Below the pieces are notes generated by a model. That model saw only the letters and a program-made list of their open reading frames with translations, made no database searches and was not told the origin of the DNA. A stretch of 64,000 nucleotides of DNA from Bacteroidales bacterium. Lineage in GTDB: Bacteria > Bacteroidota > Bacteroidia > Bacteroidales > WCHB1-69. Below are positions 1 through 64,000 of this stretch, in pieces. The stretch is taken from assembly GCA_024686335.1 (NCBI GenBank), contig JAILCI010000044.1, positions 1 through 64,000 on the forward strand, read 5' to 3'. How positions within the stretch are numbered: position 1 is the stretch's first letter; each line of letters starts with the position of its first letter. Made by a program: the position numbers and the translations under genes.

Positions 1-343
1 TGCGATGGCCGAATTTGGTAACAGTCTCCCCTCCTACAAACAGATTGAGGAACTAATTGAAAAATGTGAGTGGGAATGGAATGATAAGAGAAATGACGGT
101 TACACGGTGACTGGTCCTAACGGCAAATCTATTTTCTTCCCCGTTATACGGAAGACTCGTGATTGCAACGGTGAGTGGTATGAAAACTTGCTCGGTGGTA
201 CTGTGCCTGGCGGTAGCTTTTGGTCTTCCATGAAAGAGGGAAATGGGAATGCATGGACTTTAAGATTCACATGGAATGGCAAGGATGTTGCCGAAAGCCA
301 AAGATGCAATTGGATTGGCGTTCGACTTGTGAAGAATAAATAA
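1..343 (+). CDS. C-terminal part of a FISUMP/DUF1566-like domain protein, truncated by the window edge
   Basis: Translation ends GGSFWSSMKEGNGNAWTLRFTWNGKDVAESQRCNWIGVRLVKNK, resembling the WSST...NNxRCNGxSVRLV pattern of this family. The true start is probably outside the window. Confidence 0.55.
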   Translation, partial: AMAEFGNSLPSYKQIEELIEKCEWEWNDKRNDGYTVTGPNGKSIFFPVIRKTRDCNGEWYENLLGGTVPGGSFWSSMKEGNGNAWTLRFTWNGKDVAESQRCNWIGVRLVKNK

Positions 344-360
344 TGATATGAAATTTTAAA

Positions 361-390
361 AAAAGAGACGCACGTTGGTGCGTCTCTTTT
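361..390. terminator. Bidirectional intrinsic terminator
   Basis: Perfect 13-bp stem AAAAGAGACGCAC-GTTG-GTGCGTCTCTTTT between convergent genes, with T- and A-tracts. Confidence 0.9.
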
Positions 391-405
391 TTTATTCGAT
401 GATTA

Positions 406-425
406 AGACGTTCCATGGAACGTCT
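406..425. repeat. 20-bp perfect palindrome AGACGTTCCATGGAACGTCT (REP-like)
   Basis: Read directly. It sits 5 bp downstream of the stop codon of the minus-strand DUF362 gene. Confidence 0.85.
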
Positions 426-430
426 CTACC

Positions 431-1516
431 CTATTTTACGAATGGTTTCAGATCTTTGGCAGCCTCTTCAGCGGTGATGCGTTTGCCACCATTGTCGAGG
501 TCGATAATAACGTAACGATCATGGCCCATGCCGAGCTCTTTCATATAGCTGAGCTGTCGCAAGCCGTGGCGACTCTCAATACGTTCTACCATATCGTGAT
601 GCTCCTCAGCAGTCATAGCGTAGATAATGTCGACGCATGCCTGGTCGATAGCCAGAAGATCGGTAGAAGAGAGAATGCCCACATTAGGCGTTACAACGGG
701 TTCAGCTTCCAGACCTTCACAGTCGCATGATACAGACATATTGCGCATCACGTTCACATAGCAAACTTTCTCCCCAAAATAGTCGATGGTGGCTTTTGTG
801 GACTCGGTCATTCTCTCCATGAACTCCTCTTCGGCGATGTCCCACTGGTTAGGTTGGCCTGGAGTAGTATGGATCCAAGCCTTGCCCACGCGACCGTCGG
901 CACAACCGATACCAATGTTCTTGTTACTACCACCAAAACCGCCTTGTGTATGACCTTTGAAATGGGTTAATGCTACTAAAGAGTTGTAGTTTGTCAAGTG
1001 ACTGCCCATAGACATACGCTCGAACCATTTGCCGCCTTTTACAGGTAGTGTCACAGTGTCCTCTTCGTCGAGAATATCTACAGGACAGAATGTCCAACCG
1101 TTGACTTTCAAGGTGTTGCGATGCAGTTCGGTCGTGTAGCGATCACCCTCATAATAGGTGTTGGTCTCGATGATATTAGCACCTTGCAAGTCCTTTTCCA
1201 TCAAAGCCTTCACCCACTCACTCGGGATAATATTAGGACCGTTCTGTTCGCCGGTATGGAGTTTTACTCCCACTTTGCCGGAGATTCTGCCGTTAACTTT
1301 CTCATACGCTTTGATGAGACCTTCGGCGGAAAGGTCGCGAGTAAAATAAACGACGGCCTCATCGCCAGTGCGTTGGTCGTAGGGCACATACTTGTTACCA
1401 TCAGTGCCGGGAACGGGATCTTTAACCATAGTTTCTTGATTTTCTGATTTTTGCGCTTTGCCACTACATCCAGCCAGAATAAGGGCTGCTAGGGCGAGGA
1501 TAAATGTTCTTTTCAT
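431..1516 (-). CDS. DUF362 domain-containing lipoprotein
   Basis: Lipoprotein signal MKRTFILALAALILAGCSG. DUF362-like core ...NSLVALTHFKGHTQGGFGGSNKNIGIGCADGRVGKAWIHT. Start taken at the internal Met rather than the longest ORF. Confidence 0.8.
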   Translation of the reverse strand: MKRTFILALAALILAGCSGKAQKSENQETMVKDPVPGTDGNKYVPYDQRTGDEAVVYFTRDLSAEGLIKAYEKVNGRISGKVGVKLHTGEQNGPNIIPSEWVKALMEKDLQGANIIETNTYYEGDRYTTELHRNTLKVNGWTFCPVDILDEEDTVTLPVKGGKWFERMSMGSHLTNYNSLVALTHFKGHTQGGFGGSNKNIGIGCADGRVGKAWIHTTPGQPNQWDIAEEEFMERMTESTKATIDYFGEKVCYVNVMRNMSVSCDCEGLEAEPVVTPNVGILSSTDLLAIDQACVDIIYAMTAEEHHDMVERIESRHGLRQLSYMKELGMGHDRYVIIDLDNGGKRITAEEAAKDLKPFVK

Positions 1517-1627
1517 TATTTGATATTTTGAGATGCAAAAATAGAAAAAATGGATTATCAAGGTATGAAAGACGTCATGACAAAGTGAAAATAACTTCTC
1601 AGCAAAGTGGTTGAATAAGAAAAAATA

Positions 1628-1636
1628 TACTTTTGC
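1628..1636 (+). promoter_or_regulatory. Bacteroidales -7 box TACTTTTGC upstream of the araC-type gene
   Basis: TAnnTTTG consensus 20 bp upstream of ATG 1656. Confidence 0.6.
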
Positions 1637-1655
1637 ATACTAATTCACATAAAAT

Positions 1656-2504
1656 ATGGCAAATAAACTGATTTACACCACGGTGGATGGCAATATGCAA
1701 GTGGAACATTATAGCGACCATATTCATCTTTGTCGCATCAGCGAAGGAGGCACATGCAACACTGTCGTTCGAGAGAATATGCTAGTGTATGTCTATTCAG
1801 GCGAGGTGGATTTTATGGTTGGCGGTCATACAACCACATTGCGCCCGGGAGGGACCTACCTGCTGCGTCGCAATCATAAAGCACAGAAGCGTGCTCACAC
1901 AGGACCGCATGGCGAACCGATGGAGGGAATGTTCATCTATCTGCCCCAGCGTATGATGCGTCGTTTAGCACAAGAATTGCGCATAGACTTATCGGATGTC
2001 AAGAGTTGGGGACGTAACCGATCTTTTGTGTTATTGCCTGAAAACCCGATGCTAGACCACTTCTTTGCCTCTCTGCGGAGTTATTTCTCCTATGACAATT
2101 TCCCATCTGAGAAACTGTTTGATGTGCGTGTGATGGAATTGGTGCTCACAGTGCTGGAAATCAAGCCAGAGTTGAAATCTGTATTGTTTGATTTTACAGA
2201 AATTGGGAAGATAGACATTGCCCAGTTTATGGAAAACAATTACACCAGTGTTTTATCCCTTAACGATTATGCTCACTTCACCGGTCGGAGTCTATCTGCT
2301 TTCAAAAAGGAGTTTTCTGAGATATATGGTATGCCGCCAATGCGTTGGATAATTGAGCGTCGGTTAGAAGAGGCCCATCGTCTTATAACTGCCGGACGGA
2401 AACCTAAGGATGTGTATACGGAGGTCGGTTTCAAGAATTTGAGTCATTTTTCGAAGGCTTTCAAGCAGAAGTTTGGCATAGCGCCATCTGAAGTTTGCCG
2501 ATAG
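1656..2504 (+). CDS. AraC family transcriptional regulator
   Basis: C-terminal double HTH: LNDYAHFTGRSLSAFKKEFSEIYGMPPMRWIIERRLEEAHRLI...VYTEVGFKNLSHFSKAFKQKFGIAPSE. Confidence 0.9.
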   Translation: MANKLIYTTVDGNMQVEHYSDHIHLCRISEGGTCNTVVRENMLVYVYSGEVDFMVGGHTTTLRPGGTYLLRRNHKAQKRAHTGPHGEPMEGMFIYLPQRMMRRLAQELRIDLSDVKSWGRNRSFVLLPENPMLDHFFASLRSYFSYDNFPSEKLFDVRVMELVLTVLEIKPELKSVLFDFTEIGKIDIAQFMENNYTSVLSLNDYAHFTGRSLSAFKKEFSEIYGMPPMRWIIERRLEEAHRLITAGRKPKDVYTEVGFKNLSHFSKAFKQKFGIAPSEVCR

Positions 2505-2546
2505 AGAAATCAGCATGCCCGGAATTTTTCTATTTTTGCCGCCCAA

Positions 2547-3410
2547 ATGATCTACCTCATATTAGCCATAGTATTCTCTGCTGGTGTCTTTGTCACCATG
2601 CGCTTCTTCAAGCGCTTTGAATTGGACAATCACCAGGCTTTGATGTGGAACTATGTCTTCGCCACCATCACAGGATTTTTGATTTGCAAACGTTTTGACA
2701 CAATTCCCCAGTTAGTCAGCGAGCCGTGGTTTGGACTCTCTATTTTAACAGGTTTTTGGTTCATCTTCACATATCTGCTCATGACAGCCTCCACACAGAC
2801 TTCGGGGGTTACCATCACTTCTCTTTCCAGTAAGCTGTCTGTGGTACTGCCCACTTTAGCTGGTGTTTTTATTTTTCAGGAACAGTTGAATCCGACAGTT
2901 GCCACCGGCATCATTTTAGCTCTAGTAGCTTTAGCCTTGGTGGTGGGTGGAAAAGATAATGCGAATGATAATATCCACAAAACCAGCTGGTTATTACCAA
3001 TTCTCATCTTTTTTGGCACCGGCACGGGCGATATTTTGATGAAACTCAACGAACAACGCAATGTTGCCGACAATATGGGTTTCATGATTGCTTTCATCTA
3101 TCTGATAGCCCTATTATTCGGAATTATCTTGGTAGTCTACGATCTGGTGAAAGGGAAATCCAAATGGCAAAACAAGAGCATTCTTGGAGGAATTGCTTTG
3201 GGTGTCATCAACTTCTTCTCCACATTCTGCATTTTCAACGCTATGCGCTTTTTCGACAATGTAGTGCTTTTCCCTATCTATAATATCGGAGTCGTCTGCC
3301 TTACCGCACTTATCGGCTGGCTTCTTTTCAAGGAAAAACTTACTTGGAAAAACTACTTGGGACTTGCTATCGCTATTATTGCAGTAGTACTGATTACGGT
3401 AAAACATTAA
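2547..3410 (+). CDS. EamA/DMT superfamily transporter
   Basis: About ten hydrophobic segments and an EamA-like internal repeat. TATTTTTG box at 2531. Confidence 0.8.
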   Translation: MIYLILAIVFSAGVFVTMRFFKRFELDNHQALMWNYVFATITGFLICKRFDTIPQLVSEPWFGLSILTGFWFIFTYLLMTASTQTSGVTITSLSSKLSVVLPTLAGVFIFQEQLNPTVATGIILALVALALVVGGKDNANDNIHKTSWLLPILIFFGTGTGDILMKLNEQRNVADNMGFMIAFIYLIALLFGIILVVYDLVKGKSKWQNKSILGGIALGVINFFSTFCIFNAMRFFDNVVLFPIYNIGVVCLTALIGWLLFKEKLTWKNYLGLAIAIIAVVLITVKH

Positions 3411-3456
3411 TGTTAAGCACTATGCAGCATTCAGAGATTTCTCATCCTGCGATGCT

Positions 3457-4152
3457 TTAACACTCTTTCCTTCCTTTAAAAAAAGGGCAACGAATGCCAA
3501 TGCACTGATTGTTTTGTGAAGAATAGGTACAGACAATCTTATCGGCTTTCATCTCTATGTTGAAATGTTCCTTCACAAACTCAATTGCGGACAATATAGA
3601 GAGGTATGAGTCTCGTTTACAGCAGCGCGGGCCTCCGATGTCAGCAATAGCATTCAGAGAACGAGCAGTCATCTTATGCGACAGGGCAAAGGGTTCCTGC
3701 GCTAGAGGTGTCGATTTGGTGATGATGGAGACAAACATCCCGGAACTGATTCCCGCTCCACAGGCACCCCAGAACCCACACGCGCCTCCTGGCACTTTTT
3801 TTCCTCGACTAATCATTTCTGACAAAGCAACTGGCAAGTCGATGTCGCCACCAGCATTCCGATAAGCAGTAAGCAGGGCCGCACCTACCATCACATGGTG
3901 CTCCGGACCGTGCGTGTGACAGAATGGCATTGCCATCATCTTCTGGATAATTTCAATAGGATTGATGGAGGTCTCCACAAGACAGAGTCCCGTAATCATA
4001 TCTAAACCGGCAGTATGACATTCGTCACACACATAGTGACCTTTGACACAACGAGTTTTGCTATCTATCTTTCGATGGCAGATAACACATTCCATTGGTT
4101 CACTGTTTTCTAAATATTCCAGTGGCGCACCACAGATCAGACATTCATCCAT
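3457..4152 (-). CDS. DUF5714-like cysteine-rich protein
   Basis: N-terminal CxxC zinc-ribbon-like motifs (CLICGAPL...CVICHRKI...CDECH), then FCHTHGPEHHVMVGAALL, GGACGFWGACGAG and GPRCCKRDS motifs. Confidence 0.7.
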   Translation of the reverse strand: MDECLICGAPLEYLENSEPMECVICHRKIDSKTRCVKGHYVCDECHTAGLDMITGLCLVETSINPIEIIQKMMAMPFCHTHGPEHHVMVGAALLTAYRNAGGDIDLPVALSEMISRGKKVPGGACGFWGACGAGISSGMFVSIITKSTPLAQEPFALSHKMTARSLNAIADIGGPRCCKRDSYLSILSAIEFVKEHFNIEMKADKIVCTYSSQNNQCIGIRCPFFKGRKEC

Positions 4153-4163
4153 ATTCTTTAATA

Positions 4164-4490
4164 CTATAATTGTTCAAAAATCTCTTTTTGTTTATCAGTT
4201 GAAATCCGTTTTGCCACACCGTTAATAGGCAATTCTGAAATGGATTCCGGATTGGCTATCAATGCGTCCTTTTGCTTTCGTGTCAGCCGTTTTATGCGAT
4301 ATTCCAGCTGACAGGCTGTCACTTTGTCTTCTGTCTGCCATATACAGCGAATCAACTTCATTGGATGACTTCGGGTATACTTGGCACAACCGGGCAGACG
4401 ATGATAGTGTTCTTTCAGTCGAGCCACCACATCCTTGGCTATACCTGTGTAAAGGCTTCCGTCGGTACACTCAATAATATAGACAAACAT
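4164..4490 (-). CDS. GIY-YIG nuclease family protein (YhbQ-like)
   Basis: MFVYIIECTDGSLYTGIAKDVVARLKEH motif. Confidence 0.85.
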   Translation of the reverse strand: MFVYIIECTDGSLYTGIAKDVVARLKEHYHRLPGCAKYTRSHPMKLIRCIWQTEDKVTACQLEYRIKRLTRKQKDALIANPESISELPINGVAKRISTDKQKEIFEQL

Positions 4491-4495
4491 GATCC

Positions 4496-5605
4496 CTATT
4501 CTTTCGCTTGCGATTCTGATGGGAGGTTCTCCCAGAATTGTCTTAACTCATCGATGATCTCATCGTAATTTTCCTGTGTAAACTCTCCTTCGCCGAGCAG
4601 CATTATAGTATAGTCTATACCTTCAAAACTCTTGGCTGTCGGGGTATCTTTAAAACCGTTTCTTTTGTAGAAATTGTACCTTCGAAGACGTTGTTCTAAA
4701 TTAGGACAGTCTTTCTGAGCAGGCGACTCTATATCGATAACCATCGGTTGGTCAGCATGTTGAGCAATCAGACTAGACAATATCATTTGGCCATAACCTT
4801 TCCCTCGCAATTCTTCGCAAACGGCGAAATACCATCCCCAGTCGAAGTCTTGGCGTTTCAGTACCATCGTTAACCCGACAAATTTTTCTTGATCATAATA
4901 GACGGTGAAATCAATCGGTATAGTCTTCATGAGTTCTTTGATATCATCGTAAGGAATTTGCTCCTCTGGAGGAAAAGCACTCTCATAGAGGCTTCTAAAT
5001 TCCACATTGTCAATGTTGGATGAGGTTATCTTGACAGTTCTGAGGTCATTGTGAATACTCTTAATGACTTTACAGGGATTCCCAACGGCAATTGAACCAG
5101 AAGGGATATCTGCAACTACAGCAGAACCAGCACCTATGGTCACATCATTACCGATAGTGACACCAGGCAAGATCGTCACGCTGCCGCCGATCCAGACGTT
5201 ATCGCCGATGGTGACGGGTCTCGCCCACTCGATTCTGGAGTTGCGTTCGACAGGGTCTGTGCTGTGACAGGCGGTATAGATACTGACATTGGGTCCGATG
5301 AAGCAGTCATCACCTATGGTCACACGTGCTTCATCAAGGATGGTGAAATTGAAATTGGCAAAGAAGCGCTTGCCTACCCGGATCTGTTTGCCGTAATCGC
5401 AATGAAACGGCTGGTTGACAATAATATCATCATCTCCTATGGAATCAAACAGATTGTGCAGTATCTCCTTCATCTTTCGCGTCTCAGAGGGACGCAAGGC
5501 ATTATATTCATGAATGATCTCCCTTGTCTCCATCAACTCTCGCGACAAATCTGGGTCAACAGCTGAATAGAACTGACCTGCCAACATTTTTTCTTTTTCG
5601 GTCAT
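4496..5605 (-). CDS. Maltose O-acetyltransferase (left-handed beta-helix) fused to a C-terminal GNAT domain
   Basis: N-terminus is Maa-like (LAGQFYSAVDPDL...IGDDCFIGPNVSIYTACHSTDPVERN...GDNVWIGGSVTILPGVTIGNDVTIGAGSAV). C-terminus is GNAT-like (DWGWYFAVCEELRGKGYGQMILSSLIAQ). Confidence 0.85.
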   Translation of the reverse strand: MTEKEKMLAGQFYSAVDPDLSRELMETREIIHEYNALRPSETRKMKEILHNLFDSIGDDDIIVNQPFHCDYGKQIRVGKRFFANFNFTILDEARVTIGDDCFIGPNVSIYTACHSTDPVERNSRIEWARPVTIGDNVWIGGSVTILPGVTIGNDVTIGAGSAVVADIPSGSIAVGNPCKVIKSIHNDLRTVKITSSNIDNVEFRSLYESAFPPEEQIPYDDIKELMKTIPIDFTVYYDQEKFVGLTMVLKRQDFDWGWYFAVCEELRGKGYGQMILSSLIAQHADQPMVIDIESPAQKDCPNLEQRLRRYNFYKRNGFKDTPTAKSFEGIDYTIMLLGEGEFTQENYDEIIDELRQFWENLPSESQAKE

Positions 5606-5697
5606 AAGTGCTTAGATTTCTAATTGGCAGCAAAATTAAGAAAAATCTCGGAGATTGTGCCCCGGCAGTTCTCACAGATGGACCGGGATTCCTGTAG

Positions 5698-5717
5698 GGT
5701 CGATGCGTGCATCGACC
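5698..5717. repeat. Hairpin GGTCGATGC-GT-GCATCGACC (REP-like, TGTAGGGTCG family)
   Basis: 9-bp inverted repeat. A related sequence in opposite orientation lies at 30717-30736. Confidence 0.75.
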
Positions 5718-5736
5718 ATGACCGAAGGGATGTGAC

Positions 5737-5781
5737 GGACGTATGATGCGTAAGCATACAAATAGCGTATGCGATACGTCC
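5737..5781. repeat. Nested inverted repeat GGACGTAT..GCATAC..GTATGC..ATACGTCC
   Basis: Outer 8-bp and inner 6-bp arms read directly, immediately downstream of the fur-family stop codon. Confidence 0.7.
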
Positions 5782-6219
5782 CTATGCATGCTTTTTTGCG
5801 CAGTCAGGACAGATCCCTTTTGCCACGTATTCTGCATCTTCCACTTGGAAACCTTCGGGCAATGTCACTTCGGGGAGGAGAATATCGGTAAGGCAGAATG
5901 TTTGGTGACAAATATGGCAAGTGAAGTGTACGTGTTTGATTTTCAATTGATTGTCGTCAAAATGAGCGAGACAGTACTTTTGGGAACCGCTACCATCATC
6001 GATGGCATCTAGGATATGGTTTTCTGTCATAAGGTTGAGGGTCCTGAACAGTGTGGATTTATCCACTGTCGGTAAGGATTCTTCCAGATCAGCAAGATTG
6101 AATGTTCCCGAGAATTCGCGATTGATAGTACGCAGAATGAGCAGGCGCACCGCTGTAATGCGGATGCCTGCTCTGCGTAGGATTTGTTCCTCAGATATAT
6201 TGCTTTTTGTTTGTTCCAT
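5782..6219 (-). CDS. Fur family transcriptional regulator (possibly Zur-like)
   Basis: RRAGIRITAVRLLILRTI...DKSTLFRTLNLM...HVHFTCHICHQTFCL...CPDC, with Fur fold and Cys pairs. Confidence 0.85.
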   Translation of the reverse strand: MEQTKSNISEEQILRRAGIRITAVRLLILRTINREFSGTFNLADLEESLPTVDKSTLFRTLNLMTENHILDAIDDGSGSQKYCLAHFDDNQLKIKHVHFTCHICHQTFCLTDILLPEVTLPEGFQVEDAEYVAKGICPDCAKKHA

Positions 6220-6220
6220 A

Positions 6221-8311
6221 TCAGCAGTTTTTGATTCTTAAAGCTCTCATTGCGTTGAAGACGGCCAGGACAGTGACACCCACATCAGCAAATACGGCCA
6301 TCCACATCGTTGCGATGCCGAAAGCAGCGAGCAACAGGACAGCCACCTTAACTCCGATGGCGAACCATACGTTCTGACGAGCAATAGAAAGAGTGCGTCT
6401 TGCTATTCGTATAGCCAGTGCCACTTTAGTAGGTTTATCGTCCATCAGTACTACATCTGCGGCTTCTATTGCTGCATCGCTACCTAGTCCACCCATAGCT
6501 ATACCCACATCTGCTCTGGCAAGTACGGGTGCGTCATTAATGCCGTCACCGACAAAAGCCAGGCGACCACCATTTCCTTCTTTACTTAGAAGCTGCTCCA
6601 TATAATTAACCTTGTCTGCCGGCATCAATTCAAATTGAAAGTCGGTGATTTTCAGTTTTTTAGCAACATCTTCGGCAGTCTCTTTACGATCGCCAGTAAG
6701 CATGACGGTACGAGTAACCCCAAGTTGTTTGAGCCTTTGTATAGCCTCAGCGCTGTCTTCCTTGACGCGATCATTAATTACAATGTGTCCGGCATATTCT
6801 CCGTTGATGGCGACATGGATTATGGTGCCCTTTAGGTGACATTCATGCCATTTGGCTCCAATAGCTTCCATCATCTTAGAATTTCCCACGCACACCTGAT
6901 CATCACCAACACGAGCTTGAATACCTTGTCCGGCAACCTCTTCAATATTTTCTACCCTGCAGCCATCGGTAGCCTCATCGGGGAAAGCATCACGCAAGGC
7001 TGCCCCAATCGGGTGTGTGGAAAAGTGCTCCACATGTGCTGCCAAATGCAAAAGATGACGTTCATCGTATTTCTCGGGATGGACTGCTTCTACAGCGAAT
7101 TGCCCATGTGTCAGGGTGCCTGTCTTATCAAAGACTACAGTATCAACCTTAGCAAGCACGTCCATATAGTTGGAACCCTTGATAAGGATACCATTGCGGG
7201 ATGCTCCGCCGATACCACCAAAGAATGTAAGTGGCACACTGATGACTAGGGCACAAGGACAAGATACTATAAGGAACATCAAGGCGCGGTATAACCATGT
7301 TGGAAATACCGTAGCAAATTGGCCCGAGAAGATCGGTGGCAAAAGAGCGATAGCAACAGCGGCAAACACCACCACAGGAGTATAAATACGGGCAAAGCGG
7401 CTGATAAAAGTCTCGCTCTTAGACTTGTTATCATTGGCGCTTTCCACCAGTTTAATAATCTTCGAGACAGTGCTCTCTCCAAACGACTTGGTAGTACGTA
7501 CGCGGATGACACCAGAGATATTGACACATCCCGAGAGGACCTCATCACCTTCGCCAGCCTCACGCGGAAGGCTCTCGCCAGTCAGAGCAACTGTATTTAA
7601 CGAAGTTGTGCCTTCCAGGACCACACCATCGAGAGGGATTTTTTCACCAGGACGAACAACAATCGTTTCCCCGATTCCAACCTTTTCCGGGCTCACAGTC
7701 AACTCTTTACCATCACGTTCCACCGTGGCGGTGTCAGGACGAATCTGCATCAGGTGGGCAATGCTGTCGCGACTCTTGCCCTCGGCATAACCTTCAAATA
7801 GTTCACCGATTTGAAAGAAAAGCATGACGAAGACGGCTTCTGGGAACTGACTTTCAGCACCTGGCAGAAATCCCAGACAGAGTGCACCGATAGTAGCGAC
7901 TGACATTAGAAAATGTTCGTTAAAAGCCTCGCCATGCGCCAATCCTTCGACAGCCTCTTTGAGAGTGTCATAACCTATAAGAAGATATGGTACAAGGTAA
8001 ACGAGCAGTAGTTGCCATGTGGCCAAGTTGCAGAACTTCTCAATGAGAACGGCTATGATGAGCAACACGACTGTTGCCACGATACGAATAATCTGAGGTT
8101 TTAAGGAACCTTGGTGATGATGATGGTGGTGATGACTACAACCACATGATGCATGATGCTCATGATGATGACCACATTCGCATTCATCATCGTGATGATG
8201 ATGTTCATGTTCACACTCGTCATCATGGTGATGGTGGTGGTGGCAGCATTCGTTGTGAGACTCATGCACATGACATTCGGGGTCGTTTGTTCTATCTTCG
8301 TTGTGTTTCAT
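6221..8311 (-). CDS. Heavy-metal translocating P-type ATPase (Zn/Cd/Co type) with His-rich N-terminus
   Basis: SCPCALVISVP, DKTGTLTHG, MLTGDRKETAE and GDGINDAPVLARADVG motifs; N-terminal HHHHHH/CxC tracts. Confidence 0.93.
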   Translation of the reverse strand: MKHNEDRTNDPECHVHESHNECCHHHHHHDDECEHEHHHHDDECECGHHHEHHASCGCSHHHHHHHQGSLKPQIIRIVATVVLLIIAVLIEKFCNLATWQLLLVYLVPYLLIGYDTLKEAVEGLAHGEAFNEHFLMSVATIGALCLGFLPGAESQFPEAVFVMLFFQIGELFEGYAEGKSRDSIAHLMQIRPDTATVERDGKELTVSPEKVGIGETIVVRPGEKIPLDGVVLEGTTSLNTVALTGESLPREAGEGDEVLSGCVNISGVIRVRTTKSFGESTVSKIIKLVESANDNKSKSETFISRFARIYTPVVVFAAVAIALLPPIFSGQFATVFPTWLYRALMFLIVSCPCALVISVPLTFFGGIGGASRNGILIKGSNYMDVLAKVDTVVFDKTGTLTHGQFAVEAVHPEKYDERHLLHLAAHVEHFSTHPIGAALRDAFPDEATDGCRVENIEEVAGQGIQARVGDDQVCVGNSKMMEAIGAKWHECHLKGTIIHVAINGEYAGHIVINDRVKEDSAEAIQRLKQLGVTRTVMLTGDRKETAEDVAKKLKITDFQFELMPADKVNYMEQLLSKEGNGGRLAFVGDGINDAPVLARADVGIAMGGLGSDAAIEAADVVLMDDKPTKVALAIRIARRTLSIARQNVWFAIGVKVAVLLLAAFGIATMWMAVFADVGVTVLAVFNAMRALRIKNC

Positions 8312-8549
8312 TTCTTTACAAGTATGGACGTTCTACGAACGTTGAATTCGGGGGCAAAAGTACAGAAATATTTGCGCAACTGAGTTGCAAAGATTAAACT
8401 ATCAGTTGTAAAAAATGGAATCTGCTTCTTGAGGTAGAAATGAGATGTAGTAAGGAGGTCATTTAATTAACCCCACACTAACTTAATTCAACGTGGGCAG
8501 ACCTCGTGCCAAAAAAAATTGTAGGTTTGCAGCCTTAATACAACGCCTC

Positions 8550-10853
8550 ATGAATAAGGCAGGAAAACGAACGATCATCATCATCAGCGGAGCAATTCTG
8601 CTCGCCATTGCTGCGTTTGCCATCTTTGGTAGACATACCAAGGTGGTGGAGAGTATCAAACAGCAGACAGCCGTTTTGCTCAAAAAAGAGTACATTCCTG
8701 ACCAGCATGTGAACATAGACTCTACATTGGCTCTTAAAAAACTTGATTCAGTCTATAATAGTTTCCGAAAACACTTCAGGATGCATTATCAGACTATCGG
8801 GACTGCAACTTTTCCTGACAGCAGTCGCATTATCTTGATTGCCGAGCCAGCACCATTCCTCGAGCCTGACAGCATCGAGTCCATTTGTCACCAGTTCACC
8901 CACCAAACATCTCAGAAACACTTTAAAATAGGCTATGATGGTCGAATTACTGACATGGTTATTGTATTGGGCAATGCCACGACCGAGAATCTCGACAATC
9001 TGGTTACCAAGATTTCAAAAGAACAATATCTATCTGATTATAAACCTAATAGCATTGATTTGTTGAGTGATAAAAAGCGTCAGTATTTCACTAGAGACAA
9101 TCTTGATTATCAAATAACATTAGGAGAATTTGACGAATGGTTTTTCAATGCTGGAGAGGCTTTTATTGATGAAAAAGACACCACTAAGGATCTGACAGTC
9201 AGCGATATGTTTCAGCAGAAGCGTCGTGGGGTATTCTTCAGTCGCGCTCCGGGACTGGTAGCTTGGAGCATCCGCCGCGACAGCGATCTTTCAAAACAAG
9301 TTGGTGACATTCGTCGATTCGCACTCGATGCAGACCTTGTTCTAGGTGCTTTGCGCGACTCCACTACCCTAGTCGTCATCGGACGTGAGCGAGAAGTGCC
9401 TTTGGAGACCATGCCGCCATTGCGCGTTGAGACTGTCCTGCTTGTGGCATCTATTAGCAGCAAAGAATTGTCACAAAGTCTTGATATTAACGACTGTATG
9501 GCTGGCAAGATGGGAAATGGCCGCGACTGGTGTCCCACCTATTTAAGTCGTGAACTGGAAAATACTGAGTTAGGGCATCTGCTCACTATCACGGATGTTT
9601 TACTTAAAGACTGGTCGGAGAGCGGCACCATTGAGGAAGCCAGCTACCACTACCCTTCTCCTGGATATTTTCCATTTGACCAGCCGCTGTTTAAGAAATT
9701 AGGACTTAGCGAGTTGGTTTACAACTGGAATACAGCAAACACGATGTACGCTATTGATTTACCGGATTATACCATCTACACGCTTAACCGCACGGGCGCA
9801 TTGCCCGTCTCCTATTTCCACTCTCAGGCAAGGGCTACTAGCGTAGGTTCACAATATGAACGGCAAGCAGGCAACTATTTTGCACGTACTGGCAATACAG
9901 ATCTTGCCAGAGTAGTCCAATACACAGCTCTTTATCAGTTGTTTATGGATAATGGAATCCATTATAAAGGAAAACTTCTCCATTCTGTTTTCCCATCGGG
10001 AAAGCCTTATCTGCTGGCAAAACCATGTCGAAACTTAATGGATATTCTCAAAAATCTTACCGACAATCAGATTGAGCAACTCTCTGACACGCTTGCAAGA
10101 ATTCATTTTGATGCATACGTGGAGAAACAGGTAAGCAAACAGTTGAGAAAGAATGAAAGCGAATACAACTTCACCTATACGGAAGAGCACGAGAAAGCGA
10201 TTTTTCAGGATGTCAATCAGCAGGAAAAAGCATCTATGGCCAATGGATTCCGTGAGGTCCGTTCGCTTTTGAAAAACCTTTCCGAAGATGAATACACCAA
10301 GTTAGTGCGTTATCTCTCCTACCCTCGGGGCACTACCGTGAATAGTCAGGAAACCTATAATCGAATGCTTAAAGCTCAAAAAATCAATAATTTCCTACGT
10401 CACATGGGCAAGAACAATCTCCCATTGTTAGGAATGGATTTAGCAAAGGTTAAGGATTATTTTGTAGGAAGTCTCAGTAAAAGTGGCGGACGATATCTTA
10501 AAACCCCGTCTGTCATTGTCACCTATAACGATTTGAACACCACAGGAGGACATAATATCTCCTCAAAGATCAGTCGTGTGGGAAGTACCACAAACTACAA
10601 AAGGTCGGGAGGCAACGCACCCGTGGCACAGGCAAGCACACCACCGACATCACAAAAACCAAATACACCGAAAACTTCTGCTCCCTCTTCTGGCAGCAGA
10701 CCTACCACAACGGGCAAATCGTCCGGCAGTTCACACACAACATCGTCGAGCAAAAGCAGCACATCATCAGTGTCAAGACCCTCAAGTGGTGGTTTAGTTA
10801 GACCTCGTAGCAGTGTGATTTCCAGCAGTTCACGCACTACTAGAGGATTTTAA
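8550..10853 (+). CDS. Large membrane-anchored protein of unknown function with Ser/Thr/Pro-rich C-terminal tail
   Basis: N-terminal TM (RTIIIISGAILLAIAAFAIFG) and a 100-residue S/T-rich tail. Start chosen at the Met downstream of the TAGGTTTG box (8522-8529), not at the longest ORF start. Confidence 0.7.
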   Translation: MNKAGKRTIIIISGAILLAIAAFAIFGRHTKVVESIKQQTAVLLKKEYIPDQHVNIDSTLALKKLDSVYNSFRKHFRMHYQTIGTATFPDSSRIILIAEPAPFLEPDSIESICHQFTHQTSQKHFKIGYDGRITDMVIVLGNATTENLDNLVTKISKEQYLSDYKPNSIDLLSDKKRQYFTRDNLDYQITLGEFDEWFFNAGEAFIDEKDTTKDLTVSDMFQQKRRGVFFSRAPGLVAWSIRRDSDLSKQVGDIRRFALDADLVLGALRDSTTLVVIGREREVPLETMPPLRVETVLLVASISSKELSQSLDINDCMAGKMGNGRDWCPTYLSRELENTELGHLLTITDVLLKDWSESGTIEEASYHYPSPGYFPFDQPLFKKLGLSELVYNWNTANTMYAIDLPDYTIYTLNRTGALPVSYFHSQARATSVGSQYERQAGNYFARTGNTDLARVVQYTALYQLFMDNGIHYKGKLLHSVFPSGKPYLLAKPCRNLMDILKNLTDNQIEQLSDTLARIHFDAYVEKQVSKQLRKNESEYNFTYTEEHEKAIFQDVNQQEKASMANGFREVRSLLKNLSEDEYTKLVRYLSYPRGTTVNSQETYNRMLKAQKINNFLRHMGKNNLPLLGMDLAKVKDYFVGSLSKSGGRYLKTPSVIVTYNDLNTTGGHNISSKISRVGSTTNYKRSGGNAPVAQASTPPTSQKPNTPKTSAPSSGSRPTTTGKSSGSSHTTSSSKSSTSSVSRPSSGGLVRPRSSVISSSSRTTRGF

Positions 10854-10893
10854 GGACCGCTTATGAAATCCCATTTCATAGTTTAATCATTTT

Positions 10894-11318
10894 AGAACTA
10901 CATACCTGACGGCACATTCCGTGCCCAAGTATGTTGCTAATAGACTTTATTTTAGTAAGGCAAGGGCTTCATGGCACATAACTTCCATAATTATTATTCT
11001 TCAACTTTTCTCTTGATAGAAAAGTTGCCAAAAGATCAAGCCGACATGAATGCCTGCCCGCTCTGTCCGCCCTCTGACATCGGCGGCAAACGGGAACAAA
11101 AATGCAGCAAATAGCAAAAGGGAAAATACAAGGAAGGCATGCATTTTTGTAAACGCAAGCGCCTTTGCACGCCGCTGTTGGAGGCCGGCCATTCACACCG
11201 CGTCCGCACCGCATGTCGGCCTGCCCGCCCGCGTGCTCTATGGTCAGGTGACTCGGTAAATCATATTGGGGTTGAAATGCATTTATTTTTTACTTTGCCA
11301 TCATGAATATAACTTCTA
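10894..11318 (+). repeat. Interspersed TIR-bounded element, copy A
   Basis: Degenerate terminal inverted repeats (agaactacatacctgacggcac / ttgccatcatgaatataacttc) and the conserved core CAACTTTTCTCTTGATAGAAAAGTTGCCAAAAGATCAAGCCGAC at 11002-11044. Confidence 0.75.
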
Positions 11319-11347
11319 TAGTTTAATAATTTAATATTTTCATATCT

Positions 11348-11812
11348 TCATAAATCACATCCCTCATTATCCTTTTGCGAGAGATTGGCAATAATCTCAT
11401 CCAGAGGCGGGACTATTTTCATGAAAAGTTCTGGAGTAAGACCATTATTATGGAGCATTTGGGTCATGCAGCCAGGCACGTTAGCAGCCCGGGCTTCCAT
11501 TTCCCTACCCTGCTTGGTCAGACGAACATGTGTCTTGCGAGCATCAAGTTTGTCTTTGACACGTCTCACGATACCAGCTTCCTCCATACGTTTGATGAGC
11601 GGGGTCACCGTATTTGTTTCCAGTAAAAGTCGCTTTGCAATATCGTTAACTGGCTGACCGTCCTGCTCCCACAAAATCATCAACACGAGATATTGGGTAT
11701 ATGTTATACCCATCTCGGAAAGCCAAGGTTGATAGCCTTGAACAATCAGGCGTGCCACTGTATAAAAACGGAAGCACACCTGGTTTTCAAGTTTAAGTTG
11801 TTCGTAAGGCAT
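11348..11812 (-). CDS. MarR family regulator (OhrR-like)
   Basis: LKLENQVCFRFYTVARLI (conserved N-terminal Cys context) and winged-helix DARKTHVRLTKQGREM. Confidence 0.82.
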   Translation of the reverse strand: MPYEQLKLENQVCFRFYTVARLIVQGYQPWLSEMGITYTQYLVLMILWEQDGQPVNDIAKRLLLETNTVTPLIKRMEEAGIVRRVKDKLDARKTHVRLTKQGREMEARAANVPGCMTQMLHNNGLTPELFMKIVPPLDEIIANLSQKDNEGCDL

Positions 11813-11816
11813 TGTT

Positions 11817-12272
11817 TTAGAGTTGCTTAACAAGCCAATTCTGAACACCAATCATTTCGATGAGATCCAGTTGCTCCTGGCTCCAATAGAGATCCTCTTC
11901 TTCATCTGCGAGATAACCTTTCATAATGTCATAGGTTGTGGGATCATCTTTCAGTGTCTCCATGCATTTGTACAGCAATTCAACACCTTGCTCTTGAATT
12001 GCGAGGTCAGCTTTTAAATAATCGACTGGATTGTTGATCAACTCACGAGACTTATTAGCTTCAAATTTCACTTCACCGCCAAGGTCGAGAATACGATCGT
12101 AGAATTTCTCCACCCAACCCATCTCTTCTGTGAAATGGCCTATATATTTCTCACCCAATTTGGTGAAACCTTGAGATTTGAAAATCTGTCCTTGCAATTT
12201 GTGCACGAGAGCACCTTCTGTGAGACCAGTAGCAAAAAGTTGTAATGCCTGAATTGAATTTTCTTTTTTCAT
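11817..12272 (-). CDS. Ferritin-like/bacterioferritin-like protein
   Basis: Four-helix protein with Glu-rich positions (KYIGHFTEEMGWVEKFYDRI...GYLADEEEDLYWSQEQLDLI). Confidence 0.7.
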   Translation of the reverse strand: MKKENSIQALQLFATGLTEGALVHKLQGQIFKSQGFTKLGEKYIGHFTEEMGWVEKFYDRILDLGGEVKFEANKSRELINNPVDYLKADLAIQEQGVELLYKCMETLKDDPTTYDIMKGYLADEEEDLYWSQEQLDLIEMIGVQNWLVKQL

Positions 12273-12311
12273 CGTCGTAAATTTTAAGTTGTTTATATTA
12301 ATTTTGAATAT

Positions 12312-12791
12312 TTATCCTAACATCTTTTCAATGTCTTTCTCCAGTTTCTTTGGTTTTGTGATAGGAGCATAACGCTTGATTCGCTGTCCATCCTTGGAAA
12401 TGAGAAACTTCGTGAAATTCCATTTGATATTATTGCCAAAAGTACCTTTAGCCTGTTTTTTCAGATATTTATAAATCGGATGAGCATTTTCACCGTTCAC
12501 ATCGATTTTCTTCATTATTTGGAAGGTGACTCCGTAATTCAATTTGCAAAATCCTTCAATCTCGCTGTCGGTTCCGGGATCCTGATGGGCAAATTGGTTA
12601 CATGGAAATCCTATAATCACCAAACCGCGATCTCTATACTTTTGATTCAACTTTTCCAGACCATCAAATTGAGGAGTAAAGCCACACTTGCTGGCCGTAT
12701 TCACTATCAATAATACTTCACCTTCAAATTCAGCGAAATTCAGTTCTTTACCCTGACTTGTTGTCGCTTTGAAATCATAGATTCTTTCCAT
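12312..12791 (-). CDS. Glutathione peroxidase (Cys type)
   Basis: NTASKCGFTPQFDGLEKL, GFPCNQFAHQDPG and IKWNFTKFLISKDG motifs. Confidence 0.93.
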   Translation of the reverse strand: MERIYDFKATTSQGKELNFAEFEGEVLLIVNTASKCGFTPQFDGLEKLNQKYRDRGLVIIGFPCNQFAHQDPGTDSEIEGFCKLNYGVTFQIMKKIDVNGENAHPIYKYLKKQAKGTFGNNIKWNFTKFLISKDGQRIKRYAPITKPKKLEKDIEKMLG

Positions 12792-13083
12792 TTTATTATT
12801 CTCTTTTCTTCGTTTTTTATCGTTTCAAATTGATGTTGCAAAAATACAAAAAAACTAAATATATCGCATACGATATAATTTTTTCTTGAAATTAGTTTAA
12901 ATACTTGATTTATAGATTATTAAAAGGATGTAATAAATGATATGTTGGAACAATAAATTGAAAAGTGTCAAAAAAGAAGAAGAAAAAATGGAGAAAAAGC
13001 AAATGAAAATGAAAAATTTGGAGAAAAGAAAATTGGCAAACTTATTGCAATTAATTTATAGTCGAAAAGATAAAAGAATTTTA

Positions 13084-13092
13084 TATCTTTGC
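13084..13092 (+). promoter_or_regulatory. Bacteroidales -7 box TATCTTTGC upstream of the PPIase operon
   Basis: TAnnTTTG consensus about 70 bp upstream of ATG 13160. Confidence 0.55.
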
Positions 13093-13159
13093 TCTCTCAT
13101 GGAAAATTTGTGAGAATAAAAATATACTATTGATTTATAATTAAATACAAAAAGATACA

Positions 13160-14902
13160 ATGAAAAGATTTGCAGTTTTATTTGCCTTATGTTTGGGATG
13201 TCTGCTGGGTTATGCCCAGGATGACAGCAGAGTATTGATGACGGTTGGTAATGAGACCATCACAGTGGGTGATTTTGTAAAGGCCTACCAGAAGAACAAC
13301 CTCTTGAGTGAAGCCACAATGGACGATTTGCGAGAGTATCGTGAACTCTTCATCAATTATCGTCTGAAAGTTCAGGAAGCCGAGGCAATGAAGTTGGACA
13401 CTTCTGCCAGTTTCATTGCAGAGTTAGGCTCTTACGAGTCACAGTCTGCCCAACCCTACTTGGTAGACAGCCATGTGAGTGAAGAACTTGTTGAGGAGGC
13501 CTACGAGCGTTCTAAAAGTCAGGTACGTGCATCTCATATTCTCATCCGTTGCAATCCGGCTGCTTCTCCGAAAGACACACTCGCAGCATACCAGAAGATT
13601 ATGGGCATCCGTGATCTGATTGTCAATGGTCTTGACTTCAACGAGGCTGCCGCCCTCTATTCCGAAGACGAGTCCGCTCGTGAATATAACAATCCGCAGA
13701 ACAATACCCATCATTACGGCAACAAGGGTGAACTTGGATACTTTTCCATCTTTGAGATGATCTATCCTTTTGAAACTGCTGCTTTCAACACGCCAGTAGG
13801 CAGTGTTTCCATGCCTTTCCGCACACAATTCGGATATCATCTTGTATATGTTCAAGATAAGATTCCTGCAATTGGCAGAATTTGGGTTTCTCAAATCTTC
13901 GTTGCTGATTCTACTGCTTTGAGCGGTAAGGTTAGACCTGACATCATGGACCGTTTGAATGACATTCAGGCAGCCTACAACCAAGGAGTTCCTTTTGATA
14001 CCATTGCAAAACTATACTCTGACGACCAAGCCACAAAGAACAACGGCGGCCACATGGAGCCTTTTGGACCGAGCCGCAGACCTGGCAACTATGTCTCTGC
14101 AGCCATCAACGCCCGTAAAGGTGCGATGACTGCTGCCGTGCCGACAACCATCGGTTGGCATTTTCTGCGCTGCGATTCCATCTCCAGAGCGACCGTCAAC
14201 GAGGAGAGCCGTTATATGTTGAAACAGAGACTTACCCGCGATGCCCGTGCTCTTAAGAGCAAAGAAGCGCTAGTAGAGCGCTTGAAGAAAGAGTATAACT
14301 ATGAGGAGAGCGGTAAGGCTAAGGCTTTCAAGTTCTTAGGCAAACATGTTGATGCCAACTATTTCCAGTCCAGTGACAACGACATTGTCTCCATTAAAGG
14401 TATCGACAAACTAAAACCAATCTGCACTTTTGCCGATGAGAACTTGACTGTTCAAGAGTTTGCCAAGTATATCTCCCGCTACCAAGGTGTCAAACTTAAT
14501 GGAACAGTGACAGATTTTATGGAGCAGATTTATCCTAATTTCGTTAGTGAGAATATCTTGCAATATGAAAGAAAGCATTTGAAAGAGAAATATCCTGAAT
14601 TTAGAGACCTTGTCAATGAGTTCCATGACGGTATTCTGCTCTATGAGATCAACACCCAAAAAGTTTGGGGTGCAGCTATTCAGGACAGCGTAGGTCTGGA
14701 GAAGTTCTATGAGCGTATCAAAACCAGCTTCCCAAATGATGATCCCGATGCTGTGACTCCATATAAACCTATGAGTGAAGTTCGTGCTCTTGTCATCACT
14801 CGCTATCAAGATTATCTTGAGCAAGAGTGGGTTAAAGAGTTGCGCGCAAAATATGCTGTCAAGGTTGACGAGAACGTCTTCTCCTCCATACTCAAGCGCT
14901 AG
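13160..14902 (+). CDS. Peptidylprolyl isomerase, SurA/parvulin type
   Basis: Signal peptide; two parvulin-like segments (VRASHILIRCNPAASPKDT..., GRIWVSQIFV...GGHMEPFGPSRRPG). Confidence 0.85.
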   Translation: MKRFAVLFALCLGCLLGYAQDDSRVLMTVGNETITVGDFVKAYQKNNLLSEATMDDLREYRELFINYRLKVQEAEAMKLDTSASFIAELGSYESQSAQPYLVDSHVSEELVEEAYERSKSQVRASHILIRCNPAASPKDTLAAYQKIMGIRDLIVNGLDFNEAAALYSEDESAREYNNPQNNTHHYGNKGELGYFSIFEMIYPFETAAFNTPVGSVSMPFRTQFGYHLVYVQDKIPAIGRIWVSQIFVADSTALSGKVRPDIMDRLNDIQAAYNQGVPFDTIAKLYSDDQATKNNGGHMEPFGPSRRPGNYVSAAINARKGAMTAAVPTTIGWHFLRCDSISRATVNEESRYMLKQRLTRDARALKSKEALVERLKKEYNYEESGKAKAFKFLGKHVDANYFQSSDNDIVSIKGIDKLKPICTFADENLTVQEFAKYISRYQGVKLNGTVTDFMEQIYPNFVSENILQYERKHLKEKYPEFRDLVNEFHDGILLYEINTQKVWGAAIQDSVGLEKFYERIKTSFPNDDPDAVTPYKPMSEVRALVITRYQDYLEQEWVKELRAKYAVKVDENVFSSILKR

Positions 14903-14905
14903 TTT

Positions 14906-15739
14906 ATGAGAAAGATTCTCCCCATCGTCATTGCAGCTTTGGTACTGTTTACCGCTTGTCAGAAGAAAAAAGACAAGCTGGCTGCAGAAGTATATTACCA
15001 TAAATTATACGAGTCTGAAATACGGAACAACATGCCCTCAGGGCTCTCAAAGGAGGACAGTATGACGATGGTGCATGAGTACATCAACCAGTGGGTGCGA
15101 GAACAGTTACTGCTTCATGAAGCTGACAGATTGCTCTCCGCCCGTGAGAAGAACTTTGACAAGAAGATTGACGAATATCGGAATTCACTATTAATCAATG
15201 CATTATACGACAAATTGGCTGAAGAAATGACCGTTGATGAGGCTGCTCTGAAAAAGGAGATGGCAGATTTCAACAAACGTTACGACAATAGTTATGCTGT
15301 TAAAAGGCCTATCATGCAGTTAAACTATGTAAAATTGCCCAAAGGTTCCCCAATCCTTCCGGAAGTTCGTGCAATCCTTTTCGACCCATCGCGTCGTACT
15401 AGTGAAAAAGATACTCTCGTGGCCCTGCTAGGTGACTCTATTGAATATATGCTGGACGATGACCAGTGGCTTTATGTTGAGGATATTCAGCGAGAGGTTT
15501 CTGTGGATATTGAGCCCGAGATGGTCAAGACTCATCCGACAATTGAGAAAGAGATTGGCAATGATCATTACCTTCTTGTAATATTGAAATACAAGAGCCA
15601 ACGGTCTGTCAGCGAAACTGAAGAAGAGCAGGCCGCAGTACGTATGATGCTAGTCAATCAGCGTCGTCAACAATATCTAGACGAATACGTCAACAAACTT
15701 TACGATGAAGCCCTGAAGAAGGGTGTCATCATCCAATAA
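14906..15739 (+). CDS. SurA-N-like periplasmic lipoprotein
   Basis: Lipoprotein signal VLFTACQKK; SurA-N-like helical region; 3 bp downstream of the PPIase. Confidence 0.65.
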   Translation: MRKILPIVIAALVLFTACQKKKDKLAAEVYYHKLYESEIRNNMPSGLSKEDSMTMVHEYINQWVREQLLLHEADRLLSAREKNFDKKIDEYRNSLLINALYDKLAEEMTVDEAALKKEMADFNKRYDNSYAVKRPIMQLNYVKLPKGSPILPEVRAILFDPSRRTSEKDTLVALLGDSIEYMLDDDQWLYVEDIQREVSVDIEPEMVKTHPTIEKEIGNDHYLLVILKYKSQRSVSETEEEQAAVRMMLVNQRRQQYLDEYVNKLYDEALKKGVIIQ

Positions 15740-16750
15740 TTACGATTTTCTCAGTACGAGATATACAAAATAGGGAGCACCGGCCAGTGCAGTAATACTG
15801 CCCACGGGCAATTCGGCCGGAGCTGCTATTGTACGCGCTAAGGTGTCTGCAATCAACAGGAAAAAAGCGCCTAGGAGCAACGAGTATGCGAAGAGGCGGC
15901 GGTTGTTGCTTCCGAACATCAAACGAGCGATATGAGGCACGATAAGACCGATAAAACCAATCACACCACAGAAGGAGACAATCACAGAGACGAGCACTGA
16001 GGATGCCACAAGGGTGACGATAATTGTGCGGCGAGTGTTAACTCCCAAAGTCTGTGCCGACTCACCACCCATCTGTAATATGTTCAAATCCTTAGCATAG
16101 TAGAAGAGAATGCCGACTGTTAAGAGCATCACGGGGAAAAGAATGCCGATTTCAGGCCAAGAGATGGATGACAGACTGCCCATTGTCCAGAAATAGATCT
16201 TCTGCATCTCCTGTTGGTTAACCACAATGAGTAGAGTGATGACAGCGGACATGAAAAAGTTGAGCGCAATGCCAGTCAGAAGAAGGGTTTGGGTCGCATG
16301 GCCGCCTTTAATCTTAGCTACACCAATGATGAAAAGCAGTGTTGCCAATGCCGTGACTAAAGCCAGAGCCGTAATACCGAAGAGGAAGGTGTCCCATCCG
16401 ATGATGATGGCAACGGCAGCGCCCAATGAAGCTCCAGACGAGATACCCAAAATGTAGGGATCACAAATCGGATTACGGAAGATGCTCTGGAACACACCGC
16501 CGCAGATAGCCAAAGAGGCGCCTGCCAACAGACTCATCACGATTCGAGGGATACGTAGTTGCCACAAAGTGAGCGAGTAGAAGTCGGGCATCGCAATATC
16601 AGAAAAGAGTCCGAACTTTTGTAGAATACAGACCATTACGCTTTTGGCAGGGATGTGCACCACCCCGATAAAAGCAGCTCCTATCGCCGCCAAGGCAAGC
16701 AAGACGGTAATAAAAGGCAACCAGAAACGATGTTTTGTCTTTTCTTTCAT
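15740..16750 (-). CDS. FecCD-family iron/siderophore ABC transporter permease
   Basis: LRIPRIVMSLLAGASLAICGGVFQSIFRNPICDPYILGISSGASLGAA and GFIGLIVPHIARLMFG motifs. Confidence 0.92.
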   Translation of the reverse strand: MKEKTKHRFWLPFITVLLALAAIGAAFIGVVHIPAKSVMVCILQKFGLFSDIAMPDFYSLTLWQLRIPRIVMSLLAGASLAICGGVFQSIFRNPICDPYILGISSGASLGAAVAIIIGWDTFLFGITALALVTALATLLFIIGVAKIKGGHATQTLLLTGIALNFFMSAVITLLIVVNQQEMQKIYFWTMGSLSSISWPEIGILFPVMLLTVGILFYYAKDLNILQMGGESAQTLGVNTRRTIIVTLVASSVLVSVIVSFCGVIGFIGLIVPHIARLMFGSNNRRLFAYSLLLGAFFLLIADTLARTIAAPAELPVGSITALAGAPYFVYLVLRKS

Positions 16751-16856
16751 TTGAGCAGGCAAAAATAAAAAAAACAATGATTCTTATATATAAATGAAGA
16801 AGGTAGATTCTCCAAAAAAACGTATTTTTGCAGCCTGAATAAAACATCCGTGTCTT

Positions 16857-18566
16857 ATGAAACGAATCATCTTTATTATCAGCCTCATTTTTATATCCCT
16901 AACCAGTCCGGCGCAGCAAAGACTGCTTTATAAATCTTTCACAACTGGCGGACAGGACACATCATGGACTGAAGTGATACGCTCATCAGATCTGGTGCGA
17001 ATCATGTCGGCAGACGCGCCGCCGCAAAATCCTATTCCCGGAATCGCTCAATCAAGCACCTATATCAACTATGCTACTGACAGCGTCTATGCTCGTCTCA
17101 AATACCCTGACGGCGCCTATTACACTTCCTATCCCATCAATCATAGAGGAGGAATTGTTGGGACTGCTGAGTCTCAAGAAGAAAACTATACAAAAGAGGG
17201 TTCTGAAAAAATCAATGGTTACAAATGCGACAAATACACTATCACATTGTTTTCCAACAAGATAGAAGTTTGGGTGACTGAAGATTTGAAATTTAAAGCC
17301 ACTCCAGCATCTGGTTTCGCTGATTTGCCTGGCGTATTAGTTCAATACCGTCGCAATGGCAATGCATATATGCAACTTGCCTCTGTAAAGAAATTTAAGA
17401 TTACTGAACCATTATTCGAAACCGGCCAGCGAGTTACCAGCAGGGTATTAAGCAGTATGGAGAAAGATCGTAAGATCATCACACACACCATCTTCCAAGA
17501 TGACCAAATCTGCTTCAACCCCAAGTTGCCTAGACCGACAGAGTTCCCGTACGACAGCGTCATCCGTTGTGCAAACGGCACCATGATTGTCAAACGCGTG
17601 CATCTGGATCGCATGCCGGAGCATTATCAGGTTTTCGCTGAAGTCACAGAATACTCCAATGGCGATGCTTACGACCGTACCGGATCAATATTTATCATCC
17701 CGGCAGATAAAGCCAAGTCTATGATTCAGGCTCTGCGTGACAGTGTGGAAGTGCTCCCCTACTTCACCGACAAAAAAGGAGGTGTTTACCAAGGTATGAT
17801 ACGTACCAACGACTATGATCCTGTTGTTGAGATGGTACGATTCTTCACACCGTTTGGTGTTCGTCATTACAATGAATACCGCTCGCTAGGTGACCGCGAC
17901 TGGGCTAAGGAAGTCTATTACAAGCAAGATGTCACTGAGCTGCTGCCATTGTTGGCTGGAGACGTTTATATTGGCGCCTTTATTGGCAATTACGATGGTG
18001 GCGGTCATAAATTGTCACTCACGCTCAAAGCTTATCCGGAGGGCGAAGCATGGGAGTTTTCCAAAGATCATGAATACCGTGTGGAACCGCTTTTCAATAC
18101 CTGCAATGTGATGGAGATGGCGGGTCAGAACTATGGTCGCTTTTTTCTCACAGACAGTCTAACAGTCACTTTCAACGTACCTGAAAATATGGAGGAGTTG
18201 GAATTGCGTTATATCACGACTGGTCATGGTGGCTGGGGCGGCGGCGACGAGTTTGTACCTAAGGAGAATACCATTTTGATTGATGGCAAACCATATTACA
18301 GTTTCACACCTTGGCGCGAGGACTGTGGCACATACCGAACCTCAAATCCGGCCTCTGGCAATTTCTGGAACGGCATGTCCTCTTCCGATTATTCCCGTTC
18401 CGGCTGGTGCCCGGGCACTGCCACGCAGCCAGTACATATCAACCTCTCGGGCTTGAAGCCAGGTCAGCACACGATGACAGTTGCTATTCCAGAAGGCGAA
18501 CCCGAAGGCGGCAGTTTCAGCGCCTGGAACGTATCCGGTGTTTTAATTGGTCAATATCGAAAATAG
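16857..18566 (+). CDS. PNGase F-like glycosidase with GLPGLI-like N-terminal region
   Basis: N-terminus GYKCDKYTI...FADLPGVLVQY is GLPGLI-like. C-terminus GHGGWGGGDEFVPKENTILIDGK...WREDCGTYRTSNPASGNFWNGMSSSDYSRSGWCPG is PNGase F C-domain-like. Confidence 0.82.
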   Translation: MKRIIFIISLIFISLTSPAQQRLLYKSFTTGGQDTSWTEVIRSSDLVRIMSADAPPQNPIPGIAQSSTYINYATDSVYARLKYPDGAYYTSYPINHRGGIVGTAESQEENYTKEGSEKINGYKCDKYTITLFSNKIEVWVTEDLKFKATPASGFADLPGVLVQYRRNGNAYMQLASVKKFKITEPLFETGQRVTSRVLSSMEKDRKIITHTIFQDDQICFNPKLPRPTEFPYDSVIRCANGTMIVKRVHLDRMPEHYQVFAEVTEYSNGDAYDRTGSIFIIPADKAKSMIQALRDSVEVLPYFTDKKGGVYQGMIRTNDYDPVVEMVRFFTPFGVRHYNEYRSLGDRDWAKEVYYKQDVTELLPLLAGDVYIGAFIGNYDGGGHKLSLTLKAYPEGEAWEFSKDHEYRVEPLFNTCNVMEMAGQNYGRFFLTDSLTVTFNVPENMEELELRYITTGHGGWGGGDEFVPKENTILIDGKPYYSFTPWREDCGTYRTSNPASGNFWNGMSSSDYSRSGWCPGTATQPVHINLSGLKPGQHTMTVAIPEGEPEGGSFSAWNVSGVLIGQYRK

Positions 18567-18569
18567 AAG

Positions 18570-19997
18570 ATGAACTACAAACAATATCTCACACATCCTG
18601 TATATCCTTACGTAGCAAAGGCTGCTGACTCCATGGGGTTGGAGGCATACGCTGTGGGTGGTGTTGTCCGCGACATCATCCTGCATCGCCACAATACCGA
18701 CATCGACATCGTCACTGTCGGCAGCGGCATTGCATTGGCCACCGCCACTGCTGCCCTCATCTCCCCAGATTTGCACATCAACGTCTATAAGAACTTTGGC
18801 ACAGCGCAGTTTAAATTTCACGACTACGAAATTGAGTTTGTAGGTGCACGTCGCGAATCATACAGCCATGATTCCCGCAAGCCCGTTGTTGAAGATGGAA
18901 CTTTAGAGGATGACCAATTACGCCGTGACTTCACCATCAACGCCATGGCTATTGCCTTGAACGGTCCAAAACAATATGAGCTCATAGATCCTTTCAACGG
19001 ACTGCAAGATATCAAAGACAAAATTATCCGCACTCCTTGTGACCCTGACAAAACCTTCTCTGACGATCCACTGCGAATGATGCGGGCCGTGCGTTTCGCC
19101 ACCCAACTCAACTTCGACATATATCCCGAAACTTTTGAAGCCATCAAGAGAAACGCTTACCGTTTGGAAATCATTTCCAACGAGCGAATTATTGAAGAAT
19201 TCAACAAGATACTGCTATGCATCCGTCCTTCCAGAGGCATCAAATTACTTGATGAATGTGGACTGCTAGAGAAGTTTCTGCCGGAGTTGCTCGACTTGAA
19301 AGGAGTTGAGATTGTAAATGGTAAAGGTCATAAAGACAACTACTTACATACTCTAGAGGTAGTGGATAACGTCGCTATGTCCACCACAAATCTCTGGTTG
19401 GTGTGGGCTGCTTTATTGCATGACATTGCCAAGCCCGCCACCAAGCGTTTCGATCCGCAAGTTGGCTGGACTTTTCATGGTCATGAGGTATTAGGAAGCA
19501 AAATGGTCAGCCGTATCTTCCATCGTTTGCACATGCCGAACAACGAGAAGATGAAGTATGTACAGAAGTTGGTTGGTTTGCATCTTCGTCCCATAGCCTT
19601 GGTAGAAGACACCATCACTGACTCTGCCGTCCGACGGCTGCTTTTCGAGGCTGGGGACGACATTGACGACTTGATGCGTCTATGTGAAGCTGATGTCACT
19701 TCCAAGAACTCATCCAAGATTCATCGTTGTTTCCAGAACTTCGCCAAAGTTCGTGAGAAACTCATTGATATTGAAGAGAAGGACAAGATGCGCAATTGGC
19801 GTCCGCCCATCACTGGTGAGGACATCATGCAGACCTTCGCCCTCAATCCATGTCGCGAGATAGGCATTATCAAAGATGCTGTCAGCAATGCCATTTTGGA
19901 TTGCGAGATCGACAACACCCGAGAGGCAGCTATTGCCAGAATGCTGGAAGAGGGCGCCAAACTTGGACTTACCCCTGTAGAGAACTTAAAACTGTAA
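18570..19997 (+). CDS. CCA tRNA nucleotidyltransferase / poly(A) polymerase family with HD domain
   Basis: AYAVGGVVRDIILHRHNTDIDIV, RRDFTINAMAI and LLHDIAKPATKRFD motifs. Confidence 0.92.
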   Translation: MNYKQYLTHPVYPYVAKAADSMGLEAYAVGGVVRDIILHRHNTDIDIVTVGSGIALATATAALISPDLHINVYKNFGTAQFKFHDYEIEFVGARRESYSHDSRKPVVEDGTLEDDQLRRDFTINAMAIALNGPKQYELIDPFNGLQDIKDKIIRTPCDPDKTFSDDPLRMMRAVRFATQLNFDIYPETFEAIKRNAYRLEIISNERIIEEFNKILLCIRPSRGIKLLDECGLLEKFLPELLDLKGVEIVNGKGHKDNYLHTLEVVDNVAMSTTNLWLVWAALLHDIAKPATKRFDPQVGWTFHGHEVLGSKMVSRIFHRLHMPNNEKMKYVQKLVGLHLRPIALVEDTITDSAVRRLLFEAGDDIDDLMRLCEADVTSKNSSKIHRCFQNFAKVREKLIDIEEKDKMRNWRPPITGEDIMQTFALNPCREIGIIKDAVSNAILDCEIDNTREAAIARMLEEGAKLGLTPVENLKL

Positions 19998-20000
19998 AAT

Positions 20001-20471
20001 ATGAAACGCCTCGCCGTATTATTTTTAGCTATCCTGACACTCTGCACCTCCTGTCATAAAAAACAGGTTGTAGCCGAAAAGCCTGCCAACTTGATTGGCC
20101 GCAAACAGATGGTAGAGATCTTGACAGAAAGTTATTTGGCAGAAGCTTTCGTATATGCCAGCTTAGATTCAGTTACTCTTGAGGAGAATCAAGAACTCAC
20201 TGCGGCATTTTATAATGACATCTATAATCGTCATAATGTCACAAAGCAGCAATTCATCACTTCCATAGAATATTATGTTAGTGATAAAGAATTGATACAA
20301 AAAATGTTAGATGAAGTGTTGGTGAATATTCAGCAGCAGAAAATGAATTCAAACCTGCCAGATTCACTCTTATATCGTCCATTAGAGAGCATTCTCCATC
20401 GTGATACCATCCCGGCAGACTCAGCAAGCATCGATTCAATCAATAATACCACACCTGGTATTGACATTTAA
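20001..20471 (+). CDS. DUF4296 domain-containing lipoprotein
   Basis: Lipoprotein signal LCTSCHKK; EILTESYLAEAFVYA...YNRHNVTKQQFITSIEYYVSD. Confidence 0.75.
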   Translation: MKRLAVLFLAILTLCTSCHKKQVVAEKPANLIGRKQMVEILTESYLAEAFVYASLDSVTLEENQELTAAFYNDIYNRHNVTKQQFITSIEYYVSDKELIQKMLDEVLVNIQQQKMNSNLPDSLLYRPLESILHRDTIPADSASIDSINNTTPGIDI

Positions 20472-21049
20472 TCGATTTTCAAGACAAAACGATACGGCAG
20501 CTGGGCATCCTCACCAGCATAATCCACACCAATACGAGGCGTGACCAATATTTGGTCATCGGTTACGTTCATACCTCTATCCTCAATCCATATCTTATCT
20601 GAATCCAAAGAGAGACCATTGTCGGCGACAGTCAAGCCTAAAGCTTTACTCACCTTGCCTGGTCCGGAAGTGATGTCTGGTTTAATTCTTGGTTTCCCCG
20701 TACGGCGCAATATCAGTTCCTCACCATGAGTAGGAATAATGCCTCGTATCAGAATGGCATCGGCGATATCCTCGTCATTAGTGACAATATTCAGCATATG
20801 ATGCATTCCATAACAGAGATACATATAGATGACTCCGCCCTCGTGATACATCATCTCATTGCGTCGGGTTTTACGATGATTAAAGGCATGTGAGGCTTTA
20901 TCTATTTCAGCGACATAAGCCTCTGTTTCAGAGATAATTCCACCACTCAACTGACCATCTATAGACGTAAAAATATATTTACCCAGCAAATCTTTCGCCA
21001 GGGACACCACATCTTTTTGTAAAAAATACGATTTTTGCAGTCTGTTCAT
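20468..21049 (-). CDS. DNA-3-methyladenine glycosylase (AAG/Mpg family)
   Basis: DLLGKYIFT, GGIISETEAYV, DKASHAFNHRKTRRNEMMYHEGGVIYMYLCYGMHHMLNIV and SGPGKVSKALGL motifs. Confidence 0.92.
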   Translation of the reverse strand: MNRLQKSYFLQKDVVSLAKDLLGKYIFTSIDGQLSGGIISETEAYVAEIDKASHAFNHRKTRRNEMMYHEGGVIYMYLCYGMHHMLNIVTNDEDIADAILIRGIIPTHGEELILRRTGKPRIKPDITSGPGKVSKALGLTVADNGLSLDSDKIWIEDRGMNVTDDQILVTPRIGVDYAGEDAQLPYRFVLKID

Positions 21050-21140
21050 ACTGATGAAATCAGGCTGCAAAGAAAAAAAAAATATCAATCACTGCAACAA
21101 AAAAGGAAGTTATTCGTCTTACAAAAGTGTTATCAATGCG

Positions 21141-21695
21141 ATGACGAGAGGAGAGAAGGAAATCATAAACGGGTGCAAGCGAGGCGATCAGGCCTGTCAG
21201 GAGCAATTGTACAAGGATTATGGTCCGATGATCAAGGCGGTTTGCTATCGTTATGTAGGTTATCAGACAGAGGAGTCCAAGGATTTGTTCCACGACATCG
21301 TGATTACTGTCTTGACCAACATAGGATCCTACAAGTCCACGAATTCATTGCGCTCATGGATTTACAAGGTTGCGGTCAACAAATGCATCGATTTCCTGCG
21401 GGGACAACGTCTGCGGCGTACGGAATCCACAGATGACAGTCCACTAGAGTATGCGGCACCGGAGCGCATACCGGACGCTCTGACAATGGATCAGTTGGTG
21501 CAGATCATTAACACCCTGCCTGTCAACCAAAAGTTAACCTTCAACCTATATGAGGTAGATGGTTATTCGGAACCGGAGATTGCGAAGATGACGGGTCTTA
21601 CACCTACTAATGTCCGCACATTGATATCACGAGCAAAACAATCGTTAAGAAAGAAGATAACAGCCTTTTTAGGAAAAGAAATAGAGATATTATGA
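21141..21695 (+). CDS. ECF-type RNA polymerase sigma factor
   Basis: Sigma-70 region 2 (YKDYGPMIKAVCYRYVG...DLFHDIVITVLTNI) and region 4 (LYEVDGYSEPEIAKMTGLTPTNVRTLISRAKQSLRKKI). Confidence 0.9.
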   Translation: MTRGEKEIINGCKRGDQACQEQLYKDYGPMIKAVCYRYVGYQTEESKDLFHDIVITVLTNIGSYKSTNSLRSWIYKVAVNKCIDFLRGQRLRRTESTDDSPLEYAAPERIPDALTMDQLVQIINTLPVNQKLTFNLYEVDGYSEPEIAKMTGLTPTNVRTLISRAKQSLRKKITAFLGKEIEIL

Positions 21696-22585
21696 AAGAT
21701 ATAAAGACAGAGTTTGCCAAATACACCGTTCCTGTGGACGGAGAGGAGTGGCAGCAGATTGCCTCTGACGCACGCCTGGTTCGATTCAACCGCGGGCGCA
21801 GAATCCGTCGTATCGCGACATGGAGTGGCTGTGTTTTGGCGGGCATTGCCAGTGTTGTAGCTATAGCACTTCTGTCGCACCGTACCGATAAGACTGAGCA
21901 ACCGACAGTACCAACCGTAGTTGTCACTCAGGAGAAAACCACGCCCCAAGCGCCCGTTCTCGTAGAGAATACGGAGAGTGCAACACCAATGGTCGCCACG
22001 CCTTCACAAACTACAACTCGCACAGAGCCTGTCATGCAGGATCGTTATTTTTCTACAGATAAGAAAAGTGCTCCTGCAACAAACAGCAATGCCATCAAGC
22101 CTACCGTCGTTGATGCTTCTTCACAGAATAATTCATTGGTTAAAAATGAGATTGCAGTAGTGGAGAACACTACCCCATCCGCTTCTCAGGTCTCAGAGCC
22201 CAAAACCATAAGATTAACTGAAGAAGCAATTAGTGTCACAAAGCCAACGGTTGAGACTGAAACCATAGAAAGTAAATCAGCACCCGGAGAAGAGCCGGCT
22301 ACGACAAACTATCAGATGTTTGTTCCTAACTCTTTTACTCCTGATGGTAACGGAACCAACGACATCTTCATGCCCAAAGCTAGTTTTACTGTTCAAGACT
22401 ACGAGATTAACATTTTTTCTCGTAACGGTTCTCGTGTCTTCACATCCCGCGACATGCAATATGGTTGGGATGGTTATCAGCATGGTACACTCTTGCCATC
22501 GGGTGCTTATGTGTACGTCATTCGCTACACCGATCCTGATGGTAATCCCAAGACGCTCAAAGGACAAGTTGTCTTACTCAAATAA
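21692..22585 (+). CDS. Single-TM membrane protein with C-terminal CHU_C / gliding-motility-associated (T9SS type B) domain
   Basis: ATGA overlap with the sigma gene; TM near residues 37-60; C-terminus MFVPNSFTPDGNGTNDIFMPKASF...GWDGYQHGTLLPSGAYVYVIRYTDPDGNPKTLKGQVVLLK. Confidence 0.85.
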   Translation: MKDIKTEFAKYTVPVDGEEWQQIASDARLVRFNRGRRIRRIATWSGCVLAGIASVVAIALLSHRTDKTEQPTVPTVVVTQEKTTPQAPVLVENTESATPMVATPSQTTTRTEPVMQDRYFSTDKKSAPATNSNAIKPTVVDASSQNNSLVKNEIAVVENTTPSASQVSEPKTIRLTEEAISVTKPTVETETIESKSAPGEEPATTNYQMFVPNSFTPDGNGTNDIFMPKASFTVQDYEINIFSRNGSRVFTSRDMQYGWDGYQHGTLLPSGAYVYVIRYTDPDGNPKTLKGQVVLLK

Positions 22586-22591
22586 AACTCT

Positions 22592-23872
22592 ATGTTAGAT
22601 AGAAGTATTGCTCCCGAAATACAACCCCTCTTCTCCATCCATCTTTTAGAACCTCAAATTGAGACTTTAGAAAATGGGATATCCTTATATAAATTTCCCA
22701 ATAACGATTTGGATCTCATACATTTGCAACTCAACATTCGTTCTGGAGCCATGTATGAGAAGAAAAAACATCTCTCACTTTTGACTTATGGACTACTCAA
22801 AGGAAGTCATCCGCGCTATCAGGCTACAGAAATGGCAGACTTGCTGGATTTTTATGGCTCGACCTTTGGAGTAGACGTCTATTTAGACAGTGTCTGCATC
22901 AAGATAGTCATCCCGAAGCGAAACATCCCGAATATTTTGCCGACCATTTATGAGATGATTTCTGCCCCAAAATTCAGGGAAGATTATCTGAATCTCATCA
23001 GGCAGCAGAGAATCCAGTCACTACGTAACAACCTGAAGAAGAATAGTTTCGTAGCTACCAGACTCTTGTTACAAGCTATGATAGGAGATCAAAGTGCCGC
23101 TGGACAGCTCGCCTCCGAAGAGAGTTACCAGGCTGTGAACATAAACGACCTCGAGCGTTATCATCGAGAGACCTTCTGTGCAGAAAATGTCTCTTTATTT
23201 GCAACCGGATCTTTAGACAAGGAGACCATCAGCATTATTCAGAAGACCTTCGGTGCTATTGGTCATGGACAAGAGGCTGATGAGATCCCTATATTCAAGA
23301 TGCCAGCCAGTCAAGCTCCGATCATCAACCAAGAAGTTCCTGGCAGCGTACAGTCCTCCCTTTGTATTGCTATGCCAAGTCTGAACTATGCTGAGGAATC
23401 GCATTCTCCTTTCAAGGTGCTCTCCACCATCAGTGGAGGCTATTTTGGTTCCCGTTTGATGCAGCGCATACGTGAGAAACTCGGTTATACCTACGGCATC
23501 GGTAACGGATCCGTATATTTCGGCCGACAGTCAATATTCAGCATTCAAAGTGATGTGGACGCAACCCACACACAAGAAGCCATTGATGCCTGCTTCGACG
23601 AACTGGAACGCCTCCAACGCGAGCCTGTGCCCGAAGAAGAATTACAGACCGTCAAAACATATATGACTGGTTCTCTCATACAGGAAATGAGCACTTCAGT
23701 TGCTTATATGTCAAAATATGCTTTTCTAATGACCCAACATGTAGACCATCATACTCTTCAGGAGATGCTAAACATGATACAAAAAACTACATTTGAGGAT
23801 ATTATGGTGGCCGCAAAAAAATATTTTTCATACAATAATTTCGTACAGATTATCGTTGGTAAAAAATTATAG
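22592..23872 (+). CDS. M16 family (insulinase-like) protein lacking the HxxEH zinc motif
   Basis: M16-type C-terminal motif MQRIREKLGYTYGIG is present. The usual HFLEHMLFKGT region reads HLSLLTYGLLKGS. Confidence 0.85.
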   Translation: MLDRSIAPEIQPLFSIHLLEPQIETLENGISLYKFPNNDLDLIHLQLNIRSGAMYEKKKHLSLLTYGLLKGSHPRYQATEMADLLDFYGSTFGVDVYLDSVCIKIVIPKRNIPNILPTIYEMISAPKFREDYLNLIRQQRIQSLRNNLKKNSFVATRLLLQAMIGDQSAAGQLASEESYQAVNINDLERYHRETFCAENVSLFATGSLDKETISIIQKTFGAIGHGQEADEIPIFKMPASQAPIINQEVPGSVQSSLCIAMPSLNYAEESHSPFKVLSTISGGYFGSRLMQRIREKLGYTYGIGNGSVYFGRQSIFSIQSDVDATHTQEAIDACFDELERLQREPVPEEELQTVKTYMTGSLIQEMSTSVAYMSKYAFLMTQHVDHHTLQEMLNMIQKTTFEDIMVAAKKYFSYNNFVQIIVGKKL

Positions 23873-23880
23873 GAATTGAA

Positions 23881-25920
23881 ATGATAAGGCATCTTTCCAT
23901 CATATTATTATTTATGTTCTGCGTTCTAGGGTGTTATGCCTTGGAACCACCTGTATTACAATGTGTTGAATTGCAAAACAACAACACTCGTGTAAAGATG
24001 TCTTGGGACAATTCCAGCGATTGTGCCTCCTTTGTTCTCTACAATTTTTACGTTAACGGCACTATGGTTGGTTCTGCCTCCCCTAGTGCTGGCTATACGA
24101 TGTGTAATTACGGCAGTACTGTCCTTAATAACGTAACACCAGCTGCTACTTACTCATGCTACATTGAGGCTGTGGATGCCAATGGCGGCACATACAACTC
24201 CAATGTGGTACAGACGATCAGTCTGACAGTGACTCCCAATGCAGATAGCTCTTTAGTCACACTGGAATGGGAAGCTCCTTCAAACCAGATGACGGGTACA
24301 ACATGGGGTGACACCTATTTTTTGTATAAAATGCGTGATTTTGAGGCTGATTTCAGCCCCACACCCTTTGCAACCATCCCCGCAACAGCTGAACGTCGCT
24401 ACGTGGACACTTCCGATGTCTGCTACAATTATATGTACTATCAGGTTGGTATCACCAACAACTACAGTGCCACTCACAGTTGCGTTTTCAGAACACCGAT
24501 CGCATCTGTTTATGTAGTAGATCGTTTTGCGCCAGAGACACCTGTCCTGGACAGTGTCACCTACACGGAAGATAATCAGGTTCAGCTTGGTTTTCACTCT
24601 GAAGAACCTTACATGTATGGTTTCATAGTCTATTACCTTAATAATGGCTGGGAACCTTTGGATACGGTCTATAACAGTACTACATGGATAGATCCTTTTG
24701 GAGGAGACCGCTGCTACCGGATTGCTGTTTTAGACTCATGTTCCAACAGTTCTCCGATGACGGAGATGGAGCAGTGCGATATGAAACTTTATCAAGGAGC
24801 TATCGATGCCTGCAATCACACTGCTGCTTTTTCTTGGAACACCTATGTCAATATGACTGGAGGTCTTAACCATTTTGAACTCTTCACCAGCATTGACGGC
24901 GGCCTCACCTGGGAGAGTGCATTATCTACGACCAACACAAGTGCCACACTTGAAAATCTGCAGATCAACACTGAGTATCTCATCTTCGTGCGGGCCTTCA
25001 GCAACGACACCACTATCACCGCATCCAGTGACCGTCTTACATTCATCCTCGATGGCAGTGAGACATCAGACATGAGCTATATCCGTTCAGTATCTGTTAT
25101 AGACAACGAATATGTACAGATAACAGTGCACACAAGTGGTGACACCGTAACGTTCCATTCCATAATTCTTCAACGCAGTGATGACGGTATCACATTCCAG
25201 GATCTTGATAATCAACCTTATAACGGAGCAGGATATATATTCCAGGATCAAGATGCTGATTTTCAGCATAAAACCTATTTCTACAGGACCTATCTCATCA
25301 ACAATTGTGACATCCCTGCCGGTTATTCCAATGTCGCACATAATATCTTGCTGACTGGTGAAGCCACTATCGCCCATGAGAGCCTCCTGCAATGGAGCAA
25401 CTATGGCGAATGGAACGGAGATGTGGACTATTACGATCTCTATCGCAAGACAGAGTCAGAACCCACTTACGCCTTGATTCCGGAAAACATCACACCTGCG
25501 ACCCTCAACACCTATTACGATGATGTCAACAACTTGTATGAGTCCGGTTCAATATTCAGTTATTATGTGGTAGCACATGAAACGGTAAATGAATATGGAT
25601 TCCAAGATGAGTGCATTTCCAACCAATTGGAGTTAAGACAATTACCATCCATATACATTCCCAACGCCTTCACACCATTGCAGACCATCAACAAGGTGTT
25701 TATGCCTGTAAGTTCCTTCGTTTCTGCCGAGGGATACAGTTTCAACATCTGGAATCGGATGGGAACACTCATCTTCTCCACGCATAATCCGTATGTTGGT
25801 TGGGATGGTTATTTCGACGGCAAGGTAGCTCCAATGGACGTCTATCTTTACAAGATTTACTACACCCTACCCGATGGCACCGTCGAGCAGCGTAAAGGTA
25901 GTGTGATGTTGGTTTATTAA
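23881..25920 (+). CDS. Secreted FN3-like multidomain protein with T9SS type B/CHU_C C-terminal domain
   Basis: Signal peptide; repeated FN3-like strands; C-terminus IYIPNAFTPLQTINKVFMP...FNIWNRMGTLIFSTHNPYVGWDGYFDGKVAPMDVYLYKIYYTLPDGTVEQRKGSVMLVY. Confidence 0.88.
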   Translation: MIRHLSIILLFMFCVLGCYALEPPVLQCVELQNNNTRVKMSWDNSSDCASFVLYNFYVNGTMVGSASPSAGYTMCNYGSTVLNNVTPAATYSCYIEAVDANGGTYNSNVVQTISLTVTPNADSSLVTLEWEAPSNQMTGTTWGDTYFLYKMRDFEADFSPTPFATIPATAERRYVDTSDVCYNYMYYQVGITNNYSATHSCVFRTPIASVYVVDRFAPETPVLDSVTYTEDNQVQLGFHSEEPYMYGFIVYYLNNGWEPLDTVYNSTTWIDPFGGDRCYRIAVLDSCSNSSPMTEMEQCDMKLYQGAIDACNHTAAFSWNTYVNMTGGLNHFELFTSIDGGLTWESALSTTNTSATLENLQINTEYLIFVRAFSNDTTITASSDRLTFILDGSETSDMSYIRSVSVIDNEYVQITVHTSGDTVTFHSIILQRSDDGITFQDLDNQPYNGAGYIFQDQDADFQHKTYFYRTYLINNCDIPAGYSNVAHNILLTGEATIAHESLLQWSNYGEWNGDVDYYDLYRKTESEPTYALIPENITPATLNTYYDDVNNLYESGSIFSYYVVAHETVNEYGFQDECISNQLELRQLPSIYIPNAFTPLQTINKVFMPVSSFVSAEGYSFNIWNRMGTLIFSTHNPYVGWDGYFDGKVAPMDVYLYKIYYTLPDGTVEQRKGSVMLVY

Positions 25921-25933
25921 TCGGATAGTTTAT

Positions 25934-26251
25934 GGAGTTATGTACCTGATGGCACCATGTATGCCCAAGTTTGTTGCTGATAGACATTTTCTTTAGGGAG
26001 ACAAGGGCTTCATAGCAGGCGACTTCCATAATTATAATTCTTCAACTTTTCTCTTGATAGAAAAGTTGCCAAAAGATCAAGCCGACAAGAATACCGCCCG
26101 CTCTGTCCGCCCTCTGACATCGGCGGCAAACGGGAACAAAAATGCAGCATGTAGCAAACGGAAAAATACAGGGAAGGCATGCATTTTGGGGTTATAATGC
26201 TTTTTTTTGACTTTGAACCCATCTTTGTTGTGCCATCTTGTATATAACTCC
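25934..26251 (+). repeat. Interspersed TIR-bounded element, copy B
   Basis: TIRs GGAGTTATGTACCTGATGGCAC and GTGCCATCTTGTATATAACTCC (19/22 as inverted repeats). Core hairpin at 26043-26068 and ATCAAG at 26076-26081. Confidence 0.85.
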
Positions 26252-26257
26252 CTAGTT

Positions 26258-28894
26258 TTAATCGAAAACAACAAACGTCACCTTGAAAGGCTTAAAATCC
26301 TTCAGTGTGAATTTTGGCTTTTCATTCTGAAGATTTGCCGGGTCATAATAAGCGATTATCTTTTTACTTTCATTCGGTCTCAAGACAAAATAGTTGTCTG
26401 AATAGCGAATAGGCGTTTGAGCATCAGTCTCCAGACAAACACCGTAATGAAGAGCTTTGGATGTTAGCGTTATCTCAGCAAAATCATCATAATAGGTCAC
26501 TTTTTGCTGGATTTCATCCTGCGGAAGCGTCAACTCGCCCAACGTAGTAAAGAAAAGTGTGCGCTCTGCATGCTTTTTACCATCGATAAAGAGTTCCACT
26601 TTGGCAAAGACATCGTTAGCAGTCTTTGAATAGTCAGCGATATTCAGAGAAAGAACTTTGAGAGATTTGTCGCTGGACACCTTTTTCTTAACAGACTGGA
26701 CCTCTGTCATAGGAGTGCCGTTCATTTTCAGAATTTGCCACTTCAACTCGCAAGAGACATCTTTCAGGCTATCATTGACGATATAGATGTCTGCTTTACT
26801 GTATTTCTCTTGCGGATCGACGCAGAGAGCCACATTTTGGAAAGCCTCTTTGAACTGATAATGCAAGGCTTTCCAGCGGCCTGTATAGTCGATGCTGCTC
26901 CATGAAGCAACGGGCCAGCAGTCGTTGACCTGCCAGCAGAGTGTTCCGCGGCAATGGTCATGCTGGAAACGGTGAGCATCAATAGCCCGGCGAATACCCA
27001 AAGCTTGCACCAATTGGCTTCTGTAGGAGAACTCCTTCAAATCCCAATAGGTATTCTCACCGAGTTCCTCCTCCATGGCTTTGCCGATAATCTCCACACC
27101 ACGCCCATGTTTCTGATGATTGCGCATAACGGGAGATTTGAGATTCTGCTGATCAGTTGATGCAAAAGTCTCTATCGTGCTCATAGCCGGATATGACTGG
27201 AATCCATATTCAGACATAAAGCGGCCCGTTTTCTCCTTCCATACGTCGAAGGGTTGCTCGCCCCACCAGACGCCCCAGTAGTGAGAGCAGCCATGTGTAC
27301 AGCACTCTGGGTGTCCCCAGCCGAAAACTGGCGATGAGTGTACGTATGGGGTCTTGGGAGACCACTCCTTCACCTCATTGGCCAATAACTCTTCAAAGAG
27401 TTTGCTGTAGTCTTGATGCAGTTTGGCATCCGTAGCTTCATCATAACCGAGGGCCGTTTGCCATCCCCAGTCTTCCAGACCATTATGCACCTCATTGTTG
27501 CCACAGAAGACGGCAATGCAGGGATGGTTACGCAACCGTTTGAGTTGGTGAATGGCTTCGAAGTCGACATTGCGAAGAAACGACTTATCGGCGGGATAGA
27601 GGTTGCAGGCAAACATGAAATCTTGCCATACCAGCAGTCCCAACTCATCACAATAGTTATAGAAAGCATCATCCTCGTAAATGCCACCGCCCCAAACTCG
27701 TACCATATTCATATTCACCTCTTTACAATCATTCAAAAGACGATAATAGGGGTCGTTATCAGCACAAAGTGTGCCCACATAAGAGGAGGCAGGAATCCAA
27801 TCGGCGCCCCGCGCGAAGAAGGGTTTACCGTTGACCTTGAAGGCGAAAGACTCACCTATGCTGTCCTTTTCTCGAATCAGTTCAATAGTCCTCAAACCAT
27901 GTCTGACCACATACTGATCCTCAAGTTTTTTATTCTGGACCTTGACAGAGTATGTATAGAGATGCTGCTCACCCATACCATTAGGCCACCACAATTTTGG
28001 ATTGGGAATCATAACGGGAACTTCAATCAGATTTTCGCCTGGCTCAAGAGTTGCCTTCTGCTCTATTTTGGCAGCACGGCCATCCTCTCCTATCACTTCG
28101 ATCTCAACATTGACTTTTTCATGTTTTGATGCAGTAGAAAGTACCTCAAGAGACACAGCAGTCAGCCACCCCTTCCCCTTCTCAAAAGTGGGGACGCTAT
28201 CATAAACATAAACATTTTCGATTTTCATGTCGTTGAAGCTCTCCAGACGCACATTCTTCCAGATGCCGCAGGTGATAAGTTTCGGGCCCCAGTCCCAGCC
28301 AGACTCATACTGCGCTTTACGGGTGAAGACTCGCTTGTCGGGCATCTTATAGGGTAATTTTTCTGCCGCAGCCTCTTCCATAGGCACAGAAGGATAGAAC
28401 TTGACTATAAGCTCATTGCTTTTATCCTTCAATACATCATCAACATTGAACTGCCATTGGCGGAACATATTGTTCAGCAATGTGGCATTATCCTCCTTGT
28501 TCATGGATTCAAGAAGTTGGCCATTCAGCCATACTTCAGCATAAGTGTCGAGACCATCAAAAACAAGCCAATTGACGTTGTATTTAGCGCCGTCGCCAGC
28601 ACAATCCGCATCAAAGATGAGACGATAGGTCCAAGTACTGTCTGCAATCCATTGGACAGAATCCTCGTTAGTGCCATAGTATGGATCTGGAATCAAATCG
28701 TTGGCCAGCAGGTCCGTGTGGATACTACCTGGCACAGTGGCTGGATACCACTCTCCATTATATTGAAACTGCCAAGCATTGCTAATGCAGCCCGACTTGC
28801 TGTCGAGACTTTGGGAATGCACGGCAGGTTGTCTCTCCGTTTTGCAAGCACATAGACAACAGACGGCAATTAAGGCCAAGAGGATCTTTTTCAT
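26258..28894 (-). CDS. Beta-mannosidase, glycoside hydrolase family 2
   Basis: Lipoprotein signal; GH2 motifs NMVRVWGGGIYEDDAFYNYCDELGLLVWQDFMFACNLYP and FCGNNEVHNGLEDW. Confidence 0.9.
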   Translation of the reverse strand: MKKILLALIAVCCLCACKTERQPAVHSQSLDSKSGCISNAWQFQYNGEWYPATVPGSIHTDLLANDLIPDPYYGTNEDSVQWIADSTWTYRLIFDADCAGDGAKYNVNWLVFDGLDTYAEVWLNGQLLESMNKEDNATLLNNMFRQWQFNVDDVLKDKSNELIVKFYPSVPMEEAAAEKLPYKMPDKRVFTRKAQYESGWDWGPKLITCGIWKNVRLESFNDMKIENVYVYDSVPTFEKGKGWLTAVSLEVLSTASKHEKVNVEIEVIGEDGRAAKIEQKATLEPGENLIEVPVMIPNPKLWWPNGMGEQHLYTYSVKVQNKKLEDQYVVRHGLRTIELIREKDSIGESFAFKVNGKPFFARGADWIPASSYVGTLCADNDPYYRLLNDCKEVNMNMVRVWGGGIYEDDAFYNYCDELGLLVWQDFMFACNLYPADKSFLRNVDFEAIHQLKRLRNHPCIAVFCGNNEVHNGLEDWGWQTALGYDEATDAKLHQDYSKLFEELLANEVKEWSPKTPYVHSSPVFGWGHPECCTHGCSHYWGVWWGEQPFDVWKEKTGRFMSEYGFQSYPAMSTIETFASTDQQNLKSPVMRNHQKHGRGVEIIGKAMEEELGENTYWDLKEFSYRSQLVQALGIRRAIDAHRFQHDHCRGTLCWQVNDCWPVASWSSIDYTGRWKALHYQFKEAFQNVALCVDPQEKYSKADIYIVNDSLKDVSCELKWQILKMNGTPMTEVQSVKKKVSSDKSLKVLSLNIADYSKTANDVFAKVELFIDGKKHAERTLFFTTLGELTLPQDEIQQKVTYYDDFAEITLTSKALHYGVCLETDAQTPIRYSDNYFVLRPNESKKIIAYYDPANLQNEKPKFTLKDFKPFKVTFVVFD

Positions 28895-28912
28895 AATGTG
28901 ATTTTTAATGAT

Positions 28913-29674
28913 TTATAAATCAGAAAGAAAGCCCTGTTTTCTCAATGCGTCCATGAGGACTTTAGCGAAGGCTTCATTGTCTTTTTTAGTATAGCGGCAT
29001 TGGGTAAAGACCTTGGCAAGATTATCGAGATTGTTTTCCTCGAGGATCTGTTTGGTCTCCTCGCAGCACTCCTTCTCAGCATAGAGTTTGCCGATAGCAA
29101 CCTTGTCGTAATCGTGATAGGTCTCGCGATGAATCATCGCTTCTACCGGAAGTTTGAGAGTCTTCTCGGGTTTAACTTGTGGATAACCCATGGGAATGCA
29201 AGCCACTGGGATTACATGCTTAGGCAGATTGAGGACCTCAATAAATTTATCCACGTTATAGGTGATCGTTCCGAGCCAGCAGAAGCCGAGACCAAGGGAT
29301 TCAGCTGCCACGCAGGCATTCTGAGCAGCGATGAGAGCGTCGATGACGGCCCAGTGATAGCTCTGCATATTGCTATAGGCTTCGGTGTCTGCATCGCGGA
29401 ACTCACAAAAACGGTTGAAACGGTTGAAGTCAGCGCAGAAGGTCAGGATAACTGGCGCTTGTGTGGCCATTGGCTGGTTGAAGTGAAGCGGAGCCATTTT
29501 TTTCTTCATCTCATCATCTTCGGTAACGATGATGCTAAAAAGCTGCATATTGCCCATCGTGGAGCCACTGCAGGCTGCCGCAAGGATTTGATCCAATACT
29601 TCTTTACTGATCTTCTGATCTGTATAATTTCTCACGCTAACGTGATTATACAAGGTTTGCAATGTGTCATTCAT
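28913..29674 (-). CDS. Nitroreductase family / NADPH-dependent oxidoreductase
   Basis: HVSVRNYTDQKISKEVLDQILAAACSGSTMGNMQLFSIIV, GLGFCWLGTI and GYPQVKPEKTLKLPVEAMIHRETY motifs. Confidence 0.85.
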   Translation of the reverse strand: MNDTLQTLYNHVSVRNYTDQKISKEVLDQILAAACSGSTMGNMQLFSIIVTEDDEMKKKMAPLHFNQPMATQAPVILTFCADFNRFNRFCEFRDADTEAYSNMQSYHWAVIDALIAAQNACVAAESLGLGFCWLGTITYNVDKFIEVLNLPKHVIPVACIPMGYPQVKPEKTLKLPVEAMIHRETYHDYDKVAIGKLYAEKECCEETKQILEENNLDNLAKVFTQCRYTKKDNEAFAKVLMDALRKQGFLSDL

Positions 29675-29901
29675 TGAATTACTATTTTTTCTACTTTAGA
29701 TTATTAAAATGAGAATATAAAGTTCTAATATTCAATAAGTAATGATTTCATATTCTCTCTGCAAATATATAAAAAAAGGTAATGGTATTGATTACCACAA
29801 TGTTCGAACTAATTGGTACAACTTCATATCTAGACATCAAAACGGGCATTATCGTGTGCTAAATATTATATAAGGTATTGTGATTCAACATATTAATACC
29901 C

Positions 29902-29966
29902 TGCCTTTCAGGCACCCCTTCTAAAATAGAAGGGGAATGGCAGTGGGTCCGCACGGCCGTGCGGAC
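29902..29966. repeat. Hairpin cluster: TGCCTttcAGGCA, CCCCTTCTAaaaTAGAAGGGG and the palindrome GTCCGCACGGCCGTGCGGAC
   Basis: Three perfect inverted repeats within 65 bp, read directly. Confidence 0.85.
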
Positions 29967-30103
29967 TATTGAAGTAATTGACTATTGCCTATTCATAGGA
30001 TTTTTATATATGACTCTAACAATGATATTTTGTTGCCAAAAATAGAGACTTCAACAAAATTCTTAATGAAACTAAATGTTCTCGGTTTTTTCATATATTT
30101 TTA

Positions 30104-30112
30104 TACTTTTGC
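30104..30112 (+). promoter_or_regulatory. Bacteroidales -7 box TACTTTTGC upstream of the PepSY-like gene
   Basis: TAnnTTTG consensus about 43 bp upstream of ATG 30155. Confidence 0.55.
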
Positions 30113-30154
30113 ACCCATAAATTTTGCAGTTAGTACAAATCAAAACAATTAAAG

Positions 30155-30571
30155 ATGAAAAAGATTTTTTTAGTATTGCTTGGTTTTATAGCCATAAATG
30201 TGTTCGCTTCATGTGATAAAGTTATAACTGTCAATGATCTTCCCCAACAGGCACAACAATTTCTTAAACAACATTTTGAAGGTATAGATCCTGTTTCTGT
30301 CAGATTGGATGATGGAAAATATGAGGTCGTATTGAAAAATGGTACTGAGATAGAATTCAGCCGCAAAGGTGAATGGAGAGATGTGGATTGTCACACGACT
30401 CCCGTCCCAGCCGGTATCGTTCCTGATGCCATAGCCAACTATGTAGCCACCAAGTTTCCTGACAACTTCATCGTTAAAATCGACAGGGACAATAGAGATT
30501 ACGAAATCGAGTTGAACAATGACATTGATTTGACATTCGACTTAAAGGGTAATTTCCTGCACTTAGACTAA
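30155..30571 (+). CDS. PepSY-like (DUF2874 family) periplasmic protein
   Basis: LPQQAQQFLKQHFEGIDPVSVRLDDGKYEVVLKNGTEIEFSRKGEWRDVDC, duplicated PepSY-like units. Confidence 0.8.
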   Translation: MKKIFLVLLGFIAINVFASCDKVITVNDLPQQAQQFLKQHFEGIDPVSVRLDDGKYEVVLKNGTEIEFSRKGEWRDVDCHTTPVPAGIVPDAIANYVATKFPDNFIVKIDRDNRDYEIELNNDIDLTFDLKGNFLHLD

Positions 30572-30590
30572 AATTGACAAATTAATACAA

Positions 30591-30620
30591 TAAAGCCCGC
30601 ATGATAGCGGGCTTTTTTTT
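30591..30620 (+). terminator. Intrinsic terminator
   Basis: AAAGCCCGC-ATGATA-GCGGGCTTTTTTTT immediately after the PepSY-like gene. Confidence 0.92.
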
Positions 30621-30644
30621 ATGGAAAACAATGGATGATTTTTA

Positions 30645-30670
30645 AACGCAGAGACGCAAAAAACGCAAAG
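30645..30670. repeat. ACGCAGAGACGCAAAAAACGCAAAG degenerate heptad repeat
   Basis: Read directly. A related sequence in opposite orientation lies at 54065-54102. Confidence 0.65.
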
Positions 30671-30756
30671 TGATTATTACCTTGCGGAAATTATGTTTAA
30701 AACGTTAATAATTATTGGTCGATGTACACACCGACCCTACAGTCGGCCATTATACT

Positions 30757-31629
30757 TTAATCGTTCCATTTGAACTTCCAGCGGCGATGGCTCCACAACC
30801 AGAATGCCGGATCTTGGCAAATAGTCTGCTCTAACAGATGTACATATTTTTCTGAAATTGCATATGGTTCCTCCTGCTGCGGCTGATCAGTGATAAGTTG
30901 CACTTCTACGCGATAACGTCCAAGGCGCTCTTTTACAACTTGATAATAGAGCACTGGAATATTGTATTTTCTAGCGAAATATTCAGGGCCATAGATAAAA
31001 CCAGTCTTCTGGTGCAAAAATTCGGTCACATAGCAACGGTGTTTGTCGTTAGGCGACTGGTCTGCGAGCATCATATAGGCTGTTGGGGCGCCAGACTCGT
31101 CATAACGGGCGAATGTTTCGCGAACGGTATCTGCAAAAACGACCTCAGTGCCGTAGCGCGTGCGAGCCTTGTTGACCAGTTTTTCAAAGACCTTGTCGCT
31201 GTTAGCCTTCCCCACTCCAACGCCATGGTGTTTGAACATATCATTCAACGCGATAATCATCCACTCCCAATCGTTATAATGAGAGGACATCAAAATCACG
31301 CTCTTACCTTGATCAAAATATTGATCAACTAATTCTGGATTGACGCAGCGATATCTATATTTCAGCAATTTACGGGGTAACGTCAACATTTTGATCATCT
31401 CCACCACCAGTTGGGACAAATGCCAGTAGTACCGATTCTTCAGTTTACGAATCTCAGCATTAGTCTTCTCGGGAAATGAATTATGGAGATTTTTCAAGAT
31501 GATTTTCCTACGATAACGCATCAGAAAATTAACAACCAAGTATATGGGAACTGCCAACACATAAAGCAGTGCCATCGGAAGAATTGATAGCGGATAGCAG
31601 ATGAACCATATTAGGAAGTAAGTCAGCAT
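30757..31629 (-). CDS. Lysophospholipid/lipid A acyltransferase (LpxL/HtrB family)
   Basis: VILMSSHYNDWEWMI (HxxxxE/D box), MMLADQSPND and FWLWSHRRWK motifs. Confidence 0.88.
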   Translation of the reverse strand: MLTYFLIWFICYPLSILPMALLYVLAVPIYLVVNFLMRYRRKIILKNLHNSFPEKTNAEIRKLKNRYYWHLSQLVVEMIKMLTLPRKLLKYRYRCVNPELVDQYFDQGKSVILMSSHYNDWEWMIIALNDMFKHHGVGVGKANSDKVFEKLVNKARTRYGTEVVFADTVRETFARYDESGAPTAYMMLADQSPNDKHRCYVTEFLHQKTGFIYGPEYFARKYNIPVLYYQVVKERLGRYRVEVQLITDQPQQEEPYAISEKYVHLLEQTICQDPAFWLWSHRRWKFKWND

Positions 31630-31644
31630 AGTTTTGTAATTATC

Positions 31645-34855
<3,211 letters not shown>

Positions 34856-36976
34856 TTATTTTAAGCCTCTGTTCTTTAAAAGAGGTTCAATAGAAGGCTC
34901 ATGACCGCGGAAAGCTTTATAGAGTGTCATGGCATCCTCTGTATTACCTTTCTCAAGGATATTAGTACGGAAAGAGGTGGCTGTAGCTGAGTCGAAGATA
35001 CCGTTCTCGCGGAAAGCCTCGTAGGCATCGTTGTCCAGCACGGCAGCCCATGTGTAGCTATTGTATCCAGCTGCATAACCGCCAGAGAAGACATGCTGGA
35101 AATAAGGACTCTTGTAACGAGAGATAATGGATGGGATAAGACCTATCTTATTCATGCTCTGATCTTCAAATGCAGGAAGAGAAATGTCTGTCTTGGTAGT
35201 TATAGTGTGGAAATCCATGTCGAGAAGAGATGCGGCAATAAGTTCGGTATTGATGAAGCCCTGACCAAATGTGGAAGCTGCTTCGATTTTCTGAATCAAA
35301 GAGTCGGGAATCACTTCACCAGTCTGATAGTGATGAGCATACTCCTTCAAAACAACAGGTTCAAAGGCAAAGTGCTCCATAAACTGTGAAGGCATTTCGA
35401 CAAAGTCGCGCGGCACATTGGTACCAGAAAGCGTCCGATAGTGGCAGTTGGAGAAGATGCTGTGGAGAGCATGTCCAAACTCGTGAAATAGGGTTTGCAC
35501 TTGGTCAACATTAAGCATGGAAGGTTTCTCGCCAGCCGGTTTTGTGAAGTTGAAGACCAAAGAGACAATTGGGATCAAGTTCTCACCTTCACGTGTATAA
35601 TACTGCTCACGGAAATTGGTCATCCATGCACCGGAGCGTTTGCTCTCACGTGGCAAGAAGTCCATGTAGACAATAGCGATAACGTCGGTACCATCATAAA
35701 CCTCAAAAGCTTTCACGTCAGGATGATAGATGGGAATCTCGGTATTCTCCTTGAAGGTGATGCCATACAGATTGTTGCAAACATAGAAAAGGCCCTTCAC
35801 TGCGGTATCCAAGGAGAAATAGGGACGAATATCCTCATCGTTGAGGTCATATTTCTCTTTTCTAAGTTTCTCGCTGTAGAAACGCCAGTCGTAAGCTTCC
35901 AGTTTAGCGCCAGGATAATCTTTAGCCAACATCTTCTGATAGTCGGCGGCCTCAACCTTTGCTTTTTTAAGGGCGGGTTCCCAGACTTGATTCAGTAATG
36001 AGTAGACAGCCTCAGGTGTCTTTGCCATACAGTTGTCAAGAACATAGGCAGCGTAAGAGTCAAAACCTAACATCTGCGCACGCTCCAAGCGAAGATTGAC
36101 GATTTCGTTAATAACAGCGGCATTGTCAAATTCACCTCCCAGACAACGGCTTGTATATGCAGTCCAGATCTCTTTACGAAGCTCACGATCTGCGCAGTTC
36201 ATCAAGAAAGGCTCCCATGTGGGCATATCCAAAGTGAAGACATATTTGCCTTTGTTCTTATCATCTTTCTTACCAACCTCTAGAGCGGTCGTAAGTTGGT
36301 TTTCGGTAAGACCTTTCAACTTATTCACATCGCTTACCACCAAATTGTAACCATTGGTAGCATCTAAGACATTATTACCGAATTTAAGAGTCAGTTTGGA
36401 AAGACGCTCATTGATTTCACGGAAACGAGCCTGTTTGTCTGCAGGTACATTTGCGCCACCACGGACAAAATCTTTGTAGATGACCTCCAGAAGACGTTTT
36501 TGCTCTTTATTGAGTTTCTCTTTGTCTTGATTGTCATAGACAGTCTTGATACGAGCAAAGAGTTTCTTGTTCAACATGATATCATCATTGTGCTTGGTCA
36601 ACATAGGGATGATGGTATCGGAAAGAGCTTTCATCTCATCATCGTTGCAGCACTCTGTCAAGTTCAAGAAAACACCACCTACCTTATTCAGCAGTTCTCC
36701 GCTATATTCAAACGGGATGATAGTATTGCCGAATGTAGGTTCCTCAGCATTAGCAACAATTGCTTCGATAGCCTCTTTCTGTTGTTTTATTCCCTCCTCA
36801 AAAGCAGGCAGGTAATGTTCCTTCTTAATCTCATCAAAAGGCGGCACTCCGTATGGGGTATTCCACTCTTTGAAAAAAGGATTGTCGTTTACAACTGGTT
36901 CCTGATTTTTCTTTCGACAACTGCTGCCGATTAATGCTGTGATTATCAAACACATAATTATTGGATAATGTTTCAT
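34856..36976 (-). CDS. M3 family oligopeptidase (peptidyl-dipeptidase Dcp-like)
   Basis: TLFHEFGHALHSIFSNCHYR (HExxH) and the M3 C-terminal GGYAAGYNSYTWAAVLDNDAYEAF. Confidence 0.92.
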   Translation of the reverse strand: MKHYPIIMCLIITALIGSSCRKKNQEPVVNDNPFFKEWNTPYGVPPFDEIKKEHYLPAFEEGIKQQKEAIEAIVANAEEPTFGNTIIPFEYSGELLNKVGGVFLNLTECCNDDEMKALSDTIIPMLTKHNDDIMLNKKLFARIKTVYDNQDKEKLNKEQKRLLEVIYKDFVRGGANVPADKQARFREINERLSKLTLKFGNNVLDATNGYNLVVSDVNKLKGLTENQLTTALEVGKKDDKNKGKYVFTLDMPTWEPFLMNCADRELRKEIWTAYTSRCLGGEFDNAAVINEIVNLRLERAQMLGFDSYAAYVLDNCMAKTPEAVYSLLNQVWEPALKKAKVEAADYQKMLAKDYPGAKLEAYDWRFYSEKLRKEKYDLNDEDIRPYFSLDTAVKGLFYVCNNLYGITFKENTEIPIYHPDVKAFEVYDGTDVIAIVYMDFLPRESKRSGAWMTNFREQYYTREGENLIPIVSLVFNFTKPAGEKPSMLNVDQVQTLFHEFGHALHSIFSNCHYRTLSGTNVPRDFVEMPSQFMEHFAFEPVVLKEYAHHYQTGEVIPDSLIQKIEAASTFGQGFINTELIAASLLDMDFHTITTKTDISLPAFEDQSMNKIGLIPSIISRYKSPYFQHVFSGGYAAGYNSYTWAAVLDNDAYEAFRENGIFDSATATSFRTNILEKGNTEDAMTLYKAFRGHEPSIEPLLKNRGLK

Positions 36977-37025
36977 ATTTGAATTGATTTTTAATATTTT
37001 CGAAAAAAAGGATATGAATTATTAA

Positions 37026-37538
37026 TTACTTTTTCTTATTGGCTTGACGAGCAAAGAGAAAGAGTTCCTGAGGAAGATGACAATATCCGTCAGGATGTTT
37101 ATCAAGATAATCCTGATGATAAGCATCAGCGGGATAATAGTTGTGCAACTTCTCCACCTCAGTGACAATGGGCATGTCATACTGTTGTTGTTTTGTCTTA
37201 AAAACCTGCTGAATGAGAGGCAGTTCAGCCTCATCGGTATAATAGATGCCAGTCCTATAACGAGTGCCCACATCATGGCCCTGCTGATTCAACATGGTAG
37301 GGTCTATAGCGTGGAAGAACATGTCCAACAGGAAATCAAGCGACACAATGCTGTCGTCATAAACCACCTTGACGGTCTCGGCGAAACCAGTGTTATCGGT
37401 ATAAACCTCTTCGTATGTAGGATTATCCGTATGGCCGTTTGCGAATCCAGTCTCGGTGGAAACAACACCGTTGATCTGTTTGAAATAGTGCTCTGTGCCC
37501 CAGAAACAGCCGCCGGCAAGATAGATCTCTTTCGTCAT
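37026..37538 (-). CDS. msrA: Peptide-methionine (S)-S-oxide reductase
   Basis: AGGCFWGTEHYFKQINGV and GFANGHTDNPTYEEVYTDNTGFAE motifs. Confidence 0.93.
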   Translation of the reverse strand: MTKEIYLAGGCFWGTEHYFKQINGVVSTETGFANGHTDNPTYEEVYTDNTGFAETVKVVYDDSIVSLDFLLDMFFHAIDPTMLNQQGHDVGTRYRTGIYYTDEAELPLIQQVFKTKQQQYDMPIVTEVEKLHNYYPADAYHQDYLDKHPDGYCHLPQELFLFARQANKKK

Positions 37539-37660
37539 TTTTTGAATGATTTTTCAACGTGCAAAGATACATAAAAAACGGCAATAGAATGACTGGTTTT
37601 AGAGATAAAAATTATGAATAATTATTGGAGAATACGACTTGTAGGCTTGGAGTTTTTTTG

Positions 37661-37669
37661 TAAGTTTGC
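37661..37669 (+). promoter_or_regulatory. Bacteroidales -7 box TAAGTTTGC upstream of ettA
   Basis: TAnnTTTG consensus about 28 bp upstream of ATG 37697. Confidence 0.55.
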
Positions 37670-37696
37670 ACTTTTATTAACGATAACTATTCAATT

Positions 37697-39376
37697 ATGG
37701 CAGACGACAAGAAGATAATTTTTTCGATGGTGAACGTGAGCAAAACGTATCCACCTCAAAAACAAGTACTTAAAAACATCTACCTCTCCTTCTTTTATGG
37801 TGCGAAGATTGGCGTATTGGGTCTAAATGGTGCAGGTAAATCCTCACTATTGAAGATTATCGCCGGTTTGGACAAGTCCTATCAAGGTGAGGTGGTCTTC
37901 TCCCCAGGTTATTCGGTAGGTTATCTGCCACAGGAGCCTCAGATTGACGATAATCTGACCGTCAAGGAGGTGGTTATGCAAGGTGTACAGCCTATCGTAG
38001 ACATCTTGAAAGAGTACGAAGAGGTAAACATGAAGTTTGCCGAGCCTATGAGCGACGATGAGATGAACAAGCTGATCGAACGTCAGGGTGAACTGACAGA
38101 GTTGATTGAGCAATATGACGCATGGGAGTTGGACTCCAAGCTGGAGCGTGCCATGGATGCGCTGCGCTGTCCTGACGGTGACACACCTGCCAAGAACCTC
38201 TCTGGAGGTGAGCGCCGCCGTGTGGCATTATGCCGTCTGCTGCTGACAGAACCTGACATTCTCCTTTTGGACGAGCCTACCAACCACCTTGATGCTGAGT
38301 CTGTTGAGTGGCTGGAAGCACATCTACAACAATACAAGGGCACCGTCATCGCCGTAACCCACGACCGTTACTTCCTCGACCATGTAGCTGATTGGATATT
38401 GGAGTTGGACCGCGGCGAAGGCATTCCATGGCAAGGCAACTACTCCTCCTGGTTGGAGCAGAAGGCCAACCGATTGGCTATGGAGCAGAAACAGGAAAGC
38501 AAGCGCATGAAGACTTTGGAGCGCGAGTTGGAATGGGTGCGCATGGCCCCGAAAGCACGTCATGCCAAGTCTAAAGCCCGTTTGAATGCATACGACAAAT
38601 TACTCAACGAAGATGTGAAAGAGAAAGAGGAACATCTCCAGATCTTCATCCCTAATGGTCCTCGTTTGGGCAACAATGTCATCGAAGCCCAGCATGTGCG
38701 CAAGGCATTCGGTGACAAATTATTGTTTGACGACCTCAACTTCAACCTACCGCCCAACGGCATTGTGGGAGTCATCGGACCTAATGGTGCTGGCAAGACT
38801 ACCCTATTCCGCCTCATCATGGGCATCGAGAAACCTGACAGTGGAGAGTTCAAGGTCGGTGAGACCGTCAGAGTCGGATATATAGACCAACAACACACTG
38901 CCATTGATCCCGAGAAGACCGTTTGGGAAGTACTCTCCGAGGGCAATGAACAGATTATGATGGGTGGTAGGCTGATTAATTCCCGTGCCTACCTGTCACG
39001 CTTCAACTTCAGCGGCACTGAGCAGAACAAGAAAGCCGGCGTGCTCTCCGGTGGTGAGCGAAACCGTCTGCACCTCGCCCTAACGCTGAAATCAGAAGCC
39101 AATGTATTGCTTCTTGACGAACCTACTAACGACATTGATGTCAATACGTTACGCGCACTCGAAGAGGGTCTTGAGAATTTCGCAGGTTGCGCCGTCATCA
39201 TCTCCCACGACCGTTGGTTCCTGGACAGAATCTGCACCCATATCCTTGCTTTCGAAGGCGACTCTCAAGTCTACTTCTACGAAGGCAGCTACACCGAATA
39301 CGAGGAGAACAAGAAGATGCGATTGGGTAATACCGCGCCGAAGAGGATTCGGTATAAGAAGATTACGGTGATTTAG
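37697..39376 (+). CDS. ettA: Energy-dependent translational throttle protein EttA (ABC-F)
   Basis: Two ABC cassettes (GLNGAGKSSLLKI, GPNGAGKTTLFRLI), LSGGERRR/LSGGERNR, ABC-F linker, near-full-length EttA architecture. Confidence 0.93.
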   Translation: MADDKKIIFSMVNVSKTYPPQKQVLKNIYLSFFYGAKIGVLGLNGAGKSSLLKIIAGLDKSYQGEVVFSPGYSVGYLPQEPQIDDNLTVKEVVMQGVQPIVDILKEYEEVNMKFAEPMSDDEMNKLIERQGELTELIEQYDAWELDSKLERAMDALRCPDGDTPAKNLSGGERRRVALCRLLLTEPDILLLDEPTNHLDAESVEWLEAHLQQYKGTVIAVTHDRYFLDHVADWILELDRGEGIPWQGNYSSWLEQKANRLAMEQKQESKRMKTLERELEWVRMAPKARHAKSKARLNAYDKLLNEDVKEKEEHLQIFIPNGPRLGNNVIEAQHVRKAFGDKLLFDDLNFNLPPNGIVGVIGPNGAGKTTLFRLIMGIEKPDSGEFKVGETVRVGYIDQQHTAIDPEKTVWEVLSEGNEQIMMGGRLINSRAYLSRFNFSGTEQNKKAGVLSGGERNRLHLALTLKSEANVLLLDEPTNDIDVNTLRALEEGLENFAGCAVIISHDRWFLDRICTHILAFEGDSQVYFYEGSYTEYEENKKMRLGNTAPKRIRYKKITVI

Positions 39377-39378
39377 GA

Positions 39379-39417
39379 GTAAGATGTTAGATGTAAGAAG
39401 TAAGATGTAGGATGTAA
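39379..39417. repeat. Degenerate short tandem repeat (TAAGATGT/TAGATGTAAGAA)
   Basis: ggagtaagatgttagatgtaagaagtaagatgtaggatgtaagaa, read directly. Confidence 0.6.
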
Positions 39418-39420
39418 GAA

Positions 39421-41781
39421 ATGAGACAAGTAAATACTTTGTTGACTGTTTTTGTATTTATAATCATCTCGGTTTCGCTTTCTGCGCAGCAAAGTCGATG
39501 CAAGATCAATGGAATGGTAGTGACAGATAAAGATGTCCCAATTAGCTTTGCATCTGTATATGTCCAGCAGAACGACAGCATGATTACAGGCGGTATTACC
39601 GATCAAGATGGCAAATTCGAGCTTTTTGTTAAACAATCCGAGAAAACTTATTCGCTTTCTGTTGTTTATGTGGGTTGCCAGGCGAAGCATCGTGATTTTT
39701 TTGCAAATACAAACGAATACAATGCTGGGAGGATAGTTTTAGAGTCTTCACAGTTACTCGATGAGGTGACAGTATCAGCTGAGGATGAGGAGAAGAGCTC
39801 TACAAGCGTTGTCCATACCACCCTCAGACCAGCAGATGGTACCGCATTCATGAGCGGTTCGATCAGTGATCTATTAAAATCGGATCCATCATTGACTATA
39901 GATCAGAATGGCAATGTGTCCATCCGAGGCAACAGCAATGTGTTGATACTGCTTGATGGTGTGCCCATCCCGCTGAGTTCCGTAGGAGATCTTCCATCGT
40001 CCAATGTGGCTAGCATTGACATCGTCAAGAATCCGAACGCCTCCTACGATGCTGAAGGTACGGGTGGCATCATCAACATCGTCACAAAGAAAGGTTTGGG
40101 CAAAGGATTCAACGGTATTATCGCTGTCAATTACGGTTTTAACCATTTCACAAACGGAAATGTAGGCTTTAATCTCACACGAGAGAAGGTGGCGTTTCGG
40201 TTCAACTACCAAGTCAAATATGAAGATGATGTGAACAGGGGTTATTTGCATCGATATTACCACGCTACAGGTGACAGTTTGAGTCAGAATGTAAATGCCC
40301 TCAGGACAACATTCAACAACAATATCTCGTTGGGAGTCACAGTCATGCCAAGCAAACGCGACAGATTGATGGCTGATGTGAGACTGATTCTTCCCCGTTT
40401 AAATACTATTCAAGACCTAACCAACGATTTATACCACAACGGATTATCCAACATCGAACATCGTCAGAGTGATGTGACTTGGAATCGTGAGAACATAAAT
40501 CTCATCATTGCCTATACACATTCCATTCGTCCTAACAAGTTAAGTTTTTCGATAAAAGGAAATGTCTCCAAAATTTGGGGACACCGTCCATCCTACTATT
40601 TTTTGGAAGAAGACTCCGTCAGCAAATCCGTTTCCGGAGGAAGTCCGTTGCTTGCCGCCATACAAAACGACTGGCGTATCATGAAAAATTGGGGCATCTG
40701 GGATGCGGGCGTGAAGTTTTCATATCGACAGAATGACATATATCATCAATTCTACGAACTGGACAGCACTGGTTGGAGTTACTCAAACGATTTTAGCAAC
40801 GACCTTTTACATCGCGAATATGTGCCAGCGGCATACGTACAATTTGCTTTCACCAAATGGAAACAATTTCATTGGAATGCAGGTCTGCGTGCCGAATACA
40901 GTCAAGTTTCACTCCATAGTAACAAAGAGGCTTTGGATGAAACCTCACACCATTTTTTCCTTGCGCCCTCGCTATCATTCAAATACGACATAAATAAAAA
41001 GCAATCGTTGTCTTTTGCCTACTCTCGACGGATCACCCGTCCCTCCTACCCTCAACTCAATCCCTACATGAGCATGATTGATCCGCATTATTTCGAGCAG
41101 GGCAATATGAATCTCAAACCGGAAACAACAGACAATGTCGAGCTTTTGTATCAATTCAAGAATTCTCATTGGAACATCTCCACTGCGTTATATGCCAATC
41201 ACACACGTAATTACATCACACAGGTTGCACGTTACGACGGTGACATATTACTGATGACTTATATCAATGCCACCTCGCAGACAAAAGCCGGTTTGGATTT
41301 GAGTGTCACTGTGGACCCGTGGGAATGGATGTCCGTTCAAGTGGCCACAAACACCTATTATCTCCGCTCTGTTGGTAATATAAACGATTGGGATATTTCC
41401 AACCAAGGATGGGTTAACAACAGCAATTTGAGACTCAACTTCAAGCCCATAAGGGGAATGTCGCTGATAGTTCAATATTTCCTGAATACGCCACAGTACT
41501 ACCCTCAATTTACCACGCTGCTTTCACACTACATGAATATCAGCATAAGTCAGAAATTCTTGAAAGGCAGACTGACCGTCTCCGCCATGCTTACAGATGT
41601 CTTCAACACGCGGAAATGGGAGATATACTCCGACAACCAATACTATCGGTTGGAGAATCTGTTACGCAATAAGAGTCGCATGGTTTGGCTTGGAATCAGC
41701 TATAACTTCAACTCTTACAAGAAAACTGAGCCCATCAAATCTAACGACGAAGACAGGTCCAAAATAAAAACAGGTGTGTAA
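39421..41781 (+). CDS. TonB-dependent receptor / outer membrane beta-barrel family protein with carboxypeptidase-like N-terminal domain
   Basis: SFASVYVQQNDSMITGGITDQDGKFEL; plug domain ILLDGVPIPLSSVGDLPSSNVASIDIVKNPNASYDAEGTGGIINIVTKK; beta-barrel. Confidence 0.9.
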   Translation: MRQVNTLLTVFVFIIISVSLSAQQSRCKINGMVVTDKDVPISFASVYVQQNDSMITGGITDQDGKFELFVKQSEKTYSLSVVYVGCQAKHRDFFANTNEYNAGRIVLESSQLLDEVTVSAEDEEKSSTSVVHTTLRPADGTAFMSGSISDLLKSDPSLTIDQNGNVSIRGNSNVLILLDGVPIPLSSVGDLPSSNVASIDIVKNPNASYDAEGTGGIINIVTKKGLGKGFNGIIAVNYGFNHFTNGNVGFNLTREKVAFRFNYQVKYEDDVNRGYLHRYYHATGDSLSQNVNALRTTFNNNISLGVTVMPSKRDRLMADVRLILPRLNTIQDLTNDLYHNGLSNIEHRQSDVTWNRENINLIIAYTHSIRPNKLSFSIKGNVSKIWGHRPSYYFLEEDSVSKSVSGGSPLLAAIQNDWRIMKNWGIWDAGVKFSYRQNDIYHQFYELDSTGWSYSNDFSNDLLHREYVPAAYVQFAFTKWKQFHWNAGLRAEYSQVSLHSNKEALDETSHHFFLAPSLSFKYDINKKQSLSFAYSRRITRPSYPQLNPYMSMIDPHYFEQGNMNLKPETTDNVELLYQFKNSHWNISTALYANHTRNYITQVARYDGDILLMTYINATSQTKAGLDLSVTVDPWEWMSVQVATNTYYLRSVGNINDWDISNQGWVNNSNLRLNFKPIRGMSLIVQYFLNTPQYYPQFTTLLSHYMNISISQKFLKGRLTVSAMLTDVFNTRKWEIYSDNQYYRLENLLRNKSRMVWLGISYNFNSYKKTEPIKSNDEDRSKIKTGV

Positions 41782-41804
41782 CAATAAAAATTGTACACAC
41801 CTGT
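41770..41804. terminator. Bidirectional terminator-like hairpin overlapping the TBDR stop codon
   Basis: ACAGGTGTGT(A)ACAAT-AAAA-ATTGTACACACCTGT, 15 bp with one bulge, between convergent genes. Confidence 0.85.
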
Positions 41805-41824
41805 AATTCAACTAATTATTAAGC

Positions 41825-42685
41825 TTATTTCAACAAACCCATGAGATAGCCACCATAACCGCTCTTCAGGAGAGGTTGTGCTATTTTCTCAAGTTGTGCA
41901 GCATCGATAAAACCATGACGATAGGCCACTTCTTCGATGCAGCCGACTTTGAGGCCTTGACGTGCTTCAATAACCTGCACGAACTGAGTAGCCTCGATGA
42001 GGGAATTGAACGTACCAGTGTCGAGCCAAGCAGTACCACGGTCCATCTTGCAGACCTTGAGTTTGCCCTCTTCCAAGTAGAATTTGTTCACGTCAGTGAT
42101 TTCGTATTCACCGCGAGCACTGGGTTTGATATTCTTGGCGACATCCACGACAGTATTATCGTAGAAATACAAACCAGGAACTGCGTAATTGGATTTTGGA
42201 ATCTTAGGTTTCTCCTCTATGGAGACTGCGTTCATATTGGAGTCGAACTCCACGACGCCATAGCGCTCAGGATCAGACACATGGTAGGCAAAGATCACGC
42301 CACCCTCAGGATCTTTGTTTTCCATCAGATGTTGCTCAATACCGCCACCATAGAAGATATTGTCGCCGAGAACCAAGGCCACTTTGTCACGGCCAATGAA
42401 CTCTTCGCCCAAGACGAAGGCCTGAGCCAAGCCATTAGGTACCTCTTGTACCTTATACTGAAAACGACAACCGATACGGGAACCATCACCCAATAACTTC
42501 TCGAAATTAGGAAGATCTTCCGGAGTTGAGATGATCAAAATCTCCCGAATGTCTGCCTGCATTAAGGTAGATATTGGATAATAGATCATTGGTTTGTCGT
42601 AAATGGGCATCAGCTGCTTGCTCATGGCAAGGGTGATGGGGTGAAGACGGGTACCGGCACCGCCGGCTAATACAATACCTTTCAT
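41825..42685 (-). CDS. rfbA: Glucose-1-phosphate thymidylyltransferase
   Basis: [42 protein letters not shown] and GDNIFYG motifs. Confidence 0.95.
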
Positions 42686-42750
42686 GTTCCAAATATTTTT
42701 AGGGTGCAAAGATAAGAATTATCTTGATATGAATAAAGAGTTAATTCAAC

Positions 42751-43461
42751 CTACAAAATTCCTTCGTCGGCAAAGCTAAAATAGGCGTTGCCACTAACTA
42801 TGATATGATCCATAACCCTAATATTGAGTAACGCAGCAGCCTCTTTGACCTGATTCGTCAAAGACTTATCCAAATTGCTGGGTCGAACTGAACCCGACGG
42901 ATGGTTATGACAAAGAATGATACCTGTCGCCTTTTGCACAAGTGCCTCCTGCATTATCAAACGGACATCCACAGTCGTGGAAGTTAAGCCGCCCTTGCCA
43001 ATTTGGACCATTTTCAAGATATTAGCGGCTTGATTCAACAGTATTATCCAGAATTCCTCATGTTTCAAATGAGCAATCTTGGGTTGTATCAACTCCATCA
43101 TATCGGCAGAATTCTTGACTACCCTACTCTGTTCTACTGCTTCGGCGCGAATACGACGGCCAAGTTCAAAAGCAGCCATCAAGGTCACGGCTTTAACCTG
43201 TCCGATGCCATGAATCTTGCGGAGGTCTTCCAGCGTGACATTGGCTAACGTATTTAAAGAGTTGTGGCACGTTGCAAGAATCCGTTTGGAAAGTTCAACG
43301 GCATTCTCGGTAGCATTGCCTGTACGCAGTAAGATGGCGATAAGTTCCGCATCAGAAAGGACGGAAGGACCCTGTTGGACAAACTTCTCTCTCGGCTTAT
43401 CCTGGTCACTCCAGTCGGCTAAAGGAATCTTTTCGGAAACGTTTCGCCCTGAGGTCATCAC
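42751..43461 (-). CDS. radC: DNA repair protein RadC (JAB/MPN domain)
   Basis: GLTSTTVDVRLIMQEALVQKATGIILCHNHPSGSVRPSNLD. Confidence 0.93.
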   Translation of the reverse strand: MMTSGRNVSEKIPLADWSDQDKPREKFVQQGPSVLSDAELIAILLRTGNATENAVELSKRILATCHNSLNTLANVTLEDLRKIHGIGQVKAVTLMAAFELGRRIRAEAVEQSRVVKNSADMMELIQPKIAHLKHEEFWIILLNQAANILKMVQIGKGGLTSTTVDVRLIMQEALVQKATGIILCHNHPSGSVRPSNLDKSLTNQVKEAAALLNIRVMDHIIVSGNAYFSFADEGIL

Positions 43462-44393
43462 AACATATGCTCACGCTTGAGCAAATATGGAAGCAGGATC
43501 TGGTCAAATCCTTGGGTGATGTCAGCAGGAATCATATCAATCTGATAATTACCACATTGCACCTTAATCTCATGGAAGAAATTACGGATGGTCTGTTGGT
43601 AATACTCACGGATATTGTTGGCATGAACCTTCACCTCTTGACCAGTCTCCATATCCACGAAACGGTAGAGACGGTTCTCAAAAGCAAAATCATACTCTAA
43701 AGAGCGATCATAGGTATGGAATAGCAGGACTTCGTGTTTGTTGTGGCGAAGATGGCCTAAAGCCAGCATCAACTCATCAAGGTCTTTTTTGCTCTCGAAC
43801 ATATCACTGAAGATAACCACCAGAGAACGGCGATGAATCTGCTCAGCAATCTGATGCAAGGTATCAGTCACCATAGATGTTCTATGGATCTCTGTTCCAA
43901 TTGGTTGTAGAATTTTTTCCAACTCTCGGTAGATCATCTTAAAGTGGGCATCACCGCCACGCGCATGTGTATGAAGGTCCAGTTTGTCAGAGAAGACGCT
44001 GAGACCTACAGCATCGCGCTGGCTCTTGAATATCTGCATTAAGATAGCTGCCGCATAAACCGCAAAAAAGATTTTGTTAGGTTCCGCCAAAGAGTACTTC
44101 TCCCTAATAGGGAAATACATGGATGAAGAGTTGTCAATGATCAGATGACAGCGTAGGTTTGTCTCTTCCTCATACGTCTTTACAAACAATTTATCCGTGC
44201 GGGCGTATAATTTCCAGTCAATGTGACGAATAGGCTCGCCCGTGTTGTAGGGACGATGCTCGGCAAACTCCACAGAGAAACCGTGCATCGGGCTGCGGTG
44301 CATACCGGTGATGAAACCCTCCACCACTTGCTTAGCGACGAACTCGACATTGTCGAACTGGGTGATCTTTGTTAAATCAATGGAATATGACAT
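43458..44393 (-). CDS. DUF58 domain-containing protein
   Basis: MHRSPMHGFSVEFAEHRPYNTGEPIRHIDWKLYARTDKLFVKTYEEETNL; 4-bp overlap with radC. Confidence 0.9.
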   Translation of the reverse strand: MSYSIDLTKITQFDNVEFVAKQVVEGFITGMHRSPMHGFSVEFAEHRPYNTGEPIRHIDWKLYARTDKLFVKTYEEETNLRCHLIIDNSSSMYFPIREKYSLAEPNKIFFAVYAAAILMQIFKSQRDAVGLSVFSDKLDLHTHARGGDAHFKMIYRELEKILQPIGTEIHRTSMVTDTLHQIAEQIHRRSLVVIFSDMFESKKDLDELMLALGHLRHNKHEVLLFHTYDRSLEYDFAFENRLYRFVDMETGQEVKVHANNIREYYQQTIRNFFHEIKVQCGNYQIDMIPADITQGFDQILLPYLLKREHML

Positions 44394-44445
44394 AGCCTTG
44401 AATTAATGAGGTGCAAAAGTACATTTTTTTGTCGTAAAAATCGTC

Positions 44446-46077
44446 CTACTTCCTTTTCAAAAAATCATTGACCTGTTTTAAAAATGTTTCACGGAAGATA
44501 TTGGCATAGCTATTGTCTTCGAATATCTCCTCTAAAGGTAGATAAAGAGGAGTATGACCCGTCTCATAGAGCAGGATGCCAGGAAAGGAACGATATGGGA
44601 TTCCACCAAATTTAGGATAGTGTTCGTATCGATCCTTGTCCAGAAAAAGCATCTGAAATGGCTTTTCCAGATATTTACACACATCCATGCGCCAGTCATA
44701 ACGAGTCATAGCTCCCGGAAAATACGGATATACCACATCCACAAAAAAGTCTTTATCACGTTGTTCATTCAACCAAGAAAAGAGAGTCTTGCGGCAACCG
44801 GAACAGTCCAATTCATTGTTAAGCACCAGGATATGCTTACCGACGGGAAGATTAGAGAGAGATTGTAGTAAGCCATGAGAATTGTAGAACGCCGGCAAGT
44901 ATTCCTGTTGTTCGGTTTTGTAAGAACTCACTTTGATAGCCGGAAAAGGCTCCGATTTGAGATAAAAGTCCTCACGTCTTTGACGATATTCCAGGTCTGT
45001 CAAACCACTTGCATCGACAGTATCGGCAAGGAGAATCTCGACAAGAATATTATTCCAAGAGACCCAAGCCTTGTCTACCCTATTTTCAAGCAAGGTCATA
45101 GGCAGAGCATCACCTGTATAAAGCAATTCTGACGGGACTTTCCGAGGATAGCATTTTGTGGTGCCATCAGCATTTCTTATCGCGAAATACAACTTTGATT
45201 TGTGAGTAGTGGTATCATATTGAGTGTAGTATAACAGATAGTCACCACCTAATGGAAAGACGACTTTCGGATAAGAATAGTTGTAGATTTCATCCATCGT
45301 AGCACGAATTCGCTCGACACCATAAGGCACCTTGAGACTCTTCTTGATGTATTCGTCTTCAAAGGGATGCCATGATGGCAAATCAAACGTAATACGCTCC
45401 AACCAATCACCATTCAGGCCGTACTTTTCCAAAGATGGGTATCTGTTGCTGAGGAAGTAGAGAAAATGATCGTCGCGGAAGAGATAGCGATTAGGTTTCG
45501 CCTGGACAACATGAGGAGCTTCATACTGCAGCGGGCGAACGACAACCCGCTGCCCATCATGAAGCCGGTACCATCGGTACCCAAAATCGTGGTCTTCTTC
45601 TAGATAGAACAGGTCACCTTGATACAGATAGCACAACTTGACATTCTGACATTCGTATGTGGTATCCAATAGATAACGTTCTCCTTCAGACTTAAAAAGC
45701 AAAATTATATCCTGAAGAGAGACAACACAATAGTCATTTGAAAACTGAAAATCATAAATCCATGGTTGAATAGTAGATCCTAGGGATTTCAAGACATTGA
45801 TTGGCACTGACAGGTGTCGCTCCGAAAGTGTATAGTGACCTATGTCAAACAGATAAAAAGTGGCCGTATATTCCTGTCCCTGCTTACGAAAGGCGGTAGA
45901 TTCCGTATAACAGAATACTCCATCGGTAAAATCATAAACCAAATGCGTCATGTCGTCCAATGGATTTATTTTACTAAGGGTATCAAGTTTGAAATACTCA
46001 TGAAGAAAATCTTGGCAGCACATCGGTAAAACAAATCCCACAAACAGTAGAGTCAGAAATATACGGTTCCTTTTCAT
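44446..46077 (-). CDS. Secreted beta-propeller-like protein with C-terminal thioredoxin-like domain (CSGCRK)
   Basis: Signal peptide; repeated blade-like segments; LVLNNELDCSGCRKTLFSWLNEQRDKDFFVDVVYPYFPGAMTRYDW. Confidence 0.55.
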   Translation of the reverse strand: MKRNRIFLTLLFVGFVLPMCCQDFLHEYFKLDTLSKINPLDDMTHLVYDFTDGVFCYTESTAFRKQGQEYTATFYLFDIGHYTLSERHLSVPINVLKSLGSTIQPWIYDFQFSNDYCVVSLQDIILLFKSEGERYLLDTTYECQNVKLCYLYQGDLFYLEEDHDFGYRWYRLHDGQRVVVRPLQYEAPHVVQAKPNRYLFRDDHFLYFLSNRYPSLEKYGLNGDWLERITFDLPSWHPFEDEYIKKSLKVPYGVERIRATMDEIYNYSYPKVVFPLGGDYLLYYTQYDTTTHKSKLYFAIRNADGTTKCYPRKVPSELLYTGDALPMTLLENRVDKAWVSWNNILVEILLADTVDASGLTDLEYRQRREDFYLKSEPFPAIKVSSYKTEQQEYLPAFYNSHGLLQSLSNLPVGKHILVLNNELDCSGCRKTLFSWLNEQRDKDFFVDVVYPYFPGAMTRYDWRMDVCKYLEKPFQMLFLDKDRYEHYPKFGGIPYRSFPGILLYETGHTPLYLPLEEIFEDNSYANIFRETFLKQVNDFLKRK

Positions 46078-46139
46078 ATCATTTTGTTTTAATGGCTAAA
46101 AACGCGTAAAACAATTAAAATAAATACTATGAAAGTCTG

Positions 46140-46634
46140 TTATCTGGTTCGATTATAAATATTAGTAACATCATTAATAGTGATTTTCATTATACAGTCA
46201 CCATTAGTTTCGTAACTCCAGACGCCTTTTACCTGATAGTAGGCTGGACATCGATTTGCAGTACCTGGAACAGCTACCGTCAGTGTGTAGGTATTGTTGG
46301 CAAGGCGGGTCTGTTCTGCTGAGAGGTTCTCGCTATATTGAATGATTTGATTGACAGCATTGGTGACAGCACGATTTTCCGCATCATCCTCTCTACCCGA
46401 ACCATTTCCTGTAGACAATAACGGTACACGACAAAAGCTGAATCCGTTACCAGAGCAATCCAATTCCGGGAGACTACCTTCTCCATCTGATGGTGTATAG
46501 ACCACATCATTGTACAGGTTAAAAATAGCCCAAAAACCACCATTGTGTTTTCTTACAATCACATCAGGATATTGACGGGCGGAAAGGCCTAAAACCATTG
46601 AGAAAATAGAGACAAAAATTAAAAGTTTTTTCAT
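46140..46634 (-). CDS. Small secreted protein of unknown function
   Basis: Signal peptide MKKLLIFVSIFSMVLGLSARQ; paired cysteines; good coding character. Confidence 0.6.
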   Translation of the reverse strand: MKKLLIFVSIFSMVLGLSARQYPDVIVRKHNGGFWAIFNLYNDVVYTPSDGEGSLPELDCSGNGFSFCRVPLLSTGNGSGREDDAENRAVTNAVNQIIQYSENLSAEQTRLANNTYTLTVAVPGTANRCPAYYQVKGVWSYETNGDCIMKITINDVTNIYNRTR

Positions 46635-46840
46635 AGTTAGTTGTTTTTTAGATTGAATAGTACTTTGTTTATTCCGGTTTCTCTTTTTTCGGGGATGCGG
46701 ATCCGTAGCCCTCTTCCGTCAAACAGCTCATCTGTCGAATCCTTATTTGAATATTTCCTATCCTTCAGCCATCATCATATTTATCCTTTCATTAACCCAA
46801 CTCATACGGGCGGCTACCCCTTTTGAATCGTTTTGATGAC

Positions 46841-46849
46841 GCAAAGATA
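46841..46849 (-). promoter_or_regulatory. Promoter -7 box (TATCTTTGC on minus strand), about 205 bp upstream of the small secreted protein
   Basis: gcaaagata on plus strand; flanked by an inverted repeat at 46855-46871. Confidence 0.5.
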
Positions 46850-46854
46850 AATCC

Positions 46855-46892
46855 TGACAAAAGAATTGTCAATAATTTTTTAAAAAATTATT
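46855..46892. repeat. Adjacent inverted repeats TGACAAaagaaTTGTCA and 22-bp palindrome AATAATTTTTTAAAAAATTATT
   Basis: Read directly; perfect arms. Confidence 0.85.
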
Positions 46893-46927
46893 TTACTAAA
46901 AATAAGATACTTATAAAAAAATAAAAA

Positions 46928-46948
46928 TACACTTAACAATTAAGTGTA
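46928..46948. terminator. Hairpin TACACTTAA-CAA-TTAAGTGTA downstream of the glycosyltransferase gene
   Basis: Perfect 9-bp stem in an AT-rich region. Confidence 0.5.
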
Positions 46949-46994
46949 AATATCGTCCATTCGAATGGAGAGTTTTTTAGAAAAGAGAAAAAAA

Positions 46995-47774
46995 TTACCA
47001 AACAGAGGTCCAGTCCTCAGCCTCACGGACGGAGGCGTCGCGACAATACTCCAGCAGTTTTGCATATTTCAGGAAACTGTTGTGGGCAATGGCTTTGGAG
47101 AGCACATAGCCGTCCACGCCAGAAAAGATTCCTCCATGGAAGAAGTAGTTGACCACAAAAGCAGAGAAACCATGCAAAAACGGTGTAAAAGCATTTGCCT
47201 TCTTGCCTTGTAGGAAGAGGATCTTCGCGCCGCGCGTGCTATAATTGCGTTTTGAGAAGAGATCGTCATAGCTCTTATATCTATAATGTATCAAATCTGC
47301 TTCCAAATAGGAAATGTTTGATTTCGGAACGAAAGCATGTTGTTTCTGTTCCACAAAACGCAACTTATCTTTACGGAAGATACGCACAAGATAATCGGGA
47401 TACCAGCGGCAGCATTTAACCCAGCGCTCCCCTATCAGGTTTCTGCGGCGCACGGCAAAACCATCATAGGGGATCTTTTCCCAGTCGATTTTATGCATAG
47501 CGGCAACCAGTTCTTCTGAGAGACGTTCATCGGCATCAATGCTTATCACCCAATCGTTGGATGTGTAAGGCAAAGCGAGATTTTTCTGAGGTCCATCACC
47601 AATATACTCATGTTGATAGACTTTGGCGCCAGCTTGCTGAGCCAGCGCCACAGTCTTATCTTTACTATATGAATCAGTAACAACAACTTCATCACAAACC
47701 TGTTGTAACGAACGGATACAATCTACAATGTTCTGTTCCTCGTTAAGTGTTGTTATGATGCCTGTAATCTTCAT
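46995..47774 (-). CDS. Glycosyltransferase family 2 (WaaE/KdtX-like)
   Basis: ITGIITTLNEEQNIVDCIRSLQQVCDEVVVTDSYSKDKTVALAQQAGAKVYQHEYIGDGPQKNLALPYTSNDWVISIDADERLSEEL. Confidence 0.9.
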   Translation of the reverse strand: MKITGIITTLNEEQNIVDCIRSLQQVCDEVVVTDSYSKDKTVALAQQAGAKVYQHEYIGDGPQKNLALPYTSNDWVISIDADERLSEELVAAMHKIDWEKIPYDGFAVRRRNLIGERWVKCCRWYPDYLVRIFRKDKLRFVEQKQHAFVPKSNISYLEADLIHYRYKSYDDLFSKRNYSTRGAKILFLQGKKANAFTPFLHGFSAFVVNYFFHGGIFSGVDGYVLSKAIAHNSFLKYAKLLEYCRDASVREAEDWTSVW

Positions 47775-47782
47775 AAAGCGAA

Positions 47783-49090
47783 TTAGCTTCTTCTTTCAAT
47801 ATTGGCACCGAGGTTTTGGAGACGCTCCACAATATCTTGATAACCTCGGTCGATCTGCTCCACATTTTGAATCACGCTAGTGCCAGTTGCAGAGAGTGCC
47901 GCAATAAGCAAAGAGACACCTGCACGGATATCGGGAGAAGCCATCGTCGTGCCACGCAGCATCTTTTCACGGCCAAGACCGATAACAATGGCACGGTGAG
48001 GGTCGCATAAAACAATCTGTGCTCCCATAGTCTGCAGTTTATCGACAAAGAAGAGACGGCTCTCAAACATTTTCTGATGTATCAGGACACTTCCTTTTGC
48101 CTGAATAGCAGTAACCAGAGCAATACTGATCAAGTCAGGGGTAAATCCTGGCCACGGTGCATCGGCAATAGTCAAAATGGAACCATCCATATTCGTCTCA
48201 ACGGTATAGGGATCCTGACCATGGACAATAATGTCGTCGTCCACTTGCTCAAAGTTAATACCCAGCTTTTTAAACGTGTAAGGGATAATACCCAAATGCT
48301 GACAGGCGCAGTTTTTGATGGTCACCTCAGACTGTGTCAAGGCGGCCATACCCATAAAACTACCTACCTCAATCATATCCGGCAGAATTCGATGCTCACA
48401 ACCATGCAGTTCCTCAACGCCCTCAATAGTCAACAGATTGGAACCGATGCCGGAAATCTTAGCACCCATTTTGTTTAACATCGTGCAGAGTTGATAAAGA
48501 TAGGGTTCGCAGGCAGCATTGAAAATGGTAGTCGTACCTTCTGCCAGGACGGCCGCCATCACAATATTGGCGGTACCTGTCACAGAGGCCTCATTAAGAA
48601 GCATATAAGTACCTCTCAACTTATCCGCTTTCAGCTCAAAGAAGTTGTTGTCATCAGAAATCTTAGTCTCAGCACCTAGCTTTTGAAAACCTTCAAAGTG
48701 GGTTGTCAAAGGACGGCGACCAATCTGGTCTCCACCAGGACGAGCAGCGTATGCTTCCCCAAAACGACCCAACATAGGTCCAAGCACCATAATAGAAGCA
48801 CGAAAAGCGGCAGACAGTTTACTGAACTCTGGCGTTTTCATCAAAGCAAGGTCAACCTGATCAGCCTGGAATGTATACGTATCCTTGCTCAACTTGGTGA
48901 TCTTTACACCTATAAGAGATAGGATATCCTGATATCGCTGCGTATCACGAATTTCAGGAAGATTAGAAATAGTGACAGGCTCTTTGGTAAGCAAAACGGC
49001 AGACAAGACCTGCAGCGCTTCATTCTTAGCTCCTTGCGGCTCGATGACACCCTTTAACGGATGACCACCTTCTATGATAAACTCGTCCAT
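47783..49090 (-). CDS. murA: UDP-N-acetylglucosamine 1-carboxyvinyltransferase (Asp-type active-site loop)
   Basis: GAKNEALQVLSAVLLT and ARPGGDQIGRRPLTTHFEGFQKLGA, full-length EPSP-synthase-like fold. Confidence 0.94.
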   Translation of the reverse strand: MDEFIIEGGHPLKGVIEPQGAKNEALQVLSAVLLTKEPVTISNLPEIRDTQRYQDILSLIGVKITKLSKDTYTFQADQVDLALMKTPEFSKLSAAFRASIMVLGPMLGRFGEAYAARPGGDQIGRRPLTTHFEGFQKLGAETKISDDNNFFELKADKLRGTYMLLNEASVTGTANIVMAAVLAEGTTTIFNAACEPYLYQLCTMLNKMGAKISGIGSNLLTIEGVEELHGCEHRILPDMIEVGSFMGMAALTQSEVTIKNCACQHLGIIPYTFKKLGINFEQVDDDIIVHGQDPYTVETNMDGSILTIADAPWPGFTPDLISIALVTAIQAKGSVLIHQKMFESRLFFVDKLQTMGAQIVLCDPHRAIVIGLGREKMLRGTTMASPDIRAGVSLLIAALSATGTSVIQNVEQIDRGYQDIVERLQNLGANIERRS

Positions 49091-49129
49091 GCTGAGGGAT
49101 TTTGAGACGTTAGATGTGAGACTTGTTTA

Positions 49130-50362
49130 TTATTCAGGTATGACGATTGGGAACTGTTGGTTGAACTCCATACGATAAGGAGCGCCAATGATGTTCGTCA
49201 AAAAGTCAACATATTGATCTGTAAAAGCGAACTTGTTGGGATCGTAATATTCTGTAGGCAGCGGGAAGTTGCCAATATTACCCATCTCTATCTCAGTAGC
49301 ATGGAACTCCTCCAACTCGTCGTAAGGCACGATATCGCGCATAACGGCCATCTTACCGTAATCTTCACGAAGCAACAAGTCAACAACTTTGTCGGCAAGT
49401 GTAGAGGTCAGGCGGCGGTCATATTCGTAGCATTTACCAGAACGAGGAATATAACCAGAAATTTGGCCACGGGCCTCAATGCCGAGACGTCTGTTGATCT
49501 CAGAAGCAATAACGCCGCTTACACCGCCAAAACGCGGATGGCCATATTCATCTGTATCAGCGGAAGCATAGACCATACCCAGTTCCTGTTTCTCATCGTC
49601 CCACCATCTTACACCTTCAGAAACAGCTATGATAAGGCTATGTTTCGGGTCGCGCATGTAAGCCTCTTTGACGGCCTCAAAGAAGAACTCCTTACGTTCC
49701 TTGGTCATCTCAACCTCGGGAATCAAAGACATCTGAGCGCCACCAAAAGTAGCAGAACCGGTCAACCAACCAGCATCACGGCCCATAACCTCGAGCACCA
49801 TAATACGTTGGTGAGACTCATTTGTTGTATGCAATTTGCTTGTCAATTTCTTGATAGCCATGGCGCCAGATGGGAAACCAGGGCAAAGAACAGTCTCAAA
49901 CTGTTGTCCGTTATAATGGTGGATTGTTCTGGTTCTCAAATCGTTATCAATAGTTTTCGGAAAACCTATGACGGGAATACCATATTTTTCATACATCTTA
50001 CGAGCGGCACCGTTAGTATCATCACCACCGATAGTCACCAGTACATCAATCTTATAGCGTTCGATATTGCGCAGAATCTGTTCAGAGCGGTCTTCGGGTT
50101 GCTTCTTGCTCGGGAAGGGATTGGTACGAGAAGAAAGCAATGCTGTACCGCCATAAATACCGTTATAAGAGATATTTGTAAGATCGACAATGTCACCATC
50201 GCCCAAAAGGCCTTTCCATCCGCGCAACACGCCATAGACCTTAAAACCTAACATTGAGGCTCTATTACGAACACATTCGATACTGGAATTGATAGCAGGG
50301 GTGTCGCCACCGCCGGAGAGGATTGCTAATGTTTTGCCATTGAATAACTTTTCGGTTCTCAT
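49130..50362 (-). CDS. 6-phosphofructokinase, PPi-type motifs
   Basis: ILSGGGDTPAIN, VTIGGDDTNGAA, GFPKTIDNDL and MGRDAGWL motifs. Confidence 0.92.
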   Translation of the reverse strand: MRTEKLFNGKTLAILSGGGDTPAINSSIECVRNRASMLGFKVYGVLRGWKGLLGDGDIVDLTNISYNGIYGGTALLSSRTNPFPSKKQPEDRSEQILRNIERYKIDVLVTIGGDDTNGAARKMYEKYGIPVIGFPKTIDNDLRTRTIHHYNGQQFETVLCPGFPSGAMAIKKLTSKLHTTNESHQRIMVLEVMGRDAGWLTGSATFGGAQMSLIPEVEMTKERKEFFFEAVKEAYMRDPKHSLIIAVSEGVRWWDDEKQELGMVYASADTDEYGHPRFGGVSGVIASEINRRLGIEARGQISGYIPRSGKCYEYDRRLTSTLADKVVDLLLREDYGKMAVMRDIVPYDELEEFHATEIEMGNIGNFPLPTEYYDPNKFAFTDQYVDFLTNIIGAPYRMEFNQQFPIVIPE

Positions 50363-50423
50363 ATTTTGATGATTTTTAAATTTAGACTAAAAGGAATAGT
50401 CATACAATAGTTGTACAACGCTG

Positions 50424-50431
50424 CAAAAGTA
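50424..50431 (-). promoter_or_regulatory. -7 box TACTTTTG (minus) upstream of the phosphofructokinase gene
   Basis: CAAAAGTA on plus strand, 62 bp upstream of the start. Confidence 0.5.
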
Positions 50432-50507
50432 GCAAAAATTTTGTATACATTGGCTATAATAAAATGCATGTCGCATCGTTTTAAAACTTAATGGTAAAAA
50501 TTGTTGG

Positions 50508-53111
50508 ATGAGCAAGATAGTACCCTCATACAATCGATGGAGATGGAACAACTTATATGGACTAGTCATTTGCTGGCTATTCCAAGTTCTATTTATCGGC
50601 TCACTCTCAGCTCAGACGCTGACGGGGAAAGTCTGCACCATCAATGAGAAGGGAGATACTGTCGGGGTACATATGGCTCAATTGCAGTGGCTACACACAC
50701 CAGTAGGCGTCATTACCAATAAAGACGGATCATACAAACTCCCTTTCACAAACACAGACACCCTTGTGGTCAGTTATCTCTTTTACGATTCCGACACACT
50801 GATTATCAACAAAAAACAGAGGCAACGGACTTTCCTCGTCAGCACTACCCAACCTCTGCAAGAAGTCGTCATATCCAAAAGGAAAAAGCCAAAATACTCC
50901 CGCAAAGACAATCCTGCTGTAGAATTAGTGAAAAAAGTCATCGAAAACAAAGACAAACATCGTATCGATGAGGCTGAACATTACAAAGCAAAAAATTATA
51001 AGAAACTGGTAATGACTTTTGGACGTTTCGATTTAGATTTTCAGAAAAACATTTATCAGCAGTTATCATTTTTGAAAAAATATATCGATACTATTCCTGA
51101 AGATAGCGTACCCGTTCTGACCATCTCCTTACGTGAAACACTTTCAGACATCTACCACCAAAAATCTCCCAACAAAAAAGTTAACTATTTAATTGCCAGA
51201 CGTATGCAAGGTATGGATGAGGTTCTGGACGATGAGGGCATGGGCACCAACCTTGACGCAATTTTTTCCGAAGTAAACATTTTCGACAATGATATTGAGT
51301 TGATGCTCAATAAATTTGTCAGTCCCCTATCCTCCTCTTTAGCCACTATCTATTACCATTATTACATTACTGACACGCTGGAAGTGGATAGTGTTTCTTG
51401 TATAGAGCTGACCTTTTCACCTGTAAACAGCCGTTCTTTTGGTTTTTCAGGGCGAATGTACATTGTAAACGACAGTACCTATGCCTTGAAAAAATATGCC
51501 ATCAATGTGCCACACAACATCAACATGAACTTTGTAAGGCAACTGCGTATTGAGCAAGATTTCACGAAGTTAGACTCCGGTTTATGGGCGCCTACCACGG
51601 CTCAGACATACGCATCATTTTCACTTATCAAGAGGAAAAAGATGCGACAGATATATGTCACACAAAGTACCCTTTGGTATAACTATGAACTTGGTGTTAT
51701 GATTCCAGATTCTATCAACTCTGCATTAACGGGTGGTGAAGTGGCAGCTAAGAATCTCAAATACAAAAACTGGCAATGGAGAAAAATGCGTCCCCTACCC
51801 TTGTCTGCCAAGGAATCCTTTATGGACAGTCTCAACACGGAAATGCGGCGGCTACCGGCATACAAAGTGTTGGAAAAGACGGCTGAGATCCTAGCAACAG
51901 GATATATTGCGACATCAAAAGATCGGAAAGAGAGTGGTTTTGACATTGGCAACATCTATAATATGATTAGTCGGAATCCGACAGAAGGATACAGACTACG
52001 TATTGGAGGTATGACCACAGCTAAAGCCCACGAAAGATGGTTTGTCAACTGGTACATGGCTTTCGGCTGCTTGGACCAGCGTCTCAAATACAGTGTCACC
52101 TTGGCTCATAGTTTTGTAAAAAAAGAGCGCCATCTAAACGAGCATCCGCGCAATGCCCTTTCTTTCACCACAATGTATGATGTTGAGACTCCGGGACAGA
52201 GTTATGGATACATGGACAGAGATAATTTCCTGATGTCATACACTCATGGTGAGCCCTCGCTATCGGCACAGTATGTCCGACGCATGAAGCTGCGTTACGA
52301 GCGGGAGTGGCCTTTCCGACTCAGTTTGGACACATGGCTACAGTATGAGGAAAACGAAGCTACTGGTTCACTGATGTATTGGCGAATCAATCCTGACGGT
52401 TCCACATCCCGGGTCACCTCCTTCCATGACATGGAATGGTGTATGCAGTTACGTTGGTCTCCTGGCGAGCGACTGTACAACAACCAGTCGGGCAAAGACA
52501 ACCTTCTTAAGCTATCCAAAAATGCTCCTGTGCTCAAACTGACACATACGAGTGGACTTTTGGATTTTAAGAAATGGTATCATCGGACTGACTTTTCTGT
52601 GGAGAAGCGCATCTGGCTCTCCGCATTTGGCTATATTGACGCCACACTCCAAGCCGGCATCATCTGGAATGCCGCACCGTTCCCAAAGCTGTATGTACCA
52701 CCTGCCAACAGATCACTATTCCTCGCCTCAAACTCCTTTTGTCTAATGAAGCCCATGGAGTTCATCATGGACAAATATGTAGGATTCTACGCCACATATT
52801 TTTTAAAGGGTTGGATTTTCAACCGAATACCATTGTGGAATCGGCTAAAGTTCCGCGAGGTACTCTCTTTCAGCGGTGTTTATGGAGGTTTATCAGCCAA
52901 GAACGTGCCCAGTGCCACCACACCGGGACTCTATGTGCTTCCAGACGGTTGTGGACAACTGGGCAAACTTCCGTACATGGAAATCACCGCCGGCATAGAG
53001 AACATCTTTCATTTTCTACGTATTGACTATGTCCGCCGACTCACCTACGCCAAAGATCTGAAGGGTTGGGACAAGAACGGGATCAGGTTGTCGTTTGAGT
53101 TGTCGTTTTAG
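50508..53111 (+). CDS. DUF5686 / carboxypeptidase-like regulatory domain outer-membrane protein
   Basis: CarboxypepD-like N-terminus (TLTGKVCTINEKGDTVGVHMAQLQWLHTPVGVITNKDGSYKLPF), DUF5686-like NPAVELVKKVIENKDKHR, beta-barrel C-terminus. Confidence 0.82.
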   Translation: MSKIVPSYNRWRWNNLYGLVICWLFQVLFIGSLSAQTLTGKVCTINEKGDTVGVHMAQLQWLHTPVGVITNKDGSYKLPFTNTDTLVVSYLFYDSDTLIINKKQRQRTFLVSTTQPLQEVVISKRKKPKYSRKDNPAVELVKKVIENKDKHRIDEAEHYKAKNYKKLVMTFGRFDLDFQKNIYQQLSFLKKYIDTIPEDSVPVLTISLRETLSDIYHQKSPNKKVNYLIARRMQGMDEVLDDEGMGTNLDAIFSEVNIFDNDIELMLNKFVSPLSSSLATIYYHYYITDTLEVDSVSCIELTFSPVNSRSFGFSGRMYIVNDSTYALKKYAINVPHNINMNFVRQLRIEQDFTKLDSGLWAPTTAQTYASFSLIKRKKMRQIYVTQSTLWYNYELGVMIPDSINSALTGGEVAAKNLKYKNWQWRKMRPLPLSAKESFMDSLNTEMRRLPAYKVLEKTAEILATGYIATSKDRKESGFDIGNIYNMISRNPTEGYRLRIGGMTTAKAHERWFVNWYMAFGCLDQRLKYSVTLAHSFVKKERHLNEHPRNALSFTTMYDVETPGQSYGYMDRDNFLMSYTHGEPSLSAQYVRRMKLRYEREWPFRLSLDTWLQYEENEATGSLMYWRINPDGSTSRVTSFHDMEWCMQLRWSPGERLYNNQSGKDNLLKLSKNAPVLKLTHTSGLLDFKKWYHRTDFSVEKRIWLSAFGYIDATLQAGIIWNAAPFPKLYVPPANRSLFLASNSFCLMKPMEFIMDKYVGFYATYFLKGWIFNRIPLWNRLKFREVLSFSGVYGGLSAKNVPSATTPGLYVLPDGCGQLGKLPYMEITAGIENIFHFLRIDYVRRLTYAKDLKGWDKNGIRLSFELSF

Positions 53112-53142
53112 TTGGAAATGAAACGTCACCTACCTCTTTCGC

Positions 53143-53240
53143 CCCTTCGGGGCTTCCTTGATTCCCGCACCGTCACACAACCAGCCCCACACTGACGTGC
53201 GGGGTTATTAGGATAGCGTGCCTCCAGCACGCAGTCAAAG
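53143..53240. repeat. Partial, internally deleted copy of the hairpin-mosaic repeat
   Basis: tcgccccttcggggcttccttgattc ... agccccacactgacgtgcggggttattaggatagcgtgcctccagcacgc, shared with 53346-53600. Confidence 0.75.
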
Positions 53241-53345
53241 TACAAAGGCGGGAAGTCACCGCGAGAGGCGTTAGCCGCGAGCAAATCCGCTTGTTAAAAT
53301 CTATCTGCGGAAAAAAAACACAAATTACCGCAAAATGTTCGCAAA

Positions 53346-53600
53346 TTATCCATTAATTATTTTTGGATAATTCGCATCTCTTTCGCCCCTTCAGGGCTTC
53401 CTTGATTCACACGCCATCACATACACAGGGGTTCACACCCCTGCCTGTATTCTGCCGCCCTTTCAGGGCTCTGTCAACGACGATCTTCTGTCATCATCAG
53501 AGCAAGAATATTGGCGTACCTTCGGCACGCTGATATGACACTGCACCGGCCAGCCCCACACTAACGTGCGGGGTTATTAGGATAGCGTGCCTCCAGCACG
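53346..53600. repeat. Hairpin-mosaic direct repeat, copy 1
   Basis: Nearly identical to 53751-54005, constant offset of 405 bp. Confidence 0.9.
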
Positions 53601-53750
53601 CTGTCAAAGTGCGGAGGCGACTATGATCGTAGCGAATAAAATCTGCGTAATACAGGTCCGCAAGGACCTACAAATAAAATCTGCGTTCATCTGCGAAATC
53701 TGCGAAATCTGCGGGAACAAAACACAAAATTACCGCAAAATTCCCATAAA

Positions 53751-54005
53751 TTATCCATTAATTATTTTTGGATAATTCGCATCTCTTTCGCCCCTTCAGG
53801 GCTTCCTTGATTCACACGCCATCACATACACAGGGGTTCACACCCCTGCCTGTATTCTGCCGCCCTTTCAGGGCTCTATCAACCGCACTCTTCTGTCATC
53901 ATCAGATCAAGAATAGTGGCGTACCTTCGGCACGCTGATATGACACTGCACCGGCCAGCCCCACACTAACGTGCGGGGTTATTAGGATAGCGTGCCTCCA
54001 GCACG
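53751..54005. repeat. Hairpin-mosaic direct repeat, copy 2
   Basis: Nearly identical to 53346-53600. Confidence 0.9.
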
Positions 54006-54064
54006 CACGGGAACACGGATTGTTGCTTAGTCGTTGAACTAGACTGAGAACTGGCAACTAATCA

Positions 54065-54102
54065 TTGCGTCCTTTGCGGCTCTGCGTTTGCAGCTTTGCG
54101 TT
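54065..54102. repeat. Degenerate TGCG(T/G)(C/T)TT heptad repeat (family of 30645-30670, inverted)
   Basis: ttgcgtcctttgcggctctgcgtttgcagctttgcgtt, read directly. Confidence 0.6.
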
Positions 54103-54271
54103 AAAATCATCTATGAGCGTAGCGAACAAAAATCTGCGTCCATCTGCGAGATCTGCGGGAATCTGCGGGAACAAAACACATCAAACCCCGTAGGGGTCCC
54201 ATCACAATAACGGAGTGCCGAAAACCTCCGACACTCCGTAACTGTCAACTATCAACTGTCAACTATCAACT

Positions 54272-55777
54272 CTACTTGACGTTTCTCTTGTGCAGATCGA
54301 AAACGGTCTTGACAGGATTGAAGGTTTCGATGGGCACTTCCACAAAGACAGTGATCCAGTCGCTCATAGCGCCGTTCCAAAGGCCAGGCAACTCCATTGC
54401 CTTCAGGTCGCGACCATTGTAGGACTTCGAAGAGATGAAGCCCGTCTCGGGATCCACATATTCGGGCAGATTGAACTTCTGACCCTTATAGTCCTTTATA
54501 CCGCAGACCAAGTCGACGGGATTGAAGTGAGTAGCATGCTCGAGAATATCGCGCTGATGGTCGTCAGCCTTGTTGATTTGGGAAGACTCCACAATCTGCA
54601 GAGAGCAGGTGTTATCCTCAGCCTCCATCCAGAAGGGGCCGCCACCAGGTTCGCCCTCGTTCTTGACCATACCGCAAATACGCAACGGACGGTTGAGCTT
54701 GTCGTAGAGCGCCTCAACAGAGCAATCGTCGCCCAGAGATATTTGCAACTGAGACTCGGCAAAATCCATCATTTCGCAGAGAAGCATTTCATCTACATCA
54801 CCCTGATCAATGCGCTTTAGATAACTGAAGACACGTTGCTGTAACTGAATAAGATAGCCTGCCAAAACTTTCTTGTAACGGATAGTAGGAGCAATGCGAT
54901 TTTCTGTGATGACATTGTCGATATTCTTGACAAAGACGACATCGGCATCCATCTTGTTGAGATTGTGGATCAGGGCACCGTGACCGGCAGGACGGAAGAG
55001 CAAATGACCATCGTCGTCGCGGAACGGGGTGTTATCAGGATTCACCGCAATGGTATCCGTAGCTGGATCCTGTTCTGAGAAAGTGATATTATAGGTAACG
55101 CCAAAGCGGGCCTCATATTTAGGAACCACCTGATGTACCAGCGCCTCAAAACCCTCTTTGTGAGCAGGAGAAATGGTGAAATGAAGTTGGCACTTGCCAC
55201 CATTATTAGCATAAAGAGCTGCCTCGACAAGATGCTCCTCCAGAGAAGTTCTGATCTCATTGTCATAACGATGGAAAGCCAGCATTCCCTTAGGCTTATG
55301 GCCATAATCGAGACCCTCTTCCTGCAACAGATAACGAATCACCAACTTATAGTCGCCCTCCAGACGAGCCTTTTCGATATCGAGTCCGGCTTTTTTCATC
55401 ACGGCAGAGAGATCCTCATAAAAAGGATATACAGGCAAATCGTTCAAGAACTTCATTGCCTTGTCGCGCAAGGCCTCATTATCATCGGAGAGCATTGCAT
55501 AGAGGTCTTTGAACATACGGGTGGCAGCACCAGAGGCGGGCACGAACTTGAGCAGCTGCAGACCAGCGGTGGCAGCTTCATAGTCCGACTCAATCTCCTC
55601 TACCTCATCGGCAGACAGACGGACAATGCCATCATCGATGACGGCAGCACGGTTCAAGCGAGCAAAGGGGAATCCTTGCTTAAAGCGCTCCAACTGAGCG
55701 GCCACATTTGTCACATCACAACCATGTTTAAGAATCATCTCTTCATCTTGCGGGGAAAACTTCATCATAGCATTCAT
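54272..55777 (-). CDS. DUF4301 domain-containing protein
   Basis: FVPASGAATRMFKDLY, FRPAGHGALIHNLN, NEGEPGGGPFWMEAEDN and GLWNGAMSDWITVFVEVP motifs. Confidence 0.88.
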   Translation of the reverse strand: MNAMMKFSPQDEEMILKHGCDVTNVAAQLERFKQGFPFARLNRAAVIDDGIVRLSADEVEEIESDYEAATAGLQLLKFVPASGAATRMFKDLYAMLSDDNEALRDKAMKFLNDLPVYPFYEDLSAVMKKAGLDIEKARLEGDYKLVIRYLLQEEGLDYGHKPKGMLAFHRYDNEIRTSLEEHLVEAALYANNGGKCQLHFTISPAHKEGFEALVHQVVPKYEARFGVTYNITFSEQDPATDTIAVNPDNTPFRDDDGHLLFRPAGHGALIHNLNKMDADVVFVKNIDNVITENRIAPTIRYKKVLAGYLIQLQQRVFSYLKRIDQGDVDEMLLCEMMDFAESQLQISLGDDCSVEALYDKLNRPLRICGMVKNEGEPGGGPFWMEAEDNTCSLQIVESSQINKADDHQRDILEHATHFNPVDLVCGIKDYKGQKFNLPEYVDPETGFISSKSYNGRDLKAMELPGLWNGAMSDWITVFVEVPIETFNPVKTVFDLHKRNVK

Positions 55778-55813
55778 AATTTATTTGTCGTTAATTATTT
55801 CGAAAAGAAAGTG

Positions 55814-55821
55814 CAAATATA
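55814..55821 (-). promoter_or_regulatory. -7 box TATATTTG (minus) of the DUF4301 gene
   Basis: CAAATATA on plus strand, about 37 bp upstream of the start. Confidence 0.6.
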
Positions 55822-55842
55822 AAAATTTTGTTGCATCCGGAG

Positions 55843-56128
55843 CAATCTGCGTCCTCGCAGATTGTACATAAAACATTATTATTTTAATATAAAACTGCGG
55901 GGATGGAGCAATCTGCGTCCTCGCAGATTGTACATAAAAACATTATGCGGGGACGGAGCAATCTGCGTCCTCGCAGATTGTATGTAAAAACATTATCATT
56001 TTAATATAAAACTGCGGGGACGCAGTTTTCTCCTTATTACAAAACTGCGGGGACGCAGTTTTCTCCTTATTACAAAACTGCGAGGACGCAGTTTTCTCCT
56101 TAATTTAAAACTGCGAGGACGCAGTTTT
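55843..56128. repeat. Array of seven related hairpins (three forward, four reversed) between divergent promoters
   Basis: CAATCTGCG-TCCT-CGCAGATTG at 55843, 55909 and 55959; AAAACTGCG-(G/A)GGA-CGCAGTTTT at 56008, 56041, 56074 and 56107, the last four at an exact 33-bp period. Confidence 0.93.
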
Positions 56129-56143
56129 CTCCGGAAATTTTAC

Positions 56144-56152
56144 TACCTTTGC
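56144..56152 (+). promoter_or_regulatory. -7 box TACCTTTGC of the kal gene
   Basis: TAnnTTTG consensus, 15 bp after the last hairpin and 44 bp before ATG 56196. Confidence 0.65.
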
Positions 56153-56195
56153 ACCCGCATTTAGAATTATTGTTAAACTCAAAAATAAAAACACA

Positions 56196-56591
56196 ATGGA
56201 AGAGAAAAAAACATCCATGATCAGATTGAGAATGAGCTCACAGGATGCTCATTATGGTGGTAACTTAGTAGATGGCGCACACATGCTGGCACTGTTCGGC
56301 GATGTGGCCACAGAACTGCTCATCATGCAAGATGGCGACGAAGGTCTTTTCTGCGCATACGACAACGTAGAGTTCCTCGCTCCCGTTTATGCTGGCGACT
56401 ATATCGAGGCTGTCGGTGAGATCACCAAGGTTGGCAACACCTCCCGTAAGATGGTCTTCGAAGCCAGAAAAGTCATCATCCCGCGTCCTGACATCAGCGC
56501 CTCCGCAGCTGACGTGCTTCCCGAGCCTGTCGTAGTATGCCGCGCTTCCGGCACCTGCGTAGTTCCGAAACAATGCCAACGCAAGAACTAA
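56196..56591 (+). CDS. kal: 3-aminobutyryl-CoA ammonia lyase (hotdog fold)
   Basis: [46 protein letters not shown] and [27 protein letters not shown]. Confidence 0.88.
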
Positions 56592-56601
56592 TTATGAAGA
56601 T

Positions 56602-56678
56602 ATTAAGTTATGAAATTATAAAGTTATCATAGATTTGACGGTCATCAACGCCTTCACCTCTTTGTTTCATAACTTAAT
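56602..56678. repeat. 14-bp perfect inverted repeat ATTAAGTTATGAAA ... TTTCATAACTTAAT between kal and kce
   Basis: Arms 56602-56615 and 56665-56678, followed by TTTAATAATTTAATAG repeats. Confidence 0.85.
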
Positions 56679-56720
56679 AATTTAATAGTTTAATAATTTA
56701 ATAGAAATTTTTTTTGAAAT

Positions 56721-57551
56721 ATGGAAAAACTAATCATAACCGCCGCTATTTGCGGTGCTGAAGTAACGAAAGAGCAGAATCCGGCCGTTCCTTATACTGT
56801 TGAGGAGATTGTCAAAGAGGCCAAGTCAGCTGTTGATGCTGGTGCAGCTATCGTGCACTTGCACGTGCGTGAGGATGATGGCACGCCGACCCAGAGTCGC
56901 GCCCGTTTCCAGGAGTGCGAGGACGCTATCTACAAAGCATGTCCTAATGTCATCTTGATTCCGTCCACTGGCGGTGCCGTGGGCATGACTCCCGACGAGC
57001 GTCTGCAGTCTACCGACACCACTCCTATCCCTGAGATGGCCACTCTGGACTGTGGTACCTGCAACTTCGGTGACGAGATTTTTGACAACACCATGCCGAC
57101 AATGCGTGCTTTTGGCAAGCGCATGATCGAGCGTGGCATCAAGCCCGAATACGAGTGCTTCGAGATGGGTCACCTGGACACAATTCTGACGATGGCTCGC
57201 AAGGGTGAGGTCCCTGGAGCTCCCATGCAGTTCAACTTCGTCTTAGGCGTTCCTGGCTGTACTCCTGCCACCGTGCCCAACCTCTGCTGGCTCGTTCAAA
57301 ACATCCCGGCAGGCTCCACATGGACCTGCACCGGCATTGGCCGTCACGCCTTCACCCTCGCCGCTCCCACCATCGTGATGGGCGGTAACGTGCGCGTAGG
57401 TTTCGAAGACAACCTCTACCTCGAGAGAGGCGTCCTCGCCAAGTCTAACGGTGAACTCGTCGACAAGGTTGTCCGCATGGCCAAACTGCTCGGCCGTCAA
57501 GTGGCCACCTCCGATGAGGCTCGTGAAATCCTCGGCCTCAAAAAGAGATAG
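56721..57551 (+). CDS. kce: 3-keto-5-aminohexanoate cleavage enzyme (BKACE family)
   Basis: MEKLIITAAICGAEVTKEQNPAVPYTVEEIVKEAKSAVDAGAAIVHLHVREDDGTPTQ and ECFEMGHLDT motifs. Confidence 0.9.
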   Translation: MEKLIITAAICGAEVTKEQNPAVPYTVEEIVKEAKSAVDAGAAIVHLHVREDDGTPTQSRARFQECEDAIYKACPNVILIPSTGGAVGMTPDERLQSTDTTPIPEMATLDCGTCNFGDEIFDNTMPTMRAFGKRMIERGIKPEYECFEMGHLDTILTMARKGEVPGAPMQFNFVLGVPGCTPATVPNLCWLVQNIPAGSTWTCTGIGRHAFTLAAPTIVMGGNVRVGFEDNLYLERGVLAKSNGELVDKVVRMAKLLGRQVATSDEAREILGLKKR

Positions 57552-57574
57552 GTCATTACGGATAGTTACCAAAC

Positions 57575-57609
57575 AAAAAACGGACGCTTTCGGGCGCCCG
57601 TTTTTTTTT
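57575..57609 (+). terminator. Intrinsic terminator after kce
   Basis: AAAAAACGGACGCTTTCGGGCGCCCGTTTTTTTTT. Confidence 0.88.
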
Positions 57610-57611
57610 AG

Positions 57612-57878
57612 GGAACTGTATGCCTAATGGCACATTGTAGGCCCAAGAATGTTGCTAATAGACGTTTTCTTAAGGGAGACGATGGCTTCATGGCAGGCAA
57701 TCCCCACAAATATAATTCTACAACTTTTCTCTTGATAGAAAAGTTGCCAAAAGATCAAGCCGACATGAAACCCGCCCGCTCTGTCCGCCCCAGGTGCCTC
57801 AGTAAATCATGTGGGGTTAAAATGCAATCTGTTTTGACTTTGCACTCATCTTTGTGGTGCCATCATGTATATAACTCC
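57612..57878 (+). repeat. Interspersed TIR-bounded element, copy C
   Basis: TIRs GGAACTGTATGCCTAATGGCAC and GTGCCATCATGTATATAACTCC (16/22). Core hairpin at 57721-57746 and ATCAAG at 57754-57759. Confidence 0.82.
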
Positions 57879-57897
57879 CGTATTTATGTCATCTCAT

Positions 57898-59286
57898 CTA
57901 AAAGAGCATTGCTGTCTGTGTGGCAGAAATACCCATCAGAATATAGAGCTTATCCATCAAGATGTATGCACCAATACCAGCCACATAGCCAAGCAATGCA
58001 TACGGAGTGATGTGCTTCAGATACCAAATAAAGTCGATCTTCTCCATACCCATAACGGCCACGCCAGCGGCGGAACCGATGATGAGGAGGCTTCCGCCAG
58101 TACCAGCACAGTAAGCCAGGAATACCCAGAAGAGGTGATCCATCGGGAAGCTGTACATACCCATAGCGCCAGCCACCAACGGCACATTGTCAATGATGGA
58201 TGAAAGAACACCAATCACAGAGTCGATGAGGTAGTAGTTGCCGTGGAAGATGTTGTCGAGGCTGCCAGCGAGCAGGGAGAGATGTCCTGCGCTCTGCAAA
58301 CCAGCCACTGCCAACAAGATACCGAGGAAGAAGAGGATACTAGGCAAGTCGATGCGGGAAAGAACGCCCGTGATGGTAAACCTGCGATTTGCATCCTGAT
58401 TGGCTTTGTGCAGAATCTCCGTAACAATCCAAAGGATAGAGAGACCGAACATAATGCCCATATAGGGTTTCAAGTGGGTTATAATCTTGAATACCGGAAC
58501 GAAAACCAGGGAGGCAATACCCAAGAAAAAGATAAGGTTACGTTGCCATGTCGGAACGCCATTATCCTTGTCTGCCTTCGGGCGCTTAGAAGCATCAATC
58601 TCGCCGCGCTCCACAAAGGAGACGATGATAAGCGGGATGATCATGGAAATGAGGCTCGGGATGAGGCAATGCAGCATCACAGCACCTGTGGAGACTCTTC
58701 CGGCAATCCAGAGCATAATAGTGGTCACGTCGCCAATAGGACTCCATGCGCCACCGGCATTAGCGGCCAGGATGACCATACCGCCGAAGAACCAGCGGTC
58801 ATGTTTGTCAGGGAGCAACTTCCGTAAGAGAGCAACCATAACAATAGCAGTGGTCAAGTTATCGAGGATAGCAGAGAAGAAGAAGGTGATAAAGCTCAAG
58901 ATCCAGAGCAGTTTCACCTTATTGGTAGTCTTGATGTTATCCGTAATGATGTTGAAACCACCGTAAGTGTCAATAAGTTCCACCACTGTCATGGCGCCCA
59001 TCAGGTAGAACAGAATCTCGGCAATGTCGCCAAGATGCTCAATGAGCTCATGTGTGGTAAGAAAGTCGATAAAAGGATGCGCGGAGTCGGGGTGCGCCTC
59101 TTTGAAGGCATCATAGCCAGCACTAAAGCCTGCCGGTTCGTATATGCTCGGACCAGTAAGGATGTAGAGCGTCCAGATCAAAACACCGGTCAATAATGCA
59201 AAGGCTGTCTTGTTGATCTTCAAAGGATGTTCAAGGGCTATACAGAGATAACCGATGACAAAAACGACAATCATTACATAAAACAT
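57898..59286 (-). CDS. nhaD: Na+/H+ antiporter NhaD family
   Basis: SAILDNLTTAIVMVALLRKL, GGMVILAANAGGAWSPIGDVTTIMLWIAG and YCAGTGGSLLIIGSAAGVAVMG motifs. Confidence 0.92.
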   Translation of the reverse strand: MFYVMIVVFVIGYLCIALEHPLKINKTAFALLTGVLIWTLYILTGPSIYEPAGFSAGYDAFKEAHPDSAHPFIDFLTTHELIEHLGDIAEILFYLMGAMTVVELIDTYGGFNIITDNIKTTNKVKLLWILSFITFFFSAILDNLTTAIVMVALLRKLLPDKHDRWFFGGMVILAANAGGAWSPIGDVTTIMLWIAGRVSTGAVMLHCLIPSLISMIIPLIIVSFVERGEIDASKRPKADKDNGVPTWQRNLIFFLGIASLVFVPVFKIITHLKPYMGIMFGLSILWIVTEILHKANQDANRRFTITGVLSRIDLPSILFFLGILLAVAGLQSAGHLSLLAGSLDNIFHGNYYLIDSVIGVLSSIIDNVPLVAGAMGMYSFPMDHLFWVFLAYCAGTGGSLLIIGSAAGVAVMGMEKIDFIWYLKHITPYALLGYVAGIGAYILMDKLYILMGISATQTAMLF

Positions 59287-59310
59287 ATCTCAGAATTTTT
59301 TAGTTATTCA

Positions 59311-60018
59311 TTAGAAGATGCTCAGAGAGATACCTACAGACATAGGATGGATTTTAGGACCTTTGCCAGCCTCGAAAAGCGGGGTCACCTGGAAGCTATA
59401 ATACAGATCCACAAACTTCCAACCAATACGGGTGTAGACATCTACATTATATTTAAGCTTGTTTTCCATACGTAGGTTCTTGATCATCAGAGTGTCAGTA
59501 CCTGTTGTATAGTCTTGACCCTTGTATTTCTGGGAAACCTCGGCGACGAGACCGATACGAGCGCCCAGGCTGAACTTGAAACCACTTTTGTGACGATAGC
59601 GGAACTCAACGGGAATATTAGCACTCAAATAGTTCATCTTCAGAAGATTATACTCTACCGATGTAGGCAAAACATTATACTTCATCAGACCATTCTCCTT
59701 GTCATACAACAACAAAGCATTGCTATATTGAGTATGATAGGTAACACCCACACCCAGACCAAAAGAAAGAGGTTTATTCTTGATTTGAAAATCCCACATT
59801 GCAGAGAAGTTGAAACCAGGGTCAAACTTTTTATGATTGACCTCTGTCGGCATGCCCATCCAAAAAGAATGGAATACATCCATAATCAGACGATCTCTGA
59901 ATACGATAGGTTTTTCCTCCACATCTTTAGAGGCAGTATAAGGGGTTGCAGCATTTTGCGCATTCAAACTCTGGAAACCGAGAAGCGCAATTATACCCAG
60001 TAAAAAGATCTTTTTATA
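59311..60018 (-). CDS. Outer-membrane beta-barrel (porin-like) protein
   Basis: Signal peptide; alternating amphipathic strands (FSFGLGVGVTYHTQYSN...EFRYRHKSGFKFSLGARIGLVAEVSQKYKG) ending in an aromatic residue. Start taken at MYKKIFLLGI. Confidence 0.72.
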   Translation of the reverse strand, partial: YKKIFLLGIIALLGFQSLNAQNAATPYTASKDVEEKPIVFRDRLIMDVFHSFWMGMPTEVNHKKFDPGFNFSAMWDFQIKNKPLSFGLGVGVTYHTQYSNALLLYDKENGLMKYNVLPTSVEYNLLKMNYLSANIPVEFRYRHKSGFKFSLGARIGLVAEVSQKYKGQDYTTGTDTLMIKNLRMENKLKYNVDVYTRIGWKFVDLYYSFQVTPLFEAGKGPKIHPMSVGISLSIF

Positions 60019-60062
60019 CATCGTTATTCGTTTCTTCAATGAAGTGGCAAAAATACAAAAAA

Positions 60063-62621
60063 TTACATATCACCCTCGCCACCTGTATAATCATCTTCAG
60101 TTATGCGCTGAGGACGACTGCGGTAGTTATTAAGTTTATATGTCAAGTTCAGGGAGATGTTGAAACCGGAGTTCTCACGGACGCTATATGATTCATATCC
60201 AATAGGTTCATTGAGACCTGACCAAGAGGAGACCTCCATCATACGCACTTTCGGGATGAAATAGAGCAGGTTTCGGATATTCAGACTGACAACCAAAGAG
60301 TTGTTGAGGAAACCTTTCTTCAAGCCGAAATTAAGACGATAGGACGCAGAACGACGACCTTGTCCAATGCCATGAGTACCCCACCCCATACTACCGGAGG
60401 TCAAGGTAGAGGAACGATAACGGAAGTCGAGCTGAAGGTCAAAATCCTTGCCGACGGTGAAAGTCTGGCTAAGACCAGCATTCCAAGCCCAGTCGCGGGA
60501 GAGGTTCTCATCGAGCAGGTTGTCACTGTCGATTATGTTACGATAAAAACTGCCGGTGAGATTTAGACGATAGACCTTCTTCACACGATAGCTAAAGAAG
60601 AGCTCGACACCGAAGTTCTGGCTTTTGTTGAGATTCTGATAGGATGTCATCGTATAGGGCATATCCGTTATCGGATCGCGAAGAATCTCAGTATAACGGG
60701 TTATAAGGTTGGTACGACGTCTGTAGAAGGTTGTAAATGTGAAGGTTGCCTTCTGTTCGCTGAACATATAGCCTAACTCAAATGAGTTGGCAAACTCGGG
60801 TTCCAGAGCAGGATTACCTGTAATGCGGTTCTCGCGGTCAAAGTCATCCACAAACGGATTCAGCTGATGGATACGCGGGCGCTGCACACGACGGGAGAAG
60901 CTGAACTGCAGCGAGTGATGATCCACGATGTCGTACTTGATGTGTACCGTCGGAAAGAAGAAGTTACGGGCGAAATGGCCGTAGTTGAAATAACTGTATA
61001 CGACACCTTGAGATTCAAGATCGGAGATGGTATAGGACATCTCGCCACGAAGACCCAACTGTACTTTCAACTTATTCCAAAATGTATTTGAATAGATAAA
61101 ATAGAGAGCGTTGAGATATTCGTGATACATGAAGTCGTTGCTGCGAAGGGAGTCCTCTACACAGTCCTCTTCTGAAGTTCCCTCAAAACGGGCATAGTCC
61201 TGCCCCACTCCTCTGTATGAAAACTTGTAACCAGTCTCGATACGACCACCATTGCCCACGGGCGTCACAAAGTCCACTTGAGCAGTGGCATCGCGGTGCA
61301 GGTCCGTAGTCTCGGTGCGCTGATAGAAATCGGGAATCTCGAGATAGCTATCCTGCAAGATTTGACTATAACCGCCACCGGCGTGCTGGTTATAGAAAAT
61401 CTCAGAGGTCAACTCCATACCTTGCGTTTTGAATGTCTTCTTGTAAAAAACAGAAGCATCCACGCCGTTGAAATAGCGCGGGCTGAGACCAGTCTGATCA
61501 TAGTAGTAGAAGGTGTCGAGCGGAGAATAGGTGATGGAGTTGAGTTTACTCTCACGACTCATCTTGCCAAAGTGACCGGAGACATTGAAGGTGAGGGTGT
61601 TATACTTGTTGATATAATAATCTAAAGAGAGACTGGCGTTATGAAAACGGTTGTTGTTCTGTCCATAGTTGTCCTGCTCCATACGGGTGGTATCCTCGTT
61701 AAACCATGAGTTACGCCACATCGTACCGGCATTTCGGTATCTGAAATTACGGATGCCGTAGCTGGCGAAGAGGTTGATCTTATTGTAACGATAGTTGAAA
61801 CTGACACTACCATTATAGCCATTGAAATAGAAATTGTGCTTGTTGTTATGGTGTAGCATAGCAGTGGAAGCGCCGACAGTAACCATGCCGTTGAAACCTG
61901 ACTCCTTTTTCTTTTTGAGAACCACGTTGAGGATACCGGCCATGCCATCGGGTTCGAGACGTGCGGAGGGGTTCGTGATGACCTCTATGCTCTCGATGAT
62001 GTCGGCAGGGATTTGGTCGAGAGTCAGGTTGGTGGGACGGCCATCGACGAGGATGGTGACGTTCTCACTACCACGGAGATTGACGTTGCCCTCGATATCG
62101 ACAGAGACAGAGGGAATCTCCTCCAGGACTTCCACAGCCGTCTGGCCTGCAGAGGAGACACTCGACTCCACATTGTAGACCGTCTTGTCGAGGTTACTCT
62201 GGATCATATCGCGTTGCGCCTTGATGACGACCGTCTCCAATTCGGTTGAGGAGCTGGACATCTTGAATTTCTCCATTTTGAATACGGCATTGTTCTTGGA
62301 GATGGTAAAGGCACCCGAGTTTGTAGAGCTGTAGCCCATGCTCTGAATCTCGAGGAAGTAGGTGCCGAAGGGAATATCATTGATGACGAACTTGCCCTCG
62401 GTATCGGTGAGGCCATACTGGGCCACGAGGGAGTCGGAGGTTTTGCGGACATATATGGTAGCGTACTCTATGGGCACGCCGTTAGGGTCAAGGATAGTGC
62501 CGGTAACAGTGCCGTGGGTGCGGTTGACGTTGGTTTGCTGTTGCATTTCGGGTTGCGCCCAAGAGGTGACAGCGCAACATGAAAGAAGGAGTATAAACAG
62601 GGTTAACGTACGGATTATCAT
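60063..62621 (-). CDS. TonB-dependent receptor / outer membrane beta-barrel family protein
   Basis: IEYATIYVRKTSDSLVAQYGLTDTEGKFVINDIPFGTYFLEIQSMGY; plug ILVDGRPTNLTLDQIPADIIESIEVITNPSARLEPDGMAGILNVVLKKK. Start taken at the MIIRTLTLF signal peptide. Confidence 0.9.
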   Translation of the reverse strand: MIIRTLTLFILLLSCCAVTSWAQPEMQQQTNVNRTHGTVTGTILDPNGVPIEYATIYVRKTSDSLVAQYGLTDTEGKFVINDIPFGTYFLEIQSMGYSSTNSGAFTISKNNAVFKMEKFKMSSSSTELETVVIKAQRDMIQSNLDKTVYNVESSVSSAGQTAVEVLEEIPSVSVDIEGNVNLRGSENVTILVDGRPTNLTLDQIPADIIESIEVITNPSARLEPDGMAGILNVVLKKKKESGFNGMVTVGASTAMLHHNNKHNFYFNGYNGSVSFNYRYNKINLFASYGIRNFRYRNAGTMWRNSWFNEDTTRMEQDNYGQNNNRFHNASLSLDYYINKYNTLTFNVSGHFGKMSRESKLNSITYSPLDTFYYYDQTGLSPRYFNGVDASVFYKKTFKTQGMELTSEIFYNQHAGGGYSQILQDSYLEIPDFYQRTETTDLHRDATAQVDFVTPVGNGGRIETGYKFSYRGVGQDYARFEGTSEEDCVEDSLRSNDFMYHEYLNALYFIYSNTFWNKLKVQLGLRGEMSYTISDLESQGVVYSYFNYGHFARNFFFPTVHIKYDIVDHHSLQFSFSRRVQRPRIHQLNPFVDDFDRENRITGNPALEPEFANSFELGYMFSEQKATFTFTTFYRRRTNLITRYTEILRDPITDMPYTMTSYQNLNKSQNFGVELFFSYRVKKVYRLNLTGSFYRNIIDSDNLLDENLSRDWAWNAGLSQTFTVGKDFDLQLDFRYRSSTLTSGSMGWGTHGIGQGRRSASYRLNFGLKKGFLNNSLVVSLNIRNLLYFIPKVRMMEVSSWSGLNEPIGYESYSVRENSGFNISLNLTYKLNNYRSRPQRITEDDYTGGEGDM

Positions 62622-62793
62622 ATAATTACGTTTTTCAAGATGAAAACCGCAAAGATAGTTTTTTTTGGTAAATATGTCAAAAAATTTGGAGAAGAGGTGG
62701 GAGGGGGAAATGAAAGAATTAAAGATAGAAAAATAGTTCAATAGGTTAGACAAACCTTTTCGAAATAAAAACATTATCATATTAACTAATGAG

Positions 62794-63460
62794 CTAATAC
62801 TTTTCATTTTGAGACTTTCTTTTAAGAATTGGTGGGGTAACACTTTTCATTCCATCAACATGTTCAAATAATTGAGGGTCTACATTCGCATTCATAGGAT
62901 CCAAGATAAAATCCACCCCTTCTCTTCTAGCCAGTTTTGCTGCTGGAACAAAATCCGCATCACCTGAAAAAAGGACTATGGTATCGACAAATCTTTTTAA
63001 GGACAAAGAAGCTATATCTACACCTATCTTCATATCAATACCTTTCTGACGAATATTTAAGTACACATCATTTTCCGTCAATGAACTAATATCAGTAATA
63101 CCTTTTAACAGTTCTTTCACTTTAGAAGAATAAATTTGCCACTGTCCATTATCCTTAAGATTTCCAAGACGTAGAGCAACTTTTCTTTTTTTCTTTAAAG
63201 CCTCAAAAAGATCATTTCTAAATTTATATTCATAAGTCTTACTAAAATCCACAACCTTATTAGAAATTGGATTATGAAACTTTTTTCCTAATGGTTTACA
63301 ATCATAATAAAAAATACGATAAAGAATATTATTACCACCCACATGAGAATGAGCCATAGTATACATAATATCAGCGACCGCTTCTGCAGACAATATTTTA
63401 TCTTTATTATATAAAGAGTTAAAACGCTTGAGGAAAAAGCCACCATCGATTAGGACAGCA
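62794..63460 (-). CDS. NYN domain (PIN-like, LabA/DUF88-type) protein; 5' end unresolved
   Basis: Upstream of the tool-predicted TTG start (63393) the frame continues with KIAVLIDGGFFLKRFNSLYNKDKI, then the downstream FSGDADFVPAAKLARREGVDFIL motif. Confidence 0.8.
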
Positions 63461-63522
63461 ATCTTTTGTGGAGGTAGATTTGTTTTGTTTTTTTTTATGG
63501 TTATAAAAAAACTCGTGGGTCG

Positions 63523-63570
63523 GCGTGCCCATTATCGAGATTAGCGCAAATGATACGCTATCGGGCACGC
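63523..63570. repeat. Inverted repeat GCGTGCCC ... GGGCACGC with inner TAGCG/CGCTA, in the presumed leader of the NYN gene
   Basis: Arms at 63523-63530 and 63563-63570, read directly. Confidence 0.75.
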
Positions 63571-63640
63571 GTAGCCAAGAGCATAATGTTGCGGCAAAAA
63601 TACAAATAATATTTAAGACATGCAATTAAAATATAAAAAA

Positions 63641-64000
63641 TTACTCCACCTCAAACCTCACTCCCGGAAAAGCCTTCTTGTTGGCAGACTGATAACCCAC
63701 GGCATAGTTGATCTCTGAGGCGGGGACCCTCACCACTACGGGTGTCTCATCTGCTGCAGCGACAATCTCCGCCAACCTGTCGCGCCACAAGGCGGTGAGA
63801 ACCAACTCTTTGAAGGAGACATGGAACGGTCCCGCCAGATAGTCGGTGCCGCTGAGCAATCCCTCCGAAGGATGCAAGCCCATACGCAGAATCGTGACAC
63901 CATGCTCCGTGAAATATTGGTAGAGATCTTTGCACCACTCCACCGCCGTCTCAAGACTCAACGGCTGGTAGAGTCCCTGGCGGTACTGCGCGGCCAACAG
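63641..64000 (-). CDS. C-terminal part of a radical SAM protein (Elp3/HemZ-like C-terminal region), truncated by window edge
   Basis: GLYQPLSLETAVEWCKDLYQYFTEHGVTILRMGLHPSEGLLSGTDYLAGPFHVSFKELVLTALWRD. Confidence 0.7.
   Translation of the reverse strand: MLAAQYRQGLYQPLSLETAVEWCKDLYQYFTEHGVTILRMGLHPSEGLLSGTDYLAGPFHVSFKELVLTALWRDRLAEIVAAADETPVVVRVPASEINYAVGYQSANKKAFPGVRFEVE

Follow-up and report, generated by a model that had tools for sequence, protein, structure and literature searches.

What is the structure that recurs three times in this stretch of Bacteroidales DNA, in which the entire loop of a hairpin is complementary to a hexamer just downstream, on what kind of element is it carried, and on which strand could it work? 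The window, that is, the whole stretch of 64,000 nucleotides that was analysed, contains the 26-nt hairpin CAACTTTTCT-CTTGAT-AGAAAAGTTG exactly at 11002-11027, 26043-26068 and 57721-57746, and no further one even at 3 mismatches; the chance expectation was 0 in 100 shuffles. The linker CCAAAAG and the hexamer ATCAAG follow directly 3′ of the hairpin in all three copies. The core is thus made up of a 10-bp stem (S1), a 6-nt loop, the linker and a loop-complementary hexamer, is identical in the three window copies, and lies exactly where a sequence-only reading had placed it:

11002..11011, + strand, copy 1, 5′ arm of stem S1, CAACTTTTCT (exact match; stem covariation)
11012..11017, + strand, copy 1, hexaloop CTTGAT, the 5′ strand of pseudoknot helix S2 (match and covariation)
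11018..11027, + strand, copy 1, 3′ arm of stem S1, AGAAAAGTTG (exact match)
11028..11034, + strand, copy 1, linker CCAAAAG, U-rich on the minus strand
11035..11040, + strand, copy 1, hexamer ATCAAG, the 3′ strand of pseudoknot helix S2 (match and covariation)
26043..26081, + strand, copy 2, pseudoknot core (S1 26043-26052/26059-26068, loop 26053-26058, linker 26069-26075, hexamer 26076-26081)
57721..57759, + strand, copy 3, pseudoknot core (S1 57721-57730/57737-57746, loop 57731-57736, linker 57747-57753, hexamer 57754-57759)

A mechanical ORF of 127 aa runs over copy 3 (window 57627-58010, + strand) and is probably spurious.

In the home genome, a 2.74-Mb draft of 64 contigs, the core pattern matched 45 times, representing 43 cores and 2 unrelated matches, and the backwards-read control pattern gave 0; blast with the copy-2 element retrieved about 40 copies of the surrounding repeat. 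Three home-genome copies (C38, C40 and C61) carry a compensatory change of the closing pair, from ..TCT-CTTGAT-AGA.. to ..TCC-CTTGAT-GGA... Additionally, 396 Bacteroidota genomes were searched with a pattern that fixed the outer stem and CAAAA but set no condition on the loop, the hexamer or the two inner stem pairs (backwards control, 0). As had been suggested, the phylum-wide cores include related repeats with a different stem in which CTTGAT...ATCAAG is retained, and the covariation check proposed across Bacteroidota found that the loop and the hexamer themselves covary. By comparison with shuffles, which ignore relatedness and whose figures are not probabilities, the outermost S2 pair is Watson-Crick in 76/83 (TA 40, AT 26, CG 10; shuffle mean 31.6, maximum 48, 5000 shuffles), the 83 being those distinct combinations of genome and core, among the matches listed, whose CAAG end is intact, and the hexamer is fully complementary in 125 of 178 cores picked by stem and CAAAA alone, a choice blind to the pseudoknot (shuffle mean 74.7, maximum 90, 2000 shuffles). 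The two inner S1 pairs, left free in the same phylum-wide set, are paired in 79/83 and 78/83. A chance origin of the cores was rejected on the basis of the shuffles, the backwards-pattern control and the hexamer-complementarity shuffle test.

In an alignment of 48 sequences, hand-chosen mostly from the 178-core set and with S1 rows selected by pairing, 98.3% of the S2 cells are paired, two S2 pairs have changes on both sides, and a slid partner loses the signal. The compensated loop/hexamer types CTTGAT/ATCAAG, CTTGAC/GTCAAG, CTTGAA/TTCAAG, CTTGGC/GCCAAG and CTTGCT/AGCAAG recur across many genomes, which is independent support beyond the shuffles. Nearly invariant are CTTG/CAAG, together with CAAAA and the stem segment CTTTT/AAAAG, both of which were demanded by the searches, and the invariance of CAAAA in the phylum-wide alignment A2 is partly due to row selection. 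Where CTTTT was not required, the loop was 6 nt long in 191 cases, 5 in 3, 4 in 1 and 7-9 in none. On neither strand does the energy z-score of the domain go beyond a modest level (-2.0 and -1.3), so the case for the pseudoknot rests on covariation and not on stability. Judged by these alignments, the core is almost certainly a pseudoknot with an S1 of about 10 bp, a 6-nt loop and a 6-bp S2, and both helices are maintained by compensatory change.

The pairing proposed earlier holds, and beyond it the core proves to form the end of a larger structured module, roughly 90-230 nt in length, inside a mobile element. A further stem, P2, begins directly after the hexamer, where the best 12-nt complement scores above shuffled controls; its sequence is unrelated between families and its position is shared. 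In the window the full domain is present solely in copy 1, the P2 3′ strand having been lost from copies 2 and 3 through internal deletion:

11041..11048, + strand, copy 1, 5′ strand of the P2 closing stem, CCGACATG (fold; same P2 position in other families)
11049..11211, + strand, copy 1, domain interior with P3 and inner stems
11212..11219, + strand, copy 1, 3′ strand of the P2 closing stem, CATGTCGG (fold)

In two unrelated families, those of the home genome and of a second genome (G017, L105-L133), the conserved block spans from the first S1 base to the end of P2. One widespread module type has the recurring interior stretches GCTAAAA / TTAACGC and AACTCG...CTCAAACAG. An outer helix P0 around the whole domain was promising in the home family alone, was overall equal to the control, and was rejected. 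The second genome also has an inverted second hairpin, with the loop CCGGCA or CTGGCA and a 4-nt complement, placed about 360 bp from the CTTGAT core and near the other terminal inverted repeat (TIR).

The elements that carry the module in the window are:

10894..11317, + strand, copy 1, whole MITE-like element with degenerate terminal inverted repeats at both ends
25933..26252, + strand, copy 2, whole element, internally deleted (TIRs 25933-25955 and 26230-26252; flanks TAGTTTA/TAGTTTT)
57611..57879, + strand, copy 3, whole element, internally deleted (3′ TIR 57857-57879)

The full-length home-genome element is about 440 bp and has the TIRs GGGACTATATACCTGATGGCAC at the 5′ end and GGGAGTTATATACATGATGGCAC inward from the 3′ end. 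AT-rich direct flanks of 8-9 bp border many home copies, for example AACTTTAAA on both sides of one copy, and the site orthologous to that of copy 2 is empty in five congeners, three of which (G406, G410 and G413) have the core elsewhere in the genome. The home-type core occurs in just 4 of 40 genus genomes, the home genome counted, with patchy copy number. The marks of a MITE, namely terminal inverted repeats, direct-flank repeats and an empty site, are all found, and the home-genome copies are very probably inserted mobile elements. The second genome, from a different family within the same class, holds at least 40 copies, which have other TIRs (ACTGAGTATCCGC) and AT-rich flanks of 8 bp. The same module is found inside different termini, and non-autonomous mobile repeats very probably carry it through the Bacteroidota.

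Two internally deleted forms of the home element lack the hairpin (about 51-131 and 97-230 of the consensus); they lie at two sites each, G000:C5:60897 and C59:21767 for one pair and C32:36246 and C10:83974 for the other. We read the first pair (about 51-131), from its shared variants, as probable copies of one another. Since the hairpin-less forms occur at two sites each, the hairpin is unnecessary for TIR-driven movement. A TIR scan of the 64-contig draft found no autonomous transposase element with the same TIRs, and inverted cores enclosing an ORF, as an autonomous element would have, gave a single candidate, which had ordinary-looking genes inside and was rejected. BrickBuilt of Porphyromonas gingivalis, a Bacteroidales MITE (PMC4596501), is likewise non-coding, intergenic and multi-copy with terminal inverted repeats, but its TIRs differ from those of the home element. 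In contrast to MITEs of Bacteroidales, conservation is here highest in the internal folded domain instead of at the termini, and the same domain lies inside different TIRs.

The resident copies are under constraint. Among the home-genome copies the core differs in 8/1434 cells (0.6%), compared with 13% in the 5′ flank and 10% in the 3′ flank, which upholds the proposal that conservation within the element peaks in the core. Private mutations, counted in aligned copies that were picked by a 12-nt core match, number 1/1434 in the core versus 162/7039 in the element flanks of the home genome (p=4e-12) and 5/1282 versus 154/5574 in the second genome (p=3e-9); a blast list free of the core requirement added only two more cores, both point-mutated. 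Core positions mutate far less than element flanks. Junk DNA homogenised by gene conversion between copies, a structure without present function, would fit the multi-copy state, the near-identical central part and the patchy occurrence within the genus. However, two unrelated families conserve just the block that runs from the opening base of S1 to P2, and gene conversion cannot produce covariation between distant genomes, and we regard this explanation as very improbable.

The same constraint bears on the main rival, in which single-stranded DNA adopts the fold as a signal of the REP/REPIN or attC type for a transposase or recombinase, and the helices covary because amplification or recombination selects for them. 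If amplification were the only selective force, cores would not be expected to stay intact in copies with already diverged flanks. The high copy number and tandem arrays speak for such a signal, as do core pairs less than 700 bp apart, 7 of which face inward and 0 outward, and an architecture that stays constant while the sequence differs in each genome. Y1 transposases of the Bacteroidetes subclass 2.6 are reported to be flanked by atypical secondary structures with copies elsewhere in the genome (PMC6006769); these structures are the nearest published lead. Matches to Y1 were present in 17/17 genomes searched, some of them weak. Nevertheless, 1.25 Mb around cores contained no weak-class Y1 gene and one IS200-like match alone, and no recognisable CTTG core lay within 1.5 kb of the Y1 genes examined. 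REP/REPIN repeats with TnpA_REP (RAYT) resemble the element as dispersed, clustered or inverted-paired palindromic intergenic repeats, but the element has no adjacent Y1 gene, is much longer, and has a loop that pairs with a downstream hexamer. A REPtron with an adjacent Y1 gene was rejected, there being no adjacency in the regions around cores or Y1 genes. On balance we consider the single-stranded DNA reading unlikely. Six inward core pairs lie 380-630 bp apart (L176, L201, L225, L260, L265 and L275), and their loops differ, each with compensation.

As for the strand of action, mismatches in 228 cores, read on the + strand, comprise 26 A.C, 4 G.T and 16 others, and A.C on the + strand is G.U on the minus strand. 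At paired positions of the second genome 12 G>A versus 4 C>T events occurred, and its flanks are balanced at 18 versus 20. The P2-side gene runs along the minus strand, toward the element, at 54/89 loci (expected 45%, p=0.004), tandem gene pairs are minus-strand in 37 cases versus plus-strand in 18 (p=0.014), and on virus-collection contigs a minus-strand gene stands on either side of 8 cores versus a plus-strand gene on either side of 1 when every core is counted, or 6 versus 1 when counted one per contig. In a Parabacteroides MAG, most of six compact copies lie shortly after stop codons of minus-strand genes. Copies in the home genome have no gene-orientation preference, and those in the second genome prefer convergent gene ends. 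On the IMG/VR contigs (L152-L160), the cores are mostly between co-directional genes, some of which appear to resemble phage structural genes.

A functional + strand RNA would make the S1 hairpin first and lay the A-rich linker along S1. The position and A-rich composition of the linker suit an H-type pseudoknot on the + strand, and by the usual rules for RNA pseudoknots a linker of 6-7 nt should span S1 more easily there. The recurrent T.G/G.A pair at the foot of P2 resembles a + strand motif and favours this reading, and once it is set aside the P2 wobbles are about balanced, which runs counter to the minus strand. Against the + strand stand the core mismatches, 26 A.C versus 4 G.T, and the gene orientation, and we judge a + strand RNA to be quite improbable. 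The minus strand is favoured because of the G-U wobbles (26:4), the orientation of flanking genes and the phage-contig contexts, and a minus-strand RNA is probably the working form.

Based on these findings, we propose how a minus-strand RNA could work. First, the P2/P3 stem-loop would be made, directly followed by a U-rich tract, CUUGAU plus UUUUUG or CUUUUG. The S1 hairpin would come next, and its loop AUCAAG could pair back with CUUGAU. Such an RNA would be laid out like an intrinsic terminator in which the next hairpin captures the U-tract again, and its role may be to mark or stabilise transcript ends at gene boundaries. The minus-strand tract directly after P2 is CTTGATTTTTTG or CTTGATCTTTTG, with a mean of 7.6 U per 12 nt, and a stem-loop with a U-tract directly after it, the criterion for an intrinsic terminator, is found on this strand. 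Although resembling Rho-independent terminators in this respect, the module has a long branched stem and not a short GC hairpin, and it adds a second conserved hairpin that pairs with the tract; a simple scan misses it. Such a terminator scan, which considers loops of 3-8 nt alone, found no P2/U-tract terminator in window 10800-11400 or in the L213 elements of the Parabacteroides MAG. If transcription stopped in the U-tract, the S1 hairpin would be unmade, and therefore the pseudoknot would be roleless in the simplest terminator model. We hold the whole explanation, a mobile pseudoknot module acting as a minus-strand terminator-like RNA, at just under an even chance, and a terminator-like or 3′-end role is put forward tentatively from the sequence layout.

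The Parabacteroides locus (L213 1043-7412; G435:C2:49053-55364) raises another reading, that a compact version of the module marks the ends of exchangeable gene modules as a cassette-boundary site. Here six compact elements, each a pseudoknot plus one hairpin, stand in one orientation over 6.3 kb and alternate with small gene modules (nucleotidyltransferase/HepT-like pairs, a PD-(D/E)XK AAA gene and an endonuclease/phosphatase family), with a tyrosine recombinase gene a few kb away. The arrangement could be cassette-like, but it is a single case. Elsewhere, tandem copies mostly follow one another with no intervening ORF, and a boundary function for the module has little probability. Integron-like attC arrays as a general rule were rejected, since most arrays are without ORFs and one Parabacteroides array has them. 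To return to the minus-strand RNA, its broadest form, an as yet undescribed mobile module of structured RNA that occurs across the phylum, has a terminator-like stem-loop whose U-tract pairs with the loop of the next hairpin in a covarying pseudoknot, and sits on unrelated repeats, on phage-like contigs and at the boundaries of toxin-antitoxin-like modules, is possible but rather doubtful.

The genome-wide scan gave at least 118 stretches with the core. Among the 80 matches listed nearly all are from Bacteroidota or Balneolaceae, and two are from Fusobacteria (L161, a MAG, and L178, Propionigenium). When one family's domain was searched in phage and plasmid collections, none was found in phages, and short core matches occurred in three Persicobacter replicons alone. 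The covarying pseudoknot and multi-stem domain resemble the structured RNA families of Rfam; in Rfam 15 no family reached the gathering score for the element in the window or for 11 related loci, and copy 1 had no match even at E<=1. Among the papers searched on pseudoknot or repeat families in Bacteroidetes, none was found to describe the module. Elsewhere in the window, the Rfam Acido-Lenti-1 RNA (RF01687) has two matches above the gathering score, at 53425-53470 and 53830-53875 (+ strand), 405 bp apart.

In conclusion, if the proposed explanation is true, a very common fold of Bacteroidota would be an undescribed module that is carried on several mobile repeats and kept by selection in the resident copies. 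It would account for some of the spurious small ORFs over these repeats, and it would provide a testable model for transcript 3′-end formation or insulation in Bacteroidota.
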